A stretch of DNA of 64,000 bases from a virus, in the IMG/VR virus record IMGVR_UViG_3300025102_000021, positions 1 to 64,000 of that record; one strand, 5' to 3'. Positions 1 through 64,000 of this stretch are shown here, piece after piece. A model generated the notes under the pieces. That model saw only the letters and a program-made list of their open reading frames with translations, did not search any database and was not told the DNA's origin. The position numbers were made by a program, and so were the translations under genes. Numbering within the stretch: the stretch's first letter is position 1; the number at the start of each line of letters is the position of its first letter.

Positions 1-315
1 ATACACGCACAGTTTTATGCGCATAGTGATGGTTACCCTGAAGCGCTAGGTTTAGAGATAGCAGATTCTCTCTTGTCCAACTATCCATTGAATGGCTGGG
101 AAATAGAATCTCTTGACGCAAAGCATGGCGATCTTGAATATATATACTATATATGGCAAGCTCCAAGCAAGTCAACGTGGATAAGTATATTTGAAGTTAA
201 GGGCCATTGGTGTGAGCACTGCGATAAATATATACAAAAAGACAAATGTATATTCGTAGGCGAGCCAAGTAATCTTATAGATAAATACAAACTAAATACG
301 AACGCTAATGGATAA
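1..315 (+). CDS. Conserved phage hypothetical protein, 5' end outside window
   Basis: The frame is open from base 1 and stays open through base 72, so a TTG start at 73 is unlikely and the true start lies before the window. The visible part is about 104 residues. It begins with a His/Tyr/Asp-rich stretch containing SDGYPEALG and later has a CEHCDKY metal-binding-like motif. I recognise the general type (small proteins with a DGYP motif in phages) but no function. The 3' end carries the first copy of the promoter-like element that serves the next gene. Confidence 0.75.
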   Translation: MHAQFYAHSDGYPEALGLEIADSLLSNYPLNGWEIESLDAKHGDLEYIYYIWQAPSKSTWISIFEVKGHWCEHCDKYIQKDKCIFVGEPSNLIDKYKLNTNANG

Positions 316-319
316 TATA
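294..319 (+). promoter_or_regulatory. Phage promoter-like element, copy 1
   Basis: AAATACG at 294-300, a 10-nt spacer, then GATAATATA at 311-319. The same two boxes with the same spacing recur nine more times between 57,017 and 63,174. It overlaps the 3' end of the preceding gene. If it is a promoter, its start site would fall near 323, which favours the ATG at 323 over 308 for the next gene. Confidence 0.6.
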
Positions 320-322
320 AAT

Positions 323-580
323 ATGACAGATGAACAAATAAAAAAGTTAATTGACGGACTAGCAGAAGGATTAGTTAAACGTATATATGGTATACAAAAT
401 CCAGCTCAAGAAGACAACGATATGATGTGGTACGCTGATAGAGATGACGATCACGCCGTAGGTGAGTTAGCTAGGCTAATGACACTGTTAAATATATATC
501 AAGACCGTGAAGAGTATGAAAAATGCCACTTAATAAACAAACACATTAAAAAACTAGAAAAAATAGTAGAAAATTTATGA
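323..580 (+). CDS. Hypothetical acidic protein, 85 aa
   Basis: Small protein starting MTDEQIKK, predicted largely helical, with a DRDDDH acidic cluster and a C-terminal helix rich in Lys and Glu. An ATG at 308 is also in frame, but it lies inside the GATAATATA promoter-like element, so I prefer 323. The stop overlaps the ligase start by 4 bases, which suggests translational coupling. Not recognised as a known family. Confidence 0.6.
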   Translation: MTDEQIKKLIDGLAEGLVKRIYGIQNPAQEDNDMMWYADRDDDHAVGELARLMTLLNIYQDREEYEKCHLINKHIKKLEKIVENL

Positions 581-1452
581 TGAGAAAAAAACCAATGCTA
601 GCATATCCTGTTAGCGATAAACCAATAGATTATACCAATAAAGTATCAATGCAACCAAAGCTTGACGGCGTGCGCTGTCTTATACAAGCAAATGTAAAAA
701 GACATATACTATCGCCAGATCTAAACGAGATAGAAGTCAAAGCTTATTCGCGTACAGGTAAAGAGTGGAAAAACATCGACCACATACTACAAAGCCTCAA
801 GCCTTTCTTTCAAGATAACCCTGATGTTATACTCGATGGCGAGCTATACAACCACGCGTTACGCGATAACTTCGAAAAGATTATATCTTGTGTACGTAAA
901 CAAAAGCCAACAGATATTCAAAGAGCTGAGTCACGTAAACTTGTACAGTTTCATTGCTACGATATTGTAGATGAAACTATGACGTTTGAAGATCGTTGTA
1001 ACTTTGTGTTTACTAACTTAAGAGATGCTTACGGTGTTAGAACTGTTGCAACTACTAAAGGTATATGCAGCAACGATCAAGCTCATGCTTTTCACGATCT
1101 TTATCTAAAAGATGGCTACGAAGGCTCTATACTGCGTCTAAACACTGAATACCAATGCAAGCGTTCACATAGCCTACGCAAGTTCAAAGACTTTCACGAT
1201 GCCGAAGCTGTAATCACAGACTGGGTTGAAGGTAAAGGCAAACGTAAAGGCACGATCGGCAAGTTTATGGCTATCGATGCTGACGGTAATACTTTCGGTA
1301 TGCCAGTTATGGACAATTTCAAAAAGTTACAAACAATGTTCAAAGAAATGCAAGGTTGGGTTGGCAAAGAAGCTACGTTCACATACTTCGAGCGTACAAA
1401 AGCTAACTCATACAGACACCCTTTGTTCAAAGCAATACGTGATTATGAGTAG
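577..1452 (+). CDS. ATP-dependent DNA ligase
   Basis: Seals nicks in duplex DNA through a ligase-adenylate intermediate. The adenylation motif KLDGVR lies near residue 28 (Lys is the AMP-accepting residue). DGELY (motif III) is near residue 88, EGSILRL (motif IV) near residue 186 and a RKFKDFHDAE segment (motif V region) follows. The C-terminal third fits an OB-fold domain ending FKAIRDYE. At 291 residues it is the compact size of phage ligases. Two consecutive ATG codons (577, 580) leave the exact start open. It sits at the head of a replication block with primase-helicase and recombination genes, fitting Okazaki fragment joining and recombination repair. Confidence 0.93.
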   Translation: MMRKKPMLAYPVSDKPIDYTNKVSMQPKLDGVRCLIQANVKRHILSPDLNEIEVKAYSRTGKEWKNIDHILQSLKPFFQDNPDVILDGELYNHALRDNFEKIISCVRKQKPTDIQRAESRKLVQFHCYDIVDETMTFEDRCNFVFTNLRDAYGVRTVATTKGICSNDQAHAFHDLYLKDGYEGSILRLNTEYQCKRSHSLRKFKDFHDAEAVITDWVEGKGKRKGTIGKFMAIDADGNTFGMPVMDNFKKLQTMFKEMQGWVGKEATFTYFERTKANSYRHPLFKAIRDYE

Positions 1453-1570
1453 AACAGCATGTGATGCAGAAACTCCACACTGTGAGTTCTGCGAAAGACC
1501 AATGACGACCATAGAACACGAGTTCTGTGATATATGTGATGAATGTAGAGAAGAAAACGAACTAGATTAA
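1445..1570 (+). CDS. Small zinc-ribbon-like protein, 41 aa
   Basis: Starts MSRTACD and carries CEFCERP followed by CDICDEC, two Cys pairs typical of a small zinc knuckle or ribbon. It overlaps the end of the ligase by 8 bases and ends 2 bases before the next gene, so it is probably translated in an operon. A longer in-frame opening to 1226 lies entirely within the ligase in another frame and is not credible. Function unknown; a DNA- or RNA-binding cofactor role is possible. Confidence 0.6.
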   Translation: MSRTACDAETPHCEFCERPMTTIEHEFCDICDECREENELD

Positions 1571-1572
1571 CT

Positions 1573-2055
1573 ATGAATATATTTTATTTACACCAAGACC
1601 CAAACAAAGCGGCAAGACTACAGTATAATAAACACGTAGTCAAGATGATACTTGAGTCAGCTCAAATGTTATGCACGGCTCACCACGAAACATATCCATC
1701 AGATGATATACCTTACAAGAAAGCTCACGTAAACCACCCGTCTACAATATGGACTAGACAAAGTTTACAGCATTATTATTGGTTATACGATCACATGATG
1801 GCTCTTGGTGATGAGTATACAAAAAGATATAATAAAAAACATCTTAGTATTATTAAGTGTGCTGAGATATTATCTGATGCACCGCGAGGTATGAGAAACA
1901 AACCATTTGAGCAACCTCCACAGTGTATGCCAGATGAATACAAAGATGAATGTAGTATCCAAGCGTATTGGAATTATTACATAGGCGAAAAGAAACAAAT
2001 AGCAAACCTAAAAACCGAAACATTATATGAAGAAAGACCTGAAACAACGTATTAA
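1573..2055 (+). CDS. Conserved phage hypothetical protein (NIFYL..DPxKAA..KHVVKM family)
   Basis: 160 residues. The N-terminal pattern NIFYLHQDPNKAARLQYN followed by KHVVKMILESAQML matches a family of conserved proteins that I recall from T4-like and marine phages; their function is not established to my knowledge. His, Asp and Trp residues recur (HVNHPSTIW, WLYDHM), compatible with a metal-dependent enzyme, but no catalytic motif can be assigned. It lies between ligase and regulators in the DNA metabolism block. Confidence 0.7.
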   Translation: MNIFYLHQDPNKAARLQYNKHVVKMILESAQMLCTAHHETYPSDDIPYKKAHVNHPSTIWTRQSLQHYYWLYDHMMALGDEYTKRYNKKHLSIIKCAEILSDAPRGMRNKPFEQPPQCMPDEYKDECSIQAYWNYYIGEKKQIANLKTETLYEERPETTY

Positions 2056-2185
2056 GGAATTTAATAAAATTAAATTTCCTAATGATAATTCAAAAAGAAT
2101 TATTGTGGCTAAGCTTACGACTAACAGCGGTAGGGTTTGGTCGGTAGACGACAGTGTGACAAAAGCCCCTAATAAGAATAAGTAA
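2027..2185 (+). CDS. Small basic hypothetical protein, 52 aa
   Basis: Starts MKKDLKQRIKEF and ends APNKNK. It overlaps the previous gene by 29 bases in another frame and stops 7 bases before the helix-turn-helix gene. Lys-rich with a central VAKLTTNSGRVW strand-like segment. No family recognised. The tight packing between two solid genes and the lack of another explanation for the DNA support it. Its last codons coincide with the left half of the inverted-repeat element at 2155-2200. Confidence 0.5.
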   Translation: MKKDLKQRIKEFNKIKFPNDNSKRIIVAKLTTNSGRVWSVDDSVTKAPNKNK

Positions 2186-2200
2186 TAGGCTAATGTCACA
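2155..2200. repeat. Long inverted-repeat element, copy A (TGTGACA-N32-TGTCACA)
   Basis: TGTGACA at 2155-2161 and its inverse TGTCACA at 2194-2200 flank 32 bases that include GCCCCT and AATAGGCT. A very similar element lies at 56,817-56,864. The right half-site overlaps the ATG of the helix-turn-helix gene, so a protein bound here would cover its translation start region. Either a regulatory site or a trace of an ancient duplication. Confidence 0.5.
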
Positions 2201-2816
2201 GTTTGAACGTAATATGGAGGTGTTAAACAGGCATCGACTAATTTATATTAGGCCTCCTATAAAAGATAAACCTACCGAGGTATACGACTGGGGTAGCTAT
2301 TATGATTATGGTACTCACGAACACTACGCGTTGTTTAAGAGCAAAGCTAAAATTACGACTTATAAGTCTCTTAAATGGCACCTGCTAGTTTTGTGGTACC
2401 TTAATCCCCAGCTTGATCAAGATGACTTTGAAAATATAGCAAAACAAATCGTTACAAAAGAAAACGGTTTTGTTACTTTCAAGGTGTCTGATCAGTTACT
2501 CAAGTCTATTATATATGAGGTTAGTATGTGTGATTTAGAAAGTCCGCCTGTTAATAAAGCTCGTAAAATAATATTTAATTGGAACTGTGGTTTATCTGCA
2601 GAAGAAAAATTAAGTATTGTAGGTCAAATGGTTGGTCGATCTAAAAAGATTAATCCTGATGACGTCTACAGCGTTATGTTACAATTGCATGACGATAATA
2701 AAAAGATTACAATAGGATCGATCTCTGCAGCTCTAAACGTGTCTACACGTACTGTACATCGTAACATGCCAAATGAACTAAAAAAAGAAAAAGAACTTTT
2801 AAACCAACAATTATAA
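2193..2816 (+). CDS. Putative DNA-binding regulator with C-terminal HTH
   Basis: 207 residues. The last 50 residues contain ITIGSISAALNVSTRTVHRN, a good helix-turn-helix (recognition helix STRTVHRN). The N-terminal 130 residues, beginning MSQFERNMEVLNRHRLIYIR, resemble no domain I can name. It is directly followed, with a 1-base overlap, by a sigma factor gene, so the pair is probably a regulatory module. Its start codon sits in the inverted-repeat element 2155-2200, suggesting autoregulation. A replication-initiation role is the main alternative. Confidence 0.65.
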   Translation: MSQFERNMEVLNRHRLIYIRPPIKDKPTEVYDWGSYYDYGTHEHYALFKSKAKITTYKSLKWHLLVLWYLNPQLDQDDFENIAKQIVTKENGFVTFKVSDQLLKSIIYEVSMCDLESPPVNKARKIIFNWNCGLSAEEKLSIVGQMVGRSKKINPDDVYSVMLQLHDDNKKITIGSISAALNVSTRTVHRNMPNELKKEKELLNQQL

Positions 2817-3565
2817 TGAAGAACTACGATAACTATAATTACTCTAGATATAAAGCTGATATTAAATCTAATATGCCTGAAGGTAAGTTTTGGGACGAAT
2901 ATACTAGAGATGAACTTATAATTAAGTTTTTACCCCTTGTAGAAAACATTGCAAGAAAGTTTTCAACTTCAGATTCAGCAATCGGAGTAATGAACATAAC
3001 TGATTTAATAGCTATGGGTCACGTTGGTTTAATACAAGCTGTAGATAAAATACAATGGAAACAAATATTTGATTCAAAAGATCCTGAGCGAACGCTTAAA
3101 TCTTACTTAGCTAAACGTATACGTGGTGCTATTAGAAGATCAACTGACACAAACAGATCTCCAATGCGTATACCTGAACATAAGCTAAATGATATACGTA
3201 AAGGCTTTGAAGATGACCCTGACAAGCAAGCTATGTTTTATAACTCTATGTTTCAAAGTATTGACGAACCAGTTCAAGAAGACATGTTTGTTCAGCTTGA
3301 AGACGAATCAAAAGATCCTTTGTTAAAAGAAAAATTAGCTTATAAGATTAGAGATTTAATGCTAAAGCATTTAACAGACAGAGAGTACAACGTGCTAAAA
3401 CTTAGCTTTGGGCTAGACTGTGACAAGCTTTCTGCTAAACAAATTGCTGAAAAACTAAACATGAAAGGCTCTAGCTCTTACGTTAGAGTTTCACAGCTAA
3501 AAAGACAAGCAATAAACAAACTAAAAAATGTAATGAACTACTCGCAAGTGGTTGATTACCTGTAG
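2816..3565 (+). CDS. Sigma-70 family RNA polymerase sigma factor
   Basis: 249 residues. Region 2: LPLVENIARKFS, DLIAMGHVGLIQAVDK, then YLAKRIRGAIRRS, the usual order for regions 2.1 to 2.4. Region 4: LTDREYNVLKLSFGLD, then SAKQIAEKLNM and a helix-turn-helix followed by QLKRQAINKLK. It would bind host core RNA polymerase and redirect it to phage promoters. The repeated AAATACG-N10-GATAATATA element is an obvious candidate target, but which promoters it reads is inference. The position early in the replication block suits control of middle or late genes. Confidence 0.9.
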   Translation: MKNYDNYNYSRYKADIKSNMPEGKFWDEYTRDELIIKFLPLVENIARKFSTSDSAIGVMNITDLIAMGHVGLIQAVDKIQWKQIFDSKDPERTLKSYLAKRIRGAIRRSTDTNRSPMRIPEHKLNDIRKGFEDDPDKQAMFYNSMFQSIDEPVQEDMFVQLEDESKDPLLKEKLAYKIRDLMLKHLTDREYNVLKLSFGLDCDKLSAKQIAEKLNMKGSSSYVRVSQLKRQAINKLKNVMNYSQVVDYL

Positions 3566-3625
3566 GTTAGAAATTAAATTACACAAAAGTTGTGTGATTA
3601 TATATATAACTAAACCATATACCAG
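3566..3625 (+). promoter_or_regulatory. Intergenic promoter/operator region before the ERF gene
   Basis: The only sizeable gap in this part of the block. It holds a perfect short inverted repeat, ACACAA-AAG-TTGTGT at 3581-3595, followed by the A/T run TTATATATATA. The repeat looks like an operator or small hairpin, and the A/T run could be a promoter minus-10 region. It lacks the AAATACG box seen at the early promoters, so the recombination genes may be a separately timed unit. Confidence 0.45.
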
Positions 3626-4174
3626 ATGACAGAATTAACTAAAAAACTAGCTGATGTTCAGACTAAGTTAAAAGCAAAAAAGTCTTCGTATAATAGCTTT
3701 GGTAAATACTATTTTCGTAAAGCTGAAGACATTCTTGAAGGTGTAAAACCTTTTTTATTACAACACAATATTTACGTTACGGTGTCAGAAGAGCTAATCG
3801 CTACAGATCCAGTTCCAATGATAAAAACTACCGCTACAATTAGTGACGGTAAAGATTCAATACACGCTACAGCTGTAGTTGGTGTTGATATGCAGCAAAA
3901 AGGTATGCAGACTGCTCAACAGTTTGGTGCAGCCTCTACGTATGCTAAAAAATATGCTCTCGGTAATTTATTCTTAATTGATGATACTGAAGATGCTGAC
4001 GCTACAAATACTCACGGTAAAGGCCCTGCCGCCAAAGCTACAGCTAAACCTAAAGCTAAAATAACAAAAGAACAGATGGCTAAAGCTATTGAGTTTGTTA
4101 AAGGCGGCGGATCAGTCGACGCTATTAAAAAGAAATACACATTAACTGATGCTCAAATAAAACAATTAGCATAA
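3626..4174 (+). CDS. ERF-family single-strand annealing recombinase
   Basis: Single-strand annealing protein for phage recombination. 182 residues. The ERF core is visible: a KSSYNSFGKYYFRKAEDIL N-terminus, then QQFGAASTYAKKYALGNLF and LIDDTEDADA, the most conserved ERF segment. The C-terminal 50 residues form a Lys/Ala-rich linker plus a small helical domain ending DAQIKQLA. The stop overlaps the next start, and the partner gene is an exonuclease, giving the usual phage annealase-exonuclease pair. Confidence 0.9.
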   Translation: MTELTKKLADVQTKLKAKKSSYNSFGKYYFRKAEDILEGVKPFLLQHNIYVTVSEELIATDPVPMIKTTATISDGKDSIHATAVVGVDMQQKGMQTAQQFGAASTYAKKYALGNLFLIDDTEDADATNTHGKGPAAKATAKPKAKITKEQMAKAIEFVKGGGSVDAIKKKYTLTDAQIKQLA

Positions 4175-4905
4175 TGAAAGAAATCCTAGAAAAACTAAGA
4201 GACGACGAGCACTATTACGGTAAGTTTGGTCAACAGTTCTTAAGCAACTCTGACATATCGACTCTGTTAAAAAATCCTAAAGACCTGCATAAACCCAAAC
4301 CTAGTAGTCCGGCGTTCTTAGTTGGAGGATATTTTCATACTGCAATATTAGAACCTGACAAGCTAAAGAGTTTTAAAATAGTTGAAGCCTCAACCCGTAA
4401 CACAAAAGCCTATAAAGAAATATCTAACGGCGAATTGTGCTTACTAAAACATGAGGTTGATCAAATAGAGCTAATGACTCAAGCTGTCATGGACAACGAT
4501 GTTTGTAGAGACTTGATTAAACCTATATTAGGTCAAGTTGAATACGAAGAGCCACGAGTCGCAAAGATATGCGATCAAATGTGGAAAGGCAAAGCTGATA
4601 TAATTAACCACGAAGATAAACTTGTAATTGATCTTAAAACTACTAGTGATATAGATAAGTTTCAATGGTCTGCTAGCAAGTATAATTATGATAGCCAAGC
4701 TTATATCTACAGCACTTTATTTGGTTACGAGATGTTATTTATGGTAATAGATAAAACAACTCATCAAATAGGTCTGTTTGATTGCTCGCCTGAGTTTTAT
4801 AAACGCGGCGAAGATAAAGTACGTAAAGCTTGTGATGCGTACGAACTGTTTTACAACACAGAAAATTTTGACCACAAGCAACATTTATTAACTAAAACCC
4901 TATAA
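4174..4905 (+). CDS. PD-(D/E)XK exonuclease (RecE/Cas4-like)
   Basis: 243 residues. GKADIINHEDKLVIDLKTT carries the catalytic Asp and the D-x-K pair of the PD-(D/E)XK fold, and YDSQAYIYS supplies the downstream Gln/Tyr motif of RecB/Cas4-type nucleases. LVGGYFHTAIL near residue 50 matches the His-containing N-terminal motif of phage RecE-like exonucleases. It would resect DNA ends to produce single strands for the ERF protein encoded immediately upstream. Confidence 0.85.
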   Translation: MKEILEKLRDDEHYYGKFGQQFLSNSDISTLLKNPKDLHKPKPSSPAFLVGGYFHTAILEPDKLKSFKIVEASTRNTKAYKEISNGELCLLKHEVDQIELMTQAVMDNDVCRDLIKPILGQVEYEEPRVAKICDQMWKGKADIINHEDKLVIDLKTTSDIDKFQWSASKYNYDSQAYIYSTLFGYEMLFMVIDKTTHQIGLFDCSPEFYKRGEDKVRKACDAYELFYNTENFDHKQHLLTKTL

Positions 4906-4909
4906 ACCT

Positions 4910-5101
4910 ATGCCTAGAGCAAAAATGAAAACCTGTTCAATATCAGGTAAGAAATTTAAAGCAAACAATGATAACTTTTATCACAGCAGCACATCTGCTG
5001 ACAGTTTACACCCTTATCACAAATCTTTTGATAACTTCAGAAGAACAACTGGTGCTACTGTAGAACAATGTAGAAATTTAGTTAACCTAATAAATTCCTA
5101 A
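4910..5101 (+). CDS. Small hypothetical protein, 63 aa
   Basis: Starts MPRAKMKTCSISGKKF and contains CSISG, HSSTSADSLHPYHK and FRRTTGATVEQC. Cys and His content suggests a small metal-binding fold, but spacing is not a standard finger. It lies between exonuclease and SSB-like genes with 3-4 base gaps, so it belongs to the recombination operon. Family not recognised. Confidence 0.6.
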   Translation: MPRAKMKTCSISGKKFKANNDNFYHSSTSADSLHPYHKSFDNFRRTTGATVEQCRNLVNLINS

Positions 5102-5104
5102 ACT

Positions 5105-5413
5105 ATGGCAAGTATTATTAAAACGTCCATCAATCTCAATGAGATACCAAAGGACAAAATCATTAACGGTAAAAAAGGTAAATACTTACCTATATCAATT
5201 ACTATTAACGATGAACCAGATCAGTTTGGCAATCAAGGTCCAGTGATTGTAGAACAGACAAAAGAAGAGCGTGAAGCTAAAACGGCTAAGACATACCTCG
5301 GTAATGTTAAGGTTGTATGGACTAACGGCAACAACGTCGACACAGCGCCACGCGATAACATGCAAGCAGCTCCAGCTCCGGCTCCAGTTGCTGAAGATGA
5401 TCTGCCGTTCTAG
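5105..5413 (+). CDS. Putative single-stranded DNA-binding protein
   Basis: 102 residues. The N-terminal region (INLNEIPKDKIINGKKGKYL, then TKEEREAKTAKTYLGNVKVVW) fits a compact OB-like strand-rich domain found in phages of Bacteroidota. The C-terminus is an Ala/Pro linker followed by EDDLPF, the acidic-plus-Phe tail typical of SSB proteins, which contacts partner proteins. The next gene is the primase-helicase, a natural partner. Confidence 0.75.
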   Translation: MASIIKTSINLNEIPKDKIINGKKGKYLPISITINDEPDQFGNQGPVIVEQTKEEREAKTAKTYLGNVKVVWTNGNNVDTAPRDNMQAAPAPAPVAEDDLPF

Positions 5414-7135
5414 ATGAATGTAGAAGACAGAGAGATCAATGGATTTTTGATTGATGAGTTCAATCAACATGACCTAGAAGTTGGGAAAACGCAGGGTATA
5501 TGCCCTTCGTGCTCTCACACTAGGAAACCTGAGAATAAGAAAGCTAAATGTGCTTCTTATGATTGGGAACGTGGTCTCGGCACCTGTCACAATTGTGATA
5601 CTAGTTTTCAACTGCACACGTATCAGCGTAAAGGCGCTAGTGATAAGGTCTATGTTAGGCCTCAGCACGAAGTTGCAATTACAATACCTGACTCTAAAGT
5701 TGTTGACTGGTTTGCAGACAGAGGTATTTCAAAGCAAACTCTACAGGATCTTCGAGTTACTGAAGGTCCTGAGTTTATGCCTCAGACGGGTAAGTCAGAG
5801 AATACAATTCAATTTAACTATTTCATCAGCGATCAATTGATTAATGTCAAGTATCGCGATGGTCGTAAGAATTTTAAATTATACAAGGGCGCTGAAAAGA
5901 TATTTTATAATATCAACAGTATTGTAGGTTATGATTCTTGTATTATAGTTGAAGGTGAAATGGATGTGCTTGCAATGCACGAAGCGGGAATAAAAAACGT
6001 AATATCTGTGCCCAACGGTGCTACGTTGAATTCAAACAACCTCGATTACTTAGATAATTGCATCGACTATTTTGAAGACAAAACTAAAGTTGTATTAGCG
6101 GTAGACGCTGATGAAGCTGGCCAAGCTCTTAAACAAGAGTTTATACGTAGGCTAGGTGCTGAAGTTTGTCATTTGGTCGACTTCGAGGATTGTAAAGACG
6201 CAAACGATTATTTAGTTAAGTACGGTAAGGACAAGCTACGAGATGCTATACACGCCGCAAAGCAAGTCCCCCTTGAAGGTGTTTCAACATTAAGAGATAT
6301 AGAAGATGAGCTTGTTGACTTTGTTAAAAACGGTTTTAAACCTGGGTTCCAGATCGGTATTGAAAACTTTGATAAAATATTCAGCACATACACTGGTCAG
6401 TTTATTACTGTTACTGGCATCCCTAGTTCTGGTAAGTCTGACTTTGTTGATCAAATGTGCGTGGGATATAATAAAAACTACGGCTGGAAGACTGCATTTG
6501 CTAGTCCTGAAAATCAGCCAACGTATCTACACGCTCACAAGCTAATGCGTAAGGTTTGGATGGATATGCCATCACCCGGTGATATTGGTGGTAGCAAATG
6601 GAATCAAGTCGCTGATCACGTTAACGACAACTTCTATTTTATTGACATGGATAAATACTCGCTTGAAGCTGTATTGCGCAAAGGCGCCGAGCTTGTAAAG
6701 CGTAAGGGTATTAAATGCCTTGTTATTGATCCATTTAATAAAGTTAGAGACGTTAACGCTAGCTCTGATGATGTTAACCGTTATACACTTGAGTATCTAC
6801 AAAAGATCGAAGTGTTTGCTAAGAAGTTTGATGTATTAGTTATTGTCGTAGCTCACCCTACTAAAATGTACAAAGGCCAAGATGGTAAAATCGAAGAGCC
6901 TACGATGTACAATATTAAAGGTGGTGGTGAATGGTACGATGCTAGTTATCATGGCTTGTTAGTTCACAGAGATTATGAGGCTAAAACAGTTAAGGCTAAG
7001 GTCTTAAAAGTTAAGTTTCAAAACCTTGGTGAAAACGGTGCTGAAGCACATTTCCGATGGGAACCAAAGTCCGGTAGCTTTTTGCCTGCTCCCGATGCTG
7101 TAGCTCAAGATGAGCCTATGCCCTGGGAAGCTTAA
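5414..7135 (+). CDS. DNA primase-helicase (T7 gp4 / Twinkle-like)
   Basis: 573 residues, bifunctional. The N-terminal zinc-binding domain has CPSCSHTRK and CHNCDTSF. The TOPRIM domain has IIVEGEMDVLAMHEAG (catalytic Glu) near residue 180 and VLAVDADEAG near residue 230. The C-terminal DnaB-like RecA domain has Walker A GIPSSGKSDF near residue 338 and CLVIDPFNKV as Walker B near residue 437, then a VVAHPTKM segment. It unwinds the fork and makes primers. The first codon directly follows the SSB-like stop. The matching DNA polymerase is not in this window. Confidence 0.95.
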   Translation: MNVEDREINGFLIDEFNQHDLEVGKTQGICPSCSHTRKPENKKAKCASYDWERGLGTCHNCDTSFQLHTYQRKGASDKVYVRPQHEVAITIPDSKVVDWFADRGISKQTLQDLRVTEGPEFMPQTGKSENTIQFNYFISDQLINVKYRDGRKNFKLYKGAEKIFYNINSIVGYDSCIIVEGEMDVLAMHEAGIKNVISVPNGATLNSNNLDYLDNCIDYFEDKTKVVLAVDADEAGQALKQEFIRRLGAEVCHLVDFEDCKDANDYLVKYGKDKLRDAIHAAKQVPLEGVSTLRDIEDELVDFVKNGFKPGFQIGIENFDKIFSTYTGQFITVTGIPSSGKSDFVDQMCVGYNKNYGWKTAFASPENQPTYLHAHKLMRKVWMDMPSPGDIGGSKWNQVADHVNDNFYFIDMDKYSLEAVLRKGAELVKRKGIKCLVIDPFNKVRDVNASSDDVNRYTLEYLQKIEVFAKKFDVLVIVVAHPTKMYKGQDGKIEEPTMYNIKGGGEWYDASYHGLLVHRDYEAKTVKAKVLKVKFQNLGENGAEAHFRWEPKSGSFLPAPDAVAQDEPMPWEA

Positions 7136-7398
7136 TGGCAAAGCGTCGGCCTTTTAAACCCGGCTTTCGACCTCTTTCAAAATTAGAATCTAAAATGATA
7201 CAATGGTGTATTGACCACGGTATAGCTTGCTGTGTCGTGTGGGCTCAAGGTCACACAGGACCTGGACAAGAGTTCTGTGTTGAAATCATTATTAAAGGCA
7301 AATCAAATTTTAGCCCTAATTTTAAAAAGCAAGAAGTATTAGAAAAACAAGTTGAATATTATAAATACTACTATGACAAATATAATAAAAGTTCTTGA
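7135..7398 (+). CDS. Small hypothetical protein, 87 aa
   Basis: Starts MAKRRPFKPGFRPLSKLE, overlapping the primase-helicase stop. An acidic to neutral alpha/beta pattern: HGIACCVVWAQGHTG, then FCVEIIIKGKSNF and a Tyr/Lys-rich C-terminal helix. The strand-helix-strand pattern could be a small nuclease-like or regulator fold, but no catalytic set is visible. Family not recognised. Confidence 0.6.
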   Translation: MAKRRPFKPGFRPLSKLESKMIQWCIDHGIACCVVWAQGHTGPGQEFCVEIIIKGKSNFSPNFKKQEVLEKQVEYYKYYYDKYNKSS

Positions 7399-7510
7399 TC
7401 ACAAAACGATCGCAATGACCAAAGACGGTCAAACAAAAATAATTACTAAAAGAATCAGTACGTTAGGATTGAGTTCTTGGTACAATATCAAAGGCGAAAT
7501 ATATGCTTAG
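7373..7510 (+). CDS. Very small hypothetical protein, 45 aa
   Basis: Starts MTNIIKVLDHKTIAMTKDG and ends YNIKGEIYA. It overlaps the previous gene by 26 bases and the following synthase by 8 bases, each in different frames. The strand-rich pattern LDHKTIAMTKDGQTKIITK looks protein-like, and no other gene explains this stretch. Function unknown. Confidence 0.5.
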   Translation: MTNIIKVLDHKTIAMTKDGQTKIITKRISTLGLSSWYNIKGEIYA

Positions 7511-8189
7511 TCCTACAACTAAAACGTCCTTTAATTCTGCGTCAGAGGCGTACGATTATTGGTACTGGAAGTTGTTTCGTGACGGTGAAGACTTTGGCAA
7601 TACTAAAGCTCTATTTAATGTAGGCTTTTATATTACTAACCCAAAGAATAACTACATACTAAACAAAGATCGTAAGTGGTCACAAGAGTATGCTGAAGCT
7701 GAATGGCAATGGTACTTATCTGGTGATCCTAACATATCAAAGCTTGGCGAGATATACGGTAAGGTTCCAGTTATATGGAGAACAATGGCTGATAAATACG
7801 GCAATGTAAACTCTAACTATGGTTATCAGTGGAAACGTAGAGGCCAACTAGATAAAGTCATTAAAATGTTACGTAGTAACAAAGGCACTAGGCAAGCTGC
7901 AATATCCATATACGATGGTAAAGAGCAAGACTCTTATGATACAGATACGCCTTGCACTTATGCTGTACAGTTCACAGTTGTGGACGATAAGCTTAATATG
8001 TCTGTTGTAATGCGTTCTAATGACATCTGGTACGGTTTCTGTAACGATCAGTACTGTTTTTCATCTTTACAAATGTTAGTTGCATACGAGACAGGATATG
8101 ACCTCGGTACATATTACCACTTTGCGCACAATCTACACTTGTATAATGATAAGCTACCTGAATTAAAAACTAGAAACTACCACTTATGA
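7503..8189 (+). CDS. Thymidylate synthase family, likely dCMP hydroxymethylase
   Basis: 228 residues. Folate-dependent C5 methylation or hydroxymethylation of a pyrimidine nucleotide. NSNYGYQW is the conserved loop, DTPCTYAVQF contains the nucleophile Cys151, RSNDIWYGFCND is the nucleotide-binding motif and HNLHLYND is the C-terminal signature. At the position where thymidylate synthases have the Asn that reads uracil, this protein has Asp182 (GFCND). T4 dCMP hydroxymethylase, from memory, has GFRND and shares NSNYG and CT.TVQY, so cytosine specificity is favoured. That would imply 5-hydroxymethylcytosine or a related base in phage DNA. A dUMP enzyme cannot be excluded. Confidence 0.85.
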   Translation: MLSPTTKTSFNSASEAYDYWYWKLFRDGEDFGNTKALFNVGFYITNPKNNYILNKDRKWSQEYAEAEWQWYLSGDPNISKLGEIYGKVPVIWRTMADKYGNVNSNYGYQWKRRGQLDKVIKMLRSNKGTRQAAISIYDGKEQDSYDTDTPCTYAVQFTVVDDKLNMSVVMRSNDIWYGFCNDQYCFSSLQMLVAYETGYDLGTYYHFAHNLHLYNDKLPELKTRNYHL

Positions 8190-9052
8190 TATATTGTATA
8201 TACCACATACCAGGTAAAAAAGTTGGTGTAACCAACAACATAGAAGATAGAGTCGAACGTCAACAAGGCTACGAGCCTCATGAGTACGAAATAATAGAAA
8301 TGTCTGACGATATAAGTTATATATCAGACAGAGAAGTATTTTGGCAAAAAGCTTTTGGTTACAAAGTTGACAGACAACTCTACAAAAACTTATTTACTAA
8401 CAATAAAACAAAATTAAATACTATGAAAATAAATATAACAGAGGCAACAACTACATTCCCTTGCCCTATAAACAAATTGAAAGGCCAGTTGATGGATCAA
8501 ATGGGTATGCAGTGGGAAACAAGCCATGGCAAGTTTACTATAACACACCCAACTGTAAACTGGATAATGGCTAACGCTAAGGTATCGATGTACAATAATG
8601 AAAGGTGCTACATATACAACAAGGCTATGTCTAAGTTCTACGATAAAGACCCACACAGAAATATTATAATTGGCAAAACACATCAAGCTGATCTTGAAAG
8701 AATAAATGAAAAGCATTTTAACAAAGAAGCTTGCGAAACGCCTTGCGGTGATTGTGGTGAGAATATATTTGAATGTATCAGAGAGTGGGCCGACGAAAGA
8801 GGTCTATACGACAAAGGCGATCCAAAGACTCAATATATAAAACTAATGGAAGAGACTGGTGAAATTGGTAGAGCTATACTTAAAAATGATACTGACGAAA
8901 TAATAGATGGTATTGGTGATGCTGTGGTTGTACTAACTAACTTAGCTGAGCTTATTGGCGTACCTATTGAAGAGTGTATACAAGAAGCTTATAACGTTAT
9001 TAGTAAGCGTAAAGGTAAAATGATCAACGGAACATTTGTAAAAAATAACTAA
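8186..9052 (+). CDS. GIY-YIG-like domain fused to MazG-type NTP pyrophosphatase
   Basis: 288 residues in three parts. Residues 1-70 resemble a degenerate GIY-YIG module (IYCIYHIPGKKVGVTNNIEDR, then EVFWQKAFGYKVD). Residues 80-190 are unassigned and end with CETPCGDCGENIFEC. Residues 205-288 are a MazG-like all-helical pyrophosphatase with LMEETGE (EExxE) and DEIIDGIGD (ExxD) metal-binding motifs. The MazG part would hydrolyse a dNTP to dNMP, possibly dCTP to feed the neighbouring synthase. An internal ATG at 8423 is preceded by AAATTAAATACT, the leader used at independent genes of this phage, so a 209-residue MazG form may also be made. Confidence 0.8.
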   Translation: MIYCIYHIPGKKVGVTNNIEDRVERQQGYEPHEYEIIEMSDDISYISDREVFWQKAFGYKVDRQLYKNLFTNNKTKLNTMKINITEATTTFPCPINKLKGQLMDQMGMQWETSHGKFTITHPTVNWIMANAKVSMYNNERCYIYNKAMSKFYDKDPHRNIIIGKTHQADLERINEKHFNKEACETPCGDCGENIFECIREWADERGLYDKGDPKTQYIKLMEETGEIGRAILKNDTDEIIDGIGDAVVVLTNLAELIGVPIEECIQEAYNVISKRKGKMINGTFVKNN

Positions 9053-9053
9053 T

Positions 9054-9320
9054 ATGACAGAGCAAACAATTAAATTTAGAGATCCAGTAGTCAAAAACGT
9101 TGTCAACAAGTTTGTTAAACGTTCTGACGTAGGCTTTGAAAAGTATGGCCAAACATTAGATACTGAACGTACAACTGGTATGAAAGACCTAGTAGGTTAT
9201 CTTGAAGATGTACAAGAAGAACTAATGGATGCAATACTGTATATTCAAGCTGCACGCGAAGAGCTTAGAGACTTATCTGAAGAAGCTTTAATCAAGAAGT
9301 TCGATGAAGAAGAGATCTAA
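9054..9320 (+). CDS. MazG-like small helical protein
   Basis: 88 residues. The pattern KRSDVGFEKYGQTL, then GYLEDVQEELMDAILYIQAA, matches short phage proteins of the MazG/all-alpha NTP pyrophosphatase group (YG near the N-terminus, EEL.DA metal-binding helix). It likely works in dNTP sanitation or pool control next to the larger MazG protein. It could be a degenerate or regulatory partner because the motif set is minimal. Confidence 0.65.
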   Translation: MTEQTIKFRDPVVKNVVNKFVKRSDVGFEKYGQTLDTERTTGMKDLVGYLEDVQEELMDAILYIQAAREELRDLSEEALIKKFDEEEI

Positions 9321-9747
9321 AAAGCGTGGTCCTGTTAGAGCTAAAAAAGTTAGACAGGACGGTATTAACTTTGCTTCAGGGCTAGAGCGATATATGTATC
9401 TGGCCCTTAAAAAAGCAAAGATCAAAGCTGCATACGAAGGTGAAACCTACGTCGTGCAAGAAGGCTTTGAGTTTACTCAAGCAGCTTACGAAAAACAGTC
9501 TAATGGTAAAGGTGAATATAAAAACAGAGGTAATAAAAAAATACTACCTGTTAGATACACTCCAGACTTTGTGGCCGATACATTTATTATTGAGTGTAAA
9601 GGCCGAGCAAACGAAAGTTTTCCAATGCGATGGAAAATGTTTAAAAAGTACGTAAAAGAGAATTTACCACATGTAACTTTATATAAACCTCAAAATCAGA
9701 AGGACTGCGACGAAACTATTAAATTAATCCAAAATCAAGATAAATGA
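9304..9747 (+). CDS. PD-(D/E)XK endonuclease (DUF1064 / T7 gp3-like)
   Basis: 147 residues. Features in order: GINFASGLERYMYLALKKA (first helix with catalytic Glu), YTPDFVADTFIIECKGR (PD and E-x-K), then RWKMFKKYVKE. This is the layout of DUF1064 and related phage endonucleases, which resolve branched DNA or degrade host DNA. Basic N-terminus (MKKRSKKRGPVRAKK). It overlaps the preceding gene by 17 bases. Confidence 0.8.
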   Translation: MKKRSKKRGPVRAKKVRQDGINFASGLERYMYLALKKAKIKAAYEGETYVVQEGFEFTQAAYEKQSNGKGEYKNRGNKKILPVRYTPDFVADTFIIECKGRANESFPMRWKMFKKYVKENLPHVTLYKPQNQKDCDETIKLIQNQDK

Positions 9748-9881
9748 AAGAATGGGAATTAAGTTTCGGTACATTTCCGGGACTACTGTTTGGTGTTAGA
9801 ACATACCAAGAGCAATACAAGACGAATCACGTATTATACGTAGGATTCTTAGACGCATGTTTAACTATTTATAAAAACTAA
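9744..9881 (+). CDS. Very small hypothetical protein, 45 aa
   Basis: Starts MKEWELSFGTFPGLLFGVR, overlapping the endonuclease stop by 4 bases and ending 3 bases before the RNR start. Aromatic-rich, with LYVGFLDACLTIY near the C-terminus. The WELSFG..PGLLFG..TY pattern is of a kind I recall as short conserved phage ORFs, but the function is unknown. Confidence 0.6.
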   Translation: MKEWELSFGTFPGLLFGVRTYQEQYKTNHVLYVGFLDACLTIYKN

Positions 9882-9884
9882 TCA

Positions 9885-11738
9885 ATGAACAATATCCTCT
9901 CAGATATTACTGTTCACATGAAGTATGCCAAGTATAATCCCGAGCTTAACCGCCGGGAAACTTGGGAGGAGCTTGTGGATCGTAATGTAGCAATGCACAA
10001 AAAGAAATACCCTAACCTAATAGACCAAATCGATGAAGCATATAAACTCGTATATAATAAGAAAATTTTGCCAAGCATGCGTTCGCTACAGTTCGCAGGC
10101 AAGCCCATTGAAATATCACCTAATCGCCTATACAACTGTAGCTATTTGCCTGCTGATAGTGTTGATTGTTTTAATGAAATAATGTTCTTGCTCTTGTCTG
10201 GTTGTGGCGTAGGCTACTCAGTACAAAAGCATCACATTAAAAACCTACCGGCTATTATTAAGCCGTTTGATAAACGTAGTAGACGTTTTGTTATTGGTGA
10301 TAGTATTGAAGGTTGGTCTGACGCTGTTAAAGTTTTAGTTAAATCTTATCTTGGCAACAAGCGTACGTCTAAAATATTATTTGATTACACTGACATCAGG
10401 CCAAAAGGCGCAAGACTTGTAACGTCTGGTGGTAAAGCACCTGGTCCTCAGCCATTAAAAGAATGTTTAATAAAAATAGAAGGAATATTAAATGCGAAAG
10501 AAGACGGATCGACTCTCAGTAGTATTGAGACTCACGATATTATTTGCCATATTGCTGATGCTGTCCTTGCTGGTGGCATAAGACGCGCGGCTTTAATTAG
10601 TTTGTTTAGCGCTGCTGACGATGAAATGATCTCCTGTAAGTCAGGTGATTGGTGGGAAACAAACCCACAGCGTGGTAGAGCTAATAACTCTGCTGTATTA
10701 ATGAGACATAAAATTACTGAAGAGTTTTTTATGGACTTATGGAAACGTGTAGAACTATCTGGAGCTGGTGAGCCTGGTATTTATCTTAACAACGATAAAG
10801 ACTGGGGAACTAATCCATGCTGCGAGATAGCTTTGCGTCCGTTTCAATTTTGCAACCTATGTGAAGTTAATGTTTCAGATGTAGCTGATCAAGATGATTT
10901 TAACGCTAGAGTTAAGGCTGCAGCGTTTATCGGAACACTACAAGCTGGTTACACTGACTTTCATTACCTACGTGAAATATGGAAAGAGACAACAGAGAAA
11001 GACGCGCTTATAGGTGTGTCAATGACAGGGATCGGGAGTGCCGCTGTGCTCCAGCTGGATATGAAGGACGCTGCAAGTATCGTAAAGAAAGAAAACGCTC
11101 GAGTAGCAAAGCTAATCGGGATAAATAAGTCTGCGCGATGTACAACTGTAAAACCTGCAGGGACGACTTCTCTGGTGCTAGGAACTTCATCTGGTATTCA
11201 CGCATGGCATAACGATTATTATGTCCGTAGAATGCGCGTAGGAAAAAACGAGGCTATATATACATATTTATCTGTACACCACCCTGAGTTAGTTGAAGAC
11301 GAGTTCTTCAGACCTCATGACACTGCAGTTATTTCTGTGCCTCAAAAAGCTCCTGAAGGATCAATACTAAGAACCGAATCACCGTTCGATACACTTGAGA
11401 GGGTGAAGCGTGTTGCTACTGAATGGGTGAAGCCCGGTCATCGTGTTGGTTCTAATTCACATAACGTGTCAGCTACCATATCATTAAAAGATGATGAGTG
11501 GGACGCGGCTGGTAAGTGGATGTGGGACAATAGAGATCATTATAATGGTCTATCAGTATTACCATACAACGGTGGTACGTACACTCAGGCTCCGTTTGAA
11601 GACATTGACGAAGCTAAGTTTATTGAAATGTCTAAAGTGTTATCTAATGTTGACTTGACAAAGGTTGTTGAGCTAGATGACAACACAGATCTATCAGGCG
11701 AGCTTGCTTGTGCTGGTGGTAACTGTGAAGTAGTTTAA
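9885..11738 (+). CDS. Adenosylcobalamin-dependent (class II) ribonucleotide reductase
   Basis: 617 residues. Reduces ribonucleotides to deoxyribonucleotides using a B12-derived radical. NPCCEIAL places Asn310, Cys312 and Glu314 at the active site. NCSYLPAD near residue 85 supplies a redox Cys, KPAGTTSLVLGTSSGIH is the conserved phosphate-binding region, and the C-terminus has CAGGNC, the CxxxxC pair that regenerates the active site. No class I small subunit lies nearby, and the layout matches monomeric class II enzymes of the Lactobacillus RTPR type, although shorter at the N-terminus. Together with the synthase and MazG genes it supplies dNTPs for phage replication. Confidence 0.93.
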   Translation: MNNILSDITVHMKYAKYNPELNRRETWEELVDRNVAMHKKKYPNLIDQIDEAYKLVYNKKILPSMRSLQFAGKPIEISPNRLYNCSYLPADSVDCFNEIMFLLLSGCGVGYSVQKHHIKNLPAIIKPFDKRSRRFVIGDSIEGWSDAVKVLVKSYLGNKRTSKILFDYTDIRPKGARLVTSGGKAPGPQPLKECLIKIEGILNAKEDGSTLSSIETHDIICHIADAVLAGGIRRAALISLFSAADDEMISCKSGDWWETNPQRGRANNSAVLMRHKITEEFFMDLWKRVELSGAGEPGIYLNNDKDWGTNPCCEIALRPFQFCNLCEVNVSDVADQDDFNARVKAAAFIGTLQAGYTDFHYLREIWKETTEKDALIGVSMTGIGSAAVLQLDMKDAASIVKKENARVAKLIGINKSARCTTVKPAGTTSLVLGTSSGIHAWHNDYYVRRMRVGKNEAIYTYLSVHHPELVEDEFFRPHDTAVISVPQKAPEGSILRTESPFDTLERVKRVATEWVKPGHRVGSNSHNVSATISLKDDEWDAAGKWMWDNRDHYNGLSVLPYNGGTYTQAPFEDIDEAKFIEMSKVLSNVDLTKVVELDDNTDLSGELACAGGNCEVV

Positions 11739-11757
11739 TTTAATTTAATTTATTATT

Positions 11758-11949
11758 ATGACAGAATTACAAAGATTGTACAATGAAATGTTAGTGACCT
11801 TAGAAAAAGGTATTAATGATCTAGAGAAGTTTGAAGATGGCAATATGTCAGCTGGAACTAGAGTACGTAAGACAATGCAGACAGTTAAAGATCTAGCTCA
11901 AAAAACTAGAGTTGCTGTTCAAGAGCAAAAGAACGCTGTAGCTAATTAA
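11758..11949 (+). CDS. Histone H1-like Hc1-family protein
   Basis: 63 residues. EKFEDGNMSAGTRVRKTMQT followed by VKDLAQKTR matches the Hc1-type helix found in small histone-like proteins of Bacteroidota, whose usual core is GNKAAGTRARKALQ. Unlike many Hc1 proteins it lacks the long Lys/Ala tail, so it is a helical core only. It may bind or organise DNA, or mimic the host protein. It is the last gene before the terminator at 12,014. Confidence 0.75.
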   Translation: MTELQRLYNEMLVTLEKGINDLEKFEDGNMSAGTRVRKTMQTVKDLAQKTRVAVQEQKNAVAN

Positions 11950-12013
11950 ATAGCTAGAACGTAAACGATAATCATTATCGATACGTAAAGCGCTTTGCTT
12001 ATATCAATTTTAT

Positions 12014-12051
12014 GGTCCATAGGGTATTAATTACCTTGTGGACCTTTTTTT
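12014..12051 (+). terminator. Rho-independent terminator of the plus-strand replication block
   Basis: A 13-bp stem (GGTCCATAGGGTA pairing with TACCTTGTGGACC, with two G-T wobbles), a 5-nt loop, then seven T residues at 12,045-12,051. It works on the plus strand, after the Hc1-like gene. On the minus strand no U-run follows the stem. It separates the converging replication and late blocks. A second perfect small palindrome, CGATAAT-C-ATTATCG, lies upstream near 11,967. Confidence 0.9.
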
Positions 12052-12070
12052 ATATTAAGTAATTGTTAAT

Positions 12071-12373
12071 TTATGAAACGTTGCTACTAGAAGCTCTACG
12101 TCTACCCATGCCAACTTTCTTTTTAGCTCTAACAACTTTAGATTTTTCACCTTGATTCATTTCACCCCAAGACTTTGGTGACTTACTGCTAACTCGTCTA
12201 GAAGGTCTACAAACTTTAGTATTTTTGTTTTCGCTAGAACCACAAACATTGCCTTTTTCGTCTTTCCACTCTTCCTTAAACCATCTTTTTAGATTAGCTC
12301 CAGCTTGAGTTTTACGAACTTGAAGAGGAGATCTTCTTGTTCTCTTGCCATGCATAGTTCTTCTAGTTTTCAT
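12071..12373 (-). CDS. Basic DUF5872-like protein
   Basis: 100 residues, strongly basic. LKRWFKEEWKDEKGNVCGS, NKNTKVCRPSRRVSSKSPKS and KKVGMGRRR are the ordered motifs of the DUF5872-type proteins found in marine phages and giant viruses. It contains RRSPLQVRK and KSPKSW, members of the SP-x-K motif set shared by many small proteins of this late block. Nucleic-acid binding and virion packaging are plausible but not shown. It is the last gene of the minus-strand block. Confidence 0.75.
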   Translation of the reverse strand: MKTRRTMHGKRTRRSPLQVRKTQAGANLKRWFKEEWKDEKGNVCGSSENKNTKVCRPSRRVSSKSPKSWGEMNQGEKSKVVRAKKKVGMGRRRASSSNVS

Positions 12374-12729
12374 TACTTACCTTTGTTTTTTCTACATTTA
12401 GCGATCATACCACTAGCGTAGGCTGAAGGAAATACTTTGTGAGCTCTTTTAGCTTTGTAGTAACAAGCGTCCTTTAGCTTTGCAGGAGAGTTCTTTTTAC
12501 AACTACCAGGTGCGCATGGAGCCGTACCTTTTACTCTTGAGTAGCCATCATAGCAAGCGCATCCTTTTTTCTTGTAAGGACTGTGGTCGTAACCTTTCTT
12601 TCCTAAAGCTAAATGCTCTTCGTAAGTTTCAGCTTTTTCAGTTTTATACATATTGTGGGCTTTAAACCCTTTCTTTTTAACTGGTGAAGCCGTCATTGTG
12701 ACCGGCGATTTTGTCATTTTATATCCCAT
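12373..12729 (-). CDS. Basic SP-x-K protein with C-terminal SAYASG motif
   Basis: 118 residues from the chosen ATG at 12,729 (MGYKMTKSPVTM). The frame is open to 12,804, but the longer form would overlap the upstream gene. It contains SPVKKKGF, SPYKKKGC and SPAKLKD, a Cys-rich middle (CACYDGY, CAPGSCKK) and ends VFPSAYASGMIAKCRKNKGK. The PSAYASG..KCRK ending recurs in small viral and phage basic proteins, often beside DUF6321-type proteins. Probably a structural or nucleic-acid-binding virion component; exact function unknown. Confidence 0.7.
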   Translation of the reverse strand: MGYKMTKSPVTMTASPVKKKGFKAHNMYKTEKAETYEEHLALGKKGYDHSPYKKKGCACYDGYSRVKGTAPCAPGSCKKNSPAKLKDACYYKAKRAHKVFPSAYASGMIAKCRKNKGK

Positions 12730-12739
12730 AACTTTGCTT

Positions 12740-13261
12740 TTAACATTTCCATCTTGCTCTAGCAGCTTTACCTCTTTCGCCAGTCCAGCTTTTTGATCTT
12801 GCACAAAATGATTTTCTACGCTTAGCGGCTTTACTACCAGGTTTAACCTTTCCAGTAACAGCTGTTTTTAATTTACTACCTGGATTTTCTTTTTTATACT
12901 GAGCAACTCCTTTAGCTGTCATGCCAGCTCCTTCCTGTGCAGATCTAAATGTTCTACCTTTTCCTTTGGTAGTCTTTCTCATCGCGACAGGGCTGCTTTC
13001 TTGCTTTTTACTTTCTGCTTTTACTTGTGCAACGCCAGCCTTGTTTTCAGACCTTTTTTCACTCATTGTTTTTTCTTCAGCGTGAGTGTGTTTATGCGTG
13101 CTTTCTTTTACATTTTCTTGAGCGCCTTCTTGTTCTTTTCTGTTCTTAAATATATTACTTACTATTCTACCAGTACCACCCATCAAAAACTTCCCTGGAG
13201 AAGGTTTTATAGGAGAAACAGACGTTTTGTCTATTTGTATTTTTTTTTGTATATAAGCCAT
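12740..13261 (-). CDS. DUF6321-like basic protein
   Basis: 173 residues. The C-terminal 60 residues run GMTAKGVAQYKKENPGSKL, then GKVKPGSKAAKRRKSFCARS and a GERGKAARARWKC end, the signature of DUF6321-type proteins. The N-terminal half is low-complexity (Lys, Glu, Ser, His) with VSPIKPSPGKFLMGG, again an SP-x-K motif. Highly basic C-terminus suggests nucleic-acid binding. It is grouped with two other basic proteins at the end of the late block. Confidence 0.75.
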   Translation of the reverse strand: MAYIQKKIQIDKTSVSPIKPSPGKFLMGGTGRIVSNIFKNRKEQEGAQENVKESTHKHTHAEEKTMSEKRSENKAGVAQVKAESKKQESSPVAMRKTTKGKGRTFRSAQEGAGMTAKGVAQYKKENPGSKLKTAVTGKVKPGSKAAKRRKSFCARSKSWTGERGKAARARWKC

Positions 13262-13644
13262 TAGTTATTCGTATTAAAATTAGCTACAAAAGAAGAATCA
13301 TCTTGTATGTCATACTCTAAGTATACTTGAGCAGATCCTTCAGCGTTTGTTAGACGCGCTACAACATCATATTCTGTAGTTATAATTCTTCCACCACACA
13401 AAACATCAACCGTGCTACCTACAGGTATAATCACATCTTTTAACAAGTAGTTTCTAGATGTTACATTAGTAGATCTATTTAAAGATCTAATAATAATGTC
13501 AACAGTGCAGGCTACATTAACAGTATTGGTAACGAAAAGTTTTTTAAGAGTTAACTTTTCTGCAGCCAAGCCAGTATTACCACCAAGCCCTGAGTATAGT
13601 TTTACCTCCGTATTATCTATTAATGATCTTAATATTACTCTCAT
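13261..13644 (-). CDS. Hypothetical virion-type protein, 127 aa
   Basis: Strand-rich protein (LFVTNTVNVACTVDIIIRSL, then DVIIPVGSTVDVLCGGRIIT) with the look of a small beta-sandwich such as a fibre knob or decoration protein. It follows the collagen-like gene in transcription order, so an appendage role is plausible. No family recognised. Confidence 0.6.
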   Translation of the reverse strand: MRVILRSLIDNTEVKLYSGLGGNTGLAAEKLTLKKLFVTNTVNVACTVDIIIRSLNRSTNVTSRNYLLKDVIIPVGSTVDVLCGGRIITTEYDVVARLTNAEGSAQVYLEYDIQDDSSFVANFNTNN

Positions 13645-13679
13645 TACTTTATTATTACTCGCTTTTTTTATATTTCACG

Positions 13680-14147
13680 CTACGACACGTTGACTACTCC
13701 TCTATTGTTCCAAAGTTTATTTCTGTCTCTAGGTCTACTTGTAGGTAGTGTGCTAGCGTCAAGTTGCGAAGCGTCTGTTGTTCCAGCAGCCCCGTCAGCA
13801 CCATCAGCACCAGCAGGCCCTCTTGCTCCGTCAGCGCCTCTTGCCCCAGCCGCACCTGCAGCACCTGTATCTCCTTTTGCTCCAGCAGGACCTTGTGGTC
13901 CTTGAGCTCCATCACCAACTTCAGATGTTATATACCTTCTAAGCTCTTCTATATCTTCCGTTAGCTGTTGTATTGCATATAAAGCAGGCGCTAAGTTTTC
14001 AAACATGCCAGCGTCTTCTATATGCTCGCCTCTATCAAACTTGTCTTTAATTTCAGTTTCTTTAGCTGTGTCTATAGACTTAGAGTCTTTTGAACCTCCA
14101 GTTTTCTTATTAAATATGTCTGATGATTTTCTATTTCCTAAAGCCAT
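13680..14147 (-). CDS. Collagen-like repeat fibre protein
   Basis: 155 residues. Residues 1-75 are mostly helical and end with LTEDIEELRRYITSEV, a likely trimerising coiled coil. Residues 79-122 are an uninterrupted run of about 14 Gly-X-Y triplets (GPQ GPA GAK GDT GAA and so on), forming a collagen-like triple helix. The C-terminal 30 residues are a short cap. Such proteins form thin trimeric fibres on phage particles. The plus-strand frames opposite are shadows of the repeat. Confidence 0.85.
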   Translation of the reverse strand: MALGNRKSSDIFNKKTGGSKDSKSIDTAKETEIKDKFDRGEHIEDAGMFENLAPALYAIQQLTEDIEELRRYITSEVGDGAQGPQGPAGAKGDTGAAGAAGARGADGARGPAGADGADGAAGTTDASQLDASTLPTSRPRDRNKLWNNRGVVNVS

Positions 14148-14150
14148 AAT

Positions 14151-15350
14151 TTATGTTGTATATTCCCAAACTATTGTCAGTATTACTTGTGCTGATGCAC
14201 CAGCGCTTCTTTGAAGAGCTACACCTATAGCATCTCCTGCGGCAAAACTATTAGTATTCATTGTTGTTATTACGGTTGTTTGAGCAGTGCTTAAATCTAT
14301 ACTTGTATTATCAACATGTGTACCGTCTTCTAATTTATCTGTAGTATCTGTTATTTTTGATATTCTTAGCTCACAGCTAGAACCTAAGCTTGTTTGAGAC
14401 CTTACTGCTATCTTTTTTATAGTACCAGGATAAGGAGCTAAAGTTCTAGTCCAATAATTAGTCATAGGACCTCCGTTAGTACTTTCGTTTAAGTTATTAA
14501 AAGGCACATAATTTTTAATGCTAGTATTGTTGCTTAGCTGAAAGTTATGTGTTGTTACGCATATTTGCTTGACTCTATCAGAATCAAAAGTACCAGCTGT
14601 TATTTTGCTTGCGTTTAAGCTTGGTATTTGAGCGTCGCCAAGAGTTCCAGCGTTTATCTTACTAGCGTTTAAGTTAGGTATATCGCTATCGACAATCTCA
14701 CCTCTAATAGTTGCCGATGATTTATCTTCAACGTTACCTAGCGATGCGTCACCCTTAAATTCTGCAAGTGTTCTAGATTTAAGATTACCACTACCACCAT
14801 CAACAATAACAGCTGTAGCACTAGAACCTTTACCGCCGATTGCAAACGTAGGTATTCCATCTTCATCTATTGAAGCTACGGTAGACCCAGCGCCATTGAT
14901 GAAGTCAAACGTATGTGTTCCTGCAGAGCTTGCTTCGTCGTAATCAATTCTAAACTTAATACTTTGGGCAGACTCTAAGTGCACATCGTAGCCACCCATT
15001 CCTTTTATTAAACCACCGTTTGCGTCAAGGTGATCAGAGAGAGTCATTGTATCAAAAGTCAAGTCGTACTCGTCTGAAGAGGTGCCGCTGCTAGTGTCTG
15101 TCCAGTTTATATTTATACCATAACCTTCTTTAAACTTCCAGTGTTTTCCGTCTGATATAACAACGTCTGTAGTATCACCGTCTTCAACGGTGAAAGACAT
15201 GTCATCTCCAGCGTTAGCGTTTTTAGTTACCTTACCGTCTGAGTCAACAACGAGTATATTTGTTTCAGTAGAAGTTTCTAGGTTTTCTAAATAAACCGTA
15301 GTTCTAAATCTACTAATTAAATTCCATATATGCTGACCTATCCATTTCAC
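14151..15350 (-). CDS. Tail fibre / receptor-binding-like protein
   Basis: 399 residues. The N-terminus MKWIGQHIWNLISRFRTTVY is of a type I recall at the start of marine phage fibre proteins and may be a virion attachment helix. The middle is rich in Gly, Asp, Ser and Thr with repeats such as IPNLNASKINAGTLGDAQ and IPSLNASKITAGTF (residues about 225-260), typical of a fibre shaft. The C-terminal 120 residues look like a beta-sandwich tip. Candidate host-recognition protein. Confidence 0.75.
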   Translation of the reverse strand: MKWIGQHIWNLISRFRTTVYLENLETSTETNILVVDSDGKVTKNANAGDDMSFTVEDGDTTDVVISDGKHWKFKEGYGININWTDTSSGTSSDEYDLTFDTMTLSDHLDANGGLIKGMGGYDVHLESAQSIKFRIDYDEASSAGTHTFDFINGAGSTVASIDEDGIPTFAIGGKGSSATAVIVDGGSGNLKSRTLAEFKGDASLGNVEDKSSATIRGEIVDSDIPNLNASKINAGTLGDAQIPSLNASKITAGTFDSDRVKQICVTTHNFQLSNNTSIKNYVPFNNLNESTNGGPMTNYWTRTLAPYPGTIKKIAVRSQTSLGSSCELRISKITDTTDKLEDGTHVDNTSIDLSTAQTTVITTMNTNSFAAGDAIGVALQRSAGASAQVILTIVWEYTT

Positions 15351-15817
15351 TAATCGTAGTCTATATATTCAATTACTACCTCTTGACCTTGCTCAATAGC
15401 TTTAGCAATGCTTGGGTAAATTCGTTTATACGCGTTAACAGATTTTCCAACAAATCCATCTCTAAGTATAAGGTTGTTTTCTTGGCTATCCCCAACGATA
15501 AGACACCCAGCAGTATGCTCGTCAGTGTTTCCAGTATGAATAAGAATATACTCAAAACCAGGAACATCAGTGACGTGAAGCATACCACGATGTATGCCAG
15601 GGTATTTTTTATCATAACGCGCATGGAAACCTCCTTCTTTTCTTAATTCTATTTTGTACGTGCCCGCAGGTATTCTAGTTTCACCTTTAACCTTTAGAGC
15701 TCTTTGCTCGTCTTCCAACGTGTAGCATAAAAAGTGTCTGCCCAAATCGTTTACTTCAAACAATAGGCCATGCGTGCAATCTACTTGCGAGCTAAATCTT
15801 AATACTTCTAATTTCAT
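15350..15817 (-). CDS. DUF5675-like protein, candidate cell-wall lytic enzyme
   Basis: 155 residues. The N-terminal half contains CYTLEDEQRALKVKGETRIP and AGTYKIELR. The key segment is MLHVTDVPGFEYILIHTGN followed by TAGCLIVG, an HTG...(T)xGCL pattern resembling the active site of L,D-transpeptidase-like folds and typical of DUF5675. It sits beside three small membrane proteins (16,207-16,868), so a role in lysis or peptidoglycan processing fits. Enzymatic activity is inference. Confidence 0.7.
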   Translation of the reverse strand: MKLEVLRFSSQVDCTHGLLFEVNDLGRHFLCYTLEDEQRALKVKGETRIPAGTYKIELRKEGGFHARYDKKYPGIHRGMLHVTDVPGFEYILIHTGNTDEHTAGCLIVGDSQENNLILRDGFVGKSVNAYKRIYPSIAKAIEQGQEVVIEYIDYD

Positions 15818-16188
15818 TACGACTTAGTGTAGTATGAATACTCTACTATACAAGCAGCCGTGTCAGCTTGAACCTCTATTCCTGTGCTAGGATTTATAGG
15901 TAGCCACAACCATTCGCCAGCCGTTAACTTAGCAAAAGCTGTGCCGCCATCAGTTTTTACTGTTACAAAGTTCGTAGTGTCAGTGTTTTTAATATATATG
16001 TGCGTGACAGCTGAAACGCTGCTAGCTACTAAAACGGTTGCCGAACCATGCGCTATGCTCAGCCTGTTGTTAGAAACAGAAGGAGCAGCGTCTACAGTTA
16101 AACTGTCTGACTCAGTTAAAGATAAAGCGTTAGTAGATACTTGACCAGCACTAGCCTGTAGCGTTAATGTTGCTTTTAATGTTGCCAT
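15817..16188 (-). CDS. Small virion-like beta-rich protein, 123 aa
   Basis: Starts MATLKATLTLQASAGQVST. Ala, Ser, Thr and Val rich, with LWLPINPSTGIEVQADTAAC near the C-terminus. The composition and the ITHIYIKNTDTTNFVTVKT type of strands resemble small capsid-decoration or tail-tip proteins annotated by context in marine phages. No domain can be named. Confidence 0.55.
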   Translation of the reverse strand: MATLKATLTLQASAGQVSTNALSLTESDSLTVDAAPSVSNNRLSIAHGSATVLVASSVSAVTHIYIKNTDTTNFVTVKTDGGTAFAKLTAGEWLWLPINPSTGIEVQADTAACIVEYSYYTKS

Positions 16189-16206
16189 TTTATTATTATT
16201 TATTTG

Positions 16207-16425
16207 TTATTCACAAGCTCTAATACCTGCTAATTCTTTTTCTAATTCATTTATTCTGTCATCATTTTCATTGATGATTTTTATTTTTTTTTCAAGCCTT
16301 TGCTCTAACACCATAATATCCTCTTCTAGCTGACCTATTTGACTATAGGCTATACCCATAGTAAAGATAATACCTATTATCCATATTATGTTACCTACTG
16401 ATATTTCTAGATTTTTACTTATCAT
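16207..16425 (-). CDS. Membrane-anchored coiled-coil protein (lysis candidate)
   Basis: 72 residues. A hydrophobic segment at residues 11-30 (VGNIIWIIGIIFTMGIAYSQ) is followed by a heptad-like charged helix to the C-terminus. The single N-terminal membrane anchor plus coiled coil resembles inner-membrane spanin-type or holin-accessory proteins. It overlaps the next membrane protein gene by 11 bases. Confidence 0.6.
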   Translation of the reverse strand: MISKNLEISVGNIIWIIGIIFTMGIAYSQIGQLEEDIMVLEQRLEKKIKIINENDDRINELEKELAGIRACE

Positions 16426-16627
16426 TTCTCTTGATAAACTCTAATATTATGTCAATTTTTCTCATCATTTCGTTTATATTGTCTGCGGCTTTCTCGTGAT
16501 GGCGTGAAAACTGATTTTTAACCTCATATAAACTGAATACTAAAAACCTGTAAAGAGCGTATAAAGCGCCTAAAAGAAGCACTAGAGGCAACCCATAACC
16601 TTCTATTAATTTTAAAATTTCTTCCAT
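16415..16627 (-). CDS. Small membrane protein (holin-like)
   Basis: 70 residues from the ATG at 16,627 (MEEILKLIEGYGLPLVLLL). A longer frame to 16,654 overlaps the upstream gene and is less likely. A transmembrane segment spans roughly residues 12-32 (GLPLVLLLGALYALYRFLVF), followed by a charged amphipathic helix ending IIEFIKRNDK-like. The pattern suits a class II/III-type holin or anti-holin. It is one of three consecutive small membrane proteins beside the DUF5675-like gene. Confidence 0.6.
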   Translation of the reverse strand: MEEILKLIEGYGLPLVLLLGALYALYRFLVFSLYEVKNQFSRHHEKAADNINEMMRKIDIILEFIKRNDK

Positions 16628-16628
16628 G

Positions 16629-16868
16629 TTAAGATCCAAAAAACATTTTAGCAAGAGCAGCGGCGACTATACCATATATAACCCACATAGCTCTAGCTAA
16701 AGTTTTTCGAGCCGATGTGTTTTGGTTAACTCTAGCAGTAACACCTTTATCAGGGTCTAGTAATTGCTTAGTAAGCGTATCTAGCTTCTCGTCCATCTTG
16801 TCGAGTTTCTTATCCATTTGATCCATTCTCTGCTGCATTAATGCTATTTCTTTATCAACCGTTGCCAT
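16629..16868 (-). CDS. Coiled-coil protein with C-terminal membrane anchor (XhlA-like)
   Basis: 79 residues. Residues 1-40 form a strong coiled coil with repeated MDQMDKKLDKMDEKLDTL heptads, and a transmembrane segment at about 58-76 (AMWVIYGIVAAALAKMFF) ends the protein. This is the layout of XhlA-type accessory lysis proteins. First gene of the lysis cluster in transcription order after the giant protein. Confidence 0.65.
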   Translation of the reverse strand: MATVDKEIALMQQRMDQMDKKLDKMDEKLDTLTKQLLDPDKGVTARVNQNTSARKTLARAMWVIYGIVAAALAKMFFGS

Positions 16869-16885
16869 TGTTTTATTATTACATA

Positions 16886-19800
16886 TTAATCGTGGTAGTA
16901 ACAGTTACCAGATTTAGAGTTAGTTTTCATTTTACATCTTTTGCCATCTGGCTTAATATGCTTACACTGTTTTTTCTCTCCAGTTTCGTTTTGCTCCACT
17001 TTTTCGTGAACAGTACAAAACCCATCTTTAACTGGTTTTCTTTTACATCTATTACCTTTAGAGCTTATAGCGGCACAAGTAGCTTCTTCACCTTCTTTTT
17101 TCTGCTTTTCAATATTCTCTTTAACTTTTTGCTCGTTCTCCTTAACCTCTTGTTCTTTCTTTTCTTGCTTTTTCTTTTCAGCTTGTTCTTTTCGATCTTT
17201 AGCTTTTTTAGCATCAAGCTCTTGTTCAACCTTAAGCTGATTCATACGCTTGGTATCTAATGTAACTACGTACTCGTTTTCTTTACCTTCGTTTTTAATA
17301 ACCTCAGTTCCAACGTTTAAGTCCCAAGCGCTCCAACCTAAGAACAACATCATACGCTGCGTGTTGCTGTTATCTTTATTTAAGGCTTCTCTTATGTTAT
17401 CTATTTTACGTATAGCTCTAGCCATCGGTAAGTTTGTTGTAGCCTCAACCACGTTACCAATAGCCTGCCAAGCAGGGCTATCGTAATCTAACATAGACAT
17501 TTCGCTCATTACATCTCTACTAAACTTACGGGTTCTACCTGCAGAGTAAAGTTTTCGAGCTTTTGACCCAAGTGGTGGAGATACATTTAAAGCCTCAATA
17601 ACAACTTGAGCGTAGTCTGCTCTCCACCCTTTAGCGTCTTCCTCCATGTATTTCATAATCGCGTTTTTAAGAGTAGCAAGGGCAGCTCCATATATACCAG
17701 ATCCTCTAGCTAAAGAGTCAAACATACTATTTAATATTCTAGAGTGTTTAGTGTCTTCGGTTCTATCTTTAGCCGCTTGCTGTGCTTCTGTCAACTCTTC
17801 GTCGTCATCAAAAGCTAAAGCAAACAATGCGTTTTGCATAGCTGCAAATATAAAGTTTTGGACAGCGCCATAGTAAACTATTCTTGAAACGTTGCTTCTC
17901 CAGTCGCCTCTACCATTTATTAAATCACCAGCAGCTTTTTTTATAAGTCTGTTGTACTGCATTGGTGTGTTGGCAAAAGCAAGTATAATTCTACCTAAGT
18001 TAGAAGCTTGTTGCTGTGATATTTTATCAGGTCTAGCCGACTGCTGAGTTTCTTCTGCTATTTCTTGAAAGTCTAAAAAAGCTTGAGACTCAGCTTCAGC
18101 TTGAGACATACCTTGTTTTAAGTATTTGTTAACTCTATTTCTATAAAATGAAGCACCACCAGAAGCAATAGCAAAGCTATCCGCTATTTGTGTTGGTGTA
18201 AAACCTATTTTAAGTAGATAGCCTAAAGCGGCTTTAGCTTTATTTGTAGCACCAGCAACAGCGTTTGCAAGTTCTGCCTCATTTACGTTAGTAGCTAGAC
18301 CAGCTCTTCTGTTTCTTAAAAAGTCAGAGTTAAACAGAAAGCTAAAATCAGACCAATATTGTTTTTGGTTAGCAAAAGCTTTACCAGCTTTAAATATGTT
18401 ATTGTCCTCAAAGTTAATAAAGTTAACTGTAGACAAGGTTTGTAGCACAGCCGATCTAGCGTTAAAGAACATAATAGCACCAACAGAGTTGTTGATCCAG
18501 TTGTTCCATGCGTTTTCAAACCTAGTAGCGCCTTTTCTACGGTTTTGGCCAGTCTCCATACGGTATAATATATCCTCTAGAGCTGATCTAAAGTTACTAC
18601 CATATATAGCTTCGATTTTATTTAAGTTGTCTGGCGAAAATATTATATCTTTGTTTTCTAAAAACTCAGCTAAAAACTGTTTTCTACCAATTCTACTAGT
18701 AGCGTTTTGTAAGTCAAAGGCAATGTTCTCAACGTCCCAATTTTCAGTAGGCTCTAAATAACCTTGCTCTTGTCTAGATATTTTACCTAGCGCGTCAGCG
18801 TAAGCCATAAGCTCTTGATTCTGCCTAACTAAGTTTGTCATGTTAATTTTAGCCGAGTTAGATAGTCCAGGAATATCATAACCAGCTTTATCAAATAAAT
18901 AAACTCTTACAGCCATGTCGTAAGTATATTTGCCGCCCTCTGTAAGTTTACCTAATAGCTTCTTTACACTAGGAAACTCTTTTTGCAAAGCTTTATAATC
19001 GTCTCTAATAGCTTGCTTCTGTTGGCTCATAGCTCTGTCTGCTCTAGCAAAAGGCTTTATTAAAGCCTCTTCAAAAAACTTTACGTCTACGTCTCCCTGT
19101 GCTCCTGTACCAGCGAAGTATCTAAGTAAACCGGCAAAGTCTTCTGCTGAAGGAGGAACAAAAAAGGTAAATCTACCTTTGTTTTTACCTCTTCTTCTAG
19201 CTTCAACTCTAGAAAATGTTTTTTGAGCTCCAACGCCTTTGGTTCTTTCAAGCATTTGGTTAAACGTATCGTTAAACTCTTTACTGAAGTTAATTCTTGC
19301 TTGAACAGACTTTCCTTTAACGTCCAATGCGTCAAACACACGTTTAACAGCCTTAACGTTTGATAGAGCGTCGTCAACAAAATACATGTCGTTATAGCCT
19401 TCAGCGTACTTTTGCACAAACCATTGCGCTTTTGCTTCACCCTCGCTTTTACCTAGTCCAGTAATATTTTCTAAAGGTATATTTATACCTTGATCTTTTA
19501 GAAACTGATGTATTGGACTAGCGGAAGCAGCAGGTCTAGCAGTTAATACATACACGTTGTCTGACCCATACTTTTTAATTTGATTCTTCATCTTTTGTAA
19601 AAGAGGACCAGGTGTTCCATCTACTACTTTATTAAACTCTGAAAAATCATACTCAGCACCTTGAGCAAGTAAGTCCGCTCCACGTAGAGCAAAGTCTTCA
19701 GCGTTGATTCTATCTTTTATATAGCCTTTCGTGAAGTCGTCCATTTCTTTAACGAACTCGGCTGGTAGCGCTTCTCCTTGTTTTAAGTTGTCTGTGTTTA

Positions 19801-22800
19801 TTTCCACAAAGCCTTTAGCAGAGTATGGAAAAAATGTTACCATCTCTTTAAATGCTTTTTTGTTTTTCTTAGCTGACTCTATACTGTTTCTAACAGTAGC
19901 ATCGGTTAGTCTTCTTTCAGATCTATTTTTGTTTCTTTCCAGTGCATTCTCTAAAGATGACTCAACAAATACTATTTGAACATCGTAACCAGCGTCTTTA
20001 AAATCTCTAGCCATGCTTTCAAACTGAACGCCAACAGCGCCTGTACCATCAATAACCACACCATCACCTTGACCTCTTAGTCTCGATGCTTTATTTTTAG
20101 CCGAAACAGCAGCTTCTCCTTGCAAGCTTCTCCACTTATCAGATTGTTCTCTGGTAAAGTCGTTCATGTCTTGTGGTAACCCACTATTCTTAGTTAACCA
20201 ATCTAAGGCTACATCTTGATTTATATATTTAAACCCTTGTTTTCTTAAGCCTAACTGCTTTACTATAGTTGTTTTACCTGCACCAGCGTTACCAGCAAGC
20301 AGTATAGCTTTTCTTTTTGGCTGAGGCTTGCCGCTTGGATTAGGCATTGTTAATCTAATACCAGACTTGGTAAAGGCTAACGTGTCGTCAAAGTCAAAAG
20401 TAGACATACCTTGAGGCTCAGCGCTTTTCTTTAAGCTTAAAGCGTTGTTTCTAGCTTTAGTATACTTTTTAGCATTTTCTATTTTTTTATCTATCTCTAC
20501 TCTAGTATAAGGCTCTCCGATTAATTCACCAGTACTTATGTCTCTAATAGTTTCAAGTTCCGCAAAAGGTATAGTTAAAGAGTTGTAATATCTAAACCAA
20601 CTAGGATCAACTCCAAATTGATAACCAGCGTTCATTAAGCTTTGTAGTCCTTGAGCTTTTAAAACGTTGTCCATTGTTTTAGGTATAACAGCTACAGTAT
20701 AGTCCTTGTAAAACTCGTTAATGTCTTTTATGCCACCTTTTTTATGCTCTTGTATTATTTTTATAGCCATGTAGTTAGCAGGTATCATGTGCTCGTACTC
20801 CGCTAGCGATCCTAATTGTTTAGGATTCATGTTTTTAACACTATCCGCTATATACCTTAAATTAGCGGCTCTTCTTATAGGCGCTTTCATTTGGCTGTTT
20901 GCACTTATCATAAACATAGCTAAACGCACGTCGTTGTTACCAACTACGTTTAGTGCCATGTTTATAACCTCTCTAACTTCTGTAGCTTCAGCTAAACTGT
21001 CCTCGTAACTGCCTTTTTCTACGGCGTACTTACTATCTTGAGGTATGAGCTTAGTGTTAGCAGCATCGTATATTTCCTGCGTCATACCTGGTATTTGCAA
21101 AACTCCCCAATTCATAAAGTCAGCCGCGCTATCAAACACCTGGTATCTTTGATCACTAAACTCAGTTCTAGGCTCACCATCTTTCATTAGTTGATCAGGT
21201 GTAACTTCATATAGCTTTCCGTTCTTGTCAACCTTAAACTTTCCTCTACCTATCTGAGCAGCACCAGCGTACATAGGTTTTAATATAGCCATGACTCTAG
21301 CTACTTCAGCTAAAGTATAGTTTACTCCTGTTTTTGGGTTAATAGTATTCAGCAACGCTTTACCAATGTCGCTAGGCGTTTTTCTTGCATCAGACGCTAG
21401 ATCTATATCGTCGTATAAATCTGAGCCTTTAACCTGCTTGTTTTGTATTTTTATGTTTAAAAGCTTTACTATATTGTCTGCTTCTTCGGTAAAGTTATTA
21501 GCAACGTAGTTACCCCATTTAAAACCGTCTTCATCTAACATAGAGTCTGCCACGGGCTTAAAGTACTTAGCCATCTTTACAATATCTTTAGCTATTCCAC
21601 CCAAGGTAGACGCTGGTATCTCGCCTTTAAACACGCTAACTAAAATGTCTCTTACTTCTTTCCAGTCTGCTACATCTTTTAAAGAAGGATTTATTAATGC
21701 GGATATTTGAGGTATTTCGCTGATAAATAAACTTTTCTTAGCAGGAGATAATCCTCTAAATTCTTTACTGAAAGCCAGGGCGCTTCTACCATCTCCAAAC
21801 AAAGCTACGGCAGCTGTTTCAGCTGTACCGTTCTTGATGTCGTTCATTCTAACACCTTGGTTAGCTGTTATAGCCGCAGCTTGCTTTATAAGTTCTCTTA
21901 TGTTGCCGTCAAACTTAGTTCCGGTCATAAAAGATCCATCTGGATTTATACCAAACTCTGCCCAAAACTGCTCTTTAGTTATGTCAGTTCTTTTTGTTTG
22001 AGCCTCTTTACCAACGGCACTACCACTTTGCTTCATTGATATTCGTTCGCCTTTGTTGTAAAACACGCCAAGCCCAGTGTTAGCAACTAGAGTTGATTGA
22101 CCAGACACTGTTTCACCCTCTGGCAAAGCAAAATCTCTAAGGTCTTTCCAGTTTTCTTTTATCGCGTTCTGCGCGTTAATTCTAAGGTTATTACTAAGAG
22201 TTTGGTTAGCTAATACTCTATTAGCCGGCACCCCAAATTTTTCAGCAACAATTTCCATTATATTAAACAACGATCCAGTTGAAACAACATCAGAAGACTT
22301 TGTTGGCACAACTAACTTTCCCTTTTTGTTCTTTACCTTCTGAACATCAGACACAGCTTTTTTAGCGTCTACATAAGCTAAACCAGTAGAGGTAACGTTT
22401 GACTCAGCTATAGCGTTTGATATGGCCTCCATATTTAACCCAAATGCACTAGCAAAAACCCCAGGTATAACAGCTTGCTCTCTAGCCTCTGTGTGACTAA
22501 GGTTTTGCTGCTCAAACGACTGTATCATATTATTACCCTCGTCCACAAGCATATCACCAAATGTAGCTCCGTCACCAATGTTTTTATCTAAAGACACGGT
22601 GTCACCACCCTTGTCTTTTTTATATTGGTTCATTACATCACCCTTAGCTCTAAATATAATAGACTTACCTTGACCACCAGCAACACCTGTTAACCAGCCG
22701 AATAAACTACCGTTTGTAGCGACTACATCAAAGCCTCTTCCTCTCTCACCTGTCTTCTTATTTATTTTCCCTAAATATCTTAACCCTATTTCTTCTTTTA

Positions 22801-25800
22801 CTTTTCTAGTAAACTCGTCTAGAGCAGCCCCCTTAAGACCGAACTCAGTCATACCTCTTTTTATAATACCATCAAGAGATGTTGAGTCTACTATTTGAGT
22901 ATAAGCGTTGTAGTAATCCTCAGACTGTTTAAATTCTTCTTGAGTATTATACTTAGGAGTTCCGTCTTCGTTTAAAGTGTACTGGTCGAAATCAGACTTT
23001 AAGTCCCCGTCTTCCTTAGACATTCTAGACTCTGCAGACTGCATGTAGCCTAACTCTTGCAACAACTTGTTATACTCTCTACTTCCATAAGCTATCTCAC
23101 CAGAAACCCTAGCTCCTTGAGACATAGTTCTTCTCATGCCGGCGCTTAAGTTTTTACCTTTAGCTACAGTATTATTGTAGTCTCTAACAAAGTTAAAAAC
23201 ATCTTCAGCCGAGTCAAAGTTTACTCTAACGCCTATAGCAGAAAAAGCCCTACGTATTATGTCACCTATTTTAGTAAAAGTTGTTTCATTAAACTTAATT
23301 TCACCGTTAGCTAACGCATCAGAAAACAGAGTTAAAGTTTCTTCAGCTGCAACTATCTCGCCCTGACTAGCTCTATATCCTTCTAGTCTTCTTCTAAAGT
23401 CTGTGTTTCTTACGTTTTTAGGATCGATGTTAAGTAAATAACTTTCTAAAGCTCTACCAACAGCTAACGCTGTCTCTGGATTATTAGCAAAAGTTTTGTT
23501 TAGTAGAACATGCATGAACTCGTGAGCAGCAACGTTTCCTCTACCCATGTTTATAGCTGACTCTTTGTTTATAACAATAGTTTGCCTACCGTTTCTCATT
23601 GGAGTAGTAAACCCATGTGTTGTTTTAAAATCGTCTACGTTGTTTTGCGCCTCTTGAACAATAGCCTCGTAGTTAATACCAGCGTCAAGTAATTGTTTGT
23701 TACTTATTTCCACGCCAGTATAAGCGTCAACAAACATTCTTTTGCCTGTTTCAGCATTAATAAAGGTTTGTACTTCAGTGTTAAGTCTATCTAAAGAAAC
23801 TTGATTTAAACTGTTTTCTACTATTCCGTCTATAGCTAAGTCTCTAGCTTGTTCTCTAGGTACTGAAACTATGTTTATGTTGTCAAGTTTAAGCCTGTCT
23901 TTCCACTTTTGTATTAAGCTTGTTCCTTTCTTAAGATCTTCAGCGCTTTGTCTTTCGTTTATTTTAGCTAAAACAGGATCTAGTATTTCATTGTTCTGCT
24001 CTTGAAGAGATTGAAAAAGAGCTTTGTCATTTTTGTATTCTTGAGAGTCTCTATTTAGTTCGCTATTTTTCCATTTATTTGTTATTTCTTCTAGCTTTTT
24101 CTTGTTGTCTTCAACCGTTTTCACCTGGTCTGGATCTAACATGCTAATAGCTTCTATCTCGTTAGCGGCTGTTCTGTCGTTTATTTCTAACTGAGCGTTG
24201 TTTGTTTCAATCTCAATGTCTGTACCTTCTAAAAGCTCAGACATTTGATCGTAAGCTTCAAAATCTCTTTTAATAACAATTTTAGTGTCAGCTGTTAACT
24301 CACCGTTTTCTTTCATTTTTTTCGCGGCTTCATAAGCTTCTTCAGCTGTGTCGTAGGTTACTTTTCCTACTTGGTATTTTGGCTTACTTATTTTATTGTT
24401 TATAAAGCTTTTTGCTCTACCCCCAAGCTTCAGCGCTCCAAACATACCTTGTATCGCTGCTGTTGATATAAACGTTTGCTCGTAAAAGTCAGCGTCCATA
24501 CCCTCTGTTAGAGGTCTACCATCAATAAGATTTGTTGGCGGCTGAGCAATTATTTCCTCCATCATCTCACCGATCATACCGTTCCAACCACCTCTTTCTT
24601 GCACTTTATTAATAAACGCAACGGTATCGTTTGGCTTTATTCCAAACTTTTTCATGAACCTACCCATAAACATTCTAGCGCCGATGTTGTCTAAAGCGTC
24701 TAAGCCTGTCGCTCCTTTTATATACTTTGATATACCGGGAAGATATGCTCCAAATCTTTCAGAAGCAAATTGAACCCACTCTTTACCGTATTCTTTAGCA
24801 AAAGCTTCTTTAAACGACTGGCCTTCAGATATTTCGTTGATAACTTCTACGTAAGTGTCTCCAACTTCAGAGTAAGATATAGCCATTTCAGGAGTCATAC
24901 CAGCGTAAGTATTACCTATTACTCTAGGTGTACCTATAGTTGTCATAGTGGTTGTACCAGCTAGAAATTGAAGAGTTTTTGCTGTAGCTCCGTTTGGATC
25001 TATAATTAATTTAGGATTTTTAACACTACCTAATATTGGAAACTTTTTTTCTAGCTTAGCTGTAAGATTAAATCCTTTAGATGACTTTGAGTAAGCTTTT
25101 AAAACATCGTCACCATACTTAGCTAAGTAGGTTAACCCTAGCTTGTTTATAGAGTTTATCCCCAGCTTAACACCTTTGCTAGCCCAACCAGCTGGAGTAT
25201 ACATTAAAGCAAACTCAGCCATCATTCTAATAGAACTAGACAAACCAAACCCAGAGGCGTAGGCGTTAGATAAACTGCTAGCTTTACTTTGCATCTGCGC
25301 GTTTGATACGTACATCTTAAGCATTAACTTTTCACCTTCAGACCTTTCTTCAACTGGCTTGTCTGTTATTTTCTTAATAGCTCTCTTGTCTAGTAAGTCT
25401 ACTACGTCTCCGACGATAGGTATATAGTCTGCAAGATTAGCGTCAGCAAGACCCATGTAGAAGTTCCTAAGACCTAATCCGCTCATTTTTTCTGGAGCAT
25501 CTATTATTTCTAAAGCTAAATCGTAAGCCTCTTGTTCTTCACTGTCTAAGCTACCATTCTCTTTTCTTATCTTGTCGAGCTGCTGTATAGCTTTGTTAGC
25601 AGAGTTTATTAGTTCTGCAGAGCTTTTTTGACCGTCCGCGTCATAAGCTAGCTTTTCGTATGCTTTATAGAAGTACTCTTCTTTCATTATTTGTACTTCA
25701 TCCGCGCTGTATCCAGTTTCTATTAAACCACGCTCAACGGCCTCCCACTCAATGCTCAGGGCCATGTTTTTGTTTTCCGTAGTCATCTGCGCAAAACCAT

Positions 25801-27703
25801 CTCGTGACAGCCTAGTAAAAGAAGATGCTACAACACTGTCTGGTATAGTGGTTGTACCAGGGTTCCATTGCTGCGTGTATTCATTTTGAAGCTCTTTGAC
25901 TTTTGCATTCCAAGCGTTAGCCATGTTTTCGTTAAGATCAGAAGCTACTTCTTTTGTTTTTAGCTTCCAAAGCTCATCTTTTTTCTTGTTGTACTCTACC
26001 TCAAATTCACTAAACTCTATCTCTTGATCAGAGTTAACCTGCTCTATAACAGCGTCAATTTCTTTCTTGAAGTTTTCGTTAAGCCATTTGTTTGCTTTTT
26101 CAGTTATTGCGTCTAACTCTTCTTGAGTTTTTGGCTGTGGACCAAACTCCCCAGACTTTACAAGATCTTCTACTTCTTTGTTTAGTCTGTTAGATATTTC
26201 TTTAGCTTTTTTATCTACTATTTTTTGTGATTTGTTTTTTATTTTAAGCTGAAAATCTAGCAGCTCTGGCTCAAGCTCTTGATCAATGCTATTTGTTATA
26301 GCTTCTTCGTTTGCTTGTATAAGGTCGGCATATTGTTGTTCATAGTACGTATTAAACTCTGCATAAGCAGGTTCTATATAATTAGAAAAGTCAGAGTTTA
26401 ATTTTTCTTGATCGTAAGCTATCTCCTTGTACTCATCAAAAGTTCCTGTAAAAGTACCATCTGCTACTCTTTGTTCGTAAGCTTCTTTTGTTTTTTGTAA
26501 CGCTATATCGTTTTTATCATCAACATAATTTAACAGATCTACTGTTGTCATTATATTGGCTTGTACGTCTTCTTCAGTAAGACCTAATTCCTTCAGCTCT
26601 GCTTTTTGCTCTTCGGTTAAATCCTCTTGAAACTCTAATGATTGTTCGTTTGTGTTACCCTTGTTGTTTAATATATTTTCAGTAACGTCGCTAGCGCTTT
26701 CTTGCTTTTCACTTATTAAACTGTTGCCTAGTAATTTTTTAGCTTTCTCAGACTCTTCATACATGAACATTTTTCGATAGAACTCGTCTATTCTAGCTTG
26801 CGTTATAGGCTCGTGGTTAGTGACAGATTTTCCATCTACCATTGTCATAACCTGTGGATTTCTTAAGTCCACAAAAGTTCCATCGTCCATTCTTTGAACG
26901 CCGCTTATGATTGTAGATCCTTTTACCCTTCTAGACTTTTTTCTTCCTTTTTCATCGTAGTAAGTTACATACTTGCTTTCTTGATATATAGGCTTAATTT
27001 CCGCCATAAAGTCAGCGTACGTTCCGTCGTGATGAAAGTTTTTCTTACCGTACAGATCGTACATTTCTTGAGAAGCGTCAACTATAGTTTGCTGATCGTT
27101 TTCGTCAAACTCTTCGCCTGTTACTGCTTGGTAGTACTCTTTATAGGCTTGTGTAAATGTTACGTCTTGTAGATCTGTTTTTCTTGTAGGTAAGACTATT
27201 CTAGTCTCTTCTCCGTCTTTGTTAGTTATTATAATGTCATCTTTACCAAAGCCTGGAAACTGAATGCCTCTATCAAACTCGAAGCTAGAGTCTTCTCCAT
27301 GGAATTCTTTAAGCTTGTCTCTTAGCTCTTTTTCAGGGCTGTAGTCAGAGGCCATTTCTTCAGGTCTATCTTGTGCAGCTATAATAAACTCATCAAAGCT
27401 TAATACACGGTCTGCTTGAATCTCAACCTCAGGTAGTACATCGCCAATGGGTTTATCTTCTGTCTTTTGTGAATCCGAAGAAATATCTTCCGACTCTGAT
27501 CCCGTATTCGACGTGTCGCTTGGATCTGTTGTCGTCACGTCTACTTCGTTTCCCTCTGGATGTGTTTCAGGATCTTCAGTTCCGTCATGCATTTTGAACG
27601 GAGCATCTATCTTTAGTTTTGCGTTTGGAAATTTTTTAAGGAAAGCTTGTTCCTTGTCTTCTGGAATGTTATAGACTTTATCGTCTACTGAATATCTAGG
27701 CAT
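16886..27703 (-). CDS. Giant multidomain internal/ejection protein, 3605 aa
   Basis: Largest gene in the window. The N-terminus (MPRYSVDDKVYNIPEDKE) resembles the start of giant phage virion proteins. Long helical Glu/Lys regions follow to about residue 800. A zincin-like HEFMH (residues 1394-1398) sits in VAAHEFMHVLL. A HAD phosphatase begins with DFDDTL (2437-2442); a P-loop kinase with Walker A GNAGAGKT (2471-2478) is inserted in it; HAD motif II is at Thr2721 (VLTARP) and motif III at Asp2777-2778. A hydrophobic helical region near 3300-3450 could be membrane-active. The last 63 residues hold two CxxH-type zinc repeats. The context, after tail genes and before lysis genes, suggests a packaged protein delivered into the host. 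No RNA polymerase DxDGD motif was seen. Confidence 0.85.
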   Translation of the reverse strand: MPRYSVDDKVYNIPEDKEQAFLKKFPNAKLKIDAPFKMHDGTEDPETHPEGNEVDVTTTDPSDTSNTGSESEDISSDSQKTEDKPIGDVLPEVEIQADRVLSFDEFIIAAQDRPEEMASDYSPEKELRDKLKEFHGEDSSFEFDRGIQFPGFGKDDIIITNKDGEETRIVLPTRKTDLQDVTFTQAYKEYYQAVTGEEFDENDQQTIVDASQEMYDLYGKKNFHHDGTYADFMAEIKPIYQESKYVTYYDEKGRKKSRRVKGSTIISGVQRMDDGTFVDLRNPQVMTMVDGKSVTNHEPITQARIDEFYRKMFMYEESEKAKKLLGNSLISEKQESASDVTENILNNKGNTNEQSLEFQEDLTEEQKAELKELGLTEEDVQANIMTTVDLLNYVDDKNDIALQKTKEAYEQRVADGTFTGTFDEYKEIAYDQEKLNSDFSNYIEPAYAEFNTYYEQQYADLIQANEEAITNSIDQELEPELLDFQLKIKNKSQKIVDKKAKEISNRLNKEVEDLVKSGEFGPQPKTQEELDAITEKANKWLNENFKKEIDAVIEQVNSDQEIEFSEFEVEYNKKKDELWKLKTKEVASDLNENMANAWNAKVKELQNEYTQQWNPGTTTIPDSVVASSFTRLSRDGFAQMTTENKNMALSIEWEAVERGLIETGYSADEVQIMKEEYFYKAYEKLAYDADGQKSSAELINSANKAIQQLDKIRKENGSLDSEEQEAYDLALEIIDAPEKMSGLGLRNFYMGLADANLADYIPIVGDVVDLLDKRAIKKITDKPVEERSEGEKLMLKMYVSNAQMQSKASSLSNAYASGFGLSSSIRMMAEFALMYTPAGWASKGVKLGINSINKLGLTYLAKYGDDVLKAYSKSSKGFNLTAKLEKKFPILGSVKNPKLIIDPNGATAKTLQFLAGTTTMTTIGTPRVIGNTYAGMTPEMAISYSEVGDTYVEVINEISEGQSFKEAFAKEYGKEWVQFASERFGAYLPGISKYIKGATGLDALDNIGARMFMGRFMKKFGIKPNDTVAFINKVQERGGWNGMIGEMMEEIIAQPPTNLIDGRPLTEGMDADFYEQTFISTAAIQGMFGALKLGGRAKSFINNKISKPKYQVGKVTYDTAEEAYEAAKKMKENGELTADTKIVIKRDFEAYDQMSELLEGTDIEIETNNAQLEINDRTAANEIEAISMLDPDQVKTVEDNKKKLEEITNKWKNSELNRDSQEYKNDKALFQSLQEQNNEILDPVLAKINERQSAEDLKKGTSLIQKWKDRLKLDNINIVSVPREQARDLAIDGIVENSLNQVSLDRLNTEVQTFINAETGKRMFVDAYTGVEISNKQLLDAGINYEAIVQEAQNNVDDFKTTHGFTTPMRNGRQTIVINKESAINMGRGNVAAHEFMHVLLNKTFANNPETALAVGRALESYLLNIDPKNVRNTDFRRRLEGYRASQGEIVAAEETLTLFSDALANGEIKFNETTFTKIGDIIRRAFSAIGVRVNFDSAEDVFNFVRDYNNTVAKGKNLSAGMRRTMSQGARVSGEIAYGSREYNKLLQELGYMQSAESRMSKEDGDLKSDFDQYTLNEDGTPKYNTQEEFKQSEDYYNAYTQIVDSTSLDGIIKRGMTEFGLKGAALDEFTRKVKEEIGLRYLGKINKKTGERGRGFDVVATNGSLFGWLTGVAGGQGKSIIFRAKGDVMNQYKKDKGGDTVSLDKNIGDGATFGDMLVDEGNNMIQSFEQQNLSHTEAREQAVIPGVFASAFGLNMEAISNAIAESNVTSTGLAYVDAKKAVSDVQKVKNKKGKLVVPTKSSDVVSTGSLFNIMEIVAEKFGVPANRVLANQTLSNNLRINAQNAIKENWKDLRDFALPEGETVSGQSTLVANTGLGVFYNKGERISMKQSGSAVGKEAQTKRTDITKEQFWAEFGINPDGSFMTGTKFDGNIRELIKQAAAITANQGVRMNDIKNGTAETAAVALFGDGRSALAFSKEFRGLSPAKKSLFISEIPQISALINPSLKDVADWKEVRDILVSVFKGEIPASTLGGIAKDIVKMAKYFKPVADSMLDEDGFKWGNYVANNFTEEADNIVKLLNIKIQNKQVKGSDLYDDIDLASDARKTPSDIGKALLNTINPKTGVNYTLAEVARVMAILKPMYAGAAQIGRGKFKVDKNGKLYEVTPDQLMKDGEPRTEFSDQRYQVFDSAADFMNWGVLQIPGMTQEIYDAANTKLIPQDSKYAVEKGSYEDSLAEATEVREVINMALNVVGNNDVRLAMFMISANSQMKAPIRRAANLRYIADSVKNMNPKQLGSLAEYEHMIPANYMAIKIIQEHKKGGIKDINEFYKDYTVAVIPKTMDNVLKAQGLQSLMNAGYQFGVDPSWFRYYNSLTIPFAELETIRDISTGELIGEPYTRVEIDKKIENAKKYTKARNNALSLKKSAEPQGMSTFDFDDTLAFTKSGIRLTMPNPSGKPQPKRKAILLAGNAGAGKTTIVKQLGLRKQGFKYINQDVALDWLTKNSGLPQDMNDFTREQSDKWRSLQGEAAVSAKNKASRLRGQGDGVVIDGTGAVGVQFESMARDFKDAGYDVQIVFVESSLENALERNKNRSERRLTDATVRNSIESAKKNKKAFKEMVTFFPYSAKGFVEINTDNLKQGEALPAEFVKEMDDFTKGYIKDRINAEDFALRGADLLAQGAEYDFSEFNKVVDGTPGPLLQKMKNQIKKYGSDNVYVLTARPAASASPIHQFLKDQGINIPLENITGLGKSEGEAKAQWFVQKYAEGYNDMYFVDDALSNVKAVKRVFDALDVKGKSVQARINFSKEFNDTFNQMLERTKGVGAQKTFSRVEARRRGKNKGRFTFFVPPSAEDFAGLLRYFAGTGAQGDVDVKFFEEALIKPFARADRAMSQQKQAIRDDYKALQKEFPSVKKLLGKLTEGGKYTYDMAVRVYLFDKAGYDIPGLSNSAKINMTNLVRQNQELMAYADALGKISRQEQGYLEPTENWDVENIAFDLQNATSRIGRKQFLAEFLENKDIIFSPDNLNKIEAIYGSNFRSALEDILYRMETGQNRRKGATRFENAWNNWINNSVGAIMFFNARSAVLQTLSTVNFINFEDNNIFKAGKAFANQKQYWSDFSFLFNSDFLRNRRAGLATNVNEAELANAVAGATNKAKAALGYLLKIGFTPTQIADSFAIASGGASFYRNRVNKYLKQGMSQAEAESQAFLDFQEIAEETQQSARPDKISQQQASNLGRIILAFANTPMQYNRLIKKAAGDLINGRGDWRSNVSRIVYYGAVQNFIFAAMQNALFALAFDDDEELTEAQQAAKDRTEDTKHSRILNSMFDSLARGSGIYGAALATLKNAIMKYMEEDAKGWRADYAQVVIEALNVSPPLGSKARKLYSAGRTRKFSRDVMSEMSMLDYDSPAWQAIGNVVEATTNLPMARAIRKIDNIREALNKDNSNTQRMMLFLGWSAWDLNVGTEVIKNEGKENEYVVTLDTKRMNQLKVEQELDAKKAKDRKEQAEKKKQEKKEQEVKENEQKVKENIEKQKKEGEEATCAAISSKGNRCKRKPVKDGFCTVHEKVEQNETGEKKQCKHIKPDGKRCKMKTNSKSGNCYYHD

Positions 27704-27804
27704 GATAATAAATTTTTAATTACTCTTCTTCTACGTCCTAATTAGTTGCAAAGCTTACGGACGAAGATGTAACCTCACTTTGGCTATATTTATTATCACT
27801 TGAT

Positions 27805-29346
27805 TTACTCAGTATTTGACTCTAAAAATTGCTCAAATCCTTCTTCAAAAGTATTACCCACTGGATTGCTGGGAATACCTTTATTGTTGCTTGCTACTTG
27901 ATATTTGTTATAGGTACTTCTAGACATCTCTAAATAATACTCTTTAATCTCTTCTCTCAAAGCATCTACAAAGCCTTCTTTTTTCCAAAGATCCGACGAA
28001 GGGTTTAAGTCTTCCTCACTCAAGCCTGTGTTGGCTGCGGCAAAGTCTTCTATAAAGCTTCTACCAGTTCCATTTAAGTCATCATACATCCAAGACATAA
28101 GCTGGTTGTCATTAGCGTCTCTAAGCATGTAGTCTAAGTCTGATTGAATAGCGCCTTCGTCAAAACTTAAGTTATCTTTAACTGATTTACGTAAAGCATC
28201 TCGTTGATTTTTTAACGCTGTCCTGCTTCTTTCGTCTATTTTATACACGCCCTCCGTAGCTTGCTCTAAAGTCATTTGCTTTGGTTCACCTGTGGTTGGA
28301 TCTTTAATAGTAAAAGTCATTTGCCCGTCAATCATCTGAACAGGTGCGTTTTTAGAAAATATTTCGTTTAAGTAGTGTTTTTTTTCTTGACTAGAACCAT
28401 TAGAGTAAGTGCTAATACCGTTTCCTTCAGGTCCATATCCATTTGCAGTAACCCATTCTAGTTTAGCATCTTGAAGCTCTTTCATTCTATTATTCATGTT
28501 GATAGAGTTATCTTCTATCTCTTGCATTTTAAGCTTTAAGTTTTTATACCTTTTTCCTCCATATCTTGTTTTAGCGGCTTCGTTTTTTAGTCTTGCTAAC
28601 TCTTCTTTTTGAGCTGTAAAGTATTCTGTGGCCATGTTTTGTCCATTACCAAAGCCTTTAAAACCCTCTGCGCTAGCCTCGTTTATATCGTAAGCTTCTA
28701 ATTCTTTTTTAGCTAAAACTTCAACTTGACTTTTGTATGCGTCTGCAACGGCGTCTATTTGAGATCTAATATCGCCGTAATTAACTTGCTTTGGAGAACT
28801 TTTTCTGTAGTTAGCGATGAAACCAGCGTCACCACCACCAAACTTCATAGGTGATTTTTTACTGTGTAGGGGAAAGTAAGACTTAAATGTTGCTGGAGAA
28901 TCATTTTCTTCGTATTGATTTTCTTCAGCTTGATCAATCTCCTCTTCCTCCATCTGATCCCATTGTTTTTCGCTAAACTCCTGGTCTCTTCTTTCTTTTT
29001 CAGCCTTGCCAGCATCTGTCAAGTTACCGTCTTTATCAGCGTAACCTTTATCTTGCATTTCTTTCAGCTGATCTTTTTGAGCTTTTTTATCTTTTCTTAA
29101 AGCTTTCTTGTCAGCTCTTTTAGCTTGACGCATTTCTTTACGATCTGCAAAGCCTAGTTCTTGAGCCTCTTCTTTTCGTCTTAACTGTCTTTCAGTGTTA
29201 CCAGATATTAAATCTTCTACGTTTTTTAAATCTGAAGCTACTTTACCCCAGTCAACTCTAGATGTCCAGCTTCCAGGAACTGATGCTCCCGCTCCGAACG
29301 ACTTTCCGCTACCAAAAGTTTTATTGTCTTTTTTTTCTTCAGCCAT
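27805..29346 (-). CDS. Virion-associated coiled-coil protein, 513 aa
   Basis: Charged helical protein. Residues 50-150 are extremely rich in Lys, Glu, Gln and Asp (DRKEMRQAKRADKKALRKDK). KKSPMKFGGG near residue 166 and SSPKQVNYG are SP-x-K motifs. The C-terminal half is helical with NPSSDLWKKEGFVDALREE. It lies between the S74-type protein and the giant protein in the ejection-protein position, so an internal virion role is likely. A 101-bp gap with a small CGTCC/GGACG inverted repeat separates it from the giant gene. Confidence 0.65.
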   Translation of the reverse strand: MAEEKKDNKTFGSGKSFGAGASVPGSWTSRVDWGKVASDLKNVEDLISGNTERQLRRKEEAQELGFADRKEMRQAKRADKKALRKDKKAQKDQLKEMQDKGYADKDGNLTDAGKAEKERRDQEFSEKQWDQMEEEEIDQAEENQYEENDSPATFKSYFPLHSKKSPMKFGGGDAGFIANYRKSSPKQVNYGDIRSQIDAVADAYKSQVEVLAKKELEAYDINEASAEGFKGFGNGQNMATEYFTAQKEELARLKNEAAKTRYGGKRYKNLKLKMQEIEDNSINMNNRMKELQDAKLEWVTANGYGPEGNGISTYSNGSSQEKKHYLNEIFSKNAPVQMIDGQMTFTIKDPTTGEPKQMTLEQATEGVYKIDERSRTALKNQRDALRKSVKDNLSFDEGAIQSDLDYMLRDANDNQLMSWMYDDLNGTGRSFIEDFAAANTGLSEEDLNPSSDLWKKEGFVDALREEIKEYYLEMSRSTYNKYQVASNNKGIPSNPVGNTFEEGFEQFLESNTE

Positions 29347-29355
29347 AATTATATT

Positions 29356-30195
29356 TTATTTTTTGTTACCTTTAATAGATTTAGCTACTACGTCAATTAA
29401 ATTGTAGTTTACTATGTCAGGCTTTCCTGGTCTACTAACAACCGCGTATGAAGGTACTTCGTCGGACATAACACCTTGAAACTTACCTTTACCGTGTTTT
29501 TTGTTTTTGTACTCAAAGTTGTATACGTTAAGACCACTAGGAGACTCACCAACTTTCTTAATGTTTTTCTTCATAGATCTTTCAGAAAGCATACCCGCAA
29601 CACCGCCAATTATACCTGCGCCTCCACCGACAATATCTGCTGTCGACTGATCAACTGCTCCTTGAGCGTTAGCCGCGTCTTCTCTAGACATGTTCATTAG
29701 ATTAGCGTTCATGTCAGCTTGTCTTGATTGACGTTCTGATTCTCCTTGAGCCTTCGCCATTTGGTTAGCGCCGGCAGCTTGAGCTGAAGCTTTAGTATTA
29801 GCAGACTCTTGAGCACCTATACTAGCTGACGCTTGCTGAGCTTGTTGATTTGCCGCGCCCATCATAGCTTGAATATTACCAGCGTCAAAACCACCTGCCT
29901 GTTCCATGCTACCCATCATGTTAGCCTGCTGTTGCTCCATAGCCTTTCTTTGAAACTCAGCTTGCTGCGTGTTAACAGTTAGGTCTTCCATAGTGTTTTC
30001 AAGATCTTCGTATGGATTTGTTATTTCCGTATTTCTATATGCCTCCTTATCCAACGCGGCTTGCTCGTTAGCCGCTTTTAAGGCTTCCTTCTTCTTACCT
30101 CTACCTATTAGACCACCAGCCAACTGAGCTACGGCTCCTAAGAATTTCATAGGGCTGTTACTGTAGTGTATTGGATCGTTATTTTTATTGCTCAT
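29356..30195 (-). CDS. Virion protein with C-terminal peptidase S74-like chaperone domain
   Basis: 279 residues. It begins with NSPMKFLGAVAQLAGGLIG, an SP-x-K motif followed by a hydrophobic Gly-rich helix. The middle is Gln/Ala/Met-rich helix (QQAQQASASIGAQESANTKA). The C-terminal 75 residues carry SERSMKKNIKKVGESPSGL, then YNFEYKN and KFQGVMSDEVP, the pattern of the intramolecular chaperone (S74) domain that trimerises and then cleaves itself. This suggests a trimeric tail or ejection component. Confidence 0.75.
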   Translation of the reverse strand: MSNKNNDPIHYSNSPMKFLGAVAQLAGGLIGRGKKKEALKAANEQAALDKEAYRNTEITNPYEDLENTMEDLTVNTQQAEFQRKAMEQQQANMMGSMEQAGGFDAGNIQAMMGAANQQAQQASASIGAQESANTKASAQAAGANQMAKAQGESERQSRQADMNANLMNMSREDAANAQGAVDQSTADIVGGGAGIIGGVAGMLSERSMKKNIKKVGESPSGLNVYNFEYKNKKHGKGKFQGVMSDEVPSYAVVSRPGKPDIVNYNLIDVVAKSIKGNKK

Positions 30196-30235
30196 ACTTT
30201 TTAATTTACTATACTATTATTACTTTTTTATACGC

Positions 30236-30601
30236 TTATTTACTACTTTGAGCTATCTCAGCGCTGACGTTAAATATCTCAGCTCTATCTGTAGAATCGT
30301 TTATCATCTTGATTTCTGCATAGTAACCTAACAAAGAACTGATGTTAGCCATGCTACTTTTGCTAAAGAACAAGAAGTCTCCAGCCGCGGGAGGAGTTAT
30401 GGTTACATCAGCATCGACGTATATATACCCATAGCCATTAAGTCTTCTTATCTCCTCTATAGGCCCAACTTTAGATATATTGTTAAAACTTTGCACCGTA
30501 TCAAAACCGCTGTCAAAAGTTTCTGGAGAACAAAATAAAGTGTCTCCTACTTGAACAGAGTTGTTTATATTACCGGTTATTTTTATAGTTATTAATGCCA
30601 T
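30236..30601 (-). CDS. Hypothetical virion-type protein, 121 aa
   Basis: Starts MALITIKITGNINNSVQVGD and ends VSAEIAQSSK. Strand-rich with a Cys (FCSPETF) and a hydrophobic AAGDFLFFSK loop. It lies directly downstream of the 2,103-residue tail protein, so it is probably part of the tail or a tail assembly factor. No family recognised. Confidence 0.55.
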   Translation of the reverse strand: MALITIKITGNINNSVQVGDTLFCSPETFDSGFDTVQSFNNISKVGPIEEIRRLNGYGYIYVDADVTITPPAAGDFLFFSKSSMANISSLLGYYAEIKMINDSTDRAEIFNVSAEIAQSSK

Positions 30602-30610
30602 TTAATTATT

Positions 30611-33600
30611 TTATGTTAGCTGTACTTTTTGAGTTTTTAAGGTATCTACTGGATCAAAAGTGTTAGACGTGCCTGTTCCAGTGTACTTTATAGTATAAGT
30701 AACCTTACCGTTAGCGTCTCCATCAGAGTTAGCGCTTAAAGCGTAAGACACTTCCCATCTTGAAATATCGTCAACAGACAGCGCCATATCATGCTCTCCA
30801 GCGCCAGTTCCAAAAGAAAGGCCACTATCAGTTTCTATAACTACAGTAGCTACAGTTCTTTGCGTTGTGCCAACCGTTGTGCCACCATCGCTAGAAACGG
30901 TAAACACGTCATTTTCACTACTGTCATCAGACGCATTTACAGTCTGCGTAGCTGAATAACCTGTTCCAGCGGTTAAAATTGGAGTTTCAGTGCCGGCGGT
31001 GTTTACTATAGCAACAGTAAATGATTGGCCTGAAGTAGATGCTGTAACTTCTTCAGATTCTCTTATTTTTACAGTGTAAACGACGTCTTCCGTTATAGTT
31101 AAGCTACCAAACAAAACATCAACTAAAACTGTTCCAAAAGCCCCATCAGAGTAAGAGACCGTTATATCGTTAGTGTTAGCTGTGCCGGCGTTCGTAGTTA
31201 TTGTTAGACCTGTTGTCGAAAAGTCTGCTGCGGCAGCAAGGTCAAAACCTAAGTTTGGTGTTATAACCATAGAAAGACTTTGCAGCGTATTTTGATTGTC
31301 ACCGTCCATTACCTCAGCTGAAATTCCTTGAACACTAGCGTTAGCTAAAGATAAGCCTGTTGTGTTATCAACCATTACTACACTTACGTTTCTAGTTAAA
31401 GAGTCAGGTATTACCTGCTCTTCAACTTCAACATCACCATCGTTCATTGTTGGGCTAGGGAAGGTTACTAAGTCAAGAGCTGAAATACCATCGTCGCTTG
31501 GATCTGGGTTGTCAGCTTGACCTTGGTAAGAATACGTGTACGTAACCGCTGTGGGTTGACCTTCACCGTTGTAAGTATACACTTCAGTATAAGACCAGTG
31601 AGATGCTGTATTAAAAGCTTCTGTAGGATCAAAGTCATCAGCAGAGAACACATAGCCCGGTTGAGCCGTGAAAGTTGCAGAGAACGTCTCTTGTGCTGCT
31701 CCAGACGTGCTATATAGTTGACTTTGTCCAGATAAATTAAACGTTGCGTTTCCTGAAGCATCGTATGACGGCGCAAACACAGAGTAATCACTTAACCCGC
31801 TTATGTCATACGTGTAGTTTACTGGCTGATTTATTGTTACTTGAAACTCGTGGTCTTGACAAATGTCAACAAGGTCAACCTCTATAGGTATAGCGTAGGA
31901 CGTGTTTGAAGAAATAACAGCTGAACTTAGCGTTACAGTTAGGGTTATAGTATTTCCAGGCATGATCGTTTGAGCACTAGGCACACTAACTGAAGTGATG
32001 CCGCTAGGTAAGGTTCCTACTGTTATGTTTGCAGATGTAATTGCACCGCAAGCTGGAGCTGTAAGCACTATTGATTGCGTGCCTAAAGTATTTTGATTAG
32101 CACCGTTTTGTATGGTGCTTGATGGAACAACTACAGTAGTAGTACTGGCTCCATCTCCAGTTAACGTAGTAGTTAAAGAAACCGTGCTAGTGCCAAAAGT
32201 TGCTCCGCCAAAGCCAATAGAGTCTATTCTACCTAGTCCTTGTACGTTAAACTCTTGTGATGTTGGTAAGTTACTACCGTCTAGCTCATCACCATGTATG
32301 TAATTAAACCATTTACCTTCTTTTTCCTTAAACTCATGTATAGAACCTCTTTGCTTGTCTGTTATTATGCTTTCTACAGACCAGCCGTTTACAGCTGTGT
32401 TATTGTAGTATTCGTTATCGCTAAAAATTAAAGCGTCGCCACCTCCCACCGTGGCAGCAACATTGTCTACTAAGGTTAGCGAGGTACCACTTATAGACTT
32501 TACAACGCCTACTTTAATACCGTCGTCGAGGCTTACTGTTTGTCCAGCTGCTATAGCGGTGTTTGATGTTGCTAAAGTTATGCTGTCACTAGATCCGCTA
32601 GAAACTGAAGCGCCACTATTATCTACAGAAACATCAGGCTTTATAATCTTAGACTGAGTTCCCTCGTAGTTTATAGCTTGAAAGCTTTTGACAGCAGCAG
32701 GTGCATCGTTAAATATAGTTGTTATAGAAGACTTGTATTGCGTGCCATAATAGTTACATCTAGCAACGTCGCCACCACTGTAGTTTTTCTCATCGTGCAA
32801 GTAAACTAAGCCTCCGACCATCGTGTAATAGTTAGAGTCAAGAGAAACACCAGCGTCTGGAACGTAAGACTTAAAAGAGGTCCAGCCTTTAACAAATTCA
32901 GAGTAAGAAATTGTTTCTACAGTCTTACTAGTGCTCGTAACGTTGTAATGTAACGTTAAGTCATATTCACCTTTATCTCTATTGTAAGAACCTACCGCGG
33001 CAGATATTTCATCTAGTGCATCTCCAAAGTAGTCTCCCATACCAGCGTCAGATATAGCTGTCAATCCGTCGTTTGATAATCTTAAAACTTTATTTCTATG
33101 AGGGTCTACAAAATAGGATCTAAACTCTTCGTTGATAAAAGAAGATCTTAACGTACCTATACCAAACTCTCCAGCATACGGAACAGTTTGACCTAACACG
33201 TTTTTAGTTGAAGTCACTTGATTAGCTCCTGATGCTGTAAATAAAGCATCTTTGTTAGCTAACACTTTTACCGCTTTATGCTCGCAAACTGTAGTTATGT
33301 TTGTGTCTCTAGCGTTTAGTATTTGTATAGAGCCAAACTGAGGGTTTAAGTCTTTAGTTATTCCCGAAGAACTAATAAACTGATTCAAGTTGTTTACTCC
33401 ATTTTTAGAGTTGTATATACCTGAGAATATTAATCCATTGCCTCTGTCTTCTTCTTTATAGTTATCTGATGTAGTTGACACCTTTACGCCGTTCTCCATT
33501 AACGGAGCGTTAAAGTCATCTTGTATTCTATTAGACTCAACACCATTACCAAACTTAAAGCAATTAGAAAAAGGCAAGCAAAACATTCCGTTGTGGACTT

Positions 33601-36600
33601 CAGGTTTTATATATAGTACCGTGCCAGACGTTCCGTACGTAGCCTCTGAGCTAGAGTGCCATATTTTAGCCGTAGCAAAAGATCCGTCCTCTCTAATAAA
33701 CCAAACAGTGCCAGCTCTTTGATAATTGTTTGAATTGGTGTCTAAAGAGCCATTACCATCGCTATCGTACGCGTGTAATACCGGCAAAGTAAAAGGCGTA
33801 TCAACAGTTACAGCTGTAGGTCCATCTGGAAACTCAGGTCCAGCTACGCTAACTACAGTTGTGGTTAAATTATACCAAGCTCTTCTCCTACTAGCATCGT
33901 GCATAAACTCCTCACGTAGCTCAGTCGTTTGCCCAGATTGAGCCCCAGCTTTGTAGTACATGTAAATTCTATCTCCGGGATTAATAAACTCATACGCGTT
34001 TTGTTCTTTTAGCTTTACAGGATAAGTTCTAGGAACCTCATAATATACAGGTATATCTAATTTGTCTCTAGGTTCTACCTCAAATATAGCTGGGTTTGGG
34101 TTGTTGGTGCCGCCGGTAGTCGAATATATGTTATCAGACTGCCAATACTTTCTCCAAGAACCATCATTACCTGGCTGTACACCAAAAGCTGCGATAATAG
34201 CTCTGTCTATTTTCACTTTAGCAAAAAACTTACCAGCTTTGTCTTCGCCGGACGGTACTCTTTCCTCTGGAATAGAGTCATCTGGAACTTCATTTGATAT
34301 ATCTAATATTTTATATTTTCTATCGCCCATACCTGATATGTGCGCGTCTGTAGCTCCAAGGCCGTCTTGCCATCTAGAATGACCTTTTTTTAATATTAAA
34401 AAATCTCCTTCTTGAACTTTGTTTCTATCTGCAGAAGAAAAAGATAACCAAACTTCACTAGCGTTATCATTGTCGTCTACATTACACGGATAATGCGCTT
34501 GCAAAGGTATATTGTAAAATTCAGCTGAGGATTCTTTAATAAAGAATTTAAAATATTCCGCCCAGCTTGGAGCGTTGTGAGCTACATCTAATCTCAATCT
34601 ATCAATTTGATCTCTTCTTTGATAACCTATATCTAAAGTGTACTTGTCGCCTATAACTACAGATGATTCTCTACCAAATCTATCTTTATAAACCATACCA
34701 ACAGAATATGATCTACCAGCCTTTAAAGCTGGATAACCGTAAAACTTTCCGTTACTATGGTTTGTTTGCCACTTATAAGGATCTGAGTGTAAAGAAAAAT
34801 TGCCTCGCCAGTCGTTATAGTTCAACTCTATATTATCTTCAGCCGCGTCTTTTAGATCGTAGTTTGCTTTGTAGTTACCATATATTAATCTTGAGGCAGA
34901 TATAGTTTGAGCTACTGCTGTTCTAGGTACAGAATCAAAAGGCCTTAGCAGTTGGTCAGACGGAAGTACAGATCCTAACGCACTACCGGTAGCAACAAAC
35001 CTTCCGTGACCAGCGTTTGAAACGCCCTCAAAAGCGTCTTTATCAAACTCATATTCTCTAAAGCCTGTGCTAGCGTTTACCTTGTAGTCTCCTTTTTTAA
35101 TTGTTTTTAAAAGATACAAGTTTGCCACTTTGTCTTCTTTAGCTACTATATCTACTTGAACCACGTCTTTTGGCGTGCCTAAAGGTAAGAAGTTACTTAT
35201 AGTAAGCTCCCTTAAATCGTTTATCATAGCGGTGTTGTAGCTATCTTTAGAAGAATAACTGTATCGATCTCTAGGTAAAAAACAAACTTCAGAAAAAGGT
35301 GATAAAGCTGATACTTCGCCATCTTCATATTTCCACCTGTAGGCTATTCTAATAAACTGCTTTTCCCACATGGCTTTTGCTGGATGCTTTGATTTACCGC
35401 TTTCATACAGGCTAGCTTCCCATTTTATAGCCGCTTGATTTGGTGGCTTTTCAAGATAAAGAGCGTTAGCTTCTATGAACTTAGTGCTTATAGTTGTGGC
35501 TGAGCTGTCAGTAACCTCTAGATATACTTCGTAGCCATTGTTTTTTAATACTAGTTTGTCACCTGCTTTTATTGATCTGTAGTTACCACCAGAGTCTATG
35601 TTTAATGCTATTTCTACTTTTTCGTGCTCTACATTTTCTGCTATAGTAAAGTTAAAAGCATTCCCTTTGGTGTAGCTAGTAAAGTCTGTTCCTGCACCCT
35701 CATCTCCAGCTGTGTTAGTTACACCTATTTTATTAACCTGCCCTTTTAACTGAGTGTTACGCATTTTAATAACAGGAGGATTTAAAGGACTTCTTTTTAT
35801 TACGGTGATATGCTCTAGCGTAAGCTTTTCTGAAGCAAATTCACCTAAGTGATTTTTATAAACAAACTTAGTCTCGTGATAAGGGTTGACGTTTAGCGTA
35901 CCTCTTTTAGAGTTTTCAATATTTATTTTTTTAGGCTCAGTTTTACCGTCAGTAAAATAAAGTAAACCATCAAAAGTGTTTATACCAGTTATCTTGTTAT
36001 CTATTGGAGTAGGACTAGTAACGCTGCTACCATTAGTGTCTGTGTAAGAAATTTTACTTGATGGCTCAAAGTTTAAAAGCCTTTCGTCACTAAACTTTAA
36101 AACAGCGCCAGCATTTAAGTTTGCTGCCGTTAAGTTTATAGTTCCTGTAGACGGGTTACTAAGTCTTAGTATTAAATAAGATGAAGGTATGTCAAATTGA
36201 GGTGTTGCAAGAATTACAGTTATTGTTCCATTAGCCTCCCAAAGATTAGTGCCATCTGGTAGTACAGCTTGAACAGTCATGCCTGATTTTATACCGTTTA
36301 AGTAGTTAAAGTAAGCAGAGTCGGTAACTATAATTTCAGTGTAGTTTTCGGTTATGACGGTAGTAGCGTTAGTTGTAGCCGTAGGGTTAGCCTTGGTATT
36401 TCTTTTTCCTCCTTCAATAACACCGAAAGGTCTTTTAACCTCATATATATCGCTAAAAACTATTTTAGTTGTGTTTTGGGAAGTTTTAGGAGTTTCTACA
36501 ATAGCGTCTGATCTAACCCCTGTTTCTACGTTTCCGTACGATCCAACCGATGTAACACCATAGTCTAACACTCTAGCTATAAGAGAGTATATTTTTTTTG

Positions 36601-36922
36601 TCTTATCATCTACTGTAGTTCCAACAACCTCAGCATTACTGCTAAACCCTGCTTGTCCACCAAAAGTGTAAGTATAGTTATACCCCATAGGATAACCATC
36701 TCTATCAAACGCTTGCTCTAAGCCATCGTAAAACGGCTCGTGATAAGATATAGTATTAAGGTTATAGTTGCCAATTAAGTTTTCGACAGCGCCAACATTA
36801 GAACTCTCAGACGTAGTCACCTCTATATTTAAGCCGTGCTTATACTCACCGCTAGGAAGCAACCTTTCGTCAAGGTCTTTATTCATTTTACCTTTTTCAA
36901 AACCTCTCTTTAATTCCGGCAT
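30611..36922 (-). CDS. Large tail protein (stabilisation/needle-like) with Ig-like C-terminus, 2103 aa
   Basis: The N-terminus MPELKRGFEKGKMNKDLDER with LLPSGEYKHGLNIEV and NVGAVENLIGN is the conserved start of large tail stabilisation-type proteins of podovirus-like phages of Bacteroidota. The first about 1,450 residues look like strand-rich domains including aromatic repeats. From about residue 1500 the protein becomes Thr/Ser/Val rich with Ig-like or fibronectin-like beta repeats (for example IVLTAPACGAITSANITVG). It probably forms the tail hub or spike and contacts the cell surface. Positioned right after the adaptor genes. Confidence 0.8.
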   Translation of the reverse strand: MPELKRGFEKGKMNKDLDERLLPSGEYKHGLNIEVTTSESSNVGAVENLIGNYNLNTISYHEPFYDGLEQAFDRDGYPMGYNYTYTFGGQAGFSSNAEVVGTTVDDKTKKIYSLIARVLDYGVTSVGSYGNVETGVRSDAIVETPKTSQNTTKIVFSDIYEVKRPFGVIEGGKRNTKANPTATTNATTVITENYTEIIVTDSAYFNYLNGIKSGMTVQAVLPDGTNLWEANGTITVILATPQFDIPSSYLILRLSNPSTGTINLTAANLNAGAVLKFSDERLLNFEPSSKISYTDTNGSSVTSPTPIDNKITGINTFDGLLYFTDGKTEPKKINIENSKRGTLNVNPYHETKFVYKNHLGEFASEKLTLEHITVIKRSPLNPPVIKMRNTQLKGQVNKIGVTNTAGDEGAGTDFTSYTKGNAFNFTIAENVEHEKVEIALNIDSGGNYRSIKAGDKLVLKNNGYEVYLEVTDSSATTISTKFIEANALYLEKPPNQAAIKWEASLYESGKSKHPAKAMWEKQFIRIAYRWKYEDGEVSALSPFSEVCFLPRDRYSYSSKDSYNTAMINDLRELTISNFLPLGTPKDVVQVDIVAKEDKVANLYLLKTIKKGDYKVNASTGFREYEFDKDAFEGVSNAGHGRFVATGSALGSVLPSDQLLRPFDSVPRTAVAQTISASRLIYGNYKANYDLKDAAEDNIELNYNDWRGNFSLHSDPYKWQTNHSNGKFYGYPALKAGRSYSVGMVYKDRFGRESSVVIGDKYTLDIGYQRRDQIDRLRLDVAHNAPSWAEYFKFFIKESSAEFYNIPLQAHYPCNVDDNDNASEVWLSFSSADRNKVQEGDFLILKKGHSRWQDGLGATDAHISGMGDRKYKILDISNEVPDDSIPEERVPSGEDKAGKFFAKVKIDRAIIAAFGVQPGNDGSWRKYWQSDNIYSTTGGTNNPNPAIFEVEPRDKLDIPVYYEVPRTYPVKLKEQNAYEFINPGDRIYMYYKAGAQSGQTTELREEFMHDASRRRAWYNLTTTVVSVAGPEFPDGPTAVTVDTPFTLPVLHAYDSDGNGSLDTNSNNYQRAGTVWFIREDGSFATAKIWHSSSEATYGTSGTVLYIKPEVHNGMFCLPFSNCFKFGNGVESNRIQDDFNAPLMENGVKVSTTSDNYKEEDRGNGLIFSGIYNSKNGVNNLNQFISSSGITKDLNPQFGSIQILNARDTNITTVCEHKAVKVLANKDALFTASGANQVTSTKNVLGQTVPYAGEFGIGTLRSSFINEEFRSYFVDPHRNKVLRLSNDGLTAISDAGMGDYFGDALDEISAAVGSYNRDKGEYDLTLHYNVTSTSKTVETISYSEFVKGWTSFKSYVPDAGVSLDSNYYTMVGGLVYLHDEKNYSGGDVARCNYYGTQYKSSITTIFNDAPAAVKSFQAINYEGTQSKIIKPDVSVDNSGASVSSGSSDSITLATSNTAIAAGQTVSLDDGIKVGVVKSISGTSLTLVDNVAATVGGGDALIFSDNEYYNNTAVNGWSVESIITDKQRGSIHEFKEKEGKWFNYIHGDELDGSNLPTSQEFNVQGLGRIDSIGFGGATFGTSTVSLTTTLTGDGASTTTVVVPSSTIQNGANQNTLGTQSIVLTAPACGAITSANITVGTLPSGITSVSVPSAQTIMPGNTITLTVTLSSAVISSNTSYAIPIEVDLVDICQDHEFQVTINQPVNYTYDISGLSDYSVFAPSYDASGNATFNLSGQSQLYSTSGAAQETFSATFTAQPGYVFSADDFDPTEAFNTASHWSYTEVYTYNGEGQPTAVTYTYSYQGQADNPDPSDDGISALDLVTFPSPTMNDGDVEVEEQVIPDSLTRNVSVVMVDNTTGLSLANASVQGISAEVMDGDNQNTLQSLSMVITPNLGFDLAAAADFSTTGLTITTNAGTANTNDITVSYSDGAFGTVLVDVLFGSLTITEDVVYTVKIRESEEVTASTSGQSFTVAIVNTAGTETPILTAGTGYSATQTVNASDDSSENDVFTVSSDGGTTVGTTQRTVATVVIETDSGLSFGTGAGEHDMALSVDDISRWEVSYALSANSDGDANGKVTYTIKYTGTGTSNTFDPVDTLKTQKVQLT

Positions 36923-36925
36923 GTA

Positions 36926-37837
36926 TTAGTGTTTTATGTGTTTTGATTTACCGCGCATTACCTGAACTAGTTCATTGAGTTTTATATTAGAAAGTCTAAG
37001 CTTAGCTGTTCTTTTAGCTGCAAAAGCTTCCCTTCTAAATCTTTGAACTAAGTTCTCTGGCGTATTTCTTCTAGTAGACAAGATAGCGTATGCTATACAC
37101 TTGTACATTGCTTCTTCAGCAAACTTGTGAACTTTCATTTCTTCTTCTGTTCCTAGGCCATCACTTATATATTCTAGCACAACGTATTGATCAGTCATGT
37201 TAGACGAGAAGTGTATCCTACCAGTTTTAGGATCTATATAAAAAGTACCGTTAGACTGTGCTCTTTCTGGATCTATACCGTATCTTCTTCCCTCGTTGTA
37301 AGAGTATATGTTTTCTTCATCATACTCAAACGCTTCGTTTTGATTCTCTGGTGGTGTACCAGACTTATACTTACTCCAGCTATGAGACTCAGAGTTGTAG
37401 TTTAAAGTATCTTCACCTGCTTCTTCCGTATCGCCATCGCCGTCATGGTCAAACCTATAAGTAGCGTCTGCGTTCTGTATTATACTACTAGGATTTGACG
37501 AGTCTCTGTTAGGGTACAAAGGGTGATGAATACCTGAATTGTCAACCCAAGAAATCTTAACGTAGTTAACATAATCTTTAGGTAGCATCATGGTTAAAGT
37601 GTTTCCAACTTTTATCTCTTGAGCCTTTATAGATTTAAAAGTATCAAAGCTAAACTCTTGCATTGCTCTTTGAGCATGAAAAACTACGTCTGGTCTTCTT
37701 ATCTTAGATATAATCTTATCTTCACCTACGTATGCTAGTATAAATTGATCTATAATAGTTTGTAAAGAAGTAAACTGATAACTGCCTAAATCGCTGCCAC
37801 CATAATACTGAGAATCTGTTTGTGTTATTAATGCCAT
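36926..37837 (-). CDS. Head-tail adaptor / tail tube protein (P22 gp4-like)
   Basis: 303 residues. FTSLQTIIDQFILAYVGEDK, RRPDVVFHAQRAMQEFSFD and LPKDYVNYVKISWVDNSG follow the pattern of portal-bound adaptor proteins in short-tailed phages. KFAEEAMYKCIAYAILSTR and KRTAKLRLSNIKLNELVQV at the C-terminus are the helices expected to dock the ring. It is followed, 3 bases on, by the large tail gene. Confidence 0.75.
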   Translation of the reverse strand: MALITQTDSQYYGGSDLGSYQFTSLQTIIDQFILAYVGEDKIISKIRRPDVVFHAQRAMQEFSFDTFKSIKAQEIKVGNTLTMMLPKDYVNYVKISWVDNSGIHHPLYPNRDSSNPSSIIQNADATYRFDHDGDGDTEEAGEDTLNYNSESHSWSKYKSGTPPENQNEAFEYDEENIYSYNEGRRYGIDPERAQSNGTFYIDPKTGRIHFSSNMTDQYVVLEYISDGLGTEEEMKVHKFAEEAMYKCIAYAILSTRRNTPENLVQRFRREAFAAKRTAKLRLSNIKLNELVQVMRGKSKHIKH

Positions 37838-37840
37838 GTT

Positions 37841-39013
37841 TTATGAGTTTTCTTTTTGAAATTCAGACGCATCTTTGCCAGCCCCAGCTTGAATTAGATC
37901 TGGTTGTTTAGCTATTATTCCAGCGAGCTCTAATATTTTGTTAACTAAAGTTGTTTCTTCTGACTCGTGTAGCTCAAAATCTACAGCGGTGCTAGAGTCG
38001 TACAAAGGATACTCGTTGCCACCTTGAGACTTAGGAACAACAACATAACCCCAATAAGGGTCTGTTGGCGTTTTAACGTAGCTGTGTTTTATTTGATCTA
38101 AACTTGGGTTAGCCGCTGGGTGTAACTCTATCGAGTTAGCACTAGTTCTAACGTAAACAGGATTTGACCTCGTTGGTCTAGCTAGTGGAGATACATTATA
38201 TTTTTTTATCTGACCAGCAGTGACTTCAGGTACTTGTTTAGCGTAGCTAGCACCGTAGTTTTGCCAAGTAACTCCACCTAATCGATACAAAGCGTTAGTA
38301 CCACCATCACCTATAGTTGTGTCATCTACTTCTTCAATAGATACATTGCCAAAAGTTATATATTTACCCGCGTTAGTAGTATCTGAATTTTGTAATCTTA
38401 TATTGTGATTACTAGTGGCGTCTGCTATAAAAGTAAAGCTGAAAGAACCAATTGAAGGTTCATTTATGGTGTGACCAATATTATTAAGCCCTGCGTCATC
38501 AATATGTATTTTGTAGCCAGATGGCTCGTCCATAGCTACAATTTCCCAATTTACTACATATTTTTTACCCGCTGTTAAAGCAACGTTAGTATCACTTTCC
38601 GCTATGTGAATAGCACTGTTAGCGTTTTGTAGAATTTTTAAACCACCGTTATAACTATTTGTGGAAGATGGAGCTTCATGGGATACAACACCGTTACCAG
38701 CTGCTACTTCTGACCAGCCCGCTATGTCAAGTTCAAAAGTATCTTCAAAAGGTTTTGCGTCTGATGTTAAAAGCACACCGTTAACTCTAAACGGAGCTAC
38801 CTTTTCTTCTAATATATAAAGCATGTCTGAGAACTCTGTTGAGTTGCCAGGCATTCTACTAAATCTATTTATATCGTAAAAATATTGCTCAAATATTTCT
38901 CTTTGAGCTCGGCTAGCCATAAGGTTGAACTCTTGAGGTGTTAAGTAACCTCTTTGTTCTTTGTTGGCTATAGCTAATACTGTTTGATATACTGTGTCTA
39001 TATTTACCGCCAT
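37841..39013 (-). CDS. Head-tail connector ring protein with inserted beta domain
   Basis: 390 residues. The N-terminus AVNIDTVYQTVLAIANKEQR followed by GYLTPQEFNLMASRAQREIF and EQYFYDINRFSR is the hallmark of a structural ring protein in crAss-like and other Bacteroidota phages. Residues about 85-235 look like an inserted jelly-roll or carbohydrate-binding-like domain (GLKILQNANSAIHIAESDTN, IHIDDAGLNNIGHTINEPS), which may be exposed on the virion. The C-terminal part returns to the connector fold. Confidence 0.75.
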   Translation of the reverse strand: MAVNIDTVYQTVLAIANKEQRGYLTPQEFNLMASRAQREIFEQYFYDINRFSRMPGNSTEFSDMLYILEEKVAPFRVNGVLLTSDAKPFEDTFELDIAGWSEVAAGNGVVSHEAPSSTNSYNGGLKILQNANSAIHIAESDTNVALTAGKKYVVNWEIVAMDEPSGYKIHIDDAGLNNIGHTINEPSIGSFSFTFIADATSNHNIRLQNSDTTNAGKYITFGNVSIEEVDDTTIGDGGTNALYRLGGVTWQNYGASYAKQVPEVTAGQIKKYNVSPLARPTRSNPVYVRTSANSIELHPAANPSLDQIKHSYVKTPTDPYWGYVVVPKSQGGNEYPLYDSSTAVDFELHESEETTLVNKILELAGIIAKQPDLIQAGAGKDASEFQKENS

Positions 39014-39015
39014 GT

Positions 39016-39067
39016 AATAATTTTTTATGGATTAGAGTGGCTGCTCAACGAACAACCACTCCTCCAT
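39016..39067 (-). other. Intercistronic hairpin between connector and head-associated genes
   Basis: On the minus strand TTATGGA pairs with TCCATAA, with an inner AGTGG/CCACT stem around a loop. No U-run follows, so it does not look like an intrinsic terminator. It could stabilise or separate mRNAs of the head and tail gene groups. Seen directly as an imperfect inverted repeat. Confidence 0.4.
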
Positions 39068-39074
39068 AAAGTAA

Positions 39075-39917
39075 TTACACGTTTAAGCGCTTTTCAATAC
39101 TCTTATACACCTCTAAGCCTTCGTCAGTCTTAAACCAAGCGGCTAAAGCTGAGTATGGATGCTCGTTATAAGGTACTGTCATTAGTTTTCTATCGTTAGA
39201 AGCCCAAATGAATGTACGTTGATCTTGAGATAATTTAATTATTCCAAACTCAACAGCTTTGATACCAAAGTTTCTAAGCGTTACGTTTTCGTCTGTAGTA
39301 AGTTCTAAGAATAAACCAGGATTGTTTCGAGCAAATAATAGCAAGTCTCGTTTAAGTTCTTTAGAACTCATCTTAGACACCTTAGACCCTAACTCTACAC
39401 GCATAACAGCTTCAGCAGTATCAATGTCTAGTTCTTTGGCTATACTTAACGCTTCAACTTGGAACTCCAAGAAGTCTAACTCACTAGCAGCTTCTTTTTG
39501 AGGCATTATCTCGTGAAATACAACTTCTTTTTGAGGGTGATACAAGGAAAGCATTTTTTGCAGCACTGTTTTAGACTTCGGTACTGTTAAAACTCCGTTT
39601 CTAAATATAACGTGCTCTAATCTTCCATCACCAACAAATTCATCTACGAACGGTGTTCTTTGATTAGAAGTATACTTAAGCTCACGCTCGTATCCTTTGT
39701 CTTCGTCAAAATAATAAATGTTTGTTGTTTTAAGCTTGTAGCTCAGTGGGCTTCTATTGTCTGATAGAAAGTAAGTTCTATCTTTTACTTCCCATTCAGG
39801 TTTTTTTGGTTGAGGCTTTTTGATAGCAACTTCAACCATCTTGTTTGTAGCTTTGATTTCTGGTTGTTCTACTTCAACCTTCGGTGTAGCTTTTGCTACG
39901 GTTTGCTTTTTAGCCAT
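39075..39917 (-). CDS. Head-associated protein downstream of major capsid, 280 aa
   Basis: The first 45 residues are a Lys/Pro/Val-rich disordered arm. DRTYFLSDNRSPLSYKLKT opens the folded part, with YTSNQRTPFVDEFVGDGRLE and a helical C-terminal half (AMRVELGSKVSKMSSKELKR). Position directly after the capsid gene and before connector genes suggests a capsid-bound or head-completion protein. Proteins of this layout are conserved next to the capsid gene in related phages; the exact role is not known to me. Confidence 0.6.
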   Translation of the reverse strand: MAKKQTVAKATPKVEVEQPEIKATNKMVEVAIKKPQPKKPEWEVKDRTYFLSDNRSPLSYKLKTTNIYYFDEDKGYERELKYTSNQRTPFVDEFVGDGRLEHVIFRNGVLTVPKSKTVLQKMLSLYHPQKEVVFHEIMPQKEAASELDFLEFQVEALSIAKELDIDTAEAVMRVELGSKVSKMSSKELKRDLLLFARNNPGLFLELTTDENVTLRNFGIKAVEFGIIKLSQDQRTFIWASNDRKLMTVPYNEHPYSALAAWFKTDEGLEVYKSIEKRLNV

Positions 39918-39940
39918 AATATAATATAATAATAGTTAAT

Positions 39941-39975
39941 AAAAAAAATAAAGGGGAGAACTTAATCTCCCCTTT
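39941..39975 (-). terminator. Rho-independent terminator after the major capsid gene
   Basis: Read on the minus strand: a perfect 10-bp stem AAAGGGGAGA / TCTCCCCTTT with a 6-nt loop, followed by a run of eight T residues broken only by one A at its start. It lies 12 bases after the capsid stop codon. Placed inside the late operon, it would cap the abundant capsid transcript while allowing some read-through to tail genes. Confidence 0.88.
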
Positions 39976-39987
39976 AAGTAATGTTGC

Positions 39988-41424
39988 TTACTTCATCAAC
40001 ATGAAGTTATTAGCACCCTGAACGATTAAACATCTTTCAGATAAGTAGTGCATTTCCATAGCATCTAAATCAGAAGTGAATTGTCCACCAACTGATCCAG
40101 TCACCCATGTTTTCATTTTACGATCTTCCATTTGAGAAGCTCTATAACGAACGTGTAAGAACGGACGCTTTAAGTTTCTACCTAATTGTTGATCGTAGAC
40201 TGAAGATACACCTGCAGGTACAATAACCCCACGAATAGCGTTAACAGTATCAATTAAACCTCCACGAGTTCCTTTGTCATTCAAATATTTGAAATCAGAC
40301 TTGTAGAAATCGTAAGATCCTCTACGGAAACCAGAGAAGCCTAAGTTTAATGCCATGTCTTCAGAGTTGTTGAATACACCGTAAGATGTACCACCAGCAC
40401 CGTAAGAGTTCATAGAAGCTAACATATCGTCCATAGCTAGAGACACGTCTCTGTTTACAAACATCATGTTTTCTTCAATAGCACCTTGCTTGTCAAATTC
40501 AGCTAAGATAGCGTCAAACTCAGCTAAATCAGTAGCAGCGTTAACACCAGTAATACCAGTTGTAACGTGACCACGAGTTTCAATAGCAGAGAATAAACCT
40601 TCAGTACCTACTTTACCAGTAGAAGCTGCACCGTCGACAGTTAAATAGCCATCAACGTCGTTTGTAGCAGCACCTTTCTCAGACTCTAACATAGTCATCT
40701 CTAGGTAGTCAGCAAAACGAGCGCGAGTATCACCTTCAGCTTTTAAGTACCAGTAGTATCCATTTTGTCCATCTTCACCAGAAACTTCAACCCAACCAAT
40801 TTGAGTAGTGTCAGATCCAGAGATCTCATACTTGTCTTTGATTATGATTGGCTTGTTAGTGAACGACTTGAACTGAGGCTCAATAGCTCCAACTCTACCG
40901 TTAGCACCTTTTTGATACTCAGAACCGTAAACTAATACAGATAGAGAAGCACTTGCAAACACAGAAGTGAAACTAGCGTTTTCAAATAGCTCAACAGTGA
41001 TAACATCACCAGTGACATCAGATACAATACCTCTTTTAGTTTTAGTAGCACTAGAGATTAATAACAAATCGTTTGCTCTAATAGCGTGAGAACCTGTCAT
41101 ATCGTTACCATCTACATCGTTAGCTACAGTAAACGTTTCGTTGGAAGCGTGTGCTGCTGCAGTGTATGATAAGTGTAAACGACCTTGCTCAGACCAAATA
41201 ACTTGATCAGAAGACATAGCCTCTTCAGCTCCTACTTGAGATAAAAATCCTGAAATAGTTCTGTTACCAAATACTTCAGCTTCTTGCTCTAGTAGATCTG
41301 GTAAGTGTTGTTGTGCCCAACCAGCGGTGCCGCTAGCCGTAAAGTCAATGTAATTAGACTGCTTTGTGTGTTTCTGCGGGGCAGGAACAGCATTCAAAGT
41401 AGCAGCGTTATTAGTAATTGCCAT
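39988..41424 (-). CDS. Major capsid protein (HK97-fold candidate)
   Basis: 478 residues. It starts MAITNNAATLNAVPAP. The N-terminal arm is followed by LLEQEAEVFGNRTISGFLSQ, a mixed alpha/beta body with a YYWYLKAEGDTRARFADYLE helix (spine-helix candidate), and a C-terminal segment LDAMEMHYLSERCLIVQGAN. Length, position after portal and scaffold candidate, and the dedicated terminator all support major capsid. Balanced composition and codon usage also fit a highly expressed gene. Fold assignment is by context and size. Confidence 0.82.
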   Translation of the reverse strand: MAITNNAATLNAVPAPQKHTKQSNYIDFTASGTAGWAQQHLPDLLEQEAEVFGNRTISGFLSQVGAEEAMSSDQVIWSEQGRLHLSYTAAAHASNETFTVANDVDGNDMTGSHAIRANDLLLISSATKTKRGIVSDVTGDVITVELFENASFTSVFASASLSVLVYGSEYQKGANGRVGAIEPQFKSFTNKPIIIKDKYEISGSDTTQIGWVEVSGEDGQNGYYWYLKAEGDTRARFADYLEMTMLESEKGAATNDVDGYLTVDGAASTGKVGTEGLFSAIETRGHVTTGITGVNAATDLAEFDAILAEFDKQGAIEENMMFVNRDVSLAMDDMLASMNSYGAGGTSYGVFNNSEDMALNLGFSGFRRGSYDFYKSDFKYLNDKGTRGGLIDTVNAIRGVIVPAGVSSVYDQQLGRNLKRPFLHVRYRASQMEDRKMKTWVTGSVGGQFTSDLDAMEMHYLSERCLIVQGANNFMLMK

Positions 41425-41442
41425 AATTAAATGTTTTTAAAG

Positions 41443-42555
41443 TTATTTTTTAATTTTAAATTTAAGCGAATTAGAATCATCACCAAGAACTCTATATTTT
41501 ACACCACCAGTCTCTACACCATCGCTAAGCGATTGCCTTGGAGCCATGTCTATATTTTTAGCACTCGAAACACTATCCTTGATAGCATCTGCTTTACCTT
41601 GTTCGTAAAAGTGCTTTGCTACAGCGTCGGCATTCATTGCTGTGTAAAGTGATTTGTGGTATGCGTCTGCGTTTGTCAAGTTACCGTCATTGTCAAGAAA
41701 CTTCTTAACAAAGTTATTGATGTCGCTTTGCTCTTCTTTTACTTGATCTTTATTGTTAACATTAAACCTAAAATTCTTTTCACCTAAGTTAAATTCAAAA
41801 CCTTTGAATTTTTCGCTAAAAAGATTATCAGTCTTTTGTTGAAACCTTGAAGATCTTTCTTCTATAGTTCTTTGGTTTTCTTCTGATTCTTTTTGGTAGC
41901 GATTGAAAAAATCTACCGCTTTCTGCTGTTCTTCAGACAGAGTATTGTTGGTTTTAACATCGGTGTAATACTTAGCTTTTTGATCTTCTAAGTATTGTTT
42001 AGCGCTGGCAACTTGCTCTTTTAACGCTAATTTTTTTCTTTTTATATCGTTTTCTTCATCGATCTCTTCATCGTATGAAAAATTATCTTCTAATAAAAAA
42101 TCAACCTCGTCACCTGTCAAGTGAGGCTTTGTTTTAGAGTAGTACTCTCTTAAAGCATCTTGATTATCCATCTCTGAATAGTCCCTGTTTAGCGAAACGT
42201 AATCTTCTACAGACCCACCTGTTTCTTTTATAAAGCTAACTAAACTGTCTACCCCTTCAGGTAAATCATTACTTGTTTCACTCGATTGTTTAACTTCTTC
42301 TACAACTTTTTGCTCTATAGGCTGCTCTTCTACAGCCTTGACTTCTTCAACAATCTCTTTTAAGGCTTCGGTAGGCTCTTCTACAGCAGGCTCTTCTGTT
42401 TTAGGTGTTGACAAGTTAACTTTGTAAACAGAGTCGTCATCTTTAGATTCAAACTTGCTAAAGTCTTGTTTTACTTCCTCCTTAGGTTGTTCTACAGCTT
42501 CTGGAGTTTCTTGCTGAATCTCTTCAACAATAGGTTCTTTTTTTTCTTCTTCCAT
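41443..42555 (-). CDS. Acidic scaffold-like protein, 370 aa
   Basis: Very acidic, low complexity N-terminal 110 residues (EEEKKEPIVEEIQQETPEAV) followed by a helical, charged domain with LDNDGNLTNADAYHKSLYTA-type C-terminal helices. Acidic helical proteins encoded between portal and major capsid are usually internal scaffolding proteins that template procapsid assembly and are later removed. No protease domain is seen in it. Confidence 0.7.
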   Translation of the reverse strand: MEEEKKEPIVEEIQQETPEAVEQPKEEVKQDFSKFESKDDDSVYKVNLSTPKTEEPAVEEPTEALKEIVEEVKAVEEQPIEQKVVEEVKQSSETSNDLPEGVDSLVSFIKETGGSVEDYVSLNRDYSEMDNQDALREYYSKTKPHLTGDEVDFLLEDNFSYDEEIDEENDIKRKKLALKEQVASAKQYLEDQKAKYYTDVKTNNTLSEEQQKAVDFFNRYQKESEENQRTIEERSSRFQQKTDNLFSEKFKGFEFNLGEKNFRFNVNNKDQVKEEQSDINNFVKKFLDNDGNLTNADAYHKSLYTAMNADAVAKHFYEQGKADAIKDSVSSAKNIDMAPRQSLSDGVETGGVKYRVLGDDSNSLKFKIKK

Positions 42556-42578
42556 AATATAATATAATTAGTTAATAG

Positions 42579-45002
42579 TTATCTTGGATCAAACTTGTTT
42601 AATCGCATACCTCCGCCTATAACATCATTTCCTGATGATTCAAATCTTTGCGGGGCTTTGCCTTTTTCTTTTTGATCCATTAAAGCACTCTTTTGTGAGG
42701 CTTGCATTTTTGTTCTTTCGTCTTTTCTGTCTTCTCTAGATACCTCAGCTTCTCTGCTAGCTCTAGCTTCAACATCTTTTAATTGCATGTTTAATTCAAA
42801 CTCATACTTCATAAGATCTTTCTTAACCAAAGCTTCTTGCTGTAATTGTTGTATTTTAAGCTCAGTCTTAGCTTGTTCTAACTGAGTATTCATTTGAACC
42901 ATAGCTTGCTGCTTTTGTACTTCAGCTTGAGCTACAGCTTGCTGTGATTGAGCGTTCGCTTGAGCTTGAGCCTGTATGTTTTGTTGCTGCATCTCTTGAT
43001 CCCTTTCTGCCTTTTGCTTTCTTCTAATTTTAAGAAGTTGATTAGCTAACTTTAAGTTTCTTATATCTCTAAGATCGATAGCGTCCTCTAAGTCTATTAG
43101 TTTTTGACCTAAGGCTACTTGTATGTTATTTTCTAACATTTGTTTTTCTTCGTCGTCAGGCATTAACTCTAAGAATATACCAAAATCATACAGGTGTAAG
43201 TTTGCCATTTCTTCAAGTGTAGCTACGTTGTGAGCTCCGATAGCTTGTACAAAAGCATCTTTTGTTGGAGAGTACTCTATAACATCAGATATTCTAAGCG
43301 ATAAAGCTTCTGCTACTTGTGCTGTTAAGAATAAGCCAGACTGTAGTATATGTCTAGTAGCTACGTTAGAGTTTGCTGCAGCTAGCTTTTGAACACCAAC
43401 CAAAGCGTTTTTGTCAGGAGTGCTACCGTCCCTAGCCTCGTTTAGACCAGTTACATCTCGCATCATTTGAAGATAATAGTTGTAACTACCTATTAATGCT
43501 TGCATTTTGTTGCCACCACCACCAGACTGTATTTCTCTAATAGGCACAGCACCAGGGTTACCTTCACCTAGAGAGTTCATTGACCTACCAATAACGCTAC
43601 CCGTCTGGAAGAACATGTTTAAAGCTTCTTGAGGATTGTAGTTTGTGCCGTTACCTAAGTCGATCTCAGCTAAACCATCAGCGTCAAGATAAACACCGTC
43701 TGGAACCATCTTAGACATCACTTGTTGTAGCTTTAAGTGTGTAAGCTGTATCATATCAGCAAAACCTGTTATTCTACTAACAATAGATTCTGTTCTGCCG
43801 TTGTACATTCTAGGAGCTACTATAGCATAGTTCATTTTAACTTTAGTGAAGTCACTTTTTGGTCTAACCATATTTTTAGCCATCTCCCACTTTAACAGAG
43901 TATCTGTACCTAGTATTATAGCGCCGTCATAAACACACTCTATAGATCTAGATACTCTCTTAAAGTTTCCTTGCTTGTCTTCTGGTGGATTAAAGCTGTC
44001 GTTTTTTGGTATAGCTCTTTCACCGCCAGTACCTGTTTCTTTTACTTTGTAAACATTGTTCATATACGTCTTGTAGTTAAAATACAAAACTTGAACTTTA
44101 TTGTTGTCTGTTTTATTTGAGTTTCTAACTCGTTGATAACCGTATCTAGATCTATTGTTTGGCTTGTTAGCTATTTCTTCTAGCTCAGCTTGACTTAGAT
44201 CAGGAAATTGTTTAGCTAGCTCGTTTATAGGTATTGTTTTAACTTCACCCACGTAGTATACGTCATCAAAATAAGGTGAATCAGTATACGACCAAACCAT
44301 ATTAGCAGGATCAACATAATCAACAGTAATTCCCTCGGACGTATTAAACCCTGTTTTAACAGCACCAATACCTAGCACGGTAAGATCGTAGTAAAATCTT
44401 TTTGATATTAAATCGTAATCGTTACCCTTCATCAGCACAGCTATAGCTTGCTCTTCGGCTATTTCAACCTCTTGCTTGTAAGTAAGCTGCATGTGAAGCA
44501 TTAGCTCTTCCTCTGTTTGAGGCAGCGTGTCTGGTTCGTTTTCTGTTATATCTACTTTAAATGTATCTCTAACTTTTTCAGCAAAGTCTTTAGTTCGCAT
44601 GTCGTCTAATATGGACTGCATGTACGAAGTTCTTTTATCTACGCCGTATGGATCTTGAGAATAAGCTTTTATATCGTAAGATCTATCAGCCATGCCGTTA
44701 ACAACTATATCTACGAATTTAGGTATAATAGGCACCGGCTTCCAGTCTAAGTTTAAGTAGCTTAAGTCACCATTTATAGATAACTCATCTTTGTATTTTT
44801 GTATCGACTGCTCGCCTCTAGCGTACAACCTCAGCTTGTGAAATCTTTCTTTGTTTTCTATGTATCTATTGTTAGTGTAGTTCTCGTTAAACCACTCTTG
44901 CTCTATGGCTTTAGCAACTTTTAAACCATACTCTGGCAACATTTTTTCTAAATCACTAACTACTTGTGAAGGAAAATAACTTTTTACAACTGACTCAGCC
45001 AT
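42579..45002 (-). CDS. Portal protein
   Basis: 807 residues, forms the dodecameric DNA entry ring. RFHKLRLYARGEQSIQKYKD, then LDWKPVPIIPKFVDIVVNGM, is the start of the conserved portal core. QKLAAANSNVATRHILQSGL and the long helical C-terminus (residues 660-770, rich in Gln and Ala, such as QAQANAQSQQAVAQAEVQKQ) fit the crown/barrel. It ends 3 bases before the terminase start in the standard terminase-portal order. Confidence 0.88.
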   Translation of the reverse strand: MAESVVKSYFPSQVVSDLEKMLPEYGLKVAKAIEQEWFNENYTNNRYIENKERFHKLRLYARGEQSIQKYKDELSINGDLSYLNLDWKPVPIIPKFVDIVVNGMADRSYDIKAYSQDPYGVDKRTSYMQSILDDMRTKDFAEKVRDTFKVDITENEPDTLPQTEEELMLHMQLTYKQEVEIAEEQAIAVLMKGNDYDLISKRFYYDLTVLGIGAVKTGFNTSEGITVDYVDPANMVWSYTDSPYFDDVYYVGEVKTIPINELAKQFPDLSQAELEEIANKPNNRSRYGYQRVRNSNKTDNNKVQVLYFNYKTYMNNVYKVKETGTGGERAIPKNDSFNPPEDKQGNFKRVSRSIECVYDGAIILGTDTLLKWEMAKNMVRPKSDFTKVKMNYAIVAPRMYNGRTESIVSRITGFADMIQLTHLKLQQVMSKMVPDGVYLDADGLAEIDLGNGTNYNPQEALNMFFQTGSVIGRSMNSLGEGNPGAVPIREIQSGGGGNKMQALIGSYNYYLQMMRDVTGLNEARDGSTPDKNALVGVQKLAAANSNVATRHILQSGLFLTAQVAEALSLRISDVIEYSPTKDAFVQAIGAHNVATLEEMANLHLYDFGIFLELMPDDEEKQMLENNIQVALGQKLIDLEDAIDLRDIRNLKLANQLLKIRRKQKAERDQEMQQQNIQAQAQANAQSQQAVAQAEVQKQQAMVQMNTQLEQAKTELKIQQLQQEALVKKDLMKYEFELNMQLKDVEARASREAEVSREDRKDERTKMQASQKSALMDQKEKGKAPQRFESSGNDVIGGGMRLNKFDPR

Positions 45003-45004
45003 AC

Positions 45005-47218
45005 TTATTTTTTAATTAATATTGATGATAAACCATCGTTCTTATATCGAGCAATATTTAAGCTCACTTTATTAGTATTACTTGATTTAGGATAGTATAA
45101 ATGTCTATTGCAAGCCATAATAGCTAACCCTGAGCTTATAGCGGCGTCAAACTTAGTTCTTTTGTTGATGTCAAACTTAGCCCAGTCGTTAAGAGTTTCG
45201 TTAAAATACACATTACCGTAGTTGCCGTCTCCTTTATGCCCAACGTGGTCATTTATGTACATTTCGATAGCAGCGGCGTGAGACTGTTTTATGTCTTCAC
45301 TAGAGTTTGGTATACCTCCAACTTCTTTTTCAGCAACAGATAGTTTATTCCAAACTTTATCTGGTCTATTCATAGAGTATCCCCTGTATCCTCTTCTCTT
45401 TAAGTAGTACAGTAATCTTGGTTTGTTGTTCTCAGCAAGTAATGGCATACCGTAAAACACTAAAGCCATTAACACGTCTTCAAAAAATATCTCAGCTGTA
45501 GGTGGTCTTGACACATACTCTAAGAAAAAAGTGTTCGCGGGAGCATCTTCCATTGAAAACTTAGTCAAGCCATGCAAAGCACCGTTAGAACCTCTACCGT
45601 CCACTGTTCCACTAATATCGTAGCTATCACAGCCAAATGCACCTACGTGCTCGTTTCCTGGTAGTTTAATGCCTTGTTTTATTATCTGTCTGTTTTGCAA
45701 ACCTATACTAGGAACCCAGCTAACTTTAAACCTACCACCTGGGTCTGGTACAAAAACAACCTTAGTGTCTTTTATTCCGTTTTGCCACTGAAAGTTTCCT
45801 GTGGTAACAGCATTAGAGTTTCTTATTCCTTCGTTATAATCTATTTGCTCGTATATCTTAACTAGATTAAATAGACTATTTTTAGTTTCATCTCTAAACG
45901 CATGCTCCGTAGTCCTAGGAAACTGACGGTAAAATTCATTTAGTCCATCTTGATCACCTTTTAATCCTTCTACTTCATTGTCCCAGTATTCTATTATACC
46001 TATGTCTATTAGTTCACCGTCGGGTCCACGAGTTTCTCTTCTTGGAGTATTAAACACAGGTCGTCCATGCTCATCAATAAAACCTTCATAGTTCCATTCC
46101 ATTGGGATAAACAAAGAATATAAACCAGAGCGTGTTTGTCCATTTGCGTTTCTTTTAGTGACATCGCTGTCGTTATATAATTTTTTAAAGTTATCACCAC
46201 CTTTGTCTAAAGCGTTTGACGTTGATCCCATCATACACTTACCTACTATTCTAGAACCTAGTCTAAGACAAGTTTTAGTTACTCGCCAGTTGTTTAATAT
46301 GTTGTCAGGTCTTTCCCACTTACCACTTTCATCGTGAACTAGTAGGCTAAGTTTTTCACCATCATAACTATTGTCACCTGTATTCTTCCAATCAATCGTA
46401 GTGTCTAGACCTTGTATGTCTTCTAGCTTTTCTTTTGATGTAATTTTTTTACGAGTAAATTTACTTGCAGGAACACGGTAGGCTAGCTCAGACTTTGGTC
46501 TATCCATACCATCTTGTATTGGCTTAAAAAAGAAAGGGTAGTTTATGGATATTGGTACAACCTTGTCTGTAAACATTTTTTTAGCATCGGCACCAGACTT
46601 AGATAATATACCGTACCTACTATCACTAGATATTGTTGCTTGGTTAACGGTTTCAGCACTACTCATAAACGAAAAACCAGAACGCCTATTTTTAAGATAA
46701 CACATACCGTAGCATCTAACATCCGCTTTACAAGCTTCCCAAAATATAAAAAACAATCTATTTGCTTCACGAAAGTCTGGAGCACCAACGTCTATCTTGC
46801 TCCATTGAAGATACATATAATGACTACCGGGTAGATATGTAGTAGTTCCATCGTTGTCGAACCAAAACCCTTCGTCTCTACGTTTAAACTCTTCGTCTAT
46901 ATAGTCATACCACTGTTCTTTTTGTTCTTCAGGATACTCTCTCCAGTCGAATATGCTTTTTATTTTCTTTAGTATAGAAGGTTTTTCAAGCTGCTTCCAT
47001 TTTTTAAGCTCGTTGCTATACACATTTTTTGGAGCTAGAGGTAAAGCAATTTTTAAACCTTGTATATCGTATATTTCGCCGATTTGACCTGTCTTAGATA
47101 TAACGACAACGTCATGCTCTTTGTTATAGCCATAGCTCCACTTCTTAGACTTATTAAGTCTTTTAATAGTGTTGCTTCTTATTGGTTGTATTATTTTATA
47201 TAAACTCTGTTCGTACAT
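45005..47218 (-). CDS. Terminase large subunit
   Basis: 737 residues, the ATPase-nuclease motor that packages DNA. CYLKNRRSGFSFMSSAETV is the deviant Walker A seen in crAss-like and related phages, LSLLVHDESGKW contains Walker B (Asp-Glu), and GAFGCDSYDISG supplies a catalytic Asp of the RNase H-like nuclease. FDAAISSGLAIMACNRH near the C-terminus fits the final nuclease helix. Followed by portal. Confidence 0.9.
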   Translation of the reverse strand: MYEQSLYKIIQPIRSNTIKRLNKSKKWSYGYNKEHDVVVISKTGQIGEIYDIQGLKIALPLAPKNVYSNELKKWKQLEKPSILKKIKSIFDWREYPEEQKEQWYDYIDEEFKRRDEGFWFDNDGTTTYLPGSHYMYLQWSKIDVGAPDFREANRLFFIFWEACKADVRCYGMCYLKNRRSGFSFMSSAETVNQATISSDSRYGILSKSGADAKKMFTDKVVPISINYPFFFKPIQDGMDRPKSELAYRVPASKFTRKKITSKEKLEDIQGLDTTIDWKNTGDNSYDGEKLSLLVHDESGKWERPDNILNNWRVTKTCLRLGSRIVGKCMMGSTSNALDKGGDNFKKLYNDSDVTKRNANGQTRSGLYSLFIPMEWNYEGFIDEHGRPVFNTPRRETRGPDGELIDIGIIEYWDNEVEGLKGDQDGLNEFYRQFPRTTEHAFRDETKNSLFNLVKIYEQIDYNEGIRNSNAVTTGNFQWQNGIKDTKVVFVPDPGGRFKVSWVPSIGLQNRQIIKQGIKLPGNEHVGAFGCDSYDISGTVDGRGSNGALHGLTKFSMEDAPANTFFLEYVSRPPTAEIFFEDVLMALVFYGMPLLAENNKPRLLYYLKRRGYRGYSMNRPDKVWNKLSVAEKEVGGIPNSSEDIKQSHAAAIEMYINDHVGHKGDGNYGNVYFNETLNDWAKFDINKRTKFDAAISSGLAIMACNRHLYYPKSSNTNKVSLNIARYKNDGLSSILIKK

Positions 47219-47493
47219 TATTTAGATCTACCTTCAGCAAAACCTTTAAAAACTCTTTCCTTTTTTTCTTCTACAACTTTACCATCAAGCAAAGCCTGCT
47301 CTTCTTGTATACGATTAAGTATTTCAAAGGCATCGAATATAGCTAGCTTTTTTGTAGCCGCAGCATTTTTAAGTCTATCAGCGGTAATGTCATCACCACT
47401 ATCAACAATAGCTTCTTTAGCCACTTTAATAAGTTCTTCAACTGCTCTATGCCCAGCTTGGATTATACTCTTCTTCGTCTCCTTGATATTCAT
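47218..47493 (-). CDS. Putative terminase small subunit
   Basis: 91 residues, all helical (HRAVEELIKVAKEAIVDSGD, then ADRLKNAAATKKLAIFDAFE and ILNRIQEEQALLDGK). The position directly before, and overlapping, the large terminase start, plus size and helical content, support a small subunit that recognises packaging sites. No clear helix-turn-helix, so the assignment rests on context. It overlaps the upstream gene by 47 bases. Confidence 0.6.
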   Translation of the reverse strand: MNIKETKKSIIQAGHRAVEELIKVAKEAIVDSGDDITADRLKNAAATKKLAIFDAFEILNRIQEEQALLDGKVVEEKKERVFKGFAEGRSK

Positions 47494-48055
47494 ATTTAAT
47501 TGTAATAAAATTAGACATTACTCTATACAGCCTTTTTCCATCTATAACAAACTCATACTCAGAGCTAGGCCTAAAGCCTACTAAGTCTCCTATGTTTACA
47601 GTACCGTCAGAGTATTTAACTACACCTACTAGTGGTTTTTCTTTTTCTGCAGAAAAATCTTTATTGTCTTTTATAGGTTGAATAAAACAATATCCTTTAG
47701 GCGCTTCCCACTTAGAATCTTTAAACCTCGTCCAGTTTGCATGAGGTTTATACAAGAATATTTGATCTTGATAAACTACATAAGTTTCTTCGTCGAAATA
47801 GTTCTTGCTATTTCTTTCGTTACCGTATTGATCCTCCCATCTTCTAAAAACGTTGTGGTGAACTATAACTGTATCGCCGGGTTTTATACCCAACGTATCT
47901 TGATGAGTAGGTACGCTTATAACTTTAGCCTCTCTGTTGACAAACTGATGATTGAAGTTTTCAGAGTTTACAATTAGCTCTTTGTCACCTACAGACTTTG
48001 TGTTATTGTATCTAGACCCTAACGGTCTTACAACAAAACCGTAAACGCTTTTCAT
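47447..48055 (-). CDS. Conserved protein with possible tandem GroES-like folds, 202 aa
   Basis: Two segments have the GroES-like order of strands. First: IKPGDTVIVHHNVFRRWEDQ, then FDEETYVVYQDQIFLYK. Second: GYCFIQPIKDN, KPLVGVVKYSD, NIGDLVGFRPS, then GKRLYRVMSNFITIKY. Each resembles the Cpn10 pattern (GD-V-F, then a turn and a residue-pair DI strand). No mobile-loop IVL motif is evident. The gene lies immediately before terminase genes. It may be an assembly chaperone or a portal/terminase accessory; the fold call is inference. Confidence 0.55.
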   Translation of the reverse strand: MKSVYGFVVRPLGSRYNNTKSVGDKELIVNSENFNHQFVNREAKVISVPTHQDTLGIKPGDTVIVHHNVFRRWEDQYGNERNSKNYFDEETYVVYQDQIFLYKPHANWTRFKDSKWEAPKGYCFIQPIKDNKDFSAEKEKPLVGVVKYSDGTVNIGDLVGFRPSSEYEFVIDGKRLYRVMSNFITIKYEYQGDEEEYNPSWA

Positions 48056-48276
48056 TAGTACTCTAGGTTATACTCTACGGATACCGCCATGTTCTTGTTG
48101 AAGTCTTTCCAGGGTAGTACGTCTTTTCTTTTTTTTATATATATAGAGTACTTGTCGTTTTCTTCGATAATATCACATATAACGTGACCACCATAGACCT
48201 CTTGTCCTACGGAGTAGTGCATTGAGTCTATTTTGTAGTCTTTACCTATTGTTATTTTACGAATTAGCTTGCTCAT
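48055..48276 (-). CDS. Small conserved phage protein, 73 aa
   Basis: Starts MSKLIRKITIGKDYKIDSMH and ends AVSVEYNLEY. Strand-rich: YSVGQEVYGGHVICDIIEEN, then YSIYIKKRKDVLPWKDFN. Small proteins of this pattern, with a VxPWKxF motif and an EYN ending, recur near terminase genes in phages of Bacteroidota. Function unknown. It overlaps the preceding gene by 20 bases. Confidence 0.6.
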   Translation of the reverse strand: MSKLIRKITIGKDYKIDSMHYSVGQEVYGGHVICDIIEENDKYSIYIKKRKDVLPWKDFNKNMAVSVEYNLEY

Positions 48277-48538
48277 CTTCCGTGTATTTTATAGAACCAT
48301 CTTCTATGTTAATGTCAGCGGAGCCATACTCTTTTTTAAACTCACTTCTCATTTTAGAAATCATATCGCTTGCTTGAAAGCATAGGTGCAGCATCTCGTG
48401 TTTGCGAGTTTCTAACGCACCTATTTGATTTTGGTAGTTTTGCAGTGATCTTACTGCTGCTTGAAGTTTTTCTAGTTGATCGCTGTTAATACGATCAGGT
48501 CTAAGGTCTTTTACCTTAGGCGTCTTTCTTTTTGCCAT
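48257..48538 (-). CDS. Small coiled-coil protein, 93 aa
   Basis: Starts MAKRKTPKVKDLRPDRINSD. Residues 18-70 form a continuous helix with heptads (LEKLQAAVRSLQNYQNQIGA). The C-terminus is acidic (INIEDGSIKYTEDEQANS). Coiled-coil proteins at this place next to terminase may be assembly cofactors. No family recognised. Confidence 0.6.
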   Translation of the reverse strand: MAKRKTPKVKDLRPDRINSDQLEKLQAAVRSLQNYQNQIGALETRKHEMLHLCFQASDMISKMRSEFKKEYGSADINIEDGSIKYTEDEQANS

Positions 48539-48568
48539 GATTTAATTTAATTTAAGTTAATTGTTTAT

Positions 48569-49303
48569 TTAGTCTTCAAATCCAAACACTAAAGTAATAG
48601 GATTTACGTCGAATATAATATCATCTTCTGCTATAGCATCTGTGTTAGCCGCAGTTAATGTTATTTGAGTAGAGGTATCAGCAGTTTTAACAGTACCCAA
48701 AACAGCGTCGTCTTGAGCGTGTAAAACATTGCCTGGGGCAAAGTGCTCACGTACATCCATACCACTACCGTCCATTGTAATAACTGTTTGAGTACCTGCG
48801 CCAAAATCAGCCTCATTAATAGCGTTAATGCTTGTAAAATTAAAATTACCAGCCGCTATACAGCCAACGTAAATTTTGTGATAACCTGTAGTTGCAGGTT
48901 CATCTACATCTGGCGCTACAACTAGTGGAGCGTGACCACCTACGGTGCTATTAGAAGTAGAAGCTACGGCTGTAGATCTCATTGAAGTTGGACCAAAACT
49001 AGTTGCTGGAAACTCAATCATACCTGTTATGTTACTATTTGGTCTTCTGTCAGCGGCGGCGCCAACAGTACCTAGCGATATATCGTTGTTTGATGCGAAT
49101 AGTAATTGAAAAGGAAAAGCGTTCTGGGTTGGAGCCGCGTCACCTTTAGGCTTTATGATAGCTGCAGCGCTAACTAACTTACCGCTACCTCTTGGTATTT
49201 CAAAACCTGTCCAATCAAAAAGTACTTCTCCTGACGCAAATGCTTCGGCGTTTTGAATACTAGCTGCTATTGTAGGTTTTACTTTTACTGTATAATATCC
49301 CAT
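48569..49303 (-). CDS. Virion-like beta-rich protein, 244 aa
   Basis: Starts MGYYTVKVKPTIAASIQNAE. Ala, Thr, Ser and Gly rich with regular strand pattern, such as LVSAAAIIKPKGDAAPTQNA and AATNTDAIAEDD-like ends. The composition resembles head fibre, decoration or tail-associated proteins of marine phages. The C-terminal DVNPITLVFGFED closes the fold. Nearby tandem paralogs (51,757-53,269) have similar composition. Confidence 0.6.
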   Translation of the reverse strand: MGYYTVKVKPTIAASIQNAEAFASGEVLFDWTGFEIPRGSGKLVSAAAIIKPKGDAAPTQNAFPFQLLFASNNDISLGTVGAAADRRPNSNITGMIEFPATSFGPTSMRSTAVASTSNSTVGGHAPLVVAPDVDEPATTGYHKIYVGCIAAGNFNFTSINAINEADFGAGTQTVITMDGSGMDVREHFAPGNVLHAQDDAVLGTVKTADTSTQITLTAANTDAIAEDDIIFDVNPITLVFGFED

Positions 49304-49308
49304 TTTAT

Positions 49309-49695
49309 TTATTTTTTTATTTTTTCGTATGAGCGTCCACCAAAGTAGGCACCTATTACAGTTATTAATACTAATTGTAGTAGATCAACCCACTTGTCCT
49401 CTACTGTAAACATAATTACACCAGCATCTATAAAAATTAGCAACGTAGTGCAAATAACTAGCCAAGCTAGAACTAGCGGGCGTATTGATTTACTGAGCCA
49501 TGAATCAGACTGCATGTCCGATTTCCACCTTGACGTAACCTCTTCTTGCATCTTGGCTTCGCTGTCTAAAAGCATTTGCTTTATCTTAGCTTTAGCCTCG
49601 TCGCGTTCTTTATCTGTAGTAATAACCTTGTCTAATATTCCCTCTGCGTTATCTACTACTTTACCTAATAAACCTCCTATTAAGTTATTTATCAT
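49309..49695 (-). CDS. Three-TM-type holin (PF11351-like)
   Basis: 128 residues. An amphipathic N-terminus (INNLIGGLLGKVVDNAEGIL), a charged helix, then SWLSKSIRPLVLAWLVICTT, the conserved SxRPxxLxW motif of the Holin-of-3TMs family. Two transmembrane helices follow (LVICTTLLIFIDAGVIMF and LLQLVLITVIGAYFGGRSYE). It would form membrane lesions and set lysis timing. It is distant from the second lysis-like cluster at 15,350-16,868. Confidence 0.8.
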   Translation of the reverse strand: MINNLIGGLLGKVVDNAEGILDKVITTDKERDEAKAKIKQMLLDSEAKMQEEVTSRWKSDMQSDSWLSKSIRPLVLAWLVICTTLLIFIDAGVIMFTVEDKWVDLLQLVLITVIGAYFGGRSYEKIKK

Positions 49696-50192
49696 GATTT
49701 TTTAGCTTTGTTAGGCTCAAGTTTTCTACGATGAGCTTGACCTAGTTTAGTTCCTTCGGTAGCTCTATCTTCTAACTTACTTATCTTATCTAACTTCCTT
49801 TGAGCTTTTTTGTCTTTACCTTTTCTATTTGCTTTTTCAGCTTTATCTTCGATCTTAGATATTCTATTGTAAATTCTTTCTTGCTTTTTCTCTTCTTTTA
49901 CAGTTCTAAAACCAGGCTCGTTAAAATGATCTTTAGCAGCATCAACGTCTGTGTAAGCTTTTATTTCTTTTTTAGCTCCTTTAAATTCTTTTCTAGTTAT
50001 ATCACCAGACTTAAATTCTTTTTTCCTGTCTGCTATAAGACGTTTGTTAGATTCTTTAAGTATTTTTTTGTCTTGCTTTTCGACATCAGGTTTATCACCG
50101 CTTTTTCTCTTCTTCATCGGCGAACCTTTAGAGTCAGCGTTACACATGCAATTTTTGCCGTAGAAAGACGAACCTTTCATTTTAAACTCCAT
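49692..50192 (-). CDS. Basic SP-x-K protein, 166 aa
   Basis: Starts MEFKMKGSSFYGKNCMCNAD and contains GSPMKKRKSG. The rest is an extremely Lys/Asp/Glu/Arg-rich helix. The MxFKM N-terminus and SPMKK motif recur in neighbouring small proteins. Predicted nucleic-acid-binding or scaffold-like, with no catalytic domain. It overlaps the holin start. Confidence 0.6.
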   Translation of the reverse strand: MEFKMKGSSFYGKNCMCNADSKGSPMKKRKSGDKPDVEKQDKKILKESNKRLIADRKKEFKSGDITRKEFKGAKKEIKAYTDVDAAKDHFNEPGFRTVKEEKKQERIYNRISKIEDKAEKANRKGKDKKAQRKLDKISKLEDRATEGTKLGQAHRRKLEPNKAKKS

Positions 50193-50193
50193 A

Positions 50194-50964
50194 TTAGTAT
50201 TTTTTAGATTTACAACCTCTTTTAGTTAAAGCAGAATCTTTTCCACCCTCTTTTTTTCTACCTCTAATGTTAGATCCTTGTTTTGCTACTATCGCTTCTG
50301 CGGCTGCAGCGCCTTTCAAGTCCTTACCTTCTTTAGTCCCTACGGCAACTGAACCACTAGCGCGTTTCTTCTTGCTCAAGCCAAATCTTCCGTATCTTGT
50401 AGTTTCTTTTTTAACATTACCTTGCTTGTCGTATTTTACTTTAACAGTTTTTTTACTTCTTCCTTTTCCAGCAGTCATTTTAACTTTCTTAACGTCTTTA
50501 ACGCTAGCGCCTGGATTACTTGGATCAGAAATAATTCCGTCTTTACGCTTTCTTCCTTTTATCTTAACGTTAACTTTAGTATTTCTTACTTGTGGCTTAC
50601 CACCAACCGTTGAAGTTAAATTGTCATCAGACTTTACTTTCTTAGAGTCAGCTCTAGATTGAGTTTCAGTCTTCGTAGTTGTGTTAGGCGTCTTATCTCC
50701 AGTATCTACGAATCTTTTCACATTGTCTTGTTGAGCCTTAAGAGACATATCTCTAGTCGTTGTGCGTTCTGGAATAGCATTAGTTTTAGTTCTATCTTTA
50801 GTGTAATCACCTATGTATTCTTCGCTTCTAGTGTCTTCCGTAAACTTTACTTTTTTCTTTGCAGGAGACGCCTCTATTTTTGCTTTTAAATGCTCAGGTA
50901 GTCTATGCTGTTTTCCAACTAACTTTTTCATTAGTGGACTTTTAGGTCTCATTTTAAATCCCAT
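50194..50964 (-). CDS. Basic SP-x-K protein, 256 aa
   Basis: Starts MGFKMRPKSPLMKKLVGKQH and has ASPAKKKVKF, so two SP-x-K motifs in the first 40 residues. The RLPEHLKAKI segment after the first motif is a pattern I recall in short proteins of marine phages. The remainder is Lys/Thr/Ser-rich, strongly basic and largely disordered, ending RGCKSKKY. Candidate packaged DNA-binding protein; function unproven. Confidence 0.6.
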   Translation of the reverse strand: MGFKMRPKSPLMKKLVGKQHRLPEHLKAKIEASPAKKKVKFTEDTRSEEYIGDYTKDRTKTNAIPERTTTRDMSLKAQQDNVKRFVDTGDKTPNTTTKTETQSRADSKKVKSDDNLTSTVGGKPQVRNTKVNVKIKGRKRKDGIISDPSNPGASVKDVKKVKMTAGKGRSKKTVKVKYDKQGNVKKETTRYGRFGLSKKKRASGSVAVGTKEGKDLKGAAAAEAIVAKQGSNIRGRKKEGGKDSALTKRGCKSKKY

Positions 50965-50968
50965 AGTT

Positions 50969-51313
50969 TTATTTTTCTGCTTTTTTAGCGGCCTTCTCCC
51001 AAGGAAAGTTCATGCTTCCTTCTTCTGACCACCTGCCGTTATACTTTATTTTACCATCTTTTCTAGGGTACGTTACTCCCTTGTATCTAACGTAATCATC
51101 ACCATAAGAAAGCTGACCGTTAGCCATATCTTCAGCGTGTTTACCTTCATGTTTAATTACACGTTTTTCTAAACTACTACCTTTTGGAACTGATTTATCT
51201 ACGTAAATACTACCGTCCATATTAGCTTCGCCTAAAACTCCTTTAGCTAAAGTTTTTCTTAGTATTGGACCTTTAAATCCTCTTTTTTCGTTACCTAACT
51301 TAAAGTTTGCCAT
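50969..51313 (-). CDS. Small HEXXH protein (minimal zincin candidate)
   Basis: 114 residues. RVIKHEGKHAEDM (His55-Glu56-x-x-His59) is a zinc metallopeptidase signature, followed by YGDDYVRYKGVTYPR and a C-terminal FPWEKAAKKAE whose Glu could be the third zinc ligand. The Pro-Trp-Glu-Lys-Ala ending resembles minimal phage zincins. Placed among small basic proteins in the late block, it could mature capsid or internal proteins. Activity is inference. Confidence 0.6.
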   Translation of the reverse strand: MANFKLGNEKRGFKGPILRKTLAKGVLGEANMDGSIYVDKSVPKGSSLEKRVIKHEGKHAEDMANGQLSYGDDYVRYKGVTYPRKDGKIKYNGRWSEEGSMNFPWEKAAKKAEK

Positions 51314-51753
51314 TATCTGTTTTTGTCGTTAATCATGTCGTCAATAGCTTTATTAAAAACTTTATCAGTATAAGACTTGTTATTGTAAAACACACTTCTT
51401 TCAGACGTGGGTAAATCTTCTTCACCTAAAAGTATTCTGTATATTCTACTTATTAGCTGGCTGCACTTAAATGAAGTTTTAAATATAGAGTATTTAATAG
51501 TTGTTCTATTTCTGTGCCTCCAAACTTCTATCCAACCCAGCTTCCTTAGTTTGTCCCATCGAGTTTTATCCCAACTCATGGTATAAGTACCATCAATAAA
51601 TTCTTGTCTTGTAAACCGGCCTTGGCAGTCTAAAAATATTAGTAGTTCAAGATCGGCATCTGTTAACCCGTAAGTCTTACAAGCCCACTTTCTAGTGAGC
51701 CTGTAATACTTTAGGATTTGTAATTCACGTAAATCGTGACTAGTTAGTCTCAC
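51313..51753 (-). CDS. Winged-helix DNA-binding protein
   Basis: 146 residues. RKWACKTYGLTDADLELLIF, then GRFTRQEFIDGTYTMSWDKT and RWDKLRKLGWIEVWRHRNRT give the MarR-like helix-turn-helix-wing order (recognition helix around MSWDKTRWDKL, wing IEVWRHRNR). KYSIFKTSFKCSQLISRIYR continues the dimerisation helix. It lies between a zincin candidate and head-protein paralogs, so it may regulate late genes or packaging. The stop and start overlap by one base with the zincin gene. Confidence 0.7.
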   Translation of the reverse strand: MRLTSHDLRELQILKYYRLTRKWACKTYGLTDADLELLIFLDCQGRFTRQEFIDGTYTMSWDKTRWDKLRKLGWIEVWRHRNRTTIKYSIFKTSFKCSQLISRIYRILLGEEDLPTSERSVFYNNKSYTDKVFNKAIDDMINDKNR

Positions 51754-51756
51754 TTA

Positions 51757-52551
51757 CTAAGCCAAAGTAATTTGACAAGCAGTAATTCCTAAATCAAACT
51801 GTCCTGAGAAAGGAACAATTCCATTAGCTACGTCAGTGACAACTATAGGTGTGCCAGCGTAGTCTGCGTTTAAAGCAGCTTGCATCATTTCACACGCAGC
51901 TTTAAATTTACCAGAACCGTGTACTAATAGTACGTGATCGTCAGCAGCCGTACCAGCTAAAGATTTAAAAGAAAATCTTGTAGCAGTAGGACTAATAGAA
52001 TCGGCTCCTAAATAATTAGCAGCAGGTAAAATAACACCATCATTTTCTGTAAATGCTGTTGAAGCAGCGTGCGTGTTAGTTGCGTTAAGTACAGAGTGAA
52101 ACGGTATTACTTTATTGTCAGTATCTCCAGCTCCTAGGTAAGAAACAACTCGTACAACTTCACCAGCGTTCAAGTCATAACCAACAGCACTTGACTTAGC
52201 TGCTATAGTTAGCGTGCCATCTGAAGCGTGTAGACCTAAGTCATCAGAGTGTATTCTAGTTACTTCGCCAGCAGCAACGTTAGCAGCAGCTGCAAAAGCA
52301 GCGCCTGTACTAGCGTCTATTGTGTATTGAGTTCCTCTAGCACCAGATTCAGCGCCATCAGCAGTTACAGTAACAATTAAGTCTGTAGCAGCTGTTCCTG
52401 GGTTTGCTATGTTTCCAAAGCCATCAGCGGCGTCAGTTAGATTTACAGTGTTTGCGTCACCATGACCGGAGTCATGTACGAAGTTACCTGCAATAGTAAA
52501 GCTCTGCTCTCGGTAACCCATAAATCTTAAAAAGTTTTTATTTGCGTTCAT
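51757..52551 (-). CDS. Head or decoration-like protein, paralog 1 of 3
   Basis: 264 residues. Starts MNANKNFLRFMGYREQSF. Ala/Thr/Gly-rich strand pattern with NYLGADSISPTATRFSFKSL and a helix FKAACEMMQAALNADYAGTP near the C-terminus followed by IVVTDV. The same module (start, SSFLGA-like loop, K-F/L-M-Q-x-x-x-x-L helix, then strand) is seen in the next two genes, suggesting a tandem duplication of a small structural fold. Confidence 0.6.
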   Translation of the reverse strand: MNANKNFLRFMGYREQSFTIAGNFVHDSGHGDANTVNLTDAADGFGNIANPGTAATDLIVTVTADGAESGARGTQYTIDASTGAAFAAAANVAAGEVTRIHSDDLGLHASDGTLTIAAKSSAVGYDLNAGEVVRVVSYLGAGDTDNKVIPFHSVLNATNTHAASTAFTENDGVILPAANYLGADSISPTATRFSFKSLAGTAADDHVLLVHGSGKFKAACEMMQAALNADYAGTPIVVTDVANGIVPFSGQFDLGITACQITLA

Positions 52552-52575
52552 TTTTTTAGTTTTTATAAGTTAATA

Positions 52576-52929
52576 TTAAACAGCAGAATCTACTGTACAT
52601 CCAGTTATATGCTCGCTACAGAACACGTTGTTAGCAACATCAGCTATAACTTGGAATCCATCTCCTGGATTAGCATTAATAGCAGTTACTAAATCGTCCA
52701 TAGCTTCTACTAATTTACCTTCTGTTACAGCTAAAACAACTGAGCCTCTACTATTGCCATCACCTACGAATCCTTCGCAAGTCAAGTAAATAGCATCAAC
52801 ATCAACAGTTCCAGCAATAGCGCCAATAGCAATACCTAAAACTGTAGAAGCAGGTATCATCATAGCTTTGTCATCAGCAGCTGGTTCAGCTGTGTGAGCG
52901 TTTAAATATAAATAATTTTCTCCTTTCAT
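52576..52929 (-). CDS. Head or decoration-like protein, paralog 2 of 3
   Basis: 117 residues. Starts MKGENYLYLNAHTAEPAADD, then MMIPASTVLGIAIGAIAGTV and a helix LVEAMDDLVTAINANPGDGF before NVFCSEHITGCTVDSAV. It shares with the following gene the NYLYLN/NYLFFN start, a SxxLG loop and a helix followed by GF-QVIAD/FQTDFVG. Likely a repeated virion building block. Confidence 0.6.
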   Translation of the reverse strand: MKGENYLYLNAHTAEPAADDKAMMIPASTVLGIAIGAIAGTVDVDAIYLTCEGFVGDGNSRGSVVLAVTEGKLVEAMDDLVTAINANPGDGFQVIADVANNVFCSEHITGCTVDSAV

Positions 52930-52933
52930 AGTT

Positions 52934-53269
52934 TTACGATGCCGTTGTTATTACGAGAGTGTTTGTTCCAGATAAGAAGTTTTTAGCTTCTCCTACAAAG
53001 TCAGTTTGAAAAAACAAACCACCTCTTGGGTTAGACAATACCGCAGCTAATTCCTGCATTAATAATTTTACGTTAGATGTTCCCATTGTAATAACAACAG
53101 TATCATCTGTAGCTGCTCCGTTTCTAGAAGCAAAATGTAAAGTCACTGCAGCAGAGCCCGTTACATTTGCGCCTAAAAAACTAGAAGAGCTAAACATTTG
53201 GCCATCGCCAGTAGCGTCAGCTGCATCTGTTCCTTCGTTAAAGAACAAATAATTTTCATTGTAAGCCAT
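52934..53269 (-). CDS. Head or decoration-like protein, paralog 3 of 3
   Basis: 111 residues. Starts MAYNENYLFFNEGTDAADAT, then MFSSSSFLGANVTGSAAVTL, helix LLMQELAAVLSNPRGGLFFQ and a final strand NTLVITTAS. Matches the layout of the two neighbours. It is the first of the three in transcription order, 75 bases after the GroES gene. Confidence 0.6.
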   Translation of the reverse strand: MAYNENYLFFNEGTDAADATGDGQMFSSSSFLGANVTGSAAVTLHFASRNGAATDDTVVITMGTSNVKLLMQELAAVLSNPRGGLFFQTDFVGEAKNFLSGTNTLVITTAS

Positions 53270-53344
53270 TTTTTAAAATGTTTTGATTAATAAATAATTT
53301 GTTTAAAGATTTTGTGTTTAAGGATTGTGGTTTATAGTTTGTGT

Positions 53345-53602
53345 TTAATCTACTAATACAATATCACTTGATTTAATAACAAAATAAAGTTTGTCATCAA
53401 ACTCTATTCCATGCCCAGCTCTTTTGTCATAGTACACCGTGTCGCCGTCTACAACACCCTCTACTAAATTGCCTGTTGATACAACTAAACCTTTTAAATA
53501 TCTAGTATCCTCAGCAAGCTCTTCAGTTAATATAAGACCACCTACTTTCTTTTCAGTGGTCTTTATTTTATCTACAACTACGTAATTATTTATTGCTTTC
53601 AT
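53345..53602 (-). CDS. groES: Co-chaperonin GroES (Cpn10)
   Basis: 85 residues. NNYVVVDKIKTTEKKVGGLIL contains the mobile loop with GGLIL corresponding to the IVL tripeptide that docks on GroEL. KGLVVSTGNLVEGVVDGDTV and YYDKRAGHGIEFDDKLYFV then SSDIVLVD follow the Cpn10 strand order. It would cap the chaperonin and help capsid folding. The start overlaps the groEL stop by 17 bases, so the order is groEL-groES, the reverse of most bacterial operons. Confidence 0.92.
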   Translation of the reverse strand: MKAINNYVVVDKIKTTEKKVGGLILTEELAEDTRYLKGLVVSTGNLVEGVVDGDTVYYDKRAGHGIEFDDKLYFVIKSSDIVLVD

Positions 53603-55160
53603 AATCTTCTTGTCTAGCGTTTGAAATTACACAATCTGCAGATACTATAGTGTTTACTACGCTTACCGCGTTTTTTAGCGCCGATTTTGTAACCAAAACC
53701 GGATCTATTATTCCTGATTTAACCATATCAACCTCTTCGCCGGTAACAACATCAACGCCGCGCCCATACTTAGATGGGTAGCCTAGCATTTCAAAACCAG
53801 CGTTCTGCATTATAGTTATAAATGGAGCTTTAATAGCATCGAGAAGGATGCGTTCACCCTCGTTAGAGGGTTCGATTTTTTGAAAAGCGTTAAGGAGGGC
53901 AATACCACCTCCAGGTACTATACCTTCTTTCAAAGCTGCTTTTGTTGCGTAGATCGCATCTTCAACCCTATCCTTCTTTTCTTTGAGCTCGACTTTAGAA
54001 TCAGCACCGACCTTAATAACGCCAACTGAACCTGATAGCATAGACAATCTTTGTTCCAGCTTCTTTTTAAAAAAACCATTCTTTTCATCAGCTATTAGTT
54101 TGTTTACTTGATCTATTCTTTCTTCTAGTTCTTCAACGTCCGTATCTATGGTTAGTACAGTAGTTTTATCGTCTGTAGCTGAGTATTCAGCTTCTCCAAG
54201 CATTTCTATAGTCATAGAGTCTAGATCGTCCCCTAGCTCTTCGTTTAGCACAGTGGCACCAGTAAGTATAGCTAGATCTTCGCAAGTATCCTTTTTGGTA
54301 GGACCAAAGCCTGGTAAGTCGATAATATTAACTTTAATATTGCCTTTTACCTTGTTCATTAAAAGCGCAGACTTTACTTGCTGCGATACTGTCGCTACTA
54401 TAAGTAAAGATCTGTTCTGTTTTATAACGTACTCTAATATGCTCTGTATTTTACGTACGTTAGGTATTTCAGACATGCATATTAATACTAGAGGATTATC
54501 TAGCTCTGCTTTTTGTTTGTCTGTGTTTGTTACGAAATGAGGTGATGTTAACCCACAGTCTATTTGCACGCCGTCAGTTACATCTACGTAAGTTTCTTCT
54601 GTCTCAGACTCTTCCATTATAACAACACCATCTTTACCTACTTCATTGTAGGCCTGCGCTATTATAGCTCCAAGCTGAGAATCGTTGTTGCAAGATATTG
54701 AAGCAACACTTTCTAGCGTTCCATCAGTAACTTCTATCTTTATAGAATCTAAATAGTCGTTTATCTTGACTAATCCAGACTCTATGCCATTCCTTACTTC
54801 TCTTGCTGTTGCACTATCTTTAGAACTGTTGATAGTGTTTAGTAGTGATTCAGCTAGTACTGTAGCGGTGGTTGTTCCATCACCTGCTTCTCTAACTGTA
54901 TTCTTAGCAGCTTCTTTTATAAGTGTTGCTCCTAAGTTTTCTACCGGATCATATAAGACTACGCTTTCTGCAACGGTTACACCGTCTTTTGTGATCACCG
55001 GTATGCCGCGCGCGTCTTCATATATAACGCATCGGCCGGATGCTCCAAGTGTTGATTTTACTGCTTTAGCTAGTTTTTCAACACCAGCACCAATTTTAGA
55101 TTTAGCATCCTGACCAAAGTTTAGTTCTTTGATCAGGAGACTAGGATTGTTGTACTCCAT
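53586..55160 (-). CDS. groEL: Chaperonin GroEL (Cpn60), phage-encoded
   Basis: 524 residues, full length. AGDGTTTATV carries Asp94 (equivalent of E. coli Asp87) and VEDAIYATKAA keeps the second catalytic Asp. VPGGGIALL and the SCNND and VGKDGVV regions are typical Cpn60. The C-terminal Gly-Gly-Met tail is absent (it ends RQEDYESNK). By eye, the apical substrate/GroES-binding positions differ: Leu204 and His208 for Tyr199 and Tyr203, Gln239 for Leu234, Lys263 for Leu259. It probably folds phage proteins with its own GroES. Leader TAAATTAAATCAAATTAAAT precedes the start. Confidence 0.95.
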   Translation of the reverse strand: MEYNNPSLLIKELNFGQDAKSKIGAGVEKLAKAVKSTLGASGRCVIYEDARGIPVITKDGVTVAESVVLYDPVENLGATLIKEAAKNTVREAGDGTTTATVLAESLLNTINSSKDSATAREVRNGIESGLVKINDYLDSIKIEVTDGTLESVASISCNNDSQLGAIIAQAYNEVGKDGVVIMEESETEETYVDVTDGVQIDCGLTSPHFVTNTDKQKAELDNPLVLICMSEIPNVRKIQSILEYVIKQNRSLLIVATVSQQVKSALLMNKVKGNIKVNIIDLPGFGPTKKDTCEDLAILTGATVLNEELGDDLDSMTIEMLGEAEYSATDDKTTVLTIDTDVEELEERIDQVNKLIADEKNGFFKKKLEQRLSMLSGSVGVIKVGADSKVELKEKKDRVEDAIYATKAALKEGIVPGGGIALLNAFQKIEPSNEGERILLDAIKAPFITIMQNAGFEMLGYPSKYGRGVDVVTGEEVDMVKSGIIDPVLVTKSALKNAVSVVNTIVSADCVISNARQEDYESNK

Positions 55161-55191
55161 TTAATTTGATTTAATTTAATTTATATTGAGT

Positions 55192-55485
55192 TTATTTGAA
55201 TGTCTTTACAACTTTCGGTCCTTTGGTAGCTTCTAACTTTTTAGAGAAGTGGTCGATGCTTCCATCAATTGCTGACTCAGCTCCTTCCATTGTCTCTCGA
55301 CGCGTGACGTCATGCCACTCTTCGTTCTTAGGGTTAGATACTTCGGTTTGATAATAACCATTAGGCAACTGAGTTATCCTCCAGTTCTCCTTGTTAGCCA
55401 AGTGCTCCCACTCTGCTTTGGTTTTATCGTTCACTTTTAGTTGACCACCTGCCGTTGAGGTAGTCTGGTAATATAGGTACGTCAT
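55192..55485 (-). CDS. Small hypothetical protein, 97 aa
   Basis: Starts MTYLYYQTTSTAGGQLKVND. WEHLANKENWRITQLPNGYY and TEVSNPKNEEWHDVTRRETM suggest a small alpha/beta fold, with AIDGSIDHFSKKLEATKGPK at the C-terminus. The W-x-L-x-x-GYYQ-E pattern looks like a structural rather than an enzymatic protein. First gene after groEL upstream; family not recognised. Confidence 0.6.
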   Translation of the reverse strand: MTYLYYQTTSTAGGQLKVNDKTKAEWEHLANKENWRITQLPNGYYQTEVSNPKNEEWHDVTRRETMEGAESAIDGSIDHFSKKLEATKGPKVVKTFK

Positions 55486-55526
55486 AATAATTTGGTTTTA
55501 GGTTAATAACGTGGTTTACGGATTTG

Positions 55527-56207
55527 TTAGGCTCCGTAATAGCCTTTCTTATAATTCTTTAATGCTGACTTCTCTGTTTTCGATGCATGTACTGCTTTAC
55601 GCTGTGCGTCAGACTTGTATTTCTTAACAGCAGAACCACCTTCACGAACAAACTTAAGTTTTCCTTGTTTCTTTGCTCGAGATAAAGACGTCATTTCACC
55701 ACTTGCTGTTCTAGCGAACTTAGCACCATCATTACCGTCAACAATTTCAACTTTACGTCCGTTCACTGTGTAGTAGCCTTTAGGTTTTTTGTTAGCTGTA
55801 ACTGTTACCTCAGGAATATCAGCCTTCATTGGAGACTTGCCACCTTCTTTTTTCTTGTTTTCAGCGTCTCTTCTTCTTTTCTCGTCCATAGAAATTGACC
55901 CTTTAGACATCAACTCGCGTTGAGCTTGTCTTGCCGTATCATCACCGCCAGCCTTCATAGTTTCGCGAAGCTCATTTTCTTTTGATTTTCTAGCTTTAGA
56001 CTTTTCTGCGTTGGCCATAGCCTTTTTGTATCTCTCAGAGTTTTTGTCTACAGATCCATCTGGATTATAACCTTCTTCTACGTTTTTGTAAGGTGATTTT
56101 TTCTGTAGTGCAGAAGATCCTGGTCTTCCGTCAGCTGTTCTGTCAGCTTTTCTTTGATTTATTCCTGGAAGAGTGTGACCCTTCATTTTAAACGGCTTGT
56201 AGCTCAT
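55527..56207 (-). CDS. Basic SP-x-K protein, 226 aa
   Basis: Starts MSYKPFKMKGHTLPGINQRK. Contains KKSPYKNVEEGYNPDG near residue 37 and KSPMKADIPEVTVTANKKP near residue 127, both SP-x-K motifs. The rest is charged helix plus a C-terminal strand segment GYYTVNGRKVEIVDGN. Basic, likely virion- or DNA-associated; no domain named. Confidence 0.6.
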   Translation of the reverse strand: MSYKPFKMKGHTLPGINQRKADRTADGRPGSSALQKKSPYKNVEEGYNPDGSVDKNSERYKKAMANAEKSKARKSKENELRETMKAGGDDTARQAQRELMSKGSISMDEKRRRDAENKKKEGGKSPMKADIPEVTVTANKKPKGYYTVNGRKVEIVDGNDGAKFARTASGEMTSLSRAKKQGKLKFVREGGSAVKKYKSDAQRKAVHASKTEKSALKNYKKGYYGA

Positions 56208-56245
56208 TGTTTTTTGTTTTAGATTAATCTTTTTTTATCGATGTA

Positions 56246-56479
56246 TTAGTAATTACGTGCTTTACCCTCTTTTTTAGTTCCTTCACCGTCGTTACCGCGG
56301 TTAGCTTTGACAGATTTGAACTTGCCATCTTTATGATCGTAGTCTTTTTCTTTCATTTCTGGGTTATCACGGTGCTTTTTTTGATTTTCGGCCTTTTTTT
56401 TACGTCTAGCAGGCGTCATAGCCGCTTTTTTATCACGTATAGCCTTCATTCGACGTGCTGTAGGTGTTAAATTTTGCAT
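56246..56479 (-). CDS. Small basic protein, 77 aa
   Basis: Starts MQNLTPTARRMKAIRDKKAA and continues with KKAENQKKHRDNPEMKEKDY. About 40 percent charged, strongly basic. No domain. It lies in the run of small basic genes that leads the late block, so it is likely a DNA-binding or virion-packaged protein. Confidence 0.55.
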   Translation of the reverse strand: MQNLTPTARRMKAIRDKKAAMTPARRKKKAENQKKHRDNPEMKEKDYDHKDGKFKSVKANRGNDGEGTKKEGKARNY

Positions 56480-56482
56480 TTA

Positions 56483-56764
56483 CTAGTGCGTTTTTCTAGT
56501 TTTAAACATGCCTAATTTCTTTACTGGGTTTCTATTTACGCCAGCAACAGGCTTTGGCCCACGGTAAAACATACCACTAGACCCTTGTTTTGCTTTATTG
56601 TTTGGATTAAACTCAGAAGACTCGTTCATTTCACCGGGCTCTCTACCTTGTGCTCTTGCAGCTGTAGCTTTTGGATCAGAACCAGGGCCACCAGCTAGGT
56701 TAGCACACTCTTGTTGTAAGCTTCTACTTTTTCTTTTACCGAATAATTTGTATGGTGATTTCAT
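56483..56764 (-). CDS. Small basic protein, first gene of the late block, 93 aa
   Basis: Starts MKSPYKLFGKRKSRSLQQEC. SPYK at residues 3-6 is another SP-x-K motif. PGSDPKATAARAQGREPGEM and RNPVKKLGMFKTRKTH follow. First gene transcribed from the divergent control region, 18 bases after a minus-strand GATAATATA box. Function unknown. Confidence 0.6.
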   Translation of the reverse strand: MKSPYKLFGKRKSRSLQQECANLAGGPGSDPKATAARAQGREPGEMNESSEFNPNNKAKQGSSGMFYRGPKPVAGVNRNPVKKLGMFKTRKTH

Positions 56765-56781
56765 AGTTATTGTTTTACCTT

Positions 56782-56790
56782 TATATTATC
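56782..56790 (-). promoter_or_regulatory. Minus-strand GATAATATA box, candidate late promoter
   Basis: On the minus strand GATAATATA lies 18 bases upstream of the first late gene, matching the downstream box of the plus-strand early promoters exactly. The AAATACG box expected 10 nt further upstream is absent (TTTATCT is found instead). This could mark a promoter read in a different regulatory state. Confidence 0.45.
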
Positions 56791-56816
56791 ACGTAAACAT
56801 AGATAAACGTTAAAAG

Positions 56817-56864
56817 TGTGACAATTGCCCCTTACTCTTACTTTCTTAATAGCCTAGTGTCACA
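56817..56864. repeat. Long inverted-repeat element, copy B (TGTGACA-N34-TGTCACA)
   Basis: TGTGACA at 56,817-56,823 and TGTCACA at 56,858-56,864, 34 bases apart, with GCCCCTTA and AATAGCCTAG inside and CAGTTTTGA after it. The same order of words occurs at 2155-2200 (GCCCCTAA, AATAGGCTAA, CAGTTTGA). It lies between the divergent promoters and could be an operator bound by the HTH protein whose own start overlaps copy A. Confidence 0.5.
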
Positions 56865-57016
56865 GTTTTGATATTGTAAATATAGGAGTATAGTGTAGCC
56901 CCTACCTTTCTACCTACCGCCCCCTAATACAAAAGTCAAACCTTTTAGCCAGCCCTACCTCGTCGTTTCCATTTCCGTTTATCGTTTTGTTTTTGTGTAT
57001 AGCATTTGTACAAATC

Positions 57017-57042
57017 AACTACGATACTATATAGATATTATA
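57017..57042 (+). promoter_or_regulatory. Phage promoter-like element, variant copy
   Basis: AACTACG at 57,017-57,023, 10-nt spacer, GATATTATA at 57,034-57,042, one change in each box relative to the consensus. A palindrome ATTTGTACAAAT ends two bases before it. It is placed to drive the gene at 57,086 with a leader of about 40 nt. Confidence 0.55.
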
Positions 57043-57085
57043 TATGTAACAAATAACTAATATTAACTTAAATAAATTAAATACT

Positions 57086-57319
57086 ATGTCTACATTAAAT
57101 CTCACTAAAAAGCGTTTCGTAATCTCTAAATCTTTAATCGGTCAAAATGCGATCATTACATTCACTAATAAAAAGAATGAAACGTATACTTACGATCACG
57201 ATGCAGTATACTCTGCTAATCAAGAAAAGTTTGAAACTATGAATTGCTTTCAACAATATGGTAATTACACTAACAGTAATAACTTACCAACTTTCGCTAG
57301 AGAGTTTCAAGTAAAGTAA
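57086..57319 (+). CDS. Small early protein, paralog 1 (77 aa)
   Basis: Starts MSTLNLTKKRFVISKSLIGQ after the leader AAATTAAATACT. It is clearly paralogous to the protein at 58,562 (shared blocks RFV.SK.L.G, FTNKK, YDHD.VY..NQEK and ETM.CFQ.YGNYT.SNN). Alpha/beta pattern, no known domain. The stop codon lies inside stem I of the hammerhead ribozyme. Possibly a small early-acting host-takeover protein. Confidence 0.75.
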   Translation: MSTLNLTKKRFVISKSLIGQNAIITFTNKKNETYTYDHDAVYSANQEKFETMNCFQQYGNYTNSNNLPTFAREFQVK

Positions 57320-57365
57320 TACTGACGAGATCTCAATGATCGAAACTACTTCGGTAGTCTATTAC
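57316..57365 (+). ncRNA. Type I hammerhead ribozyme, copy 1
   Basis: All core elements are present in order. Stem I: GTAATA (57,316-57,321) with TATTAC (57,360-57,365). Core CTGACGA (57,322-57,328). Stem II: GATC-TCAAT-GATC. GAAA (57,342-57,345). Stem III: CTAC-TTCG-GTAG with a cUUCGg tetraloop. UC (57,358-57,359). Cleavage is predicted after C57359. Stem I contains the TAA of the preceding gene. Positions G12, A13, A14, the A15.1-U16.1 pair and C17 all fit the consensus. Confidence 0.88.
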
Positions 57366-57383
57366 AATCTAATAATACAAACC

Positions 57384-57409
57384 TAATACGAGGTATATCG
57401 GATAATATA
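57384..57409 (+). promoter_or_regulatory. Phage promoter-like element
   Basis: TAATACG at 57,384-57,390, 10-nt spacer, GATAATATA at 57,401-57,409. It begins 19 bases after the hammerhead and precedes a 34-nt A/T-rich leader for the gene at 57,444. Confidence 0.6.
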
Positions 57410-57443
57410 ACTGAATATAAACTAATAAATAAATTAAATTACT

Positions 57444-57611
57444 ATGCAAGATTACATTACTCACTACGTTACTGGATTCGAAAACTTAAAAACAATACTT
57501 GATCAATTGTCATTAGATCCACTAGTTGAGGATTACACCTATGAGATTGAATCACGAGGAGAAACTGATGATGATCACTTCTACTTTGTACAGATTCTTA
57601 CAACAAAGTAA
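57444..57611 (+). CDS. Small acidic early protein, 55 aa
   Basis: Starts MQDYITHYVTGFENLKTILD after the leader AAATTAAATTACT. Contains LSLDPLVEDYTYEIESRGE and DDDHFYFVQILTTK, an alpha/beta pattern with acidic surface. The stop codon lies in stem I of the second hammerhead. No family recognised. Confidence 0.65.
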   Translation: MQDYITHYVTGFENLKTILDQLSLDPLVEDYTYEIESRGETDDDHFYFVQILTTK

Positions 57612-57661
57612 TACTGATGAGATCTTACAGATCGAAACACTCGGGAACGTGTGTCTATTAC
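57608..57661 (+). ncRNA. Type I hammerhead ribozyme, copy 2
   Basis: Stem I: GTAATA (57,608-57,613) with TATTAC (57,656-57,661). Core CTGATGA (57,614-57,620). Stem II: GATC-TTACA-GATC (57,621-57,633). GAAA (57,634-57,637). Stem III: about 6 pairs, ACAC and CG with CG and GTGT separated by one T-T mismatch, loop GGAA. UC at 57,654-57,655, with cleavage predicted after C57655. The stem I sequences equal those of copy 1, while stem III and the loops differ, so covariation supports function. Confidence 0.87.
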
Positions 57662-57680
57662 TAAACTAATTAATACTAAT

Positions 57681-57770
57681 ATGGAAATTATACATGATAT
57701 TACTATACTAATTACACTTGGAATTATTTTACAATTTATTGAAAAGTGTATTGTTCACTCAGAGAAGTGA
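57681..57770 (+). CDS. Tiny membrane peptide, 29 aa
   Basis: Starts MEIIHDITILITLGIILQFI, one hydrophobic helix followed by EKCIVHSEK. Short and therefore uncertain, but it has an A/T leader and no other feature explains this stretch. A small membrane-acting early peptide is possible. Confidence 0.4.
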   Translation: MEIIHDITILITLGIILQFIEKCIVHSEK

Positions 57771-57823
57771 TGGTATACTACACAACAATTATTATTCACT
57801 AAACAAACAAACTACTTTTACTT

Positions 57824-57952
57824 ATGTTCAAAAATACACAAAAAGAATACATACAATACTTAGAAACTCAAATGAATTACTTTAAAAGATTTGATAAAGA
57901 TATGTATATTCACTACAGAAATAAACTTCGTAAAGTATTGAATACAAAATAA
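57824..57952 (+). CDS. Small charged peptide, 42 aa
   Basis: Starts MFKNTQKEYIQYLETQMNYF and continues KRFDKDMYIHYRNKLRKVLN. Aromatic- and Lys-rich helix. Its TAA stop overlaps the first bases of the next promoter-like element (57,951). No family recognised. Confidence 0.5.
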   Translation: MFKNTQKEYIQYLETQMNYFKRFDKDMYIHYRNKLRKVLNTK

Positions 57953-57976
57953 ATACGGAGTCAATCAGATAATATA
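57951..57976 (+). promoter_or_regulatory. Phage promoter-like element
   Basis: AAATACG at 57,951-57,957, 10-nt spacer, GATAATATA at 57,968-57,976. It overlaps the stop codon of the 42-residue gene and precedes a long leader of about 80 A/T-rich bases before the gene at 58,059. Confidence 0.65.
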
Positions 57977-58058
57977 TATGAATTTAAACTTATAATAATA
58001 TAAATTAAATTCTTTAAATAAAATAAAATTATAAACTTTTAAAATTAAATTATATACT

Positions 58059-58295
58059 ATGTCAAATACTATTAAAAACTCTCAAATCAAAATCTTAAAA
58101 ATAAATAATAAAACTTATTTACCATATCAATTACATCAACTTCCAAAGTTCTTTGATAAATATACAACTGACTTCTTTAACTTAAAAGGTTACTGTTATA
58201 TAAACTTAGAAGATCACTCTGATAATTTTAATCTTCAAAACTTTAAAAATAGATTAACATTCCATAAAAACTTATCAGGTAGTTTATCTCGATAA
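58059..58295 (+). CDS. Small basic early protein, 78 aa
   Basis: Starts MSNTIKNSQIKILKINNKTY. Lys/Asn-rich, with YLPYQLHQLPKFFDKYTTDF and GYCYINLEDHSDNFNLQNFK. No domain recognised. Unusually A/T-rich coding, like its neighbours. It lies between two promoter-like elements and so may be a monocistronic unit. Confidence 0.6.
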   Translation: MSNTIKNSQIKILKINNKTYLPYQLHQLPKFFDKYTTDFFNLKGYCYINLEDHSDNFNLQNFKNRLTFHKNLSGSLSR

Positions 58296-58301
58296 CAAAT
58301 T

Positions 58302-58327
58302 AAATACGGACAAGTACAGATAATATA
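58302..58327 (+). promoter_or_regulatory. Phage promoter-like element
   Basis: AAATACG at 58,302-58,308, 10-nt spacer, GATAATATA at 58,319-58,327, starting 6 bases after the preceding gene's stop. A start site a few bases downstream would exclude the ATG at 58,329 and favour 58,353. Confidence 0.65.
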
Positions 58328-58352
58328 AATGAATCTAATAAATAAAAAGAAT

Positions 58353-58550
58353 ATGTCAAAGAAAATAATTAATAAAGTTGTAGATGAAACAGTAGATACA
58401 ATAATAGATAATATAGATGAAGTACTAGTAGATTATATGTATGAGTATGGAGACTATGAAGAGTCAGACGATGTATTCTTTGATAATAAAGAAGAAATGT
58501 TTGTCAAGGTAATAATAGAATTAAATAATAGAATTAATAACAATAAATAA
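58353..58550 (+). CDS. Small acidic early protein, 65 aa
   Basis: Starts MSKKIINKVVDETVDTIIDN. An ATG at 58,329 is in frame, but it directly abuts the promoter-like element and would probably lie at or before the transcript start. Acidic helical protein (VLVDYMYEYGDYEESDDVFF) with C-terminal Asn/Lys. Possibly a small host-enzyme inhibitor or DNA mimic by composition only. Confidence 0.55.
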   Translation: MSKKIINKVVDETVDTIIDNIDEVLVDYMYEYGDYEESDDVFFDNKEEMFVKVIIELNNRINNNK

Positions 58551-58561
58551 AATTAGAAATT

Positions 58562-58795
58562 ATGTCAAATGTAGTAGAAAAAAAGAGATTTGTAGTCTCA
58601 AAAGGATTAGTAGGTAAAGGAGTAGTAATACAGTTTACGAATAAAAAAGGTGATACGATCAAGTATGATCACGATGGTGTCTACGCTCTCAATCAAGAGA
58701 AACTAGAAACTATGGAGTGTTTCCAAAAGTATGGTAACTATACTTCATCAAACAATATTCCTTCATGGGCGAAAGGTGCTCAGATCGAAGAGTAG
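58562..58795 (+). CDS. Small early protein, paralog 2 (77 aa)
   Basis: Starts MSNVVEKKRFVVSKGLVGKG and ends GAQIEE. It matches the gene at 57,086 along its length (FTNKKGDTIKYDHDGVYALN, then ETMECFQKYGNYTSSNN). As with paralog 1, a structured RNA begins at the stop codon, though not a recognisable hammerhead. Function unknown; a duplicated early module. Confidence 0.75.
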   Translation: MSNVVEKKRFVVSKGLVGKGVVIQFTNKKGDTIKYDHDGVYALNQEKLETMECFQKYGNYTSSNNIPSWAKGAQIEE

Positions 58796-58950
58796 TGTAA
58801 ATAAGTCGAAAGATCGCTCCACGTGGTGAACAACGTAAATCGTGGTACTACTAAAATAAAGTCCAGTTAGTTTAGTGTTTACTGGTAAATCAAATATGAA
58901 CACATAAGTGTAAATGGTTAATGGTGGTTCGACTCCACTCTACACTACTA
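58791..58950 (+). ncRNA. Structured RNA candidate with tRNA T-arm-like 3' end
   Basis: A 9-bp long-range pairing AGTAGTGTA (58,791-58,799) with TACACTACT (58,941-58,949). Inside it: CCACG/CGTGG (58,819/58,841), CCAGT/ACTGG (58,863/58,881), ACAC-ATAA-GTGT (58,900-58,911), and a T-arm-like GGTGG-TTCGACT-CCACT (58,923-58,939). A second AGTGTA at 58,907 could replace the 5' strand and form an acceptor-plus-T-arm minihelix. No regular anticodon arm fits, so it is not an ordinary tRNA. Confidence 0.55.
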
Positions 58951-58979
58951 AAATATTAACATTTAAAAAAATAGAAATT

Positions 58980-59237
58980 ATGTCAAGATTACATAGAGAA
59001 ATACTAAAAAATCAGTTGTTCAACCACGACTACTCTAATACACCAGTAAATAAAATGATACTTGTCGAGTTAGAATACTCACAAATAACAGTACAAAGTG
59101 AAGGCCCTCAAGGTTTCACTCACTACAAAACTTCAGGTGGTAGTTTAGAAAATCTAATCGAACAAATGAATCAAAGAGTTGAGAAAAGCCCTGACTATGA
59201 TTTAATAATAGTAGACAAGTCAGACAAAATTTGGTAG
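58980..59237 (+). CDS. Small early protein, 85 aa
   Basis: Starts MSRLHREILKNQLFNHDYSN after AAATAGAAATT. An upstream in-frame ATG at 58,914 lies in the structured RNA and is unlikely. Contains MILVELEYSQITVQSEGPQG and a C-terminal YDLIIVDKSDKIW strand. No family recognised. Confidence 0.6.
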   Translation: MSRLHREILKNQLFNHDYSNTPVNKMILVELEYSQITVQSEGPQGFTHYKTSGGSLENLIEQMNQRVEKSPDYDLIIVDKSDKIW

Positions 59238-59246
59238 ATACGAAAT

Positions 59247-59272
59247 AAAAACGAATAAGTACAGATAATATA
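59247..59272 (+). promoter_or_regulatory. Phage promoter-like element (AAAAACG variant)
   Basis: AAAAACG at 59,247-59,253, 10-nt spacer, GATAATATA at 59,264-59,272. Single change from AAATACG. The ATG of the next gene is only 8 bases after it, so the leader would be very short. A further AAAAACG lies at 63,988-63,994, at the cut end of the window. Confidence 0.55.
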
Positions 59273-59279
59273 TACGAAT

Positions 59280-59483
59280 ATGAAAAACAAATACATTAAA
59301 AAGATAATAGAACTCGAGGAGTTACTAAAACATCACGACTGGTACTACGCAATGAGTGACGATCACCGTTACTACAGTTCAGGTCGTAAAAGTTTCGAGA
59401 AGATATGGAAACTAATGGACGAATTAAAGAATAATAATTATGGTGTTATGGCGGAAAACCTATATGACACTTATAAAAAATAA
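59280..59483 (+). CDS. Small early protein, 67 aa
   Basis: Starts MKNKYIKKIIELEELLKHHD. Contains WYYAMSDDHRYYSSGRKSFE and KIWKLMDELKNNNYGVMAEN. A helical protein of a pattern (HDWYYxMSDDHRYYxxG) that I recall from short phage ORFs, function unknown. Followed after 4 bases by the next gene. Confidence 0.65.
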   Translation: MKNKYIKKIIELEELLKHHDWYYAMSDDHRYYSSGRKSFEKIWKLMDELKNNNYGVMAENLYDTYKK

Positions 59484-59487
59484 TAAT

Positions 59488-59694
59488 ATGAAGATAACAA
59501 TACAACAAACAGGTAAAACTTATATCGCTAAAGACAGCGAAGAAGTAAAAGTAATACATAACCACGACTCTATAATAAAGATCGCAGGTGAATATTACAA
59601 GAACGTAAAAACAAACGAGTGGATCAGTGAAGACGAATACTACGACTCACTCTGTCTAAAATTTGAAGAAGATGAATCAAACAAATATTACTAA
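59488..59694 (+). CDS. Small early protein, 68 aa
   Basis: Starts MKITIQQTGKTYIAKDSEEV. A longer frame to 59,440 overlaps the previous gene in another frame and is less likely. Strand-rich and acidic at the C-terminus (ISEDEYYDSLCLKFEEDESN). No domain recognised. Confidence 0.6.
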   Translation: MKITIQQTGKTYIAKDSEEVKVIHNHDSIIKIAGEYYKNVKTNEWISEDEYYDSLCLKFEEDESNKYY

Positions 59695-59758
59695 TTACGA
59701 GGAGTTCGACAAGTGGCTTGAAGAACTAATTGTTAAAAACGGAACAACAGAATTATGA
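59672..59758 (+). CDS. Tiny acidic peptide, 28 aa
   Basis: Starts MNQTNITNYEEFDKWLEELI and ends VKNGTTEL. It overlaps the genes on both sides, with an ATGA overlap to the next start. Short, so it could be a translation-coupling leader rather than a functional product. Confidence 0.4.
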   Translation: MNQTNITNYEEFDKWLEELIVKNGTTEL

Positions 59759-60021
59759 AGAAAATTAAATTAACACTAGCAACTGTGCTACTAGGTAGCG
59801 CGGTTTTTGCTCAAACACAGTGTACTGCACTTACAAAATCTAATAATCAGTGCAAAAATACTGTAAAACAAGGTGAATTATGTCACCTACATGACCCAAA
59901 CTACGTAAAACCGAGTGAAACTGTCACTGTAACCTGCTCTGGAACTACTAAATCTGGAGATCCTTGCAAAAAGAAAACTAAAAATGCAAGTGGTTTATGT
60001 TACTTACACAAGCAAGACTAA
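59755..60021 (+). CDS. Exported Cys/His-repeat protein, 88 aa
   Basis: Residues 1-19 form a signal peptide (KKIKLTLATVLLGSAVFA, cleavage before Gln). The mature part holds two copies of a C-x-n-C-C-H metal-binding repeat (CTALTKSNNQCKN..LCHLH and CSGTTKSGDPCKK..LCYLH). The same repeat ends the 3,605-residue virion protein. As a secreted small protein it may act in the periplasm or at the surface, for example in superinfection exclusion. Confidence 0.8.
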   Translation: MKKIKLTLATVLLGSAVFAQTQCTALTKSNNQCKNTVKQGELCHLHDPNYVKPSETVTVTCSGTTKSGDPCKKKTKNASGLCYLHKQD

Positions 60022-60095
60022 TGTTTAGTTGGTGTTGGGTGATCGCTGCGGTTTGGTATTTATCTGTAGCGATATACAGAGAAGACGCAAATTAA
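60021..60095 (+). CDS. Tiny membrane peptide, 24 aa
   Basis: Starts MFSWCWVIAAVWYLSVAIYR, one hydrophobic helix ending EDAN. The ATG overlaps the stop of the exported gene before it. Short but conserved-looking leader context; possible membrane-acting peptide. Confidence 0.45.
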   Translation: MFSWCWVIAAVWYLSVAIYREDAN

Positions 60096-60119
60096 ATACG
60101 AATACTAATAGATAATATA
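60094..60119 (+). promoter_or_regulatory. Phage promoter-like element
   Basis: AAATACG at 60,094-60,100, 10-nt spacer, GATAATATA at 60,111-60,119. It overlaps the stop of the 24-residue peptide and precedes the lipoprotein gene by 7 bases. Confidence 0.62.
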
Positions 60120-60126
60120 ATTGAAT

Positions 60127-60606
60127 ATGAAAATAAACAACTTTATAGCGACAGCAGTAGCAGCTACTCTTGCGCTAACCTCTTGTGAGAAAACAGACTA
60201 TGATGTGCAGTTTGACAGAGACGCTCACGTAAAAATTATGAGTGAAAACTATGTTAAAACCACAGCAATATCTAGTTGTACTGGTCTCGACACTAGTTGG
60301 ACAGTTGATTTTGGCGTTGCTATGTGTATTAATGTAGCAAACCTGCCTGGTATTGACGACGTTCGCTACGATGAGTATGAGTTCTACGCTATGCTCGACG
60401 GTAGAAAAGTGAAAGGCTTTCAAAACCTAAAAGACCAGATAAGCGACAGAACACAAGGTCTAATCGATGGAAATATTAACGTACAACTTTCAGGTCACAC
60501 TGACCTAGCGGTATACTTATTACACGAAAACATGTACAAAGCTCAGTTCTTTGTAGAAAACGGTGATGGTCAACTGTTCGAGTTGCAACTAAAAGAATTA
60601 TACTAA
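60127..60606 (+). CDS. Phage-encoded lipoprotein, 159 aa
   Basis: Starts MKINNFIATAVAATLALTSC, a signal peptide ending in the lipobox LTSC (Cys near residue 20). A TTG at 60,121 is in frame but weaker. The mature protein is acidic with TVDFGVAMCINVANLPGIDD. Probably tethered to the outer or inner membrane. Phage lipoproteins commonly block receptors or DNA entry of competing phages. Confidence 0.72.
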   Translation: MKINNFIATAVAATLALTSCEKTDYDVQFDRDAHVKIMSENYVKTTAISSCTGLDTSWTVDFGVAMCINVANLPGIDDVRYDEYEFYAMLDGRKVKGFQNLKDQISDRTQGLIDGNINVQLSGHTDLAVYLLHENMYKAQFFVENGDGQLFELQLKELY

Positions 60607-60995
60607 TGAAAAAAATAACACTATCAGTTGCGCTACTACTAGGTAGTTATGTGACTAAAGCGCAGACAGAATACATTGATGTAGCTAAAGTAGGTATGTT
60701 AGGTACTTCTACTATGGCTATATACAACGATGACAAGGATTTAGATGACTTACAAGTGTTTAAACTAAACTTGTTTGACAAAAGTGAAATTTATCACTGG
60801 GTAAAATACACTAGTCTGTACAACGACAAGGTTGTAATCACTATGTCAGACGACGAAGGTGACACAAGAGAATTGTGTACGAAACATGGTGACGAAGAAA
60901 CTTTTTGTGAAACTGTTTCATCTTTTTCTACATCATACGAGCTCACTACAGATTCGCATGTATTTCAAGTATGGATTTCAAGACCTAAAAAATAA
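60606..60995 (+). CDS. Exported protein with signal peptide, 129 aa
   Basis: Starts MKKITLSVALLLGSYVTKAQ, a clear signal peptide cleaved after KAQ or near it. The mature part has a Cys pair (ELCTKHGDEETFCETV) and a strand-rich YHWVKYTSLYNDKVVITMSD region. The start overlaps the lipoprotein stop by one base, so the two exported proteins are co-translated. Function unknown. Confidence 0.72.
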   Translation: MKKITLSVALLLGSYVTKAQTEYIDVAKVGMLGTSTMAIYNDDKDLDDLQVFKLNLFDKSEIYHWVKYTSLYNDKVVITMSDDEGDTRELCTKHGDEETFCETVSSFSTSYELTTDSHVFQVWISRPKK

Positions 60996-60999
60996 AATT

Positions 61000-61101
61000 A
61001 TGAATAGAAAATTTAATCATCAAGATTTAGCTATGATCGGTGGGTTTATAGCTATAGTAACAGCAATAATGTTTAACTTAATAAACACAGGCACAGTATG
61101 A
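61000..61101 (+). CDS. Small membrane protein, 33 aa
   Basis: Starts MNRKFNHQDLAMIGGFIAIV and continues with TAIMFNLINTGTV, one transmembrane segment. It follows two exported proteins and is likely part of the same unit. A longer frame starting at 60,859 is not supported because it overlaps the previous gene. Confidence 0.55.
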   Translation: MNRKFNHQDLAMIGGFIAIVTAIMFNLINTGTV

Positions 61102-61262
61102 AGAAAAAAACAATAACAGTATTAGATTACTCGAGCGCAAGAGTGTTTCAGTATAGCGTAAAAATTAACGTACACTCTGAAGAGTTTATACAGTTTAAAG
61201 GTCATAGACTTAAAGACGTAGAATGGATGGAACACCAAATAAGTAGTATTATTACAAAATAA
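61098..61262 (+). CDS. Small early protein, 54 aa
   Basis: Starts MKKKTITVLDYSSARVFQYS and ends QISSIITK, overlapping the membrane peptide by 4 bases. Contains KINVHSEEFIQFKGHRLKDV, a short alpha/beta pattern. Its stop codon overlaps the promoter-like element at 61,261. Confidence 0.6.
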   Translation: MKKKTITVLDYSSARVFQYSVKINVHSEEFIQFKGHRLKDVEWMEHQISSIITK

Positions 61263-61286
61263 ATACGATTACTTTCAGATAATATA
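61261..61286 (+). promoter_or_regulatory. Phage promoter-like element
   Basis: AAATACG at 61,261-61,267, 10-nt spacer, GATAATATA at 61,278-61,286. It overlaps the TAA of the preceding gene and drives the zinc-ribbon gene at 61,322 through a 35-nt leader. Confidence 0.65.
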
Positions 61287-61321
61287 TATGACAATTGCGT
61301 GTTAAATAAAAAATAAAAATT

Positions 61322-61534
61322 ATGAACTATTGTAGATGTGGTGAGCCCGTACACCCAGTAAGACAAAAATACGGGTACAAAACGTGTATGCCTTGTAGTG
61401 GCGTCGAGCGTGTAGCGTCGGCACCGATCACTAATCATAAAACAGGTAATACAATACAAATAGTATCGCAAGCACAATCAATAGCGATACACAAGGCTAG
61501 TCGCCGTAAAGGTTACGGTACTTGTCTTAGATAA
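61322..61534 (+). CDS. Small zinc-ribbon-like protein, 70 aa
   Basis: Starts MNYCRCGEPVHPVRQKYGYK and has TCMPCSGVERV, so CxC plus CxxC spaced about 17 residues apart. The HPVR..GY(K)TC..CSG pattern matches small zinc proteins of phages that may be transcription or replication modifiers. Followed immediately by the structured RNA region. Confidence 0.72.
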   Translation: MNYCRCGEPVHPVRQKYGYKTCMPCSGVERVASAPITNHKTGNTIQIVSQAQSIAIHKASRRKGYGTCLR

Positions 61535-61945
61535 TACTAGTCAGGTTTAACAATAAGCGAAGCAGTAGAAGTACTGTGGAAGTCGAAGTAGTAGCGGCGC
61601 TGGACCACGGGTCGCGAGTGTCAATACAAACCCTACTACACCTGACGCCGGTATAAAGTAGGTGGCATCACTGCGTAAAGTTACCGCAACCCGGCTCACC
61701 GGAAATCGGTTCCTACTTTATAATATACGAGCGTGGCGCGTGAGGTGCGTAGCGGAATGACTGGTAAGTGAGATTATATCAAGAACTTACTCAAGGTGAG
61801 CCGCGTCTTACTCACTTGGCCACCTCGTTTTTAATACGTGTAGAACCAGCGGATTTAATCGGTTCAGGGCTAGGTATGGTAACCGCGGCGTAAGCAAAGG
61901 TTTACTACTGACGAGTATGAGGTTCGATTCCTCACTAGCTACAAA
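61535..61945 (+). ncRNA. Large structured RNA candidate, about 410 nt, GC-rich
   Basis: Far more GC-rich than its surroundings and without a supported reading frame. Paired segments: GTCAGGT/ACCTGAC (61,540/61,640), an 11-bp perfect TATAAAGTAGG/CCTACTTTATA (61,652/61,712), GAGGTG/CACCTC (61,742/61,821) around AAGTGAG/CTCACTT (61,766/61,811), and an alternative GTAAGT/ACTTAC (61,764/61,785) that shares bases with the last one. The 3' end is a T-arm-like TGAGG-TTCGATT-CCTCA (61,918-61,934). It does not match tmRNA, RNase P or ordinary tRNA by eye. The mutually exclusive stems suggest a switch. Confidence 0.6.
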
Positions 61946-61947
61946 AT

Positions 61948-61973
61948 AAATACGACACGAGTCGGATAATATA
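61948..61973 (+). promoter_or_regulatory. Phage promoter-like element
   Basis: AAATACG at 61,948-61,954, 10-nt spacer, GATAATATA at 61,965-61,973. It starts just after the T-arm-like end of the structured RNA and serves the gene at 61,991. Confidence 0.65.
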
Positions 61974-61990
61974 ATTAAATAAATAACAAT

Positions 61991-62311
61991 ATGAAAAACA
62001 CTAATGAAATAGAAAAGCAATTACAGCGTAAAGCTGACAAGTACCTCGAGCAAAAAGCAAAAGAAATGTTTGAAATACACAGAGAGATAGCTATGTATTT
62101 AGGTGGTTCTCTTCCAAGCTATATTGACTACATCACTGACTTTAGTGATTACAGTAAAGATATAACGGCAAACAGAGGTAAGTATTTTACGTGTAGCTCT
62201 CCTTCATCAATGGAGTTCAAGTTCCAGAAAGATCTAGAGAAAAATTACAAAGAGAAAATTGTAACTAAATACACAAAAGAATTATTAACTAAACTAGATA
62301 TATTTGAATAA
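61991..62311 (+). CDS. Hypothetical helical protein, 106 aa
   Basis: Starts MKNTNEIEKQLQRKADKYLE. Charged helical N-terminus, then AMYLGGSLPSYIDYITDFSD and a C-terminal helix ending KLDIFE. No family recognised. Standard promoter-leader-gene layout. Confidence 0.6.
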   Translation: MKNTNEIEKQLQRKADKYLEQKAKEMFEIHREIAMYLGGSLPSYIDYITDFSDYSKDITANRGKYFTCSSPSSMEFKFQKDLEKNYKEKIVTKYTKELLTKLDIFE

Positions 62312-62312
62312 T

Positions 62313-62831
62313 ATGGAATACATGTCAACAGAAATAAGATCTGCCCGCGAGGCAATGACTATCTTCAAGATACTAGGTATCAAAGATATTACAACAGAGC
62401 GTCAACGTAAAAACGGCACAACAGTATATGAATTACCAATACAACAAATGTGGCAAACACTTAACCCTAAACCTTTGCGTTTTGCTACGTATGCCGCAGG
62501 TTATGTACGTAATGTAAGTGAGTACAACTCAAGTCCTTATCAAATTAACAAGACTAGAAAAGTATCAACACGAACAAGTGGTTATGCTTACGATACAGTT
62601 GAGCGTATAATGATACCACACTGGGAAGACAGGCTAATATACTTAGCTAAGTTCATTATCAAGAACTACTACCAAAAACCTACGTACGTAATGAATGACT
62701 ACGTTATGAAGTGTTTACGTGAAGCTTATTACGAGCAGAACAAAACAGGTTTACCATTTCATGAAGAAGGCGATATGCATTCGCCAGATATTAAAGTAAT
62801 TATTAACGGACACAGATACAATTTATCATGA
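62313..62831 (+). CDS. Hypothetical protein, 172 aa
   Basis: Starts MEYMSTEIRSAREAMTIFKI, one base after the preceding stop codon. A TTG at 62,304 is also in frame but overlaps the previous gene. Contains TERQRKNGTTVYELPIQQMW and EDRLIYLAKFIIKNYYQKPT, an alpha/beta pattern with a basic N-terminal half. Possibly DNA-binding; unrecognised. Confidence 0.6.
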   Translation: MEYMSTEIRSAREAMTIFKILGIKDITTERQRKNGTTVYELPIQQMWQTLNPKPLRFATYAAGYVRNVSEYNSSPYQINKTRKVSTRTSGYAYDTVERIMIPHWEDRLIYLAKFIIKNYYQKPTYVMNDYVMKCLREAYYEQNKTGLPFHEEGDMHSPDIKVIINGHRYNLS

Positions 62832-63043
62832 GCGCATTTTACAAAGACACAAGATTTAACGGCAAACTAGTTAGACTAGAAGACGTTATAGATGAAATAT
62901 ACGATAGAGCATTAGAAACTATAGACGAGAGCTTGTATGAGCTTCTAAACGACAAAGACGACGATGAGTTCTATGAGGATTACAAAGAAGCTTTCCCTCT
63001 TATAGTAGAAAAGCTACAAAAGTTTCATGATGGCGAAGATTAA
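62828..63043 (+). CDS. Small acidic protein, 71 aa
   Basis: Starts MSAFYKDTRFNGKLVRLEDV and is acidic throughout (DEIYDRALETIDESLYELLN, then DDEFYEDYKEAF). Overlaps its neighbours by 4 and 14 bases. Acidic early proteins in phages often block host enzymes, but nothing here proves it. Confidence 0.55.
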   Translation: MSAFYKDTRFNGKLVRLEDVIDEIYDRALETIDESLYELLNDKDDDEFYEDYKEAFPLIVEKLQKFHDGED

Positions 63044-63167
63044 AATAAAGCTAGACAAAGAAACTTTAAAAGCTATATGGGATGCTAGCAAGCCTAACAT
63101 AGAGCGTAATAAGAAAAAATATACTCGTAAAAGTAAACACAAAACAAATACGAATACTAACGGATAA
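63030..63167 (+). CDS. Small basic protein, 45 aa
   Basis: Starts MAKIKIKLDKETLKAIWDAS. Lys/Arg/Asn-rich (KKKYTRKSKHKTNTNTNG) and strongly basic. Its 3' end, encoding TNTNTNG, is the promoter-like element itself, so gene and promoter overlap. Possibly nucleic-acid binding. Confidence 0.5.
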   Translation: MAKIKIKLDKETLKAIWDASKPNIERNKKKYTRKSKHKTNTNTNG

Positions 63168-63174
63168 TAATATA
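63146..63174 (+). promoter_or_regulatory. Phage promoter-like element (GATAATAATATA form)
   Basis: AAATACG at 63,146-63,152, 10-nt spacer, GATAATAATATA at 63,163-63,174, with three bases inserted within the downstream box. It overlaps the end of the 45-residue gene and precedes the gene at 63,195. Confidence 0.58.
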
Positions 63175-63194
63175 AACCAATTAAATAAACCATT

Positions 63195-63566
63195 ATGACT
63201 ACAACAGAATTACAAGCAAAGATCGAAGCTTTGCAAGCAGCTCTCGAAACCAAAGCGCAAGAGCAAAACGCGTATCGAGGTCAAATTGATACACTTAAAA
63301 AACAACTAGCAGACTTAAACAAACCAAAACTTACAATGAAACAGTTTGACGAGCTAACAACGTTTGTTGAATGCGGTATCGAAGAGTTTGACTTTGATGA
63401 TCTTGATAACTACAGTATAGACTACGGTATTGACTATGATAACAGAATAACGTGTGAAAGCTTTTGCTTTGATAACGTTGATGAGCTTGCTAGAGTAGTA
63501 TGCGAAAAAGTATACACAATGTTCGGTGAAGCTAACGAAGATACTAACGAAGAAAACCAAGACTAA
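63195..63566 (+). CDS. Hypothetical protein with coiled-coil N-terminus, 123 aa
   Basis: Starts MTTTELQAKIEALQAALETK. Residues 1-40 form a coiled coil (AQEQNAYRGQIDTLKKQLAD), then an acidic domain with FDFDDLDNYSIDYGIDYDNR and a Cys pair (CESFCFD). Negative charge suggests a protein-binding early factor. No family recognised. Confidence 0.6.
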   Translation: MTTTELQAKIEALQAALETKAQEQNAYRGQIDTLKKQLADLNKPKLTMKQFDELTTFVECGIEEFDFDDLDNYSIDYGIDYDNRITCESFCFDNVDELARVVCEKVYTMFGEANEDTNEENQD

Positions 63567-63567
63567 T

Positions 63568-63804
63568 ATGAAAACACTGTATCAACAACTAAAACCAGAA
63601 GTTAAACAATCACTAAACGAGCAAGAAGAATTATATCCTACGCTAGTTAAAGGTATTAAATGTGCATTGCAAGAAAATTATTTGTGGTCACACTTATCAA
63701 TCGGCCAAGCAAGAGATCTTGTAAGTTTTACAAGTATATCTCTTAGCAGCATGTCTAGTTACGACTGGTCGTATGGCGAAAAATTTCTTATAGCAGATGA
63801 ATAG
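63568..63804 (+). CDS. Hypothetical protein, 78 aa
   Basis: Starts MKTLYQQLKPEVKQSLNEQE, one base after the preceding stop. An in-frame ATG at 63,526 overlaps the upstream gene and is not favoured. Contains LWSHLSIGQARDLVSFTSIS and SSYDWSYGEKFLIADE. Mostly helical, unknown function. Confidence 0.6.
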   Translation: MKTLYQQLKPEVKQSLNEQEELYPTLVKGIKCALQENYLWSHLSIGQARDLVSFTSISLSSMSSYDWSYGEKFLIADE

Positions 63805-63907
63805 TCCATGGGAAGTTATGAGGCCTAAACTCAAGGAGCTTGGGTACTCAGATGAACAAATAGATGATATGACACTAGCAGAATTATTCGAACTATGCGA
63901 AGATTAA
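63797..63907 (+). CDS. Very small acidic protein, 36 aa
   Basis: Starts MNSPWEVMRPKLKELGYSDE and ends QIDDMTLAELFELCED-like. It overlaps both neighbours by 8 and 13 bases. A helical acidic peptide; LGYSDEQIDDMTLAEL resembles a small helical hairpin. Moderate support. Confidence 0.45.
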   Translation: MNSPWEVMRPKLKELGYSDEQIDDMTLAELFELCED

Positions 63908-64000
63908 TATACGACATGTACTATGCCGACGAGATTACTCAAGACATAGCGGCAAGACTATTAGATAAATTAACAGAACTTTCAAATAAAAAACGAAGAT
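63895..64000 (+). CDS. Partial gene, runs off the window end
   Basis: Starts MRRLIYDMYYADEITQDIAA in the overlap with the previous gene and is open to base 64,000 (35 residues visible). The final bases contain AAAAACG (63,988-63,994), the upstream box of another promoter-like element cut by the window edge, as in the copy at 59,247. Function cannot be judged. Confidence 0.4.
   Translation, partial: MRRLIYDMYYADEITQDIAARLLDKLTELSNKKRR

Follow-up and report, generated by a model that had tools for sequence, protein, structure and literature searches.

Two complete type I hammerhead ribozymes (HHR1 and HHR2) were found to begin on the stop codons of two successive small early genes in a 64,000-nucleotide stretch of viral DNA (IMG/VR record IMGVR_UViG_3300025102_000021, positions 1 to 64,000; hereafter the window). 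We propose that hammerheads placed on stop codons probably divide long early transcripts into single-gene mRNAs by cutting between one gene and the next. Cleavage in the cell, the resulting mRNA units and any effects on mRNA stability are what we infer from sequence, structure, covariation and position. The nearest relatives of the window terminase were terminases of phages that infect Flavobacterium, Cellulophaga, Tenacibaculum and Maribacter, which points to a flavobacterial host, and the window probably derives from a marine phage of flavobacteria. The two ribozymes and the features around them are as follows.

57086-57319, plus strand: gene 1, 77 aa, first gene of the early cluster (ORF call)
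57316-57365, plus strand: HHR1, type I hammerhead; predicted cut C57359/U57360; leave-out model R2, 70.7 bits, 1.9e-16
57316-57321 and 57360-57365, plus strand: HHR1 stem I, 5' strand GUAAUA and 3' strand TATTAC; covaries across relatives
57322-57328, plus strand: HHR1 core CUGACGA; invariant in relatives except N7
57329-57341, plus strand: HHR1 stem II, GATC-UCAAU-GATC; pairs covary
57342-57345, plus strand: HHR1 GAAA
57345-57358, plus strand: HHR1 stem III with UUCG tetraloop; pairs covary
57359, plus strand: HHR1 C17, directly before the predicted cut
57385-57407, plus strand: promoter-like motif AATACG-N10-GATAATA ahead of gene 2
57444-57611, plus strand: gene 2, 55 aa (ORF call); homologue in the same place in the related locus L106
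57608-57661, plus strand: HHR2, type I hammerhead; predicted cut C57655/U57656; leave-out model, 52.9 bits, 1.2e-11
57681-57770, plus strand: 29-aa hydrophobic ORF, read from the sequence; ATG 26 nt past the predicted HHR2 cut

An earlier note on this DNA had described HHR1 as a complete type I hammerhead with the TAA of the 77-residue gene in stem I. Every element that it named was present where it had placed it, and the TAA (57317-57319) supplies bases 2-4 of stem I. HHR2, which that note overlooked, shows the same stop-codon overlap: the TAA of the 55-aa gene (57609-57611) lies in its stem I, and the GTAATA/TATTAC strands are identical to those of HHR1. Compared with HHR1, stem II and especially stem III of HHR2 diverge in sequence with pairing kept, and both copies carry the invariant core CUGANGA...GAAA and UH before the cleavage site. 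The hammerhead was also the minimum-energy fold of the isolated 50-nt HHR1 RNA.

To the assignment as type I hammerheads, relatives in IMG/VR lent comparative support. Scans with patterns for stem I and the core returned 57 loci; with the 5' or the 3' strand of stem I freed, 66 and 62 loci were found, and since so few were added, one strand nearly predicts the other. Among 49 distinct pattern matches, the unconstrained stem II paired in 47 (at least three free pairs) and stem III in all 49 (at least two). A covariance model gave 105 and 16 matches in the fetched loci. Strong covariation was present in all three helices of 104 context-unique relatives. In particular, 98.8% of the cells of alignment A2 were paired, 13 of 15 pairs contained double changes, and 306 cells were doubly changed compared with 75 in shuffles, a signal that collapsed when the pairs were slid. 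The core CUGANGA...GAAA with UH occurred in 88 scanner matches, position H17 being C in 79 and A in 9. The leave-out model, which was built from the elements of other phages and contained no hammerhead linked to the 77-aa gene, recognized both window copies with the scores listed above. Loop II was most often UNAAU, and an A adjoined stem I on both sides. A tertiary contact between stem I and loop II, such as is needed for fast hammerhead cleavage, is only suggested by this conserved loop and the flanking A residues.

Of 103 context-unique elements whose upstream sequence was long enough, 75% had an ORF stop no more than 6 nt from the base that opens stem I, compared with 4% of random same-strand positions; these ORFs were called naively, by length only, many contigs were fragments and several loci were near-copies. 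The register of the window copies was the commonest. Because the loci were seeded with GTAATA, stems that contain TAA are over-represented. The upstream proteins fell into 58 unrelated clusters, of which 48 had a close stop. A hammerhead at the gene end is not unique to the 77-aa gene, and stop-codon anchoring in unrelated families, together with the covariation and the leave-out model, supports the view that HHR1 bounds a small gene on its 3' side. In many relatives, the next start codon was located 20-27 nt past the cut, which points to the cutting of polycistronic RNA, and AGGAGG was found a few nucleotides past stem I in the phages with arrays. A single bacterial match was also observed, on a Flavobacterium sp. 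A45 contig (L152:4162-4222, minus strand), just past a stop; the ORFs on either side resemble lipoprotein genes, and the upstream ORF had no Pfam match.

Several records contained hammerheads in arrays. One 22-kb record carried 15, about one per gene junction, and further array records carried 10, 6 and 5. Record G005 (60 kb), whose terminase belongs to the same family as that of the window, contained eight ribozymes over successive genes, five hammerheads followed by three pistols, all within a few nucleotides of stop codons and the pistols above the Rfam gathering threshold. No pistol ribozyme was found in the window itself. Ribozymes at gene junctions in a related phage locus (L122) and in cultured relatives were located as follows.

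L122, 5688-5767, 6145-6190 and 6749-6813: pistol ribozymes at gene junctions, above Rfam gathering
Cellulophaga phi18:3, 21904-21958, minus strand: hammerhead between gp050 and gp049
Cellulophaga phi46:3 (NC_021792), 19461-19528: pistol, above gathering; the match starts within the end of gp046
Tenacibaculum Gundel_1 (NC_062747), 2564-2642: pistol, above gathering, 4 nt past the gp005 stop

Because the two folds are unrelated, have only self-cleavage in common and occupy equivalent places, at successive stops of one phage, they provide the strongest comparative evidence that gene-end cutting is selected. The same alternation of classes suggests that RNA catalysis is how mRNA processing is organised in these phages. 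The Flavobacterium elemo phages (68 records) also carried a hammerhead at a gene junction, here starting on TAG. Its stem II was GACU/AGUC and GGUU/AACC in elemoA (MT497065) and elemoB (NC_062741), a double compensatory change in sequences that are 97-99% identical, and elemoF (NC_055853) had the mismatched GACU/AACC, which counts against the proposed cutting; together the three phages provide a natural set of stem II variants of one hammerhead. Since phi18:3, phi46:3, Gundel_1 and the elemo phages are isolates, the proposed gene-end cutting is directly testable.

In the mechanism that we propose, the polymerase would read through the gene end, and the nascent RNA would fold and cut itself after C57359 or C57655. 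Hammerhead cleavage leaves 2',3'-cyclic phosphate and 5'-hydroxyl ends. The upstream mRNA would end 40-44 nt past its stop with a cyclic phosphate, and the downstream RNA would begin with a 5'-hydroxyl (on U57360 after the HHR1 cut) a few tens of nucleotides before the next gene. For gene 1, the cut would define where the mRNA ends, about 40 nt beyond the stop codon, and the promoter-like motif beyond HHR1 would restart gene 2; for gene 2, the cut would leave the 29-aa ORF as the next reading frame. Phages of this family would punctuate their gene junctions with hammerheads and sometimes with the unrelated pistols. The motif AATACG-N10-GATAATA occurred eight times in the window (at 295, 57385, 57952, 58303, 60095, 61262, 61949 and 63147) compared with 0.01 expected, always on the plus strand and each time upstream of early plus-strand genes, and is probably the early promoter of the phage. 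The earlier note had also suggested that the ribozyme separates the gene from the next promoter unit. This agrees with HHR1, where the motif starts 20 nt after the ribozyme, but does not extend to a general rule, as no copy was found between the HHR2 cut and the 29-aa ORF. No terminator-like site was found around genes 1 and 2, and homology of the 29-aa ORF to a 36-aa ORF that follows hammerheads in relatives was unsupported.

A wider proposal can be put forward only tentatively: that ribozymes of at least two unrelated classes tile the operons of flavobacterial phages as routine junction punctuation, with a cut timed by the ribosome. A ribosome of standard footprint size that terminates on either stop would cover stem I and the core. 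As the stop codon lies inside stem I, we hypothesise that the terminating ribosome should block folding and cutting until it leaves.

It is also conceivable, though unlikely, that the hammerhead acts as a conditional switch, in which terminating ribosomes hold the RNA unfolded and reduced translation lets the ribozyme cut, so that the fate of the transcript reports on translation. The stop overlapped stem I in 29 of the 58 gene families, 20 of which shared one register; however, roughly half of the families had it just outside stem I, and the overlap may be mere compact packing. In its 86-nt context, HHR1 had a minimum-energy fold other than the hammerhead, a point against the proposed gene-end cutting; the competing fold involved the coding sequence, which favours a switch, but no aptamer or sensor domain was seen.

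A less probable explanation is that of a passenger, a short hammerhead sequence, mobile or drifting, that has inserted at gene ends and does little for the phage. The 77-aa protein had at least 80 homologues in IMG/VR, with identities of up to 89%, and a paralogue in the window (58562-58795, plus strand, 57% identity), and its family is found widely among related viral contigs. Neither a Pfam or PHROG family nor a cultured homologue in the phage collection was found for it, and its confidently predicted fold (pLDDT 93) had no match in the viral or PDB libraries. Most of the homologues had no hammerhead, and the patchy distribution required about five gains or losses on the gene tree, at least three of them forced by well-supported branches of a tree built from few columns; the 77-aa gene therefore does not need the hammerhead. 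In several lineages, the difference between the forms with and without it fell exactly into the interval that runs from the stop codon to a conserved GTGACA...TGTCAC dyad, and this precise presence or absence marks the hammerhead as an optional module. Such a pattern would suit a passenger, but the strong compensatory evolution and the arrays with one element per junction point to selection for cutting, and the replacement of hammerheads by unrelated pistols at equivalent places argues in the same direction. In L106, gene 1, its hammerhead, the promoter-like motif and the 55-aa gene were kept and HHR2 was absent. Two copies of AATAAATATTACAAAAC were observed after the 55-aa gene of this locus (L106:12778-12830); they match the 3' product side of a hammerhead (TATTACAAAAC), the rest of which is missing, and are possible scars of a lost hammerhead.

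Circularisation, in which cuts on both sides of a gene would be followed by joining of the ends by RtcB or by the ribozyme to give a circular mRNA, is very unlikely. Gene 2 is indeed flanked by HHR1 and HHR2, and Cellulophaga phi38:1, which has a terminase of the same family, encodes RtcB. However, RtcB was absent from the window and from 16 of 17 related records, and phi38:1, the sole record with it, had no hammerhead match; a host RtcB could still join the ends. Perreault et al. saw no circular products (PMC3088659).

Finally, a chance or decayed hammerhead-like sequence, which the sub-threshold Rfam scores and the non-significant folding energy of HHR1 alone (z -0.8) might suggest, is refuted by the covariation and by the two matches to a structural descriptor within 650 nt of the window compared with none in 300 simulated Markov-1 windows. 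The descriptor also gave no match in 1.3 Mb of reversed related sequence. For RF00163, HHR1 scored 23.6 bits (E 0.0034 in a 701-nt search) and HHR2 20.0 bits, compared with a gathering threshold of 34, which is a curated annotation cut-off and not a structural definition. The earlier note had named such a sub-threshold score beforehand as one part of what would refute the ribozyme; the score was indeed low, but it is outweighed by the comparative evidence. Whole-window Rfam runs gave nothing at gathering and reported neither hammerhead; the two were revealed only by a local Rfam search and the purpose-built model. As the standard Rfam threshold misses these elements, their number in phages is underestimated. 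A separate loose-pattern match at 30892-30930 on the minus strand was rejected as a hammerhead, since the structural descriptor found only HHR1 and HHR2 in the window.

The window ribozymes share with the type I hammerhead family (RF00163) a complete core, three helices in type I order, the A15.1-U16.1 and G10.1-C11.1 pairs and UC before the cut. They differ in a short, open 6-bp stem I without a stem I loop, the conserved loop II UNAAU and the stop codon inside stem I. The RAGATH-1 hammerhead (RF03152) has the same core and stem order, but its matches at the two sites were weak (22.1 and 21.3 bits), far below the gathering threshold of 56.3. Pistol ribozymes (RF02679) occupy the same kind of gene junction in the related phages with an unrelated fold and mechanism. 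The clustered prophage hammerheads of Perreault et al. (PMC3088659) are a close known system, as several copies flank single genes; co-directional hammerheads of this kind lie at gene ends here too, two in the window and arrays in relatives. Polycistronic RNA was cleaved by the prophage elements in vitro, and one cluster was also seen to cut after cloning in E. coli. That work had already described in 2011 hammerheads of phages and prophages that cluster around single genes, and had put forward single-gene mRNAs. Those elements come from bacterial prophages such as those of Agrobacterium and Clostridium, and the passages covered name no stop-codon anchoring; in contrast, the elements described here belong to marine phages related to flavobacterial phages, reach 15 per record and are mixed with pistols. 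The same source describes a hammerhead of the haloviruses HF1/HF2, located 13 nt upstream of a start codon in the leader of an mRNA; it is likewise a phage hammerhead, but is single, from an archaeal virus, has a variant core and is tied to the downstream gene (PMC3088659). The HDV-like theta ribozymes of gut phages (PMC10879173) are also small ribozymes of phages and define the 3' ends of RNAs, but they have the HDV fold and cut at tRNA 3' ends. The role of bacterial and phage hammerheads has been an open question since 2011, and a 2017 review also called that of phage hammerheads open. In the literature covered, which included subscription journals incompletely, only Perreault et al. was related, and no earlier account of stop-codon anchoring, of such dense arrays or of hammerhead/pistol alternation was found. 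We regard these three points, including the interchange with pistols, as new, although a prior description is possible.

Two further kinds of element were observed in the window. Long non-coding stretches at 58900-58950 and 61870-61945 (plus strand) contain tRNA-like T arms (GGTTCGACTCC, GGTTCGATTCC) closed by possible acceptor helices; ARAGORN calls no tRNA there. An inverted repeat of 44-47 bp, GTGACA-(N)~33-TGTCAC, the dyad mentioned above, was present at 56818-56863 and 2156-2199 (both plus strand) and in many of the loci L001-L080, with two copies in the window compared with 0.04 expected and none in the reversed control. It consists of two similar half-sites, about GTGACAnTAGSYWRTTA, and looks like either a hairpin or a DNA dyad, such as a site for a protein or a recombinase. 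Its copies are often found a few nucleotides past a stop codon; in L006, L034, L041, L063, L065 and L077, the repeat directly follows a hammerhead.
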